From contig JAISRT010000036.1 of assembly GCA_031273495.1 (NCBI GenBank), forward strand, positions 1 to 34,540: a DNA stretch of 34,540 nt, given 5' to 3'. The stretch is from Candidatus Ancillula kalotermitis (lineage in GTDB: Bacteria > Actinomycetota > Actinomycetes > Actinomycetales > Bifidobacteriaceae). Shown in pieces: positions 1-34,540 of this stretch. A program made the translations under genes and the position numbers. The notes under the pieces were generated by a model. It did no database searches. It had not been told where the DNA came from and saw nothing but the letters and a program-made list of their open reading frames with translations. Each line of letters starts with the position of its first letter. Position 1 is the first letter of the stretch.

Positions 1-9
1 GTCAGTCCA

Positions 10-38
10 TGTCATTCTTGGGCTTGTCCCGAGAATCT
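10..38. repeat. Dispersed hairpin repeat, copy 1
   Basis: A 9-bp stem (14-22 with 28-36) closes a five-base loop, CTTGT. The same 29-base unit lies at 24086-24114 with two differences, and both fall at positions that pair with each other (T-A here, C-G there). A second similar block follows in both places: AAAGCCAAGGGTGACATT at 160-177 here, and a diverged form at 24156-24172. No ORF overlaps it convincingly. It resembles short palindromic intergenic repeats in general form; the family is unknown to me. Confidence 0.7.
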
Positions 39-395
39 CGCTAATCGCTCGATTTTCTGCGTTTGTCGCCAAAAATATACAACAAGTTGTCCATTGTGGC
101 TCGTAAACTTGAGAATCCACTATTGCGGTGTGCTCAATAAATCCAGCGCAGCGTGGCATAAAGCCAAGGGTGACATTGCGGAGTTGGGTGTGTACGGGGT
201 GCGTCCGAGCCGCGGGAGAGGTTGCGACGCGGAGAGGTAAAAGCGTCGCGGGGGGAGGTGCGGGGTGTGTCGATAGACGAAGCGTGCGCCTTCAGCACAA
301 AGCCAAGGGCGGCTGGGAGGCAGTCCAAGAATAGCAATAGGCATGTGGTATGACAAGGATATCACTACTGTGCCTGAGGAATGGAACTCTCCGAT
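39..395. other. Non-coding stretch, nothing identified
   Basis: Only short overlapping frames with atypical composition (rich in Arg, Pro, Ser) are open here, and none looks like a protein. Visible structure: an inverted repeat GCGACGC (224-230) and GCGTCGC (243-249), and the word AAAGCCAAGGG twice (160-170 and 299-309). I looked for RNase P RNA and tmRNA signatures on both strands and saw none. Confidence 0.5.
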
Positions 396-425
396 TTAAC
401 AAGACGTGTGATATTGTGCTAGACT
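396..425 (+). promoter_or_regulatory. Promoter of tRNA-Leu / yebC
   Basis: The -10 is TAGACT at 420-425 within TGTGCTAGACTAG, a form of the window's recurring promoter block. A -35-like TTAACA lies at 396-401 with an 18-base spacer. The predicted transcript start, near 432, lies about 11 bases before the tRNA. Confidence 0.7.
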
Positions 426-442
426 AGAGTAGTATTGAGTGC

Positions 443-525
443 GCCCATGTGGCGGAATGGTAGACGCGCATGCTTCAGGTGCATGTGTACATTAGTACGT
501 GAAGGTTCAAGTCCTTTCATGGGCA
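443..525 (+). tRNA. tRNA-Leu (anticodon CAG)
   Basis: This is an 83-base class II tRNA. The acceptor stem GCCCATG (443-449) pairs with CATGGGC (518-524), with A525 as discriminator. The anticodon stem-loop reads GCATGC-TTCAGGT-GCATGT, giving CAG. A long variable arm (GTACATTAGTAC) marks a leucine or serine type. The T arm is GAAGG-TTCAAGT-CCTTT with one G-U pair. CCA is not encoded. It lies 24 bases upstream of yebC and probably shares its transcript. Confidence 0.95.
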
Positions 526-549
526 CGCGAGACGAAGTTAGGAGGCAAA

Positions 550-1335
550 ATGTCAGGGCATTCAAAATGGGCGACGACCAAGCACAAGAAGGCTGCGAAC
601 GATGCAAAACGCAGTAAACTTTGGGCGAAGTTGGTGAAGAATATTGAGATCGCGGCAAAACAGGGTGGTGCCGATCCAGACGGTAACCCATCATTAGCGG
701 ACGCATTAATTAAAGCGCGTAAGCAGTCTGTGCCGAAGGACAACATTGACCGCGCGATAAAGCGTGGTGCTGGCGTCGGCGGTGAAGCCGTGAATTATGA
801 AGAGCGAACCTATGCGGGGATGTATAACGGTGTTGCTATTCTGATTGAGTGTCTAACCGACAATATAAACCGTGCTAATTCGGAGGTGTCCACTGCACTA
901 AAGAAAAATGGCGCCACGCAGTCGGAAGTTGCATCAGTTCAGTTCCAGTTTGACCGCAAGGGGCTGATAGTCGTGCCGAAAGAAGCTATGGTTGAGGTCC
1001 CCGGACAGAAGAAACCAGTAGCTAAGACCGCTGATTTTGACGAGCTTTTCATGGTGGCAGCCGACGCAGGTGCGGAAAATGTTGAGGAAATACAGGGCGA
1101 AAACGGTGACGGCGACTTGGAGGATCAGTTCGAGGTTACTTGCGCGCCAAATGATCTTGGTGCAGTGCGCGATGCGATAAAGGCTGCGGGGATTGAGTAC
1201 AACTCTGCGGATGTGGTTTGGTATCCGAACTCGAAGACTGAGGTGGATGAGGCAGCGGCGGAGAAAGTGCTGAATGTGATTGACATATTAGAAGAACTTG
1301 ACGACGTGCAAAACGTCTATGACAATATGGCGTAG
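550..1335 (+). CDS. yebC: YebC/PmpR-family protein
   Basis: The 261-residue product is a YebC-family protein of usual length. Members have been described as transcriptional regulators and, more recently, as factors helping ribosomes through difficult peptide stretches; which applies here is not shown. The N-terminus MSGHSKWATTKHKKA is the family hallmark and fixes the start at ATG 550, preceded by AGGAGG at 540-545. The middle (GAGVGGEAVNYEERTYAG and the following GVAILIECLTDNINR) and an acidic C-terminal half fit the three-domain fold. It follows tRNA-Leu by 24 bases and touches ettA, so tRNA-yebC-ettA may be one transcription unit. Confidence 0.95.
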   Translation: MSGHSKWATTKHKKAANDAKRSKLWAKLVKNIEIAAKQGGADPDGNPSLADALIKARKQSVPKDNIDRAIKRGAGVGGEAVNYEERTYAGMYNGVAILIECLTDNINRANSEVSTALKKNGATQSEVASVQFQFDRKGLIVVPKEAMVEVPGQKKPVAKTADFDELFMVAADAGAENVEEIQGENGDGDLEDQFEVTCAPNDLGAVRDAIKAAGIEYNSADVVWYPNSKTEVDEAAAEKVLNVIDILEELDDVQNVYDNMA

Positions 1336-1341
1336 GTGAGT

Positions 1342-3024
1342 ATGGCTGAATTTATTTACACAATGCACGAAGCCCGCAAAACTGTTGGCACTAAGGTAAT
1401 ACTCGATAACGTTTCCCTGAACTTCCTGCCAGGCGCGAAAATTGGTGTGGTGGGACCCAACGGGGCTGGTAAGTCGACACTTTTGAAGGTGATGGCTGGG
1501 ATTGAGACACTGAGCAATGGTGAGGCGCGGCTTAGTCCAGGGTTCACAGTAGGTATTCTTTTGCAGGAACCACCGCTTGATGAGACGAAAAATGTACTAG
1601 AAAATGTGCAGTCCGCGAAGAAAGAGTTGTTCGACAAAATCGCGCGGTTTAATGAAGTGTCCGCTGAAATGGCTGACCCAGATGCGGATTTTGATGCGCT
1701 AATGGAGGAGATGGGGAAGCTGCAGACCGATATTGATGCGGCAGATGCCTGGGACTTGGACTCTCAATTGGAGCAGGCTATGCAGGCGTTAGGATGTCCG
1801 CCGCCAGATGCGGATGTTAAAAAACTTTCCGGAGGCGAGAGGCGCAGGGTTGCGTTGTGTAAACTTCTGCTTGAGGAACCGGATTTACTGCTGCTTGACG
1901 AGCCTACTAACCACCTTGACGCGGAGTCGGTCGAGTGGCTTGAGCAACATCTTAAACAGTATAAAGGCGCGGTTTTGGCAGTGACACATGACCGCTATTT
2001 CCTCGACCACGTAGCGCAGTGGATTTGTGAAGTTGACCGTGGTAATTTGTATCCATATGAGGGCAACTACACCACATACCTAGAGACTAAGCGCGAGAGG
2101 CTTGAGGTGCAGGGCAAGAAAGACGTTAAGCTCAGCAAGCGCTTGAAAGACGAACTGGAGTGGGTGCGCACTAACCCTAAGGGACGCCAGGCGAAGTCCA
2201 AGGCGAGACTTGCCGCGTATGAGGAGATGGCGCGCGAGGCGGAGAAGACTAAGAAGCTCGACTTTGAAGAGATACAGATACCACCAGGACCACGACTAGG
2301 CGATGTCGTCATAGAAGCGGACAAGCTCAAGAAAGGGTTCGGTGACCGAGTGCTAATTGACGGACTATCGTTCACTTTGCCGCCTAATGGGATTGTCGGC
2401 GTAATCGGGCCGAACGGTGTGGGCAAGACGACACTTTTCAAAACGATTGTCGGACTTGAAGAGCTAGACGGTGGAAATCTAAAAGTCGGTGAGACTGTGA
2501 AAATCAGCTATGTTGACCAGACACGCCAGGGCTTAGACCCGAACAAAAACCTCTGGGAGTGCATTTCGGACGGGCAAGATGTGCTAATTGTGAATGGTGT
2601 TGAGATTCCGAGTCGAGCGTATGTTGCGAGCTTTGGGTTCAAAGGGCCAGACCAGCAGAAAATGAGCGGTATACTGTCAGGAGGTGAGCGCAATCGCTTG
2701 AATTTGGCATTAACGCTCAAGGAGGGCGGGAATCTATTACTGCTTGACGAGCCTACAAATGACCTTGATGTAGAAACACTGGGTAGTCTGGAAAACGCGC
2801 TGTTGAAGTTCCCTGGGTGCGCGGTAGTTGTCAGTCATGACAGATGGTTTCTCGACCGCGTGGCAACACATATTCTGGCGTATGAAGGCACCCAAGAGTC
2901 TCCTGCCAGCTGGTATTGGTTCGAAGGTAACTTTCAAGACTACGAGGCAAATAAGGTTGAGCGGCTCGGTGAGTCCGCGGCCAGAACTGGCAAGTCGGTG
3001 TACAAGAAATTGACCAGAGGGTAG
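1342..3024 (+). CDS. ettA: Energy-dependent translational throttle protein EttA (ABC-F)
   Basis: This is a 560-residue cytoplasmic ABC-F ATPase with two ATP-binding cassettes. Family members bind the ribosomal E site and gate elongation according to energy state. Cassette 1 has Walker A GPNGAGKST (about residues 38-46), signature LSGGERRR and Walker B LLLLDEPTNHLD. Cassette 2 has GPNGVGKTT, LSGGERNR and LLLLDEPTNDLD. The linker with KGRQAKSKARL and the order of segments match EttA rather than Uup or the resistance-type ABC-F proteins. I chose ATG 1342, preceded by AGGTGAG; GTG 1336, directly after the yebC stop, is the alternative. A second, different ABC-F gene is at 25190. Confidence 0.93.
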   Translation: MAEFIYTMHEARKTVGTKVILDNVSLNFLPGAKIGVVGPNGAGKSTLLKVMAGIETLSNGEARLSPGFTVGILLQEPPLDETKNVLENVQSAKKELFDKIARFNEVSAEMADPDADFDALMEEMGKLQTDIDAADAWDLDSQLEQAMQALGCPPPDADVKKLSGGERRRVALCKLLLEEPDLLLLDEPTNHLDAESVEWLEQHLKQYKGAVLAVTHDRYFLDHVAQWICEVDRGNLYPYEGNYTTYLETKRERLEVQGKKDVKLSKRLKDELEWVRTNPKGRQAKSKARLAAYEEMAREAEKTKKLDFEEIQIPPGPRLGDVVIEADKLKKGFGDRVLIDGLSFTLPPNGIVGVIGPNGVGKTTLFKTIVGLEELDGGNLKVGETVKISYVDQTRQGLDPNKNLWECISDGQDVLIVNGVEIPSRAYVASFGFKGPDQQKMSGILSGGERNRLNLALTLKEGGNLLLLDEPTNDLDVETLGSLENALLKFPGCAVVVSHDRWFLDRVATHILAYEGTQESPASWYWFEGNFQDYEANKVERLGESAARTGKSVYKKLTRG

Positions 3025-3025
3025 A

Positions 3026-4258
3026 GTGAAGATGAAGAGACTAATTGACCGTATCGCTAACATCAGGTTGATACAGAGTGTTGGTGACGCGTCATACTCG
3101 TTATATCTGATACATTTCGTAGTTATAACACTACTCTTGAGATGCTATATTGTCAACATGGATGGGCACCCATGGTTTACCGCACGTGAAAAAGTTTATA
3201 TATTGCTGGGATGTCTCATCGTTTCTTTCTTGATGCTAAAACTCGTCGAGCCAGTTTTGAAGCGCCTCCGAGTTCGAAAAGTATATATTATCTCTAGTAT
3301 AGCAGTTGTAATTTTGGTCGGTGCAAATTGTATTGTTGAAGCACATTCCTCCTCCATCGTGGGGGGGGGTATCCAGGAAATTAATTCAAAAGCCTATGCC
3401 GCCGTTGATGCAGAGGTTAAACTACGCGAATCCACAGGGTCTACAGTGACTCAGAACACTGCTCAAACCATCGAATCTGCGCTTTCAGATGAAGAAAAAA
3501 ATTCATTATGCTACGGTGCAGTAGCTGTTTTGCATTTAGATTTTTGTGACACCCCTTACGGACAAGTTAATGAGCAAGCGTTGTCTTTATCTTCAATGGA
3601 CTGGTACCCTCAGGAGTCTGCGTGTATTGATGTTCTTGAAGTTGGGCACTGCCCATTCGTGGGCGACCAAAATTCTAATGTTGTTTATGCAGTTTATGGT
3701 GACTCTCGCGCTCGGTCGCTTTATGACGCATTTGACATTGCGGGAAAAATGCTACACGTAAAATTCGAATATTTTGTTAATGAAGCTTGCTCAATCGAGC
3801 CTGCAAAAGTTAATCCTGATAAATGGTTTTCTAGACAAACATGTCAAGATAACTGGAGTACTATGATGTCAAACTTACAGAAATACAAAAAAGTGATATT
3901 AATTAATCGTTTTGAGATGTACGATTCTATGTTTGATAATTACAGTCGTAGCATCAAAGAATTGCTCGAACAACACAGAAACTTTTATTTACTAGAGACT
4001 AATCCATCATTTTCTGTTTCCGCTGCTCATCAGATATCGATACCTAGAAATAGTGTAGACAGTCTTGGAAATCATTTTTACCCCGATTTAATGCAGAACG
4101 GCACGGAGATTCCTATGTCAAAAGCTTTATGCGACGATGAAAATTGCTATGCAGCAGTTGCGGATGTAGTAACTCTTTTTGATAAATTGCATTTTTCTAG
4201 GACATTCTCTATTACTCTTGGACCTCTGCTTGCAGATGCCCTAGAAGGTATCGAATAG
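3026..4258 (+). CDS. C-terminal half of an acyltransferase-3/SGNH surface protein
   Basis: The 410-residue product begins with what is normally the last part of an OafA-type acyltransferase membrane domain. GDASYSLYLIHFVVI (about 20-34) corresponds to the family's late 'GDxSYSLYLxHWP' helix, followed by two more hydrophobic segments (58-72, 86-102). A soluble SGNH-like domain follows, with block I GDSR at about 225 and block V DKLHFS near 390. Such proteins O-acylate surface polysaccharides. The first roughly 300 residues of the membrane domain are missing. A matching N-terminal half with no C-terminus lies at 16442-17539. The start is GTG 3026 (AGAGGG upstream) or ATG 3032, two bases after ettA. 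The gene is visibly more AT-rich than its neighbours and contains a G9 run. Confidence 0.75.
   Translation: MKMKRLIDRIANIRLIQSVGDASYSLYLIHFVVITLLLRCYIVNMDGHPWFTAREKVYILLGCLIVSFLMLKLVEPVLKRLRVRKVYIISSIAVVILVGANCIVEAHSSSIVGGGIQEINSKAYAAVDAEVKLRESTGSTVTQNTAQTIESALSDEEKNSLCYGAVAVLHLDFCDTPYGQVNEQALSLSSMDWYPQESACIDVLEVGHCPFVGDQNSNVVYAVYGDSRARSLYDAFDIAGKMLHVKFEYFVNEACSIEPAKVNPDKWFSRQTCQDNWSTMMSNLQKYKKVILINRFEMYDSMFDNYSRSIKELLEQHRNFYLLETNPSFSVSAAHQISIPRNSVDSLGNHFYPDLMQNGTEIPMSKALCDDENCYAAVADVVTLFDKLHFSRTFSITLGPLLADALEGIE
3361..3369 (+). repeat. G9 homopolymer run inside the SGNH-domain gene
   Basis: Nine consecutive G residues encode part of a Val-Gly-Gly-Gly stretch just after the last membrane segment of the 3026 gene. 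Gain or loss of one base would shift the frame and remove the SGNH domain. This is the longest single-base run I noticed in the window. Confidence 0.85.
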
Positions 4259-4300
4259 TATTTTTGAAAAACAGGACTTATTAACCACAGCGAATAAAAA

Positions 4301-4336
4301 TTACAGTGACGTTACGTAATCCGTTATAATGAGTTT
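4301..4336 (+). promoter_or_regulatory. Promoter of the Tad-like genes, leaderless layout
   Basis: TATAAT at 4325-4330 is followed by six bases and then ATG 4337, so the mRNA probably starts at the start codon. TTACAG at 4301-4306 could be a -35 (18-base spacer). There is no Shine-Dalgarno sequence. The 78-base gap after the 3026 gene holds only this. Confidence 0.7.
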
Positions 4337-5080
4337 ATGCAGAGTTTTGATACCATCGAAAGGACGATAATACCCAGAATTGCGGGTGTTAGAGTCGATG
4401 AAGTTTATTCTGATGACGAAGCTGATCGAATAGACCTCAAACTCGAGGTTGGTGTTTCTGAGCAAAAAATTCAACTTGGCAAGCCGTTAAAACGCGCAAA
4501 AGTGAAGGCGATATTGTTAGCAGACTGCACAATAGACTGGCGGAACTACTTCGATAAGATTGGGGAATCGTCTGCCACAGTTGTAGATTTGTTTTTTGAC
4601 TCTGGGTTAAATGACATTTTGGAGCTCGGCCGACGAAACGGTGTGCGACTTGATGACCTCTTCAGTTATAGTTTTGAATCAAAAGTACTTCGCGATAACC
4701 TTCCAATGTTCAAGAATTTGAAAATACTGACGAGCAACCCTAAAGCACCACAGAAGTGCAGAATCGAAAAAGTTGTCGAAATACTTGAAGTGATTTGTAG
4801 TATTGAATCGGAATTATTGCTCCTAATGCCCACAAACTTGTTGAGTTGTAGTGAAATATGTGCTATTGTTGATGAGCTCGAAATCATAACTAAACTGACT
4901 CCAAAAGGTGTCGCGGACTGCTCTTCTATCATTAAAGTGTCCGCGGTCGCGCTAGAAAGTGTCAAAATAGTACGTGCCAAGAACTTCGAGAGCGGTCTCT
5001 TCTCGAGAAGCAGTAGATGGCGTTCAAGGGGTGTCACGAGAAGTGCTGCAAAACGCATTTTGGGGGTGCAGGTCATTTGA
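4337..5080 (+). CDS. TadZ/CpaE/Ssd-like protein without a visible P-loop
   Basis: The 247-residue product is the first gene of a Tad-like set. Its position directly before tadA is that of the MinD-family localisation factor (TadZ/CpaE, Ssd in actinobacteria). Weak similarity is visible: KVKAILLADCT (about 55-65) where a P-loop strand is expected, TVVDLFFDSGLNDILELG, resembling the 'vDlDxxxGglDvllGl' segment, then a 'DDLFSYSFESKVLRDNLP' segment resembling Ssd proteins. There is no GKGGxGKT motif, so ATP binding is doubtful. The last five bases overlap the proposed tadA start (TTGA). It is transcribed from a leaderless promoter. The assignment rests mainly on context. Confidence 0.5.
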   Translation: MQSFDTIERTIIPRIAGVRVDEVYSDDEADRIDLKLEVGVSEQKIQLGKPLKRAKVKAILLADCTIDWRNYFDKIGESSATVVDLFFDSGLNDILELGRRNGVRLDDLFSYSFESKVLRDNLPMFKNLKILTSNPKAPQKCRIEKVVEILEVICSIESELLLLMPTNLLSCSEICAIVDELEIITKLTPKGVADCSSIIKVSAVALESVKIVRAKNFESGLFSRSSRWRSRGVTRSAAKRILGVQVI

Positions 5081-6012
5081 TTGCCACTTCACTTGTCGAC
5101 CGCCTTCTGGAAATGGAGCGCGTCACGGATATACTAATCAACGGCCCAGGGAAAGTGTTTGTGGACTGCGGAAATGGTATGCAAGAAGTTAATATTACGT
5201 CACATGATCTTAGTTCACCGCAGGATGTGCGCGCACTGGCACTTAAACTTTCACAGCAGGCTAACGCGCGCCTCGATGATGCTTGTCCGATAGTTGATGC
5301 TCAACTGAGAAATAATGTTCGCCTGCACGCGGTCCTGAGCCCAATATGTCCTCCCGAGTGCGGGGCACTGATTAGCCTACGCGTGACCCCTACTCAATTT
5401 TACACGCTAGACAAGCTCTCAGAAATGGGGATGTTTGACTCGCAGGTTAAGAGGCGGTTGAAAAAAGTCGTTGCGGCGCAGAAGAACATCATAATTTCGG
5501 GAAGCACGGGATCTGGGAAGACGACATTGATGACCGCGCTTCTGCAAGAAGTCCCCAAATCTGAGAGGGTGATTGCCATCGAAGAAGCACGTGAGTTGCC
5601 GAGTGGAATTTCTTCTGGACTAGTGTTGCTGTCCGCGAAACAGGCGAATTCTGAGGGGTCAGGTGAGGTCAAGTTGGCAAAATTGTTGAAGGCTACGTTG
5701 AGGATGCGCCCGGACCGCATAGTTTTGGGGGAGTGTCGCGGCGACGAGGTGCGAGAGTTCTTGCTTTGCCTAGGTGCTGGATATTCTGGGTCATTCACGA
5801 CGATTCATGCTAGCAGCGCAAGGGCAGTTCGAGATAGGGTTCATGCACTAGCGTTCATGGCAGGTGTTTATTCACAAGTTGTCCAGGCTCAGTTTGACAA
5901 TTTCGTCGATGTCGTTATCCATGTGAAGAAAACCCCGAGAGGTCGTGTTGTAGAAGAGGTTCTTGAACTTGATAAACTTCGCCCAGTGCACTCAAAGCTT
6001 GAGGAGTTGTAA
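5077..6012 (+). CDS. tadA: TadA/CpaF-type secretion ATPase
   Basis: This is a hexameric secretion or pilus-assembly ATPase of the TadA group (311 residues from TTG 5077). Visible are the N-terminal VTDILINGPGKVFVD strand typical of CpaF/TadA, Walker A GSTGSGKTT (about 142-150), Walker B-type RIVLGECRGDE (214-224) and a His-box TIHASSA (242-248). It is shorter than classical CpaF and fits the compact actinobacterial 'conjugal transfer-associated' type. I prefer TTG 5077, overlapping the upstream stop as TTGA with GGGGG upstream. An in-frame ATG at 5017 would add 20 residues with no family resemblance. It should power assembly or export together with the membrane protein at 6012. Confidence 0.88.
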   Translation: MIATSLVDRLLEMERVTDILINGPGKVFVDCGNGMQEVNITSHDLSSPQDVRALALKLSQQANARLDDACPIVDAQLRNNVRLHAVLSPICPPECGALISLRVTPTQFYTLDKLSEMGMFDSQVKRRLKKVVAAQKNIIISGSTGSGKTTLMTALLQEVPKSERVIAIEEARELPSGISSGLVLLSAKQANSEGSGEVKLAKLLKATLRMRPDRIVLGECRGDEVREFLLCLGAGYSGSFTTIHASSARAVRDRVHALAFMAGVYSQVVQAQFDNFVDVVIHVKKTPRGRVVEEVLELDKLRPVHSKLEEL

Positions 6013-6779
6013 TGCTAGAAGAGATTATGAGGCTCAGAACTGACCTAAAACGCGGTGTGTTCCGGTTTGATGATGTTCAGAATGCTCCATTGCAGAAAAT
6101 TGTAGACTACTGCGTCGAAACTGGAACAAAATTATCGCTAGTCCTTGAAGTGTTAGAGAAACAGGTAGTAGATTTAATGGAGATTGAAGAGCAGAAGGTG
6201 AAGGCATTAGCGACGCCAATTATAACACTTAAAATCCTACGCGTGTTGCCCTTGATCTCAGTGTTTTGTGGGTTTATTTTTGGGTCAGACATTATCAAGA
6301 CTTACCTATCTATACCAGGTTTTTGCTGTATTGCGCTTGGCGTCACACTCTACTTTATTGGGCAGAGTGTTACGAAAAAGTATCTTGACCAGTATAAAAC
6401 GGCACTAGACTTCGATTTTGAGGATGACCCTGTCATAATACTGAGTGTTATCAAAAGCAGTGTCCTGTCGGGGCTAAGCGTTGTCGGGTGCTTGAGAGCC
6501 CTTGGGGTTGAGGGCAGTGAGCAGCTTGAACCTGGCGTCCCGTTGGCCGCGACTAGCGTTCCGGAATACTTGAGTTGCCTTCAAGAGACGTTTTACGAAG
6601 GCGTCTCACCAGTCGGGATGATTGACGCAAAAGTGTATCAACTCAAGTTTAACAGGTCTTCGTTGGCGAAAAGGCTCGGTGAGGAGTTAGGCGTCAAATT
6701 GGTGATACCCATCTCGTCATGCTATTTACCCTCGTTCATCTTGATCGGCGTTGTTCCTGTCATAATTGGTATGGTCTGA
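6012..6779 (+). CDS. Fused, condensed TadB-TadC membrane protein
   Basis: The 255-residue product appears to join two type II secretion F-domain proteins. Residues 1-125 look like a TadB C-terminus: a cytoplasmic helical part with VDYCVETGTKLSLVLEVLEK, then membrane helices at about 73-92 and 102-119. Residues 135-255 look like TadC: helix 141-162, a cytoplasmic domain, and the ending LVIPISSCYLPSFILIGVVP, matching the usual TadC end 'VLPLGLCFLPAFVLLGVVPV'. Separate TadB and TadC proteins are usually about 200-300 residues each, so both halves are shortened. The start ATG overlaps the tadA stop (TAATG) with GAGGAG upstream. No pilin, TadE or TadF gene follows. Confidence 0.75.
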   Translation: MLEEIMRLRTDLKRGVFRFDDVQNAPLQKIVDYCVETGTKLSLVLEVLEKQVVDLMEIEEQKVKALATPIITLKILRVLPLISVFCGFIFGSDIIKTYLSIPGFCCIALGVTLYFIGQSVTKKYLDQYKTALDFDFEDDPVIILSVIKSSVLSGLSVVGCLRALGVEGSEQLEPGVPLAATSVPEYLSCLQETFYEGVSPVGMIDAKVYQLKFNRSSLAKRLGEELGVKLVIPISSCYLPSFILIGVVPVIIGMV

Positions 6780-6786
6780 GCCGTCG

Positions 6787-6801
6787 TGCTATACTACTAC
6801 T
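6787..6801 (+). promoter_or_regulatory. Promoter of proA
   Basis: TGCTATACT (6787-6795) is an extended -10 starting eight bases after the tadBC stop. Six bases later comes an in-frame ATT at 6802, at the position where other genes here have ATG. No -35 is evident. Confidence 0.75.
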
Positions 6802-8013
6802 ATTATTATTGACGAGCACTTGGAGAACCTAAACAGTTCGATGTATCTCCTGTTGCGAATTTCTGACGACCAGCGGAAACACGCACTCGAGCGGGTGGCT
6901 GACGGGTTAAGGAGGCATGCCCGAGAGGTGTTCTCTGCGAACAGGGTTGACGTTGATAATGCGAGAGACCGCGGTATCCCAGAGCAGATGATTGACCGAC
7001 TTGTGGTGGACGAAGCCCGTCTAGAGGGAGAAATTGAAAGCGTCCGTAGTATCGCTGCGCAAGAAGATGTTGCGGGAAAACTCCTATCCCAGAGTGTCCT
7101 ATACAATGGCATGCAGGTGAATAAAGTCTGCTTCCCGCTGGGTATAGTGTCGATTATTTATGAGTCCCGCCCGCTAGTGACGGTTGATGCCTTCGCAATA
7201 GCCTTCAAGAGTGGTAACGCAATCCTCTTGAGGGGCTCGAAGACTGCGGCGATGACCAATCTGAAGCTGGTGGAGATAATCAAGGAGTCGCTAGAAGAGA
7301 CCGAGCCAAGGTTGGGTGACTGTGTAGAGCTGCTTGCGGCGCGCGACGACTATAATGATGTCGACGAAATACTCGGTGCGCGCGGTAAAATTGACTGCGT
7401 AATTCCACGTGGGGGTAGAAACCTCATCCAAAATGTAGTGAACAATGCGAAAGTCCCCGTGATTGAAACAGGTGCTGGTGTGTGCCATGCCTATATTGAT
7501 GAGTTCGCCGACCTTGACATGGCCCTGAAGATTGTCGAAAACGCGAAGTTGAGCCGTCCGAGTGTTTGTAATGCGCTCGAATGTGTTGTTGTCCACGAGA
7601 AAGTCAGGGGTGAGTTCATCCCACGATTGCAGAAGCTCTTCGATGGCAGATGCGAAATATTGCTTGAACAGGTCGAGACCAATTGGGGCGTAGAGTGGCT
7701 GGACAAAAAGCTTTCCGTGAAGTTCGTCAATACTCTAGAGGAGGCAGTAGAGTTCATTAACGCCCACAACACTAAGCATTCGGAGACGATAATTAGCACC
7801 GATACGTCACGCTCAAGGTATTTCCAGCAGAATGTAGATGCCGCATGTGTCTACGTTAACTCATCTACTCGGTTCACTGACGGCGCAGAGTTCGGGCTCG
7901 GCGCGGAGTTGGGCATATCGACGCAGAAGTTGCATGCACGCGGACCAATGGGGGTCACTGCGTTAACTACATACAAATACTTGATAGAGGGCGACGGGCA
8001 AATCCGTGAATAG
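6802..8013 (+). CDS. proA: Glutamate-5-semialdehyde (gamma-glutamyl phosphate) reductase
   Basis: It catalyses the second step of proline synthesis, NADPH reduction of gamma-glutamyl phosphate in the cytoplasm. The product shows the family series: YNGMQVNKVCFPLGIVSIIYESRP reading as the usual 'vPlGvigiIYEsRP' segment, FKSGNAILLRGS, DCVIPRGGRNLI, the catalytic cysteine in RPSVCNALE, and the end ELGISTQKLHARGPMG. The start is uncertain. Alignment from memory with E. coli ProA asks for about 14 residues before the Tyr of MYLLLRIS, which points to 6802 (ATT), exactly six bases after the -10. Alternatives are TTG 6820 and ATG 6841; neither has a Shine-Dalgarno sequence. proB is not in the window. 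Confidence 0.93.
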   Translation: MIIDEHLENLNSSMYLLLRISDDQRKHALERVADGLRRHAREVFSANRVDVDNARDRGIPEQMIDRLVVDEARLEGEIESVRSIAAQEDVAGKLLSQSVLYNGMQVNKVCFPLGIVSIIYESRPLVTVDAFAIAFKSGNAILLRGSKTAAMTNLKLVEIIKESLEETEPRLGDCVELLAARDDYNDVDEILGARGKIDCVIPRGGRNLIQNVVNNAKVPVIETGAGVCHAYIDEFADLDMALKIVENAKLSRPSVCNALECVVVHEKVRGEFIPRLQKLFDGRCEILLEQVETNWGVEWLDKKLSVKFVNTLEEAVEFINAHNTKHSETIISTDTSRSRYFQQNVDAACVYVNSSTRFTDGAEFGLGAELGISTQKLHARGPMGVTALTTYKYLIEGDGQIRE

Positions 8014-9043
8014 TCATCAAATCAGAGTGCACCTGCCGTTCAAAAAAGAGGCCTGCGAGAAGGGGTTCGGCATAAAGAACGCGTATTTTGAGTGCGAGAA
8101 ATTGCTCAAAGCGTCCAAAAGAGTGCATCTTGACGAGAATTTGTCCCCCAAGACTGACGTGATACACTTCCACACATTTGACGTCTGGGACCCTCGTCCA
8201 TTCCTGATCGCACTGTTGTCAAGGAAGAAAATTGTTATGTCCGCGCATATTATACCCGACACTGTTGCGAAGATGATACCGTTTTCCTTCATATGGTTGC
8301 GCTACTTTAAAATGTTGTTGCGTATATATCTGAACCGCGCTGATGTCGTCATCGCAGTGAGCAACGCTACGAGAGATGTATGCGTGAATGACCTAAAAGT
8401 GGAGCCTGAAGTGGTGGTAGTGCCGAATTTGATTGACATTTCGCGTTTCAGGACCAACTCCCACGAAGTGAACACTCTGCGCAAGGAGCTTGGATTTGGG
8501 CTCGACGACTTCATTATTGTGTCCTCTGGGCATATTCAGCCACGTAAACGGTTCGACATATTTATCGAGACCGCCAAGATGCTGCCACGCTTTAAGTTCG
8601 TGTGGATAGGTGACATTATGTTCAAATACACCTCCGACTATAAGAAACTGAAAGCCATGATTGACAACCCACCCGAGAACGTGACCGTGACCGGAATTCT
8701 TGAGCCAGATGATGTGGCAAAGTGGACCAAATTGGCAAATGTCATCATCTTCCCCTCTGACCAGGAGACGTTTGGTCTCGCGATAGTTGAAGGTGCAGCG
8801 ACGTTAACACCAGTGGTGGCTCGAAACCTCAAAGACTATGACGCAACGTTCGGGGACAAGATAATTAGATGTAATGACGTTGCAGACTTCGTGAATGAGA
8901 TACAACGGCTGTATGACGACCCTGAATGCTACAATCAATATGTACAGAAAAGTGCCCAAATCGCGGAGAAATACGACAGCGCTGTTAATGGTGATGAATT
9001 AGTTAACATTTATGAGCGGTTGTGCTATACTACTGATGCTTAG
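8006..9043 (+). CDS. GT4-family glycosyltransferase
   Basis: This is a 345-residue GT-B glycosyltransferase that probably transfers a sugar from a nucleotide donor to a lipid or surface glycan; substrate unknown. Seen are VIHFHTFDVWDP (acceptor-side domain), ADVVIAVSNATRDV, VVPNLIDISRF, SSGHIQPRKRFDIFIETAK and the donor-site EX7E motif in ETFGLAIVE. The start GTG 8006 overlaps the proA stop by eight bases, suggesting coupled translation. The last codons (LCYTTDA) overlap the SRP RNA promoter, and the stop codon lies within the SRP RNA itself. Confidence 0.85.
   Translation: MNSHQIRVHLPFKKEACEKGFGIKNAYFECEKLLKASKRVHLDENLSPKTDVIHFHTFDVWDPRPFLIALLSRKKIVMSAHIIPDTVAKMIPFSFIWLRYFKMLLRIYLNRADVVIAVSNATRDVCVNDLKVEPEVVVVPNLIDISRFRTNSHEVNTLRKELGFGLDDFIIVSSGHIQPRKRFDIFIETAKMLPRFKFVWIGDIMFKYTSDYKKLKAMIDNPPENVTVTGILEPDDVAKWTKLANVIIFPSDQETFGLAIVEGAATLTPVVARNLKDYDATFGDKIIRCNDVADFVNEIQRLYDDPECYNQYVQKSAQIAEKYDSAVNGDELVNIYERLCYTTDA
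9023..9031 (+). promoter_or_regulatory. SRP RNA promoter inside the GT4 coding end
   Basis: TGCTATACT carries -10 TATACT at 9026-9031. Six bases later, G9038 is the expected first base of the SRP RNA and is the first base of its terminal stem. Confidence 0.85.
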
Positions 9044-9124
9044 TGCGGGCAAGGCTCACCTCACCTCCCCAGGGCGGAAACGCAGCAAGGAAAGGCATTG
9101 TTCTTGTGGTGCACTAGGCTTTTT
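9038..9124 (+). ncRNA. ffs: 4.5S signal recognition particle RNA (small bacterial type)
   Basis: The apical hairpin has the universal SRP core: CAGG-GCG-GAAA-CGC-AGCA (9070-9087), that is, a GNRA tetraloop and the symmetric CAGG/AGCA loop bound by Ffh. The ends pair as GCTTAGTGC (9038-9046) with GCACTAGGC (9111-9119), nine pairs with one G-U. T9120-9124 follows as a terminator run. The length of about 82-87 bases fits the Alu-less bacterial form. It functions with Ffh and FtsY in membrane targeting. Confidence 0.95.
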
Positions 9125-9138
9125 GTCGCTCATTATGT

Positions 9139-9154
9139 CACTGTTTTCGCAGTG
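9139..9154. repeat. Small inverted repeat before dnaB
   Basis: CACTG-TTTTCG-CAGTG sits between the SRP RNA and dnaB. It could be an RNA hairpin or an operator. The rest of 9125-9202 shows no clear extended -10 for dnaB. Confidence 0.4.
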
Positions 9155-9202
9155 TCTAACTTTTGGCGTGCAAAATGTATTGGATTCTAGTCTGGAGGTA
9201 AA

Positions 9203-10606
9203 GTGGCACTAAACGCAGTTGAAAACCTTGCTGGAGTTCGCGTGGCGCCACAAGACCTTAACGCAGAGCGAGCGGTTCTCGGTGCACTTTTAATCAGCTG
9301 GTCCCCTAAGAATGATGCGTTCGGTGACGTTGTCGAACTGCTTAAACCTGAAGACTTTTACTCTGGGCAACACCAAATTATATACGAGGCGACGACTAGG
9401 CTATTTGCAGCAGGGCAACCCGTCGATGCCATCACAATTGTGGACTACCTCGGGAAAATGGGGAACCTTGAGAAAGTCGGAGGCGCTGACACAATTGCGG
9501 ATTTAGTAGGCACGAGCACTACGACTGCTAATGTTGAATTTTACGCGAAGATCGTCAAAAATAAGGCCATCTTGCGCCGCTTGATTGAGGTGGGGACACG
9601 AATTGAGCAATTGGGATACATTACGGGTGAAGAGGATATCCAGAATGTAATTGACATTGCCGAAGAAGAGGTTTACAGTCTTTGTGACAACGCATCAACT
9701 AGCGATTATGTGTCACTGAACCAAGGTATGGACGAGACTTGGCGAATTATCGAGAACGCTAAGATGTCAGGTAGAATTGACGGAGTGCCAACGGGGCTGA
9801 CTATGCTTGATGACTGCCTCGGCGGGCTGAAACCAGGGCAAATGGTTGTGGTCGCGGCGCGCCCTGGTGTAGGAAAGTCAACACTCGCGAACGGCATTGC
9901 GCAGACGGCAGCAATACATAATAAGATACCGACAATAATCTTTAACCTCGAGATGGGCTACCCTGAAGTTATGCTCAGAATCATCTCGTCGGAGTTGTCA
10001 ATCGACCACGGGGATCTGCGCAAGGGGACGCTAAAAGATGAGGAATGGGAGCGCCTCGAACAGTTCCAGAGCAGGTTAGTTGACGAACATGGTGTTGATT
10101 TGCCACTATACATTGACGATTCGGCGAATATGAGTTTAATGCAAATACGCACGAAATGTCGCCGCCTTTCCTCTTCAGATCAAGGCTTAGGGCTGATTAT
10201 TGTGGACTATTTACAGTTGATGCAGTCGGACCAGAGAGGCATACCGCGCCATGAAGCCGTCGCGGACATATCCCGTAAGTTGAAACTGCTCGCGAAGGAG
10301 CTTAAAGTCCCAGTGATAGCAATTGCACAGCTGAACCGTTCAAGCGAGGCAAGAAGTGATGGTAAACCGCAACTCTCAGATCTGCGCGAATCTGGGGCAA
10401 TTGAGCAAGATGCCGATGTGGTGATTCTAATTCATGACGAGTCTAAGCGCCACACAAGGGAAGAGCGCGAAGCCGACCCTGAAAAGTGCCATGTTGGGCT
10501 TGCTGAGATAATTGTTGCGAAGAATAGGGCAGGACGCACTGCGGATTTCGAAGTGTCTGCGCAGTTGAATTACAGCCGTTTTAGGGACTATAAGCATGAG
10601 TTGTGA
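9203..10606 (+). CDS. dnaB: Replicative DNA helicase
   Basis: This is the 467-residue hexameric 5'-3' helicase of the replisome. The N-terminal domain (about 15-110) reads LNAERAVLGALL...LKPEDFYSGQHQIIYEA. A linker follows, then the RecA-like domain with Walker A ARPGVGKST (219-227), EMGYPEVMLRI, Walker B LIIVDYLQLM, the LNRSSEARSDGKPQLSDLRE segment and the VAKNRAGRT arginine-finger region. GTG 9203 is chosen because TGGAGGTAAA precedes it at ordinary spacing and the N-terminus has normal length. No intein is seen. It lies 78 bases after the SRP RNA. Confidence 0.97.
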   Translation: MALNAVENLAGVRVAPQDLNAERAVLGALLISWSPKNDAFGDVVELLKPEDFYSGQHQIIYEATTRLFAAGQPVDAITIVDYLGKMGNLEKVGGADTIADLVGTSTTTANVEFYAKIVKNKAILRRLIEVGTRIEQLGYITGEEDIQNVIDIAEEEVYSLCDNASTSDYVSLNQGMDETWRIIENAKMSGRIDGVPTGLTMLDDCLGGLKPGQMVVVAARPGVGKSTLANGIAQTAAIHNKIPTIIFNLEMGYPEVMLRIISSELSIDHGDLRKGTLKDEEWERLEQFQSRLVDEHGVDLPLYIDDSANMSLMQIRTKCRRLSSSDQGLGLIIVDYLQLMQSDQRGIPRHEAVADISRKLKLLAKELKVPVIAIAQLNRSSEARSDGKPQLSDLRESGAIEQDADVVILIHDESKRHTREEREADPEKCHVGLAEIIVAKNRAGRTADFEVSAQLNYSRFRDYKHEL

Positions 10607-10624
10607 TGGGGGTAGGTGAAGAAA

Positions 10625-10909
10625 ATGGAAGTAGGATTAGTTGACGACCAAGAAGGCAGTGCGTATATTGCGGAAACTGAAGACGGTGATTATGTAGGTG
10701 AAATCAGATACACTCTGCGGCCTAGTTATGTCGATGTCTGGCATACTGAAGTTGACGACAGGTGGGCAGGACAGGGTATGGCTGGCAAAATGACGAAACT
10801 GGTGCTAGACGAAATCCAGAAACGCAATTTGAAAGTGTATCCGCGGTGTCCATTTATGGCGGGGTATATTGAAAAGCACACCGAGTACAAAGAGTTGGTG
10901 TATAATTGA
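10625..10909 (+). CDS. Small GNAT-like acetyltransferase-domain protein
   Basis: The 94-residue protein fits the short YjdJ/Gcn5-related family (COG2388 type). DYVGEIRYTLRPSYVDVWHTEVDDRW is the beta-sheet half, GQGMAGKMTKLVLDEIQ is the acetyl-CoA pyrophosphate loop and helix, and VYPRCPFMAGYIEKH is the typical ending. The target is unknown. ATG 10625 has AGGTGA upstream; GTG 10616 would add three residues. It lies 18 bases after dnaB and probably shares its transcript. Its last codons (LVYN, stop) contain a TATAAT that may serve the next gene. Confidence 0.85.
   Translation: MEVGLVDDQEGSAYIAETEDGDYVGEIRYTLRPSYVDVWHTEVDDRWAGQGMAGKMTKLVLDEIQKRNLKVYPRCPFMAGYIEKHTEYKELVYN
10898..10906 (+). promoter_or_regulatory. 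Possible promoter of the M24 peptidase gene
   Basis: GTGTATAAT, with TATAAT at 10901-10906, lies in the final codons of the GNAT gene, 24 bases before the downstream TTG start. Unlike the other promoters here it would give a short leader with an AAGGGGG Shine-Dalgarno-like run (10914-10920). Confidence 0.5.
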
Positions 10910-10929
10910 AGCAGAAGGGGGCGTGAAGT

Positions 10930-12387
10930 TTGAAGACTGACCTGAAAAGACGTGCAGACACAAGAAGCCGTGCGCCAAAATCCGACAACTTCGCGAAGTA
11001 TATGACTACTTCCTGGGCAGATTCCGCTCCAGTCGAGCCAGTATTCATACCTGAGAAGAGTTTCACAGAGGTTCGGCGGGAAAAGTTGAGCAAAATGTTT
11101 CTTGGCGACAGGTTAATTATCGAAGCTGGTGACCTTAAGACGCGCAGTAATGACGTTGACTACAGGTTTCGGCCCAATTCAGCATTTGCGTATTTCACTG
11201 GGCTCGGTGTAGATCTTGAACCTGGTGCAGTGCTAGTGTTCAACCCAATTGTGATCAAGCAGAAGGGCATACCGCCGCACAACACGCACACTTGCACGCT
11301 TTATATCGACAGTATGAAGGATCGGTCATCCACTGAGTTTTACGAGTCTTCCACGCACGGCGAGTTCTGGATTGGCAAGAGGCTCAGTCTCGAACAGTTT
11401 GAGCAGCTGACAGGCATCACGACAAAGGACAAGACCGCGCTGAAGAGTGACTTGAAGAATAAGATTTTCTGGCCCCACAAGGTGAGGGTGATAAGTGACT
11501 CGAAGAATGACGATCGACTACTGGAGACTGCCAGCGAGATGCGGTTGGTTAAAGACAAGTACGAAATTGAGCAAATGCGTAAGGCAATTATCGCCACGAA
11601 GACTGGGTTTGAGAGAGTGATACGCAATTTAACGCGCGCTAAGAACTCTGCGCGTGGTGAACGCATAGTTGAAGGTGAATTCTACGCAAATGCGCTGGAA
11701 TCTGGCAACTCGGTGGGCTATGAAACAATAGCTGCGGCAGGGGAGCACGCCACGACACTCCACTGGATACAGAATACGGGCGCAGTGCGTGAAAACGAGT
11801 TGTTATTGCTCGATGCGGGTGTGGAAGTTGACTCACTATACACTGCAGACATAACTCGCACGATGCCTATTTCTGGGGAGTTTAACAAGTGGCAGCGGGA
11901 CATTTACGACCTTGTACTCCTTGCCGCAGATGAAGCGTTCAAAGTTGCCACGCCAGGAAAAAAATTCAGGGATGTGCATGACCGCGCAATGGAGGTCATA
12001 GCGGAGGGTCTAAGTCGACTCGGTATTCTTGGTGTTGACCCGAAAGTTGCGCTCCGAGAAGATCAGCAGCAGCACCGGCGGTGGATGTGCCATGGGACTT
12101 CGCATCACCTTGGCATTGACGTTCATGATTGTGCACACGCCCGCGAGCAAAACTACCGTGACGCAGAACTCAAGCCAGGCATGATTTTCACGATTGAGCC
12201 CGGACTGTATTTCAAGAATGACGACCTACTTGTTCCTGCGCAGTATCGTGGAATTGGGGTGCGAATAGAAGATGACATTTTGATTACTGACGACGGCGCA
12301 GAGAACTTATCGGTCAGTATTCCTCGCTCTCCGGAGCATTTAACGTCCTGGATGAAGCAGTTAATGAACGAGGAAGGCAATGCTTAA
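10930..12387 (+). CDS. pepP: Xaa-Pro aminopeptidase (aminopeptidase P, M24B)
   Basis: The 485-residue cytoplasmic metallopeptidase should remove N-terminal residues preceding proline. The N-terminal domain carries the actinobacterial pattern RSRAPKSDNFAKYMTTSW and LKTRSNDVDYRFRPNSAFAY. The catalytic pita-bread domain shows all five metal ligands: the two Asp in LLDAGVEVDSLYTADITRT, His in GTSHHLGIDVHD, Glu in FTIEPGLYF and Glu in GVRIEDDI. TTG 10930 is the start that includes the conserved N-terminus, with an AAGGGGG run about ten bases upstream. The 3' end overlaps the MerR gene by eight bases. Confidence 0.93.
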   Translation: MKTDLKRRADTRSRAPKSDNFAKYMTTSWADSAPVEPVFIPEKSFTEVRREKLSKMFLGDRLIIEAGDLKTRSNDVDYRFRPNSAFAYFTGLGVDLEPGAVLVFNPIVIKQKGIPPHNTHTCTLYIDSMKDRSSTEFYESSTHGEFWIGKRLSLEQFEQLTGITTKDKTALKSDLKNKIFWPHKVRVISDSKNDDRLLETASEMRLVKDKYEIEQMRKAIIATKTGFERVIRNLTRAKNSARGERIVEGEFYANALESGNSVGYETIAAAGEHATTLHWIQNTGAVRENELLLLDAGVEVDSLYTADITRTMPISGEFNKWQRDIYDLVLLAADEAFKVATPGKKFRDVHDRAMEVIAEGLSRLGILGVDPKVALREDQQQHRRWMCHGTSHHLGIDVHDCAHAREQNYRDAELKPGMIFTIEPGLYFKNDDLLVPAQYRGIGVRIEDDILITDDGAENLSVSIPRSPEHLTSWMKQLMNEEGNA

Positions 12388-12835
12388 GCCTAATAAACCG
12401 CGGTTGTTCAATGTGAGTACCACTTCGGAGCTGACTGGGATGCACCCGCAGACTTTGCGCAACTATGAGAAGAGCGGGCTGGTAGTCCCCAAGCGCACTA
12501 TCGGAGGTGTTCGCAGGTATTCAAGTTTTGACATCGAGAGGCTCAATTCGATACGTGTTCTGACGAGTTCTGGTGTAAATATTGAAGGTGTCAGGATTAT
12601 TCTAGAGCAACGCGAAGAGTTAAACATCCTCAAACGGCAACTGCTCGCTGCGAAGAATGATAGCATTTTCACGTCTTCACCTTCCGGAATCACAGTCGAC
12701 CAGTATAATAAGATGAATTTGCTACAGAGGCTCAAAATGATGCACAAGTTGTCCAGAAGTATACGGCTGCTCCCACACCCGACGTCGCCGATATTTGCCC
12801 CGGACCGCATGCTACCGAACGCTCCGCAAGAGTAG
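12380..12835 (+). CDS. MerR-family regulator, HspR-like
   Basis: The 151-residue DNA-binding protein has a winged helix: VSTTSELTGMHPQTLRNYEKSGLV (about 12-35) with the HspR-type 'AGMHPQTLRxYexxGLV' signature, then GGVRRYSSFDIERL and GVNIEGVRIILE (dimerisation helix start). HspR represses heat-shock chaperone genes in actinobacteria, but no dnaK, clpB or HAIR inverted repeat is seen here, so the target is open. ATG 12380 has GAGGAAGG upstream and overlaps the peptidase stop, suggesting coupled expression. The C-terminus (KMMHKLSRSIRLLPHP...) is basic and unassigned. Confidence 0.82.
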   Translation: MLKPNKPRLFNVSTTSELTGMHPQTLRNYEKSGLVVPKRTIGGVRRYSSFDIERLNSIRVLTSSGVNIEGVRIILEQREELNILKRQLLAAKNDSIFTSSPSGITVDQYNKMNLLQRLKMMHKLSRSIRLLPHPTSPIFAPDRMLPNAPQE

Positions 12836-12852
12836 CGTCTCGTTTTGTTTTG

Positions 12853-12867
12853 TGCTACACTAGTGGT
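12853..12867 (+). promoter_or_regulatory. Leaderless promoter of parA
   Basis: TGCTACACT (12853-12861) carries -10 TACACT. Six bases (AGTGGT) separate it from ATG 12868. There is no -35-like hexamer at the usual distance and no Shine-Dalgarno sequence. Confidence 0.85.
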
Positions 12868-13704
12868 ATGTTAGATATTGTCGGAAGAAATTACACGAAG
12901 TTCAAGGATCCTGCACCACTCAAGGAGCATGGTGGCGGTCGGATTATCAGCATGTGCAACCAGAAAGGGGGTGTGGGGAAGACTACATCTTCGATTTCGC
13001 TTGCTGCTGCACTCGCGGAGTTTGGGCGTAGAACCCTTATCGTTGACTTTGACCCTCAAGGTGCAGCATCAGTTGGGCTCGGTGTTGAAGCCTATGACCT
13101 CGACTTAACAATCTACAACCTCTTAATCGAGAACATTGACCCACATGACGCAGTCGTGCAGACTAAGGTTGAGGGGCTTGACATCATCCCCGCGAACATT
13201 GACCTGTCGGCAGCAGAAATACAACTGACCACTGAAGTTGCCCGCGAGAGCATTCTGAAGGGTATACTCGAGAAACTGCGACCTGAATATGATGTGATCC
13301 TGATTGACTGCCAGCCCTCGCTCGGACTACTGACCATTAACGCTCTAACCGCTTCTGATGGTGTCCTAATCCCGCTCGCAAGTGAGTATTTTGCGATGCG
13401 CGGTGTTGCACTCTTGATCGACACTATCGAAAAAGTGCAGGCGCGGTTAAACCCTACGCTGCAGATTGATGGCATCTTCCCGACCATGTATGACAAGCGA
13501 ACGCAGCACTCTAATGAGGTTGTGTCATCGATTTACGGCTCTTTCAAGGACAAGTTATTGCATAGTTTCATCTCACGCACAGTGAAGTTCCCGGATTCTA
13601 CAGTTGCTGCCGAGCCAATCACTATTTTCGCACCGAATCATCAAGCAGCACAGCAATACCGTTTATTGGCGCAGGAGTTGATTTCGAAAGGGGTCGTTAA
13701 GTAG
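12868..13704 (+). CDS. parA: ParA/Soj-family ATPase
   Basis: The 278-residue product is a chromosome-partitioning-type ATPase. It has the deviant Walker A KGGVGKT (about 33-39), LIVDFDPQGAASVGLG, the Walker B-like YDVILIDCQPSLG, and the NEVVSSIYGSFKDKLL ending segment. It is not next to a parB gene. The order ParA-ScpA-ScpB is the common actinobacterial arrangement of a second ParA-like protein with the condensin partners. A short N-terminal extension (about 24 residues) precedes the ATPase fold. The start ATG 12868 is set by the leaderless promoter spacing. Its stop TAG overlaps the proposed scpA start. Confidence 0.93.
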   Translation: MLDIVGRNYTKFKDPAPLKEHGGGRIISMCNQKGGVGKTTSSISLAAALAEFGRRTLIVDFDPQGAASVGLGVEAYDLDLTIYNLLIENIDPHDAVVQTKVEGLDIIPANIDLSAAEIQLTTEVARESILKGILEKLRPEYDVILIDCQPSLGLLTINALTASDGVLIPLASEYFAMRGVALLIDTIEKVQARLNPTLQIDGIFPTMYDKRTQHSNEVVSSIYGSFKDKLLHSFISRTVKFPDSTVAAEPITIFAPNHQAAQQYRLLAQELISKGVVK

Positions 13705-14627
13705 AGGAAGAAGTCGCAGCAAGTCCAAAATTTGAGGTTCATCTAGACAGTTTCGATGGCCCATTTGATGCTTTATTGTCGCTAATTTCGAAGCACAAAC
13801 TTGACGTCACGCGTTTAAGTCTTGGTGTGATTACGGATGAGTTTGTAGAATATGTTAAGAAACTCGGAGAGTCGAGTCGAGTGTTAGACGAGTTGAGTTC
13901 ATTTATTCTGGTTGCGGCAACACTCTTGGACATTAAAGTGGCACGTTTACTGCCTGGTCAGCAGGACTTTGACGAAGAAGATTTAGTGTTGCTTGAGGCG
14001 CGTGACCTGCTCTTTGCGAAGCTACTGCAGTATAAGGCCTATAAGGACGTGGGGCAGCTGTTTGGTGAGAAATTAGAACGCGGGTCTGGGCGCCACGCCC
14101 GCAATGCACTGATTGAGGAGAAGTTCGCGTCGATTCTGCCTCCGCTTGTGTTTGACTGCGACACACGCCAACTTGCGATGCTCGCTGCGATGTCGGAAGC
14201 GGCATTTGCGTACCGGAATAAGGGTGTTTCTATTGAACATCTTCACTTGCGTCAGGTCAATGTTGCTGAACAGGGCGTGATTATTTCGAAGCGCCTCGCG
14301 AAGTCGAAAAGTCTCAAGTTCTCGGAGTTAATTAGTGACGCGAAACATGTGGTGATTGTTGTCGGGCGGTTTTTATCACTGCTAGAACTGTATAAACTCA
14401 AAGCGGTCGAGTTCGTGCAAGAAAAGGCGCTAGGGGAGTTGACGATAAAGTGGGTCGCGCAAGATGAGTTCGACCCGAAGGCTATGCTCACGGGATCAGA
14501 TTTTGACACTCCAGTCACAGCAGCGTTGACTGACACTAGCGAAGAAGTCTTGAAGAAAAGTGCATCTGGTAGAACTAAAAAAGGTGAAACAGCAGCGAAA
14601 GGTGGGAGAAATGGCGAAGAAGAATAG
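13701..14627 (+). CDS. scpA: Segregation and condensation protein A; no canonical start codon
   Basis: ScpA is the kleisin that bridges SMC heads with ScpB in the bacterial condensin. The conserved N-terminus FEVHLDSFDGPFDALLSLI is encoded at 13731-13787, and the frame is open only back to 13701, just after TAA 13698. Between 13701 and 13775 there is no ATG, GTG, TTG, CTG, ATT, ATC or ATA codon. The first usable one, TTG 13776, would remove most of this motif. The candidate is GTA 13701, overlapping the parA stop as GTAG; a frameshift from parA or a sequence error are alternatives. The C-terminal winged-helix part (LGELTIKWVAQDEFDPKAML) is present. The end overlaps scpB by 17 bases. Confidence 0.88.
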   Translation, partial: VEEEVAASPKFEVHLDSFDGPFDALLSLISKHKLDVTRLSLGVITDEFVEYVKKLGESSRVLDELSSFILVAATLLDIKVARLLPGQQDFDEEDLVLLEARDLLFAKLLQYKAYKDVGQLFGEKLERGSGRHARNALIEEKFASILPPLVFDCDTRQLAMLAAMSEAAFAYRNKGVSIEHLHLRQVNVAEQGVIISKRLAKSKSLKFSELISDAKHVVIVVGRFLSLLELYKLKAVEFVQEKALGELTIKWVAQDEFDPKAMLTGSDFDTPVTAALTDTSEEVLKKSASGRTKKGETAAKGGRNGEEE

Positions 14628-15288
14628 CAAGAATACTGAGGTTGATGAAGTTGCGTTCGACGTGAATAACTATTCTGGTGGGTTAAAAGCTGCGATTGAG
14701 GCGATATTGATCGTGATTAGTGACCCAGTCGACCCTGTAAAGTTGGCCACGGTTTTGGCGAGTAATGTTGAGGACGTAGAAAAAGCGCTCGTTGAGCTGA
14801 AGGCTGAGTATTCTGAGCAGATGCGCGGGTTTGAGTTGAATGAGTTTGACGGACTCTGGAGGTTCTATTCTACACCGGAATATGGTGAGGCAGTGTCAAA
14901 GTTCATCATCGGCAGCTCGGAGTCTAAATTGTCAGTCGCAGCCCTTGAAACCCTGGCAATCGTGGCGTATAACCAGCCTGTGACTCGACATGAAATTGCA
15001 ACCATTAGAGGTGTCAATGTTGACGGCGTTGTCCGGACACTACTGCAGCGCGGTTTCATCCAAGAAGTTAACGTTAAGGGCGGTGATCAGGACGAGCGCG
15101 GTAACAAATATGTAACAACACCACTGTTTCTGGAGAAGGTAGGCATTAAAAGCCTTGATGAACTTGAGCCACTGGCACCGTTTCTCCCTGAAGACATACA
15201 GAATATACCGCAGTTCGATGACATCCGCAAGAGTTCGCGGTCAGTTGCTACTTCAGAAACACTAGACGTGGGGGATGTGCAGGACTAG
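14611..15288 (+). CDS. scpB: Segregation and condensation protein B
   Basis: The 225-residue winged-helix protein is the KITE partner of ScpA in the SMC condensin complex. Seen are LKAAIEAILIVISDPVDPVKLA (first winged helix) and LSVAALETLAIVAYNQPVTRHEIATIRGVNVDGVVRTLLQRGFIQ, the most conserved stretch of the family (read in parts). ATG 14611 is preceded by AGGTGGGAGA and lies inside the scpA end. An acidic unstructured tail closes the protein. In many actinobacteria a pseudouridine synthase gene follows; here a glycosyltransferase gene begins directly at the stop. Confidence 0.94.
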   Translation: MAKKNSKNTEVDEVAFDVNNYSGGLKAAIEAILIVISDPVDPVKLATVLASNVEDVEKALVELKAEYSEQMRGFELNEFDGLWRFYSTPEYGEAVSKFIIGSSESKLSVAALETLAIVAYNQPVTRHEIATIRGVNVDGVVRTLLQRGFIQEVNVKGGDQDERGNKYVTTPLFLEKVGIKSLDELEPLAPFLPEDIQNIPQFDDIRKSSRSVATSETLDVGDVQD

Positions 15289-16440
15289 GTGAAGCGAATT
15301 TTACTACTGGTCACCTCGCTCAACCGCGGTGGCATCGAGACTGCATTGTTGAATTACCTAAAAGAGTTGCAGAGAGAAAATCAACTAGACGTCAATTACC
15401 ATTTTGACTTGCTCATCAACCGGGAGGAGAGGGGGACACTCGAGCAGGATTTTCTCGACCTGGGATGTAACATTTTCCGCATGGCACCAATGTATCCTTG
15501 GACATTTCACCGCTACAAGAAGGAGTTCACACAGTTTCTACTGCAGAATAGTCAATACGATGTCATCCACTCACACCTAGAGGAGCGCAGTTTCTTCCCC
15601 ATGAAGATAGCCTTGAAGATGCAATATGCCGCAAAGTTGGTTGTCCAGGTACACAGTGACCATGTTATGCCAGTCTTGGACCCGAAGTCGCTGTTCAGAC
15701 GGTTTTTTCGTTCCCGACTGCGTAAACTCAATGGTATAGCAAAGGTGGCAGTGTCAAAACAGTGCGCCAAATGGCTGTGGGGTGACGCGTCCGGTGTTAA
15801 AATCATACCGAACCCCATTGACCTTGACGGCTTGAAGTTTAATGAAGTGCTACGGCTAAAAAAGCGCACGGAGCTCAATGTTGCTCCAGAAACTTTACTA
15901 CTGGGGAGCGTGGGGCGCCTAACATATCCGAAAAACCACGAAATGATGCTCTTGACCGCGGCACAGCTTCCGCATGATCTTGACTTCAAACTGCTATTGG
16001 TGGGTCAAGGTGAACTTAAAGCGGAGATTGCTAGGAAGGCTGGGAGCCTAGGACTTGACGACAGGCTGATTATGGTAGGTGAAGTTGAGGATCCTGGTGG
16101 ATATTTCGCTACTATGGACATCTTCTTATTCCCGAGTCGCTTTGAGGGGCTAGGTATTGTTGCAATTGAGGCTCAGGCATCAGGGTTGTCTGTCCTGGCG
16201 TCAGATCGGGTTCCTGAAGACGCGAAGCTGACTGCGAACTTCGAAGTGCTTGAGATTGGGGGCAATATACCAAAGGTCGAATACGCTAGACGTTGGGCAA
16301 AGCGCATTCTGGAAATTGTGCAGTATTCAGACTCGGCTTTCACTTTCCCGAAACGGCATATTGACGCGTATAATACTGTGGAGAAATCGAGCTACAATGT
16401 GCAAACCGCAACGCAAGAACTAATTATGCTATACTACTGA
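15289..16440 (+). CDS. GT4-family glycosyltransferase, surface polysaccharide type
   Basis: The 383-residue GT-B enzyme begins KRILLLVTSLNRGGIETALLNYL, the classic GT4 glycine-rich N-terminus. YDVIHSHLEERSFF, AVSKQCAKWLWG, IIPNPIDLDGLKFN, GRLTYPKNHEMML and the EX7E motif EGLGIVAIE follow. It looks like an EpsF- or capsule-type enzyme; the sugar is unknown. GTG 15289 immediately follows the scpB stop with no clear Shine-Dalgarno sequence, so it probably depends on scpB translation. The last codons (LIMLYY) contain the promoter of the next gene. Confidence 0.87.
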   Translation: MKRILLLVTSLNRGGIETALLNYLKELQRENQLDVNYHFDLLINREERGTLEQDFLDLGCNIFRMAPMYPWTFHRYKKEFTQFLLQNSQYDVIHSHLEERSFFPMKIALKMQYAAKLVVQVHSDHVMPVLDPKSLFRRFFRSRLRKLNGIAKVAVSKQCAKWLWGDASGVKIIPNPIDLDGLKFNEVLRLKKRTELNVAPETLLLGSVGRLTYPKNHEMMLLTAAQLPHDLDFKLLLVGQGELKAEIARKAGSLGLDDRLIMVGEVEDPGGYFATMDIFLFPSRFEGLGIVAIEAQASGLSVLASDRVPEDAKLTANFEVLEIGGNIPKVEYARRWAKRILEIVQYSDSAFTFPKRHIDAYNTVEKSSYNVQTATQELIMLYY

Positions 16441-16441
16441 T
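16427..16441 (+). promoter_or_regulatory. Leaderless promoter of the acyltransferase N-half gene
   Basis: TGCTATACT (16427-16435) is followed by ACTGAT and then ATG 16442. The whole element lies in the last five codons and stop of the GT4 gene. Confidence 0.85.
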
Positions 16442-17539
16442 ATGAACGTAGAAATTGAGCAGCCGAAGAAAAAAAACATCTTCTACAGGGTGTTATTTAG
16501 AACTCCAAGACCTGGTTTTCGTGCCGATATTCAGGCAATGCGTGCACTAGCAGTTATCGCAGTCGTGCTATATCATCTCTGGCCAGACAAACTCTTAACA
16601 GGTGGCTTCACTGGTGTCGACATTTTCTTCGTCATCTCTGGGTATCTGATGACTCTCCATATTGTCAAGGGGCTTGAGGCTGGTGGCTTCGAGAAGGGGA
16701 AAAGGTTAAGGTTCTTCGCTAATTTCTACGCCAGAAGGATTCGTCGACTGCTCCCCGCTGCAATATTCACATTACTCCTTGTGCTCGCGATTTTAGTGGT
16801 TCTATTGCCGAAAGACTATTATACACAGTCCCTAACAACCGCGCAGATTATTGCTTCGGCGCTATTTGTGCAGAACTGGAAGCTCGCTGCTGACAAGGTT
16901 GACTATTTGGCGCAGAACAATGAGGCGACTGCCGTCCAGCATTTCTGGAGTCTCTCGGTAGAAGAGCAGTTTTATTTCATTTGGCCACTGCTCCTAATGC
17001 TCTTCATGTTGATCGGGCTGGCACTGTCCGCAAAGATTGGCAATAAACTCGCAGAAAAGGCTGACCTCAAGGGGTATGACGCCAAGCAGATGAAGACCCG
17101 TAATGTACTCAGGATTTTTGTCTTCGGGTTCACGCTACTGTTTTTCATTTTTGGCGTGTATTTCACGAACGCTAATGCCGCAGCCGCGTATTTTATTACA
17201 CCTGCGCGCCTCTGGGAGCTATCTATCGGCGGGTGCATCGCGCTGTCGACACCGTTAATCGTCCTCCTGACGCGCAAGACTGGTGAGTTAAGCAAGTTCG
17301 GGCGAGTTGTATATGAAGTGCTACCGTTCATAGGTGTTGGAATCTGCCTCTATGGTATTATGAAGTTCAACTCTGGTATTGAAGCTGGTTTCCCAGGGTT
17401 CTACGCGCTAGTTCCTACCATCGGTGCTGCTATAATTATCTGGTCTGGAATGCAAGAAAATGAACAGCGTTTCACACTTCAAGATGTGGTTGACTACACT
17501 GAAGTGGATGGTAAAAAGACCTCTAGTTCAGTCGCTTAA
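16442..17539 (+). CDS. N-terminal half of an acyltransferase-3 membrane protein
   Basis: The 365-residue polytopic membrane protein starts with the OafA/YrhL signature FRADIQAMRALAVIAVVLYH (catalytic-type His at about 45), then GGFTGVDIFFVISGYLM, FYARRIRRLLPA and HFWSLSVEEQFYFIWPLLL. Helices continue to about residue 345 (GFYALVPTIGAAIIIW), after which the frame runs into a hydrophilic tail and stops. The late membrane helix with 'SYSLYLxH' and any SGNH domain are absent. A gene with exactly those parts lies at 3026-4258. Whether this half works alone, with the other half in trans, or is a remnant is unknown. The start is ATG 16442 from promoter spacing. Confidence 0.85.
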   Translation: MNVEIEQPKKKNIFYRVLFRTPRPGFRADIQAMRALAVIAVVLYHLWPDKLLTGGFTGVDIFFVISGYLMTLHIVKGLEAGGFEKGKRLRFFANFYARRIRRLLPAAIFTLLLVLAILVVLLPKDYYTQSLTTAQIIASALFVQNWKLAADKVDYLAQNNEATAVQHFWSLSVEEQFYFIWPLLLMLFMLIGLALSAKIGNKLAEKADLKGYDAKQMKTRNVLRIFVFGFTLLFFIFGVYFTNANAAAAYFITPARLWELSIGGCIALSTPLIVLLTRKTGELSKFGRVVYEVLPFIGVGICLYGIMKFNSGIEAGFPGFYALVPTIGAAIIIWSGMQENEQRFTLQDVVDYTEVDGKKTSSSVA

Positions 17540-17543
17540 AACA

Positions 17544-18554
17544 GTGGAAATCGTCTTAGTTTATGGAATCCGCACTCGGTGGGGTACTACAATGTTTGGC
17601 GACGAGTCACTTTTTAATGAGCACTGGATGATTCAGACGTTTTTCAAGTCGGAGGGCGGGCGTTTTCGTAAATGCCTTTTTTCGCGTGCAGTAAATGAAC
17701 GTATTGAGCTTCGTAATAGTTTCCTCGCGAATCTTGAACTTAAAACACGTTCAATACTACCAGATATGCTGAAGTCCACCGACAAACATTATGTTTTTCC
17801 GAGTGGTGAGATTCTCTGGAATGGGAGCATGTATCGCTCAAAATACACGATTAAAACCGTCGAGAAGTTGATTGATCAGGGGCGAGCAACACTATATCTC
17901 ACTGATCCTGTATCATTCTTCGTCAATAATAACACTGAACTTGTGCCGTGGCTCTCAAAGTTCAAGAATATACTGACATACTCTAAATCTGATGCCCAGC
18001 AGTATGGGTTCAAATTGCTCCCGTTTGGCTACTTCGAGGACAAGGATTACGGTTTTAGGCAGCAGATCAGTGAAAGCCCTACAAAAGACTTTGGGTTGCT
18101 CCAGTTCGTAGGTGACGACGCTTTTCGGCGTGCCATGACTGCGAAGTTGATTTCGACCGCTAGTGAGACAAACCTGGACTTTAACTTCAGCTCTGGTGGT
18201 GATGCACAGTTTAAGCACCTGGAGAACTACGTGTCGCGCGGTTATGCCAATGACTTTCGAGCACGGTGTGGTGATGTAAACTGTATGGTGATGTTCTCTG
18301 CGCATCATGCCAATTATTTGAGTGGTTCCTGTCTGGAAAGTTTGACATTCGGGCGCAAATTGTTGACAACATCTAAACTGATTCAAGACCTGCCATGTTA
18401 CGATGATAGGTTTATCAAGGTGATTGAGTCGCCTGATGATATTACTGAAGATGTGCTAGACTGGATGAAAGCGCGAGAGGATGTGCAGTTTGACAATTTG
18501 GAGTGTATAAGCGTGCCACACTTCATCAAGGAGTTAACTAAATTGTGCCAGTGA
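17544..18554 (+). CDS. Putative glycosyltransferase-like surface polysaccharide protein
   Basis: The 336-residue protein belongs, by pattern, to a poorly characterised family near capsule and LPS genes: LTYSKSDAQQYGFKLLPFGYFE resembles the family's 'fsfDkeDakkYglkylp', and SCLESLTFGRKLLTTSKLIQDLP resembles 'alEsLffgkKlITtNksI'. A GT-B-type fold is an inference. GTG 17544, five bases after the acyltransferase stop, gives a beta-strand start (VEIVLVYGIRTRWG); ATG 17592 is an alternative. The frame is also open upstream to 17460, overlapping the acyltransferase, but that part looks unrelated. It converges with clpX and overlaps its end by 17 bases. Confidence 0.6.
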   Translation: MEIVLVYGIRTRWGTTMFGDESLFNEHWMIQTFFKSEGGRFRKCLFSRAVNERIELRNSFLANLELKTRSILPDMLKSTDKHYVFPSGEILWNGSMYRSKYTIKTVEKLIDQGRATLYLTDPVSFFVNNNTELVPWLSKFKNILTYSKSDAQQYGFKLLPFGYFEDKDYGFRQQISESPTKDFGLLQFVGDDAFRRAMTAKLISTASETNLDFNFSSGGDAQFKHLENYVSRGYANDFRARCGDVNCMVMFSAHHANYLSGSCLESLTFGRKLLTTSKLIQDLPCYDDRFIKVIESPDDITEDVLDWMKAREDVQFDNLECISVPHFIKELTKLCQ

Positions 18555-19830
18555 GCGCGGTCAGAAGTGTAGATTTCTGCTTTTCGGGTAGTTTGTAGAT
18601 GATTTTTGGCTCAACTTCAAGTTCGGGGTTTTCCAGCGCAGCAACGCACTCGTCAGTTATTATCACATCGGTTATGTCGTTATTCGATGGTATTTCGTAC
18701 ATTATTGGCTCTAGTATTCGCTCAACAATCGACCTCAACCCGCGGGCACCGTTACCCCGCTTGTGGGCAAGTTCAACGATTGACTTTATTGCCTCAGGTT
18801 CGAAGCGCAAGGTGACATTATCGTAGTTGAACAACTGCTTATATTGCTTGATTATCGCGTTTTTTGGCTCAGTCAGGATGTGCGCTAAGTCATCGACAGA
18901 GAGCGCATTGACGAATGATATTATTGGGAGTCTCCCGATGAACTCAGGAATCATACCGTATTTATGTAGGTCTTCAGTCTCGAGCTGCTTAAAAATATGA
19001 GTCCCAATGCTCTTCGCCTTCTTAATTGGAGCACCGAAGCCAACGCTAGTCTTGTTCAAACGTTCTTCGACAACTTCTTCTAGCCCAGAAAATGCACCAG
19101 ACGCTATAAAAAGTATGTTCGAAGTGTCAATCTGAATGAACTCTTGTTTCGGGTGTTTGCGACCATTATTCGGTTGAACTGACGCCGTCGTGCCCTCTAA
19201 GATTTTGAGCAACCCCTGCTGAACACCCTCCCCGGACACGTCACGCGTTAAGCTCGCAGAATCCTGACGACGCGCTAACTTGTCAATTTCGTCAATGTAT
19301 ATTATGCCACGTTGTGCTGCCTCAACATCCCCATCAGCGTTCTGGATTAGGCGCAGGAGAATTGACTCGACGTCTTCACCAATATACCCCGCCTCAGTCA
19401 GGGAAGTTGCATCAACTATTGCGAAGGGGACATCCATTATTCTGGCGAGTGTCTGTGCTAGAAATGTTTTCCCAGTCCCCGTGGGTCCGAGTAGCAGTAC
19501 ATTAGACTTCGCGATTTCTACGGCTTCATCCTTCAGTATAAAAGGAGAGATGCGCTTATAATGATTGTATACTGCGACGCTTAATGCTCTCTTCGCCTCT
19601 TTTTGCCCGACAACATATTGGTCCAGATGTGCAGTTATTTCACGCGGTGTTGGCAATTTCTTGAGGCGTATCTTCTCTAGATGGTCATACTCTTCTTTAA
19701 GGATTTCGCCACAGAGCGTGTGACACCCGTCGCAAATGTTAACGCCAGTACCAGTCACCATTCGCTGCACTTGGCTTCCAGGCTTGCCACAGAACGAGCA
19801 GCGGTAATTTTCTATATCAGCACTCTTCAC
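18538..19830 (-). CDS. clpX: ClpX, ATPase subunit of ClpXP protease
   Basis: The 430-residue AAA+ unfoldase feeds substrates to ClpP. The zinc-binding domain has C11, C14, C33 and C36. Walker A GPTGTGKT lies at about 115-122, Walker B is IIYIDEIDKLARR, the pore loop reads GYIGEDVE (usually GYVG), and the ClpP-contacting loop is SVGFGAP, with Val where Ile is common. Sensor 2 GARGLRSIVE is intact. The start is GTG 19830, six bases downstream of TATAAT, so the mRNA is predicted leaderless. No clpP gene is adjacent. The 3' end overlaps the convergent gene at 17544. Confidence 0.96.
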   Translation of the reverse strand: MKSADIENYRCSFCGKPGSQVQRMVTGTGVNICDGCHTLCGEILKEEYDHLEKIRLKKLPTPREITAHLDQYVVGQKEAKRALSVAVYNHYKRISPFILKDEAVEIAKSNVLLLGPTGTGKTFLAQTLARIMDVPFAIVDATSLTEAGYIGEDVESILLRLIQNADGDVEAAQRGIIYIDEIDKLARRQDSASLTRDVSGEGVQQGLLKILEGTTASVQPNNGRKHPKQEFIQIDTSNILFIASGAFSGLEEVVEERLNKTSVGFGAPIKKAKSIGTHIFKQLETEDLHKYGMIPEFIGRLPIISFVNALSVDDLAHILTEPKNAIIKQYKQLFNYDNVTLRFEPEAIKSIVELAHKRGNGARGLRSIVERILEPIMYEIPSNNDITDVIITDECVAALENPELEVEPKIIYKLPEKQKSTLLTALTGTI

Positions 19831-19842
19831 CTATATATTATA
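19831..19842 (-). promoter_or_regulatory. Leaderless promoter of clpX
   Basis: On the minus strand TATAAT (19842-19837) is followed by ATATAG and then GTG 19830. A TTAACA-like hexamer lies further upstream near 19860. Confidence 0.8.
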
Positions 19843-19867
19843 CACCTTAACTCCTGTTAATAAGTCT

Positions 19868-19916
19868 GTGAATTGTAGAGAAAACGTGAAGAAGCTTGGT
19901 GAATTGTGAAGAAAAT
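19868..19916. repeat. 18-bp direct repeats upstream of the clpX promoter
   Basis: GTGAATTGTAGAGAAAAC (19868-19885) and GTGAATTGTGAAGAAAAT (19899-19916) differ at four positions and start 31 bases apart, about three helical turns. They lie upstream of the clpX -10 and just beyond the end of the 19921 gene, so they could be a regulator binding site. The protein is not known. Confidence 0.45.
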
Positions 19917-19920
19917 GTAT

Positions 19921-20865
19921 TTACAACAGGTCGTAAATGCTCTGCGTCAACTTCGCGATGTCACCCCAACTCGAATTGTCAGTCAAGATGATAATAATAA
20001 AGTCACCCTTCCTGGTGTAGCAGATTCCCGCATCGTTCAGAACTGTAGACAAGAAACCTACCTTGTCAGCAACCCTTCCTTCATCCTCGCTAATTCCTGA
20101 AGGTATTCCAGCTCGGTAAGTCTGCCTCTCCATTGCGTCAAGCCAGACGCTGCGAAGTTCTGGTGTCAGAATCTCGTCATGATAAAGTTTCTCCAGCAAA
20201 ATTGCGATGTCGGAGGCAGTGGTGACGAAACTTTCGGGCTGACTGAAACTGTTATTGATACCCAGCGAACTGATGTCAGTGTGCATTTGGGGGGAATACT
20301 TATTGAGGTAGCCCTCTGCGCAGGCGTTATCACTGTAAATTATCATCGCATTGAAGCAGGACTGCAGAGTTTGTGCCGCAACTGGTGGGTTGTCCGCGTC
20401 GCCGGGGAATTCGTCTAGTAAAATCATGTCCCAGGAGAGTTTGTGCTCCATAATGCCCTTGAGCTCGGAATACGCCACGAATATTTTGTAGATTGATGCA
20501 GCAGTAACAGAATCGTCGGGCTTGTAGGAGAAACGCTGCCCAGACTTCAAATCGTCAACTAGAACATTAACGCGAACGTCTTCTGGAAGTGGATGAATTA
20601 ACTCGGCAAGCGCATCTTGGGTCATTTTGCATTTACGGACCGCCTCATCGCAAACTACTGACTCAGCGGAACTGTCAAAACTCTGCGCACTAGGCTCAGA
20701 AACCGTGTCTGTGGCATTATCTACACTCTCGACGTCATCATGATCTTCAGTAATATCGGTCGTAAAATGTGTTAAGGACATCAGTATTACGGCAATGCAG
20801 ACTGCTAATGATGCTGAAAAAAGTATTAGCATCCTTTTCCAGCTCGGTAACTCACTCAGTTTCAT
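19921..20865 (-). CDS. Membrane-anchored class A beta-lactamase-fold serine hydrolase
   Basis: The 314-residue protein has one N-terminal membrane helix (about 12-32), an acidic serine-rich linker to about 75, and an extracytoplasmic beta-lactamase2-type domain. The active-site motifs are SIYK (Ser124, Lys127), SDN (178-180) and KVG (268-270) in place of the usual KTG. The family includes true class A enzymes and many cell-wall-associated hydrolases without antibiotic activity. With the third motif altered and the neighbouring gene encoding a wall protein, a peptidoglycan role is the more cautious guess. ATG 20865 lies six bases from TACAAT, a leaderless layout shared back to back with the 20902 gene. 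Confidence 0.8.
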   Translation of the reverse strand: MKLSELPSWKRMLILFSASLAVCIAVILMSLTHFTTDITEDHDDVESVDNATDTVSEPSAQSFDSSAESVVCDEAVRKCKMTQDALAELIHPLPEDVRVNVLVDDLKSGQRFSYKPDDSVTAASIYKIFVAYSELKGIMEHKLSWDMILLDEFPGDADNPPVAAQTLQSCFNAMIIYSDNACAEGYLNKYSPQMHTDISSLGINNSFSQPESFVTTASDIAILLEKLYHDEILTPELRSVWLDAMERQTYRAGIPSGISEDEGRVADKVGFLSTVLNDAGICYTRKGDFIIIILTDNSSWGDIAKLTQSIYDLL

Positions 20866-20897
20866 TGAAACATTGTAGCATATGCTATACTAGTGGT
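20866..20897. promoter_or_regulatory. Back-to-back divergent promoters on a shared palindrome
   Basis: The perfect palindrome TAGCATATGCTA (20876-20887) forms the centre of two extended -10 elements: TGCTATACT on plus (20883-20891) and TGCTACAAT on minus (20880-20872). The two -10 hexamers are only eight bases apart, and any -35 would lie over the opposite promoter or gene. Confidence 0.8.
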
Positions 20898-20901
20898 AAA
20901 A

Positions 20902-22452
20902 TTGTTTAGGAAATCTTTAGCGTTTTGTAGCATTCTCTCGGTGCTGCTAGTTTTTTGTGTTGCTCGAAGCGCTTCTTACAGTAATGGCGCCAGCATTGAA
21001 GAACTTGACAAGTTGAAGCGCGATAATGAAACTCGTCAAGAGCAACTTAACGCGCAGATGGTGGGTGTGAAAGACGAGATTAAGATTCTGTCCCTGCAAA
21101 TTGACCAGATGGAGTTCTATGACATACCGAAAGCGCAACTTGAGTTAGAGCTTATTAACCAGCAGGCGAGTGTGTTGAAAAGCCGGCAGGACTCACTGAA
21201 GGAGAAGTTAACTGCCGCCGAAACTGACAAGTCCAAGATCGAGGCGCAGTCTGAGCAGGTCTCACAGAAGCTCTACACGACACGTAACGCGGCAGCCAGC
21301 TTAGCGCGCGAAGATTTGCGGCAGACTGACGAAATGCAGACCCTAAAGTTAGTGTTGAACTCTAATAATTCGAAAAGTTTTGTTGAGGACCTCCAAGAAA
21401 CTGACCAGCTAAGTAGAACCACAACGCGACTTGCGGACCAGTATTCGCAAGATTCGTCACTCCTAGCGAACAAAGGTGCCCGTCTAGATGCCGTCAACGC
21501 CAAAATAAAGACTCTCAGTGCGCAAAATGACGCAGTTTCTAAGGATGTCTTTGCCAACCAGGCGCAACATCAGGCTAAGTTCGACGAGATAATGGCGCTG
21601 AACAACGCGTTAAGTTTGAAGAAGAACCAACTCGATGCCCAGATGTCTACGCTAAACCTGCAGAAGACTAGAACTGACGCCGAGCATGCACAACTTGAAA
21701 AGGATATGAATCAGCTAATTATGGACTCCATTCTTGCGGGGGGCGGACTGCCTGACCTGAGCGGAACTGGACTAGCGTTCGATGCAGGCTACATAATCAA
21801 CGACGCCAAATTCTACACTTCTAGCACTATGTCCGTGGGTGAAATTCAAGACTTCCTTAATCGGATGGGTGCGAATTGCCACGCAAACTGCCTCAAGGAC
21901 TATCGTGTGACCTCAACTGGGACCTACGCATCAACCCAAGGCTGCTCGGGGTTCGGTGGGGGTGTCAATATGTCGGCTGCCGAAGCGATTTCGAACGCGG
22001 CGCGGGCGTGCCACATCAGCGAAAAAGTACTGATCGTGATGCTGCAGAAGGAACAGGGGCTAGTCACTATGAACGCTCCATCTGATTCACGCTACGCCTA
22101 CGCACTGGGATACGGGTGCCCTGACACTAGCGGGTGCGACCCGAGGAATGGTGGGCTTTTCGACCAGCTTTACAAGGCGTCCTGGCAGTTTAATTATTAT
22201 CGCAACAACCCTAACATTTACAACTACAAGCCCTATATGTGGAACAATATCCAATATTCACCTAACCAGTCCTGCGGCTATAAGAAAGTCTTCGTGCGCA
22301 ACTCGGCAACTGCGGGGCTCTATATTTATACGCCCTACACACCAAATGATGCTGCAATCAACGCCGGTCTAGGGCTTGGTGACTCCTGCTCTGCCTATGG
22401 GAACCGCAATTTCTACTACCTCTACTTGTCTTGGTTCGGCGACGCGAAGTAA
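20902..22452 (+). CDS. Secreted coiled-coil protein with lysozyme-like actinobacterial C-terminal domain
   Basis: The 516-residue protein starts with a signal peptide (FRKSLAFCSILSVLLVFCVARSA, shown in part), likely cut after ARSA. Residues about 30-275 are rich in Gln, Glu, Lys and Leu heptads, like the coiled coils of CwlO, PcsB and RipA wall-hydrolase regulators. The C-terminal 200 residues are a cysteine-rich domain common in secreted actinobacterial proteins: SVGEIQDFLNRMGANC, EKVLIVMLQKEQGLVT, ALGYGCPDTSGCDPRNGG and SCSAYGNRNFYYLYLSWFG. The Glu in LQKEQGLVT sits as in lysozyme-like enzymes; activity is an inference. The start is uncertain: GTG 20893 lies only one base after the -10, so TTG 20902 is preferred (GTA 20896 is also in frame). 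Confidence 0.8.
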   Translation: MFRKSLAFCSILSVLLVFCVARSASYSNGASIEELDKLKRDNETRQEQLNAQMVGVKDEIKILSLQIDQMEFYDIPKAQLELELINQQASVLKSRQDSLKEKLTAAETDKSKIEAQSEQVSQKLYTTRNAAASLAREDLRQTDEMQTLKLVLNSNNSKSFVEDLQETDQLSRTTTRLADQYSQDSSLLANKGARLDAVNAKIKTLSAQNDAVSKDVFANQAQHQAKFDEIMALNNALSLKKNQLDAQMSTLNLQKTRTDAEHAQLEKDMNQLIMDSILAGGGLPDLSGTGLAFDAGYIINDAKFYTSSTMSVGEIQDFLNRMGANCHANCLKDYRVTSTGTYASTQGCSGFGGGVNMSAAEAISNAARACHISEKVLIVMLQKEQGLVTMNAPSDSRYAYALGYGCPDTSGCDPRNGGLFDQLYKASWQFNYYRNNPNIYNYKPYMWNNIQYSPNQSCGYKKVFVRNSATAGLYIYTPYTPNDAAINAGLGLGDSCSAYGNRNFYYLYLSWFGDAK

Positions 22453-22992
22453 TTAGATGTAATACTCCAAGCCTTCAAACTGTCGCACTGCGCTCGCTGG
22501 GTCGCCGACATATACTTCACCTTCATGAACATCATTGATGACCACGGCGTCTGCACCAATCTTGGCGTTATCTGCGACATTTACAGCACCAAGAACACTC
22601 GCATTTGCACCGATTATCACATTGTTGCCGATTTTGGGGTGTCGCCTACCGTTGCCGCGCGCCCACCCTCTACCGCCTAGCGTGACGCCATGGAATATCA
22701 GCACATCATCGCCAACTATTGCGGTTTCACCAATCACGACGCCCATACCATGGTCAATTACCGCCCTACGACCTATTTTAGCCGCTGGGTGTATTTCGAC
22801 ACCAGTAAGAAACCGAGTAATCTGCATAATCAAGCGCGCGAGTAGTTTCAGGTGAAGTATGCGCCAGAGAAAGTTCGCTAGCCGATAGATCCAGATTGCC
22901 CACATCCCAGGATACAGTAGCACAACTTCGAGTCCGTATCTAAGCGACGGATCGACACGTTTAACTGCACGGATATCCTCGAACAGTGCCAT
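22453..22992 (-). CDS. cysE: Serine O-acetyltransferase
   Basis: The 179-residue left-handed beta-helix enzyme makes O-acetylserine from serine and acetyl-CoA, the substrate for CysK. Visible are [44 protein letters not shown] and [13 protein letters not shown] (motifs given in parts), with the catalytic-type His in DHGMG and in FHGVTLGG. It is the short form without the long N-terminal helical domain of E. coli CysE. It begins one base after the cysK stop, forming a cysK-cysE operon. Its own stop abuts the convergent gene's stop as TAATTA (22450-22455). Confidence 0.95.
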
Positions 22993-22993
22993 T

Positions 22994-23929
22994 TTACACT
23001 AGGCCTTCAAAAAGCGGGGTGCTCAAATACCTCTCACCGAAGTCGGGAACTATGACTACTATCTTCTTGCCAGCGTTTTCTGCCCTTTTAGCAATCTCAA
23101 GTGCACCTGCCACTGCGGCGCCCGCCGAAATCCCAGTCAGCAAGCCTTCCTGAGTCGCCAATTTACGCGCTGTCCGAATTGCGGTCTCACTGTCCACATC
23201 TACAACCTCATCATAAAGCGTCGTGTCTAGAACATCTGGAATGAAGCCTGCCGAAATGCCTTGAATCTTGTGCGGAGACGGCGACCCACCAGTCAACACA
23301 GGGGACTCCTTTGCCTGCACAACGACAGTCTTGAGCCCTGCCTTGCGTGGTTTTAATGCCTGCCCAATGCCCGTTACAGTCCCACCAGTGCCAGCACCGC
23401 TCACAATAATGTCAACCTGCCCGTCAGTGTCTGCCCATATTTCTTCAGCAGTCCCTTCGCGGTGTGCCCGGGGGTTGGCTAGATTACTGAACTGCGACGC
23501 CAAGATAGAGTTAGACGTCTTCTCTGAGAGCTCTTTAGCCTTAGCGTTCGCGCCTTTCATACCTTCCGCTGCTGGAGTCAACACTAATTCTGCTCCAAAC
23601 GCTTTAATCAGTGCGCGTCGCTCCTTCGAGAAACTCTCTGGGAGCACTATCACTACTTTATAACCACGTGCCGCACCAATCATCGCTAGTGCAATTCCAG
23701 TGTTGCCTGAAGTCGCCTCAAAGATTGTCCCACCAGGCGTCAGTTTGCCAGACTTCTCAGCATCGTCAACAATAGCGACGCCAATCCTGTCCTTCACCGA
23801 GTTCGCGGGGTTGTAGAATTCCAACTTAGCGTAGACCTCGGCACCTACACCAGCCTCCTCAGTGACTTTATTCAGCTTGACGAGCGGGGTGTTTCCTATA
23901 ACTTTCGTAACGTCATCATATATTTTCAT
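22994..23929 (-). CDS. cysK: Cysteine synthase (O-acetylserine sulfhydrylase)
   Basis: The 311-residue PLP enzyme converts O-acetylserine and sulfide to cysteine. The PLP lysine is in NPANSVKDR, the substrate loop is TSGNTGIAL, and the phosphate loop is [23 protein letters not shown] is the usual region contacted by the CysE tail. ATG 23929 is preceded by AAAGGAAC and gives the standard N-terminus ([18 protein letters not shown]). The frame remains open 78 bases further upstream, across the promoter. With cysE it forms a two-gene cysteine pathway. Confidence 0.96.
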
Positions 23930-23956
23930 GTCAGTTCCTTTCTGTCCTTTACTCCT

Positions 23957-23965
23957 ACTATACCA
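23957..23965 (-). promoter_or_regulatory. Promoter of cysK-cysE
   Basis: On the minus strand TATAGT occupies 23962-23957, about 28 bases before ATG 23929. The short leader contains a Shine-Dalgarno sequence (AAAGGAAC), so this unit is not leaderless. Confidence 0.55.
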
Positions 23966-24085
23966 ACATCCTACGTAAAAATAGCGCTGTATTTCCGATT
24001 TTCGCAAGATTACTGCTACAAAAATTGGTGTAATTTAACGCATACTACACAAAACTACAGTATTTTATGTAGCGTGGCGTTCTTC

Positions 24086-24114
24086 TGTCATCCTTGGGCT
24101 TGTCCCGAGGATCT
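24086..24114. repeat. Dispersed hairpin repeat, copy 2
   Basis: This is the same 29-base unit as at 10-38. The stem ATCCTTGGG (24090-24098) pairs with CCCGAGGAT (24104-24112), loop CTTGT. The second element (AATAAAGC-AAAGGTGACATT, 24153-24172) lies closer than in copy 1, so about 80 bases differ in between. It lies in the 24008-24219 gap between cysK and the GT8 gene. Confidence 0.7.
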
Positions 24115-24168
24115 TCTGGCGCGATGTACTTTATGGACCCAGTGCAGTGTGGAATAAAGCAAAGGTGA

Positions 24169-24197
24169 CATTCGCCCCGCTGGGCGCCCCGCGAATG
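24169..24197. repeat. GC-rich hairpin upstream of the GT8 gene
   Basis: CATTCGC (24169-24175) pairs with GCGAATG (24191-24197); an alternative inner stem is CGCCC/GGGCG (24173-24177 with 24182-24186). The word GCGAATGAAGT after it recurs after another hairpin at 34380-34390. Confidence 0.5.
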
Positions 24198-24204
24198 AAG
24201 TCAG

Positions 24205-24219
24205 TGCTATACTAGTGGA
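24205..24219 (+). promoter_or_regulatory. Leaderless promoter of the GT8 gene
   Basis: TGCTATACT (24205-24213), then AGTGGA, then ATG 24220. No Shine-Dalgarno sequence and no clear -35. Confidence 0.85.
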
Positions 24220-25167
24220 ATGAAAGAAAAAATTGTTGTAGGATATTCCTCAAGTTATGAGTATATGACATATCTGCCAGTTCAGATTTTTACGGTTCTC
24301 GAAAATAATCAAGATTGCGACTTTGAGATTTACATTCTATGTGACAGTATCAACGAGTTCGCCCAAGAGAACATTAAAAAGGTTGTGATGCATTTTAAGG
24401 ACGTGAATGTTGATATTCACTATCATGAAGTTGATGATTCTTTTTTTGACGGCAAACTTCCAAAATGGCACGGCTCATATGCTACGTTATACAGTTTGCT
24501 TTATGAGCAACTTCTTTCTGACGTTTCTAAAATTCTATTTTTCAATATTGACACAATAGTTTTCGGTTCCTTAAAAGAGTACTGGAATACTGATTTAACC
24601 AACTGTTTATGGGCTGGTGCCAATGATGATTTCCTTCCGGATGTTCTTCAAAAAGTGAATAAAAAGTATAATATATCGACAAATGTAAATTGTTCTTCAA
24701 TTATACTGAATTTAGATGGAGTGCGAAATGAAGGAGTGACTACTGACTTTTTTCTTCGTAATCTAAAACATGAAGTCGCACAACTTCACGCAGATCAAGG
24801 AATTTATAACTTAGTGCTCGGGAGTAGAACAAAATTTGTCGATAAAAAATACTCATACATGTTTACTATGAATCCATATTGCGACCTACAATTCAAAAAA
24901 GATTTCAATGCTGGAAAAGTTATTGTTTTAGCGACTTATAACGGCGCAAACCCTTGGGAAGCATCGCCTTTCTTCTATTCTACGCATTATTATTGGAAAT
25001 GTTTTGATAGAGTTAAGGCAATCTGTGGAGGAAGTTTAGGGTTCGAAAAAAAGACACGCCTTTGGTATATTAAAAATCACAAGTTTTTCAAAGCACTTTG
25101 CCCGAAGTTCCTATATCATTTTATCATTTTCGTGTCAAACAAAATCGGCAAAGAAGTTCCGTTCTAA
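24220..25167 (+). CDS. GT8-family glycosyltransferase
   Basis: The 315-residue GT-A enzyme probably adds glucose or galactose to a surface glycan. Family features are KIVVGYSSSYEYMTYLPVQI at the N-terminus, SYATLYSLLYEQLL, SKILFFNIDTIVFGSLKEYW where the metal-binding DxD is normally found (here NID), and HADQGIYNLV. It is clearly more AT-rich than the flanking genes (22 of 60 bases are G or C in 24241-24300) and prefers A/T third positions, suggesting later acquisition. It is flanked on the left by the hairpin repeat. The end (FLYHFIIFVSNKIG) is basic and hydrophobic, possibly membrane-associated. Confidence 0.85.
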   Translation: MKEKIVVGYSSSYEYMTYLPVQIFTVLENNQDCDFEIYILCDSINEFAQENIKKVVMHFKDVNVDIHYHEVDDSFFDGKLPKWHGSYATLYSLLYEQLLSDVSKILFFNIDTIVFGSLKEYWNTDLTNCLWAGANDDFLPDVLQKVNKKYNISTNVNCSSIILNLDGVRNEGVTTDFFLRNLKHEVAQLHADQGIYNLVLGSRTKFVDKKYSYMFTMNPYCDLQFKKDFNAGKVIVLATYNGANPWEASPFFYSTHYYWKCFDRVKAICGGSLGFEKKTRLWYIKNHKFFKALCPKFLYHFIIFVSNKIGKEVPF

Positions 25168-25189
25168 AAGTGGGTGCCGAAAAGGATTA

Positions 25190-26788
25190 GTGCTTAAAGT
25201 TCGTGATGTAGAGATCAGGATCGGTGACCGCCTTCTGATGAAAAATGTGACGTTCAATGTCAACCCAGGTGATCGAATTGGGCTGGTGGGACGAAACGGA
25301 GCGGGGAAAACTACTCTAACCAAGATTCTCGCTGGGGTTAATCAGCCGACGCGGGGGAGTGTGGCATTCGACGGGTCGCTAGGCTACCTTCCGCAAGACA
25401 CTGAGCCTGCGGACCCAAAACAAACGGCATTAGAGCGCATTATGCAGGCGCGTGACCTATCTAAATTGCAGAGTAGAATGCGTGAACTTGAGCTAGACAT
25501 GGCGAGCCCTGACCCCGCAATAATGGAGAAAGCGATGGAAGTGTATCCTAAAGTGATGGAGGAGTTCGAAGCAGCTGGTGGCTATAATGCTGAGTCTGAC
25601 GCCGAGAGAATTGCTGCAGGGTTGGGCATCGATGAGGAGCAACTACTGACCGAGCTCGGCAACCTTTCTGGAGGGCAACGCAGGAGAATTGAGCTCGCGC
25701 GCATTCTGTATTCTAATGCGGACACACTGCTTCTCGACGAGCCAACCAACCATCTGGACGCCGACTCAATCACATGGCTTAAGAGCTTCTTGGCGACGTT
25801 TACTGGAGGGTTCGTGATGATTTCGCATGATGTTGAGCTACTTGAGGAGACCATAAATCGAGTGTTCTTTCTTGACCCCACACGCGCTTGCATCGATCAA
25901 TACAATATGACGTATAAGAAGTATCTGAAGCAACTTGAAATGGACACTCAGCGCAGGGAAACTGAACGCGCAGTGGCTGAGAAAAAAGCCGCCGAACTTA
26001 CCGCGCAGGGCAACAAAATGCGAGCGAAAGCCACGAAAGCGGTTGCTGCACAACAGATGTTAAAGCGCGCGGAAAAGATGCTAGACTCGCTTGAGGAAGT
26101 GCGACAAGTAGAGCAAGTTGCCGCACTCCGGTTTCCTCCGCCCAAACATGCGGGCAAGACTCCGTTGACAGCAACTGGGTTAGCGAAAAGCTATGGCGAA
26201 GTGAAAGTTTGGCGTGGCATTGACTTGGCAATCGACAAGGGCTCTAGGGTGGTTGTTTTAGGCAGAAACGGTGCAGGGAAGACAACGCTCTTAAAAGTGC
26301 TTATGGGCGTTGAGGACGCGGACAGTGGGACTGTTGAACCTGGTTACGGCCTCTGTCTTGGATACTTCGCGCAGGAACATAACACTATTGACGATACGGC
26401 GACACTTGAAACTAACCTACGGAGAGTTGCACCTGATTACAATGATACAGAGATACGTAATGTGCTCGGTAGTTTTGGGTTCCCCGGCGACGCGGTCAAG
26501 AAGGTAGCGAAAGTGCTCTCCGGTGGCGAGAAAACACGTCTGGCGCTGGCGATGCTTGTTGTCACAGGCGCAAATGTCCTCTTGCTGGACGAGCCAACGA
26601 ATAACCTTGACCCAGCCTCGCGTGAGGAAATTCTGAAGGCACTGCGCAACTTCGAGGGTGCAATTGTTCTCGTCAGTCATGATGTCGGCGCAGTCGAGGC
26701 TCTGAACCCTGAGCGTGTGTTACTGCTACCCGAAGCGCGTGAGGACCTCTGGAAAGATGAGTATATCGAGTTGATCACTCACGAGTAA
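25190..26788 (+). CDS. ABC-F family ATPase (second copy type)
   Basis: The 532-residue protein has two ATP-binding cassettes and no membrane helices. Cassette 1: GRNGAGKTT (about 34-42), LSGGQRRRIELARIL, LLLDEPTNHLDADS. Cassette 2: GRNGAGKTTLL, LSGGEKTRLALAML, LLLDEPTNNLDPAS. The charged linker between them is rich in Ala, Lys and Glu. It differs from EttA at 1342 in linker and ends, and resembles the common housekeeping actinobacterial ABC-F protein rather than a known resistance protein; its role at the ribosome is inferred from the family. GTG 25190 has AAAGGA just upstream. It follows the AT-rich GT8 gene by 22 bases but has normal composition. Confidence 0.87.
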   Translation: MLKVRDVEIRIGDRLLMKNVTFNVNPGDRIGLVGRNGAGKTTLTKILAGVNQPTRGSVAFDGSLGYLPQDTEPADPKQTALERIMQARDLSKLQSRMRELELDMASPDPAIMEKAMEVYPKVMEEFEAAGGYNAESDAERIAAGLGIDEEQLLTELGNLSGGQRRRIELARILYSNADTLLLDEPTNHLDADSITWLKSFLATFTGGFVMISHDVELLEETINRVFFLDPTRACIDQYNMTYKKYLKQLEMDTQRRETERAVAEKKAAELTAQGNKMRAKATKAVAAQQMLKRAEKMLDSLEEVRQVEQVAALRFPPPKHAGKTPLTATGLAKSYGEVKVWRGIDLAIDKGSRVVVLGRNGAGKTTLLKVLMGVEDADSGTVEPGYGLCLGYFAQEHNTIDDTATLETNLRRVAPDYNDTEIRNVLGSFGFPGDAVKKVAKVLSGGEKTRLALAMLVVTGANVLLLDEPTNNLDPASREEILKALRNFEGAIVLVSHDVGAVEALNPERVLLLPEAREDLWKDEYIELITHE

Positions 26789-26826
26789 TGTGCTATCGAC
26801 GCTGATTTAACTATTCAGACTGTTTG

Positions 26827-26841
26827 TGCTAGACTAGTGAT
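26827..26841 (+). promoter_or_regulatory. Promoter of rplY-pth
   Basis: TGCTAGACT (26827-26835) is followed by AGTGAT and an ATG at 26842, the same layout as the leaderless genes, although rplY itself starts 90 bases further on. Confidence 0.8.
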
Positions 26842-26877
26842 ATGGCGAGGGGGGTTGCCCCAGGTGTTTGTGCGTGA
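26842..26877 (+). CDS. Possible 11-residue leader peptide before rplY
   Basis: ATG 26842 lies at the exact leaderless position and opens an 11-codon frame (MARGVAPGVCA) ending in TGA. It is in frame with rplY, and its DNA forms a GGGG-TTG-CCCC hairpin (26852-26862). It could be a regulatory leader or chance; nothing else supports translation. Confidence 0.35.
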   Translation: MARGVAPGVCA

Positions 26878-26931
26878 AAAATGCGTAACCGTCTGAGCAG
26901 CGTATCCCGTTATCGACAGAAAGGAAAAACA

Positions 26932-27540
26932 ATGGCAGATTATCAATTCAATGCACCAGTTCGGTCAGACTTCGGAAAGGGGTTCGCGCGCCGTGCGAGG
27001 GCTGCGGGGAGTGTCCCGTCAGTGATTTATTCGAAGGGCGAAACCCCCCTACACATTATGCTACCTATGCATGAAGTAACACAAGCGGTCCGTCTGCCTA
27101 ACGCACTTTTTGAGGTAGAGGTTGAAGGGTCTAAGTACAATGCACTCGTTAAGCATGTCCAGCGCGACTTCGTTACGCGTCAGATTGAGCATGTAGACCT
27201 GCTCGAAGTGGATTCTAAGCAAATAGTGACTGTTGCAGTAGAGCTTAAAGTGGAGGGCGAAACGAAGCCAGGTAGCAAAGCAGTCGTGAGCGTGAAGACT
27301 GTTGAAGTTCATACACCAGCGGGGTCAATTCCGCGTAATGTGATTCTTGATATTGACGGTTCGGACATCGGTGCACATTTTAAAATCGCAGACATTAAGT
27401 TCCCTGACGGTGTGGTTAGCGCTGTCGACGATTCCCGTATCATAGTTGCCGTGAAAGAGCTGGCGAAGAAGAAGGAAACTCAGATTGATGTTGCAGGTGG
27501 CGGTTCAGATGCTGACGCCGGCGCGTCGGATGCTGCATAA
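26932..27540 (+). CDS. rplY: 50S ribosomal protein L25 (CTC family)
   Basis: The 202-residue two-domain L25/CTC protein binds 5S rRNA. The N-terminal L25 domain (about 1-90) runs FNAPVRSDFGKGFARRARAAG, VPSVIYSKGETP and FVTRQIEHVDLLEVD; the C-terminal TL5/CTC domain contains VEVHTPAGSIPRNVILDI, and a Gly/Asp/Ala tail closes it. ATG 26932 has AAAGGAAAAA upstream. An in-frame ATG at 26881 would add 17 unlikely residues. It precedes pth, a pairing usual in actinobacteria. Confidence 0.95.
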   Translation: MADYQFNAPVRSDFGKGFARRARAAGSVPSVIYSKGETPLHIMLPMHEVTQAVRLPNALFEVEVEGSKYNALVKHVQRDFVTRQIEHVDLLEVDSKQIVTVAVELKVEGETKPGSKAVVSVKTVEVHTPAGSIPRNVILDIDGSDIGAHFKIADIKFPDGVVSAVDDSRIIVAVKELAKKKETQIDVAGGGSDADAGASDAA

Positions 27541-27625
27541 GAGGTAGTATCTCATTCTAGCAGATGCGTGCGTGTGTGAATGCGCAGTGTAGTGTCAAGT
27601 TATGTAGTATAAGCAAGATGGGTCA

Positions 27626-28183
27626 GTGTTGAAGATTATATGCGGTTTAGGCAATCCTGGTGCGAAATACCATAACACTCCGCATAACGCAGGGTTCAAG
27701 GTTTTGGACATCCTCGCTGAGCGTTTAGGAGTAGGATGGGGCAACAAGTTTCAGGCAAAGGTCGCTTCTGCGAGCGTTCAGGGGCAAAAAGTTCTGCTAG
27801 TCAAGCCGGGCACTTTTATGAACGTTTCGGGTGGACCACTTAATCAGGTGGCGAAGTATTTCAAAGTTGATGCATCTGAGATTATCGTTGTGCATGATGA
27901 TATTGACCTCGAGTTCGGGGTGATCAGAGCAAAACGGGGTGGTGGAAATGCTGGGCACAATGGGCTTAAGTCAATAGAGTCGGCGCTCTCAAGCAAGGAA
28001 TTTCTCCGAGTTCGCGTTGGTGTTGGTCGCAATGGTGACGCGGCAGACTACGTTTTGCGCTCATTTTCGGGCAAACTACTCACCGAGTTCGACGACTATT
28101 GTGATACTGCTGCATCTGTCGCAGAGGACCTACTAAACTTACCGCTTGAAGAGGTGCAACAGAAGTGGCATACTAGAAGTTGA
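27626..28183 (+). CDS. pth: Peptidyl-tRNA hydrolase
   Basis: The 185-residue cytoplasmic esterase recycles peptidyl-tRNA released from stalled ribosomes. Active-site features are all present: IICGLGNPG, catalytic His in [29 protein letters not shown] and [15 protein letters not shown] 27626 gives the usual N-terminus ([11 protein letters not shown]); the Shine-Dalgarno sequence is weak. The 85 bases after rplY show no strong promoter, so readthrough from rplY is likely. Confidence 0.95.
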
Positions 28184-28212
28184 CGCTAGCAATGCATCAC
28201 AGTGCGTGTTTG

Positions 28213-28221
28213 TGCTATACT
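28213..28221 (+). promoter_or_regulatory. Promoter of atpA
   Basis: TGCTATACT (28213-28221) lies 27 bases before ATG 28249. Six bases downstream of the -10 there is an in-frame ATT (28228), but the leader also has AAGGAG before the ATG. Confidence 0.85.
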
Positions 28222-28248
28222 TGTGATATTGGTCAAGAAGGAGAAGAA

Positions 28249-29985
28249 ATGGCTGAAATTACTATAAGTTCATCAAGTATTCGCAAGGCGCTAGATAGTT
28301 TCGTGAAGAACTACTCGGTTGAGGCTACGACTACGAAAGAGGTCGGGCATGTGACTGTCGCAGGCGATGGTATAGTTCATGTTGAAGGTCTTAACGGGTG
28401 CATGGCGTCCGAGTTGTTGAAGTTCGAAGATGGCACACTCGGGCTAGCGATGAACCTTGATGAGCGGGAAATCGGTGCAGTTATTCTTGGTGACTTTGAA
28501 GGCATTGAAGAGGGTCAAGAGGTGTATCGAACTGGCGAAGTACTATCGGTTCCCGTGGGTGAAGGCTATCTCGGGAGAGTTGTAGACCCGATGGGGACAC
28601 CGATTGACGGGCTAGGTGACATTAAAACTGAAGGACGGCGTGTTCTTGAGGCTCAAGCACCTGGTGTTATGCAACGAAAGAGTGTCCACGAACCTCTGCA
28701 CACTGGTATTAAAGCGATTGATACTATGACACCAATTGGGCGCGGTCAACGCCAGCTGATAATCGGTGACCGCAAGACTGGTAAAACCGCCATAGCAATT
28801 GACACTATCATCAACCAGAAAGAGGACTGGGAATCTGGAGACCCTTCAAAGCAGGTGCGCTGTATCTACGTCGCAATCGGACAAAAGGGCTCTACAATCG
28901 CAACTGTCAAGGCGGCACTCGAAGATGCTGGTGCAATGGAATACACCACAATAGTTGCTGCACCCGCGTCAGATTCGGCTGGTTTCAAATACCTCGCCCC
29001 TTACACAGGTTCAGCAATCGGGCAGCACTGGATGTATAATGGTAAGCATGTGTTAATTATTTTCGACGACTTGAGCAAGCAGGCGGAGGCGTATCGTTCA
29101 GTTTCACTCCTACTTCGCCGTCCCCCAGGGCGTGAGGCGTATCCTGGTGATGTTTTCTACTTGCATAGTCGGTTGCTCGAGCGGTGTGCAAAGGTTAGCG
29201 ATGAACTTGGCGGTGGCTCTATGACTGGTCTGCCGATTATTGAAACTAAGGCGAACGACGTTTCGGCATACATCCCCACAAATGTTATTTCTATCACTGA
29301 CGGGCAGATTTTCCTGCAGTCTGACCTGTTCAACGCGAACCAAAGGCCTGCTGTTGATGTAGGAATCTCAGTATCACGTGTGGGTGGTGCAGCACAAACC
29401 AAGGCTATGAAAAAAGTTGCAGCCAGCCTAAAGATAGAGTTGGCGCAATACCGCTCGCTCCAGAGTTTCGCAATGTTCGCTAGTGATCTTGATGCAGCGT
29501 CAAAAGCCCAACTAGCAAGGGGTGAACGCCTGACTGAGCTGCTTAAGCAAGACCAGTATGACCCGTATTCATTCGATAAGCAGGTAGTTATGATCTGGGC
29601 TGGTCTGCAAGGGAAGCTCGACGATGTTGAGGTGAAGGACGTCAAAAAGTTCGAAACTGAGTTCCTTGAGTATCTGGGGCACAAGACGAATATACTTGAC
29701 GTGATTAAAGCCACTTCGGATGTTAGCGACGCGACAATAGAGAAGCTGAGAGAGGCTATTGACAACTTCCGCGAGTTCTTCATTTCTGGCGACAAGAAAC
29801 TGCTATCTGAGGTGAAGATTAATGTTAAACTGCCCGAAATCAAGCAGGAGACGATTAAGAAGAGCACAAGGGCGAGCAAGCCAGAAGTCAAGAAACCAGT
29901 GGCGAAAACCGCTGCTGCCAAGAAACCAGTTGCGAAGAAGCCTGCCGCTACGAAGACGAAAAAGGAGTCCGCTAAGAAGGTGTAA
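28249..29985 (+). CDS. atpA: F1Fo ATP synthase subunit alpha, with long basic tail
   Basis: The 578-residue non-catalytic nucleotide-binding subunit of the F1 head. The Walker A GDRKTGKT lies at 173-180; [34 protein letters not shown] (with the arginine contacting the catalytic site) and [12 protein letters not shown] are intact, so the core looks functional. The C-terminus carries an extra tail of about 40 residues rich in Lys, Ala and Pro, with the repeat KKPVAK; Bifidobacterium AtpA, as I recall it, has a shorter charged extension. The gene has its own promoter and a good Shine-Dalgarno sequence (AAGGAG). Neighbours are pth and a threonine aldolase; atpH, atpG and atpD are absent from the window, which is unusual. 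Confidence 0.95.
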
Positions 29986-29987
29986 TA

Positions 29988-31229
29988 ATGGTGTATGAAA
30001 TGTATCCGAAGTCGAACAATCCGTCGGCTCAGTTCGTAGGTTTTGCGAGCGATAATTATGCTGGGGCGCATGAGAACGTTATCAAGTGGCTTGAAGCTGC
30101 CAATTCTGACTTCGCGAGGCCCTATAATGATGACATTTACACTGAGAAGTTCCGCGACATAATGGACAGTATGTTCGGCAAGAAAGTGTCGGTGTTCCCT
30201 AGCTTGAACGGGACTGGGACTAATGTGCTCTGTCTGCGCGCAGTTCTGCCTCGGTGGGGGACCGTTTGTGCGCCCGAAACTGCGCATATTAACACTGACG
30301 AGGCTGGTGCTCCCGAGCATATGGCGGGCTTGAAAATTATGACGGCGCCGACCAAGAACGGCAAGATTCTACCGTCCGATGTGATAACACTTTCCAGGGC
30401 GCTAGGCGACATACACTCTGCGCAGCCGGCAATAGTCTCTATTTCGAACACGACTGAGCGCGGGACGGTGTATTCTGCGGATGAAATTGGTGCGATTGTT
30501 GCCACGGCGCATTCTCGCGGTATGCTGGTGCATGTTGACGGTGCACGGATTTTTAACGCAGTCGTTGCGCAAGGCTACGCTTCAACCCATGAAGGCTTTA
30601 AGGCGATGTATGGTGATACTGGTGTCGATGTGATTAGTCTAGGCGGCACGAAAGTCGGTGCGATGTCGGCGGAAGCTGTGGTCGTTATGCATCCTGAGGG
30701 GTCGGACCTCTGGAGGGGCGCGAAGTTCAGTCAGAAGCAGATGGGGCAACTTTCCTCGAAGGCACGCTACCTCTCTGCACAGTTTCTAGCGTTATTTGAG
30801 GACGATTTGGCGTTCAGCCTCGCGAAGCACGGCAACGATATGATGCAACTACTCTTTCAGAAATACATCAACGCTACTGGGGCAACTAAGGATGTGGCAG
30901 CGTTTCTGTCTGGTGCAACATCCGCCTACGCCTCTGGCAATAACACTCCGCTCGGTGACTCGATGCACAATTTCGAGGACTTTGAGGACCCCTTCACCTA
31001 CCAGTCGAAACCTGACGCCAATGCCTTTTTCCCCACTTTGCCAAACCCAGTGCTCAGTAAACTCCGTGAGAAATACCACTTCTATGATGTCAATGCGACC
31101 GCTGAGAAGACGACTATCCGCCTAATGACGTCATTCGCGACAACTGAGCAGCAGCTTGACGACTTTGTGTGGGCGCTTGGTGAGGCGATGGCTGCTTGCG
31201 GGCTTAATCCGACTAATGGTGCAGGCTAG
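29988..31229 (+). CDS. ltaE: Low-specificity L-threonine aldolase family PLP enzyme
   Basis: The 413-residue fold-type I PLP enzyme likely cleaves L-threonine or allo-threonine to glycine and acetaldehyde. Evidence: SDNYAGAHENVI at the start, FPSLNGTGTNVLCLRA, LVHVDGARIFNA (Asp184 contacting PLP) and SLGGTKVGA with the Schiff-base Lys222. An extra segment of about 35 residues (around 303-340, with NNTPLGDSMHNFEDFEDP) is not typical of the bacterial family. ATG 29988 is two bases after the atpA stop, with AAGGTG upstream, so it is co-transcribed with atpA. Substrate preference cannot be read from the sequence. Confidence 0.88.
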   Translation: MVYEMYPKSNNPSAQFVGFASDNYAGAHENVIKWLEAANSDFARPYNDDIYTEKFRDIMDSMFGKKVSVFPSLNGTGTNVLCLRAVLPRWGTVCAPETAHINTDEAGAPEHMAGLKIMTAPTKNGKILPSDVITLSRALGDIHSAQPAIVSISNTTERGTVYSADEIGAIVATAHSRGMLVHVDGARIFNAVVAQGYASTHEGFKAMYGDTGVDVISLGGTKVGAMSAEAVVVMHPEGSDLWRGAKFSQKQMGQLSSKARYLSAQFLALFEDDLAFSLAKHGNDMMQLLFQKYINATGATKDVAAFLSGATSAYASGNNTPLGDSMHNFEDFEDPFTYQSKPDANAFFPTLPNPVLSKLREKYHFYDVNATAEKTTIRLMTSFATTEQQLDDFVWALGEAMAACGLNPTNGAG

Positions 31230-31241
31230 GGAAGGGGTAGA

Positions 31242-32114
31242 ATAAGAGATACTAAACCACGCGGCGCGACACCAAGAGCAGAACTTCGCACTTGGCATAA
31301 AAAGCGTACCGAAAAAGGCACGTCCACTAAGAGGACTGGAAGTCGAAGTGCGCGTGGTGGGACTGCCCAGCGTAGCAGTGGCAATACCTCCAGCAAGAAG
31401 GACAATATCATCTATGGCGTCAACCCAGTGCTTGAGTATTTGGCAGAAAAGAACCCTGCGCAGAAGCTTATTCTGTCCAGCGGGCTGACTCCAGACAGTA
31501 AAATTCAGGAGATACTGCGCCTCGCGAACGAGGAAAATGTGCCTCTTTTTCAACTACCACGGCAACAAATCGACGACATTTGCAATTCTAGGTCACATCA
31601 AGGTGTCGTGCTCTATTCTGAGGAATACCGCTATTCCGACTTGGCGACAATTCTTGGAAGTGCTGCACCCATTATAGTTCTAGATCATATCACGGACCCA
31701 CAAAATCTTGGTGCAATCATCCGTTCAGCTGCGGCATTTAACGCGAATATTGTCTTGCCGAATGCCCGTAGTGCCTCAGTTAACGCCACAGTTTGGAAGA
31801 CGTCTGCAGGAAATGCATTGAAGACAAAGATTGCCCAAGTCGCGAACCTCAACAATACTGTTGAAACGCTGCAGAAGGCGGGATATTTCGTGGTCGGGCT
31901 GGATGGTGAGGCTGAAATTAAAATTGACGACCCTATAGTTCTGGACAATCCGAGAATAGCAATTGTTGCAGGAAACGAAGGCACTGGGTTGAGTGCACTG
32001 ACCGCGAAAAAGTGCGATGTTCTAGCAAAAATACCGACCGCAGTTGAGTCATTGAATGTTGCCCAGGCGGTCACAGTGACTCTCTACCAAATATCTGCTA
32101 TACTAGGTCAATAG
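31242..32114 (+). CDS. rlmB: 23S rRNA 2'-O-methyltransferase RlmB (TrmH/SPOUT family); apparent ATA start
   Basis: The SPOUT-fold enzyme methylates the 2'-O of a 23S rRNA guanosine. Motifs: [20 protein letters not shown] (motif 1), [11 protein letters not shown] (2) and [16 protein letters not shown] (3). The substrate-binding domain begins [13 protein letters not shown], encoded from 31404. The first ordinary start codon, GTG 31428, would cut this in half. Upstream the frame is open to the ltaE stop (31227) without ATG, GTG, TTG or CTG. It encodes a basic extension with [15 protein letters not shown], resembling that of actinobacterial homologues. The best candidate is ATA 31242, four bases after GGAAGGGG. 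The proposed product is 290 residues. Its last codons hold the lepA promoter. Confidence 0.9.
32096..32110 (+). promoter_or_regulatory. Promoter of lepA inside the rlmB end
   Basis: TGCTATACT (32096-32104) is followed by AGGTCA and then ATA 32111, which is in frame with lepA. The element encodes the last residues of RlmB (SAILGQ). Confidence 0.8.
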
Positions 32115-34090
32115 TAGAGAAATACATTAACGCGAAGAATCAGCCAGGTGCCACCGACCCAGAGTTGATTCGTAATTTCTGCATAATTGCCCATATAGAC
32201 CACGGTAAGTCCACACTAGCCGACAGGATGTTGCAGCTCACTGGTGTTGTTGACGCGCGGCAAATGCGTGCACAATACTTGGACCGGATGGACATCGAAC
32301 GGGAGCGCGGTATCACAATAAAAAGTCAGAGCGTTAGGATGCCTTGGGTGTATCATTCTGAGCAGGGTGCACCTTCACCCGAGTCTGACGAGCGGGAAAA
32401 TGGCGCCGTTGTCGGTCAAGAATACTGCCTAAATATGATTGACACTCCGGGCCACGTAGACTTCACGTATGAGGTGTCTCGGTCACTTGCTGCCTGCGAG
32501 GGGTGTATATTGCTGGTTGACGCAGCCCAGGGGATTGAGGCACAAACGCTAGCGAATCTATACATTGCGCTAGAGAATGACTTGACAGTTATCCCCGTTT
32601 TGAACAAAATTGACTTGCCTGCCGCAGACCCAGATAAACACGCTAGAGAACTTGCAAATCTGATAGGGTGCGACACTAGCGAAGTCTTGAGAGTGTCTGG
32701 GAAAACTGGTGCTGGAGTTAAGGAATTGCTTGACGTGATTGTTGAGAAAATACCTCCTGCGACCGTGGCATTGAAGAAGTTCAGCAAGTCGGACCTCGAA
32801 GATGTGGGGGTTGACATTTTGGACAGGGGTAACTCACCTGACCTCGGTGTCATCGCCGCGAATCTCGGTGCCAAGGCGTTGATTTTTGACTCGGTTTATG
32901 ATGTTTTCCGCGGCGTAGTGACGTATATACGCGTTGTTCAAGGGGCGCTTAGACTCAGGGAGAAGATTAAGATGATGTCAAGCGGTGCCACCCACGAACT
33001 TCTTGAAATTGGTGTGATTTCGCCCGAGCCGATGCCTGCAAAGTCGCTGAGTGTTGGCGAAGTAGGCTACCTGATTACTGGGGTGAAAAACGTCGCGGAC
33101 TCTAAAGTTGGAGACACTGTGACTACAGTTGTGCACAGTGCAGTTCACCCACTAGCGGGCTACAAGGAGCCGAAGCCGATGGTGTATTCGGGGCTTTATC
33201 CTATCGAACAAGGTGATTATCCTGCGTTGCGCGATGCTCTCGACAAGTTGAAGTTGAATGATGCGGCGTTACTATATGAGCCTGAGACTTCGGTGGCATT
33301 AGGTTTCGGGTTCCGTGTTGGATTTCTGGGATTACTGCATCTCGAAATAGTCCGTGAGCGCCTTGAGCGGGAGTTTGATTTGGCACTGGTGTCGACTACT
33401 CCGAATGTGATATACAATGTGACGATTGAAGATGGCACAGAATTCGTGGTCACTAACCCGTCGGAGTTCCCGAGTGGGCAGAAAATTATGAAGGTGGAGG
33501 AGCCAATAGTCCGCGCGTCGATACTGAGCCCGAAAGAGTTCGTGGGGACTATTATGGAGCTCTGCCAGATGCGACGCGGTGATATGATTAAGATGGACTA
33601 CCTCTCTGAAGATCGCGTTGAGATGCGTTACCACATTCCACTCGCCGAGATTGTGTTTGACTTCTTCGACTCGCTCAAGTCAAGGACAAAGGGGTATGCG
33701 TCGCTAGATTATGAGCCGAGCGGGGTACGTGAATCCGAGCTAGTCAAGGTGGACATACTGCTTAATCACGAGCCTGTAGATGCGTTTTCCGCGATTGTAC
33801 ACAGAGACAAGGCGTATGATTACGGCGTTATGATGACCGAGAAGTTGAAAGAGCTGATTCCGCGGCAGCAATTCGAGATTCCTATCCAGGCGGCAGTCGG
33901 CACCAGGGTCATCGCACGCGAGTCAATTCGCGCATTGCGCAAGGACGTGACTGCGAAGTGCTATGGCGGTGACATCACCCGAAAGCGCAAACTGCTCGAG
34001 AAGCAGAAGGAAGGCAAGAAGCGCATGAAGACCATAGGGAGGGTCGAAGTTCCACCCGACGCATTCATCGCAGCGCTGAAGACGAACTGA
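32111..34090 (+). CDS. lepA: Elongation factor 4 (LepA); apparent ATA start
   Basis: LepA is a ribosome-associated translational GTPase. G motifs: [31 protein letters not shown]. Effector and C-terminal parts follow: [31 protein letters not shown], and the family-specific end [20 protein letters not shown]. Two insertions relative to Mycobacterium LepA are seen, near residue 80 (acidic, before [10 protein letters not shown]) and before [11 protein letters not shown]. The first canonical codon is TTG 32165, without a Shine-Dalgarno sequence. The upstream codons encode [14 protein letters not shown], similar to relatives, and reach ATA 32111 six bases after the -10. GTA 32114 overlaps the rlmB stop. 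The 3' end is part of a duplicated segment. Confidence 0.95.
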
Positions 34091-34132
34091 AAAGTAGAAT
34101 AGCGCGCTGAAGACGAACTAGGAACTTCGACC
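34042..34132. repeat. 12-bp inverted repeat spanning the lepA stop
   Basis: GGTCGAAGTTCC (34042-34053, coding for the end of LepA) and GGAACTTCGACC (34121-34132) are perfect reverse complements, 67 bases apart. In transcripts they could pair around the lepA stop codon. Confidence 0.7.
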
Positions 34133-34138
34133 GAGCAG
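34048..34138. repeat. 91-bp direct repeat, copy 1 (lepA 3' end)
   Basis: Identical to 34272-34362 at every base. It covers the last 14 LepA codons, the stop and 48 bases beyond. Within it the 16-mer GCGCTGAAGACGAACT occurs twice (34073-34088 and 34104-34119), an older, nested duplication. Confidence 0.9.
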
Positions 34139-34540
34139 CGTCGCGCGGGCACCGCCTGCTTTGCAGAAGGTGCAAGTCAAGCATAGTGCAGACTTAGCGC
34201 AGAGCGTGTTTGAGCCGACGCGTAAGCGAGGCGAGGCGAGTTCAGGAGCACGGAGTGCGACCAGAATCGGGAGTTCCACCCGACGCATTCATCGCAGCGC
34301 TGAAGACGAACTGAAAAGTAGAATAGCGCGCTGAAGACGAACTAGGAACTTCGACCGAGCAGGGTGGCTTCGCCGCCCTGCGAATGAAGTGAAATAAGGT
34401 CAAACTCGCTTGCGAGTTTGGCAAATAAGCGGAAGGAGAGCTCGGCGTCCACCCGCGCTAGCGCGCGGGACCCTGAGACGCACCCGCCCGCCCGCGAGCG
34501 CAGCGGTTCTTCCTCTCGAAGTTAAATTTGTTATGAATAG
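34091..34540. other. Non-coding, repeat- and hairpin-rich region
   Basis: No convincing gene. It holds the second 91-bp repeat copy and a series of hairpins: GCACC-CTGC/GCAG-GGTGC (34149-34173), CAGGGTGGC/GCCGCCCTG (34360-34380), CAAACTCGC/GCGAGTTTG (34401-34420) and CCCGCGC/GCGCGGG (34452-34469). The short frames open here are antisense to repeat copies. Confidence 0.55.
34272..34362. repeat. 91-bp direct repeat, copy 2
   Basis: Exact copy of 34048-34138, offset 224 bases, containing a fragment of the lepA 3' end and its stop out of context. The left arm of the 12-bp inverted repeat is mostly lost here, so copy 1 is probably the original. Confidence 0.9.

Follow-up and report, generated by a model that had tools for sequence, protein, structure and literature searches.

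Two genes in the window analysed here, a stretch of 34,540 nucleotides from Candidatus Ancillula kalotermitis, probably encode complementary parts of an AT3-SGNH acyltransferase for envelope glycans that is split between genes. Read from the sequences, the gene at 16442-17539 (N-half) would supply a shared membrane core, and the gene at 3026-4258 (C-half 1) would be one of several C-terminal halves that join this core in trans, are partly phase-variable and set the acceptor specificity. A. kalotermitis belongs to a lineage of Bifidobacteriaceae that live as symbionts of termite gut flagellates (PMC11707648).

C-half 1 (plus strand) is an intact open reading frame of 410 amino acids with a start codon at 3026 (GTG) or 3032 (ATG). 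It comprises TM9 to TM11 and the SGNH domain of an AT3-SGNH acyltransferase and is devoid of TM1-8. The initial annotation had assigned only late membrane helices and an SGNH domain to this gene, and this was borne out by a PF19040 match of the SGNH domain (E 2.8e-18), by a PF01757 match restricted to the end of the model (positions 265-301 of 326) and by three TM segments in the hydropathy analysis. TM9 and TM10 are encoded at 3065-3265, with the SxxxY motif of TM9 (SYSLY) at 3092-3106 and the TM10 glutamate (residue 75) at 3248-3250. They are followed by TM11 (3275-3349), an extra helix that places the SGNH domain outside the membrane. The SGNH domain itself, delimited by PF19040 and invariant columns, extends from 3644 to 4234 and includes the GDS of block I with the catalytic Ser227 (3698-3706) and block V with D386 and H389 (4181-4192). 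The AlphaFold2 model of C-half 1 is of moderate quality (pLDDT 72, pTM 0.68) and shows three TM helices and an SGNH-like fold, for which Foldseek returned a match to the GDSL esterase 8gr2. The only sequence match of the C-part profile in the PDB was 6SE1, the SGNH domain of a lipopolysaccharide-modification acyltransferase (OafB). Directly upstream, on the same strand, lies the gene of an EttA-like ABC-F ATPase (1336-3024). The window also contains a type II/IV secretion ATPase (PF00437) at 5017-6012; the genome paper of the lineage reports neither tight-adherence pili nor type IV secretion (PMC11707648).

The N-half (plus strand) is likewise an intact open reading frame, with 365 amino acids, TM1 to TM8 of the same AT3-SGNH family, eight TM segments in the hydropathy analysis and no SGNH domain. 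Its PF01757 match covers positions 2-259 only. The AT3 signature residues R-X10-H (R34/H45), FFVISG, RxxR (R99/R102) and EEQFY are retained, as is every column that is invariant among its homologues. The 3' end encodes the TM8/TM9 loop and a tail of about 24 amino acids without counterpart in fused homologues. The AlphaFold2 model (pLDDT 83, pTM 0.83) consists of a confidently predicted membrane bundle and a disordered tail, and Foldseek found no significant match for it. The N-half is located between two glycosyltransferase genes on the same strand: a family 4 gene at 15289-16440, which ends 1 base upstream, and a WaaS/CpsH-like gene at 17460-18554, which overlaps its 3' end (NF053598, E 3.7e-9, below the curated cut-off). 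The identity of the latter excludes that this reading frame is a frameshifted remainder of the N-half.

The two genes are 12 kb apart and, in agreement with the initial annotation, encode 775 residues in total. The annotation had also proposed that the N-half carries only the earlier helices and stops where C-half 1 begins, and both the Pfam tiling and the alignment confirmed this. On the Pfam AT3 model the N-half occupies positions 2-259 and C-half 1 starts at 265, without overlap; in the genome-wide scan the matches of the C-halves ran from 257-265 to 318-325 of 326. The NCBIfam model of SucT (NF058601, 723 positions) is matched from 31 to 305 by the N-half and from 314 to 546 by C-half 1. 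With 98 and 27 bits, respectively, the equivalog cut-off of 1275 bits was not reached; judged by sequence, both proteins are related to SucT, but are not SucT. When aligned to full-length fused homologues the N-half ends with '...YALVPTIGAAIIIWSGMQE', followed by its tail, and C-half 1 opens with 'MKRLIDRIANIRLIQSVGDASYSLYLIH'. The ends are complementary: the halves share no residue and no segment is missing between them. The split point is thus the TM8/TM9 loop, and C-half 1 starts just before TM9. Since this loop is cytoplasmic in the AT3 topology (PMC9833829), both halves should be able to insert correctly into the membrane. The predicted orientation has both ends of the N-half inside, the start of the C-half inside and its SGNH end outside.

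Taken as a sum, N-half and C-half contain TM1-10 of the AT3 domain and the complete set of signature residues (R-X10-H, FFxISG, RxxR, the SxxxY of TM9 and the TM10 Glu), and the SGNH residues S227, D386 and H389 are conserved in all four C-halves of the genome described below. The known members of the AT3-SGNH family are single polypeptides, and here two separate genes are found. Because the domains are distributed over two genes and no fused copy was found in the genome, we classed the system as a split variant and not as an ordinary AT3-SGNH member.

The ancestry of both parts was analysed with trees containing the halves and 37 fused AT3-SGNH proteins. The N-half grouped with the N-terminal part of a fused gene from a sister genus (G011:C43; support 98/94), and the four C-halves grouped with the C-terminal part of the same gene (100/99). 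In a tree of the SGNH domain alone the four C-halves and G011:C43 remained one clade (89/96), which excludes an origin of the C-halves from different AT3 lineages. A phage origin was rejected as well, as only three weak IMG/VR matches were obtained. A fused gene in relatives, which the annotation had recommended to look for, therefore exists, and since both halves have it as their best match, they do not fall into different orthologous groups. The suggestion that they are remnants of two different genes, which the annotation had favoured somewhat because of the AT-richness at 3026-4258, is not supported. The AT-richness as such is real: the GC content is 0.40 in C-half 1 versus 0.47 in the N-half, and GC3 is 0.36 versus 0.53. 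As a mark of a different gene it fails, since GC3 is lowest in the SGNH-encoding part of C-half 1 (0.31-0.32) and amounts to 0.49 in the TM9-10 part; low values concentrated in this one part are no sign of a different gene family. A similar pattern was observed in all four C-halves (GC3 of 0.49-0.58 in the TM9-10 part versus 0.32-0.47 elsewhere), with the largest contrast in C-half 1. The SGNH parts could have been swapped more recently, or they could evolve under other constraints.

The genome is a MAG of 1,070,202 bases in 62 contigs with a completeness of 81% and a contamination of 0. Genome searches identified one N-half and four intact C-half-only genes, three of them beyond the window on two other contigs: in addition to C-half 1 (C17:3026-4258), C-half 2 (C32:377-1558) is located behind gyrB, and C-halves 3 and 4 form a convergent pair near thrS and groEL on contig C49. 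No intact AT3-SGNH fusion was found in this assembly, which at 81% completeness may lack a fused copy or additional N-halves; apart from the halves, the scan revealed only four AT3 proteins, all AT3-only and of full length. The initial reading as a protein split in two halves is supported with respect to the split, as indicated by the domain tiling, and incorrect with respect to the number. The ratio of a single N-half to four or more C-halves is not accounted for by a simple rearrangement between two positions of the window. The trees and the SucT positions argue for halves of one protein, and the sequences support the proposal that they may work in trans.

A dispersed 34-bp element with an inverted-repeat core (AAGTCAAATAAGGTCAAACTCGCTNGCGAGTTTG) occurs in 15 copies in the genome, one of them at 34387-34420 of the window; further copies directly follow C-half 2 and precede C-half 4. 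All three C-half contigs (C17, C32 and C49) carry this repeat, which argues against a binning chimera. That contigs from different organisms were binned together, or that a fused gene was split by misassembly, is extremely improbable. The MAG is fragmented into 62 contigs and contains a single N-half, as such an artefact might produce; yet one contig of 34.5 kb contains both the N-half and C-half 1, each flanked on either side by intact neighbours, C-halves were found independently on three contigs, and the shared repeat and the contamination value of 0 speak for a single source.

The other three C-halves are identical to C-half 1 in 23-30% of their residues. Invariant in all four are S23, Y27 and H30 in TM9, E75 in TM10 and the Ser, Asp and His of the SGNH domain; the TM9 Ser and Tyr and the TM10 Glu are also invariant in the aligned fused homologues. 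The GDS motif is replaced by GNS in C-half 3 and by GSS in C-half 4, with retention of the catalytic Ser. C-half 2 is devoid of the C-terminal cysteine pair of most homologues, and its PF19040 score is below the cut-off. Identity among the C-halves is 39-47% in TM9-10, 14-24% in TM11 and the linker and 21-29% in the SGNH domain. Compared with fused proteins of equal SGNH divergence, the excess in TM9-10 is modest (mean z 0.97): of 4000 random fused quartets, 195 show at least as much; relative to G011:C43 the C-halves show no excess of TM9-10 identity. The conservation fits, without proving it, a set of four subunits that are kept compatible with one N-half, and could partly be due to shared descent.

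These data also bear on the possibility that the C-halves function independently of the N-half as membrane-anchored SGNH esterases or transferases, which use TM9-11 as a mere anchor and work alone or with an AT3-only protein, while the N-half is a separate and perhaps non-functional protein. We consider this unlikely. A plain anchor would need neither the SxxxY motif, the TM9 His nor the TM10 Glu, yet these residues are kept in four of four C-halves, and TM9-10 is the best-conserved segment. Moreover, AT3-only partners already possess TM9-10, whereas for the intact N-half no other source of these helices is known. On the other hand, the number of TM segments in each C-half is odd and its SGNH domain is intact, so that it could stand alone, separate SGNH proteins are known from the MBOAT-SGNH systems PatA/PatB and AlgI/AlgX, the four full-length AT3-only proteins of the genome would be available, and the Foldseek match of C-half 1 is a GDSL esterase.

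We prefer the reading as a split enzyme with a shared N-half. Among 189 genomes of the same family, matches to the C-half profile were found in only two besides the genome studied here, both in fused-type genes. In the order, 289 of 396 genomes had matches; among the matches listed, which leave off at the weaker end, every frame outside the A. kalotermitis genome had at least 562 amino acids and no C-half-only gene was present, whereas the matches within this genome were in frames of 414-416 amino acids. The genomes G001-G003 of the same genus showed no C-half-only gene. In G001, gyrB is followed by gyrA at the position of C-half 2, no C-half start was detected within 140-360 bases of flank behind ettA in G001 and G002, and one copy in G003 is riddled with stop codons. 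The shared fused relative and the absence of C-half-only genes from G001-G003 make it most likely that the split and the multiplication of the C-part took place within this lineage. The origin would then be one fused gene, as supported by the phylogeny, of a kind that still exists in the sister genus with a G9 tract of its own; after the split the C-part would have multiplied and diverged, and only one N-part is found now.

The stop-riddled G003 copy, the reduced genomes with pseudogenes in the lineage (PMC11707648) and the unusually low GC3 of C-half 1 could also be read as signs of decay, with a fused gene family that was broken up in an eroding symbiont genome and halves that are pseudogenes. 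Such a scenario is improbable: the four C-halves each have an open frame of about 400 codons, retain the catalytic residues and start at the same domain boundary, the N-half retains all columns that are invariant among its homologues, and random truncation of four copies at one loop is not expected.

Several C-halves contain short tracts that are candidates for slipped-strand mispairing. C-half 1 carries a G9 homopolymer from codon 112, just past TM11 (3361-3369, plus strand), as a candidate slippage switch. Its frame is open in the assembled state, and slippage at this site might cut the SGNH domain off. The only other homopolymer of at least 8 nucleotides in the window is an A8 run in codons 10-12 of the N-half (16469-16476, plus strand), a weak slippage candidate. 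Right behind the ATG, C-halves 3 and 4 have (CA)7 in frame (ON) and (CA)9 out of frame (OFF); in the (CA)9 state the product ends after 13 codons. These tract states are single consensus lengths, and 7 versus 9 copies is a comparison between two homologous leaders. In the fused gene G011:C43 a G9 tract is located exactly at the frame break. Thus, the tracts of C-halves 1, 3 and 4 and of G011:C43 are all placed so that a change in length switches the frame, as in contingency loci. Three of the eight tracts of at least G9 or (CA)7 in the genome are located in C-halves, which account for 0.45% of the genome (P about 5e-6); the other five are in or next to genes for a family-2 glycosyltransferase, a membrane protein, two surface proteins and cas6. 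The slippage argument rests on the position of the tracts and on lengths of 13-14 elsewhere and not on the number of G9 tracts, which, by a rough estimate, is not clearly in excess for the size and GC content of the genome.

The leaders of C-halves 3 and 4 are near-identical, and both contain the promoter-like sequence TTGACATACTGTAGGTGCTAYACTAGTG (28 bp). Apart from these two sites, the genome has it only once more, before the gene of a GLUG-repeat surface protein of about 1137 amino acids, which lies on the same contig (C49, L033:11075-14518, minus strand). The presence of own starts in the C-halves, two of them behind this strong promoter-like leader, is difficult to reconcile with silent cassettes, that is, donors that recombine onto the N-half to give fused or rearranged expressed forms. 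The dispersed location of the copies, their diverged SGNH parts and a GC3 that is lower in the SGNH part than in TM9-10 would suit such donors. But a protein identity of 23-30% leaves too little shared sequence for homologous exchange, the N-half has a stop and a tail of its own, and no direct repeat of at least 14 nt was found in its locus, so that we regard cassettes as very improbable.

Tracts were also seen in other genes. The frames of the family-2 glycosyltransferase (C29, L189:3158-4304) and of the membrane protein (C10, L187:3362-5202) are broken exactly at G10 and G13 tracts, and their sequences suggest phase-variable genes in the OFF state. The cas6 gene (PF10040, E 9e-16; C46, L186:166-1041) contains (TG)8 at its 5' end, which seems not to be in frame with the closest ATGs upstream; it is possibly phase-variable. 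The genome paper of the lineage reports cas genes for none of its MAGs (PMC11707648). In the same-genus genome G001, which has 165 overlapping G9 matches representing dozens of distinct tracts, a G12 tract between TTGACA and TATAAT (C2, L191:4466-4495) is found ahead of two genes, one sugar-nucleotide dehydrogenase-like and one for a fused AT3-SGNH protein, and looks like a promoter-spacing switch. The absence of mutS and mutL has been reported for Bifidobacteriaceae in general (PMC11707648).

Phase variation of this kind has precedents. The H. influenzae oafA and Salmonella oafB genes are phase-variable and turn surface O-acetylation on and off (PMC9558356); there the whole enzyme switches, whereas here the back halves would switch and the N-half has no strong tract. 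Poly-G slippage within the Bifidobacteriaceae is documented for the pili of B. breve (PMC9187656), where an intragenic G-tract mediates ON/OFF switching of a surface structure; the target in B. breve is a sortase-dependent pilus and not an acyltransferase, and neither (CA)n tracts nor split genes are involved. With known AT3-SGNH acyltransferases (OafA/OafB, OatA and the mycobacterial SucT) the A. kalotermitis proteins share the domains, their order and the signature residues in TM1-3, TM9, TM10 and the SGNH domain, but the known members consist of one polypeptide, while here the AT3 domain is cut at TM8/TM9 and one N-half faces several C-halves. The MBOAT-SGNH pairs PatA/PatB and AlgI/AlgX also distribute the membrane acyl carrier and the SGNH transferase over separate proteins; their membrane domain belongs to the MBOAT family and is whole, whereas here the cut is within the membrane domain, which the SGNH subunit makes complete. 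ECF transporters, an unrelated family, combine one shared energising module with several S-components and resemble the proposed system in having a shared membrane core and alternative specificity subunits, although here the specificity subunit also holds part of the catalytic membrane core.

In published AT3 models and structures the first helix of TM9-10 closes the acyl-CoA site with its Tyr beside acetyl-CoA, and an important functional role has been assigned to a Glu that terminates TM10 (PMC9833829, PMC12423673). In the mechanism that we propose, the N-half with TM1-8 would provide the acyl-CoA-binding core helices as one shared subunit. Each of at least four alternative C-halves would contribute TM9-10 for closure of the acyl-CoA site, TM11 and a different extracytoplasmic SGNH domain, and the halves would assemble in trans in the membrane. 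The C-half that is produced would set the acceptor sugar or position. C-halves 1 and 2 sit directly behind the housekeeping genes ettA and gyrB, and C-halves 3 and 4 behind identical promoter-like sequences. From the G9 and (CA)n tracts in the C-halves we infer that slipped-strand mispairing probably causes phase variation in which specificities are active. That the enzyme is combinatorial in the full sense, so that the acyl-CoA channel can be completed by any one of four or more half-enzymes, of which several are phase-variable and each brings its own acceptor specificity, is a tentative reading with slightly less than even chances.

In the published mechanism the AT3 channel and the SGNH transferase are one fused machine, and the questions posed for it are how the acyl group passes between AT3 and SGNH and where acceptor specificity resides (PMC9558356). 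What appears new here is an AT3-SGNH enzyme that is split inside the membrane domain, with one front half and several back halves, some of them seemingly switchable. A natural split at TM8/TM9 would separate the shared function, acyl-CoA binding by the N-half, from the variable one, the choice of the acceptor by the C-halves, and the N-half and C-halves represent ready-made pieces for in-trans reconstitution and domain swaps. The tracts point to surface phase variation in a lineage whose members have been described as symbionts living inside the cells of termite gut flagellates and whose genome paper mentions no such variation (PMC11707648). If the proposal is true, A. kalotermitis would produce a slippage-controlled mosaic of surface acylations from one shared core.
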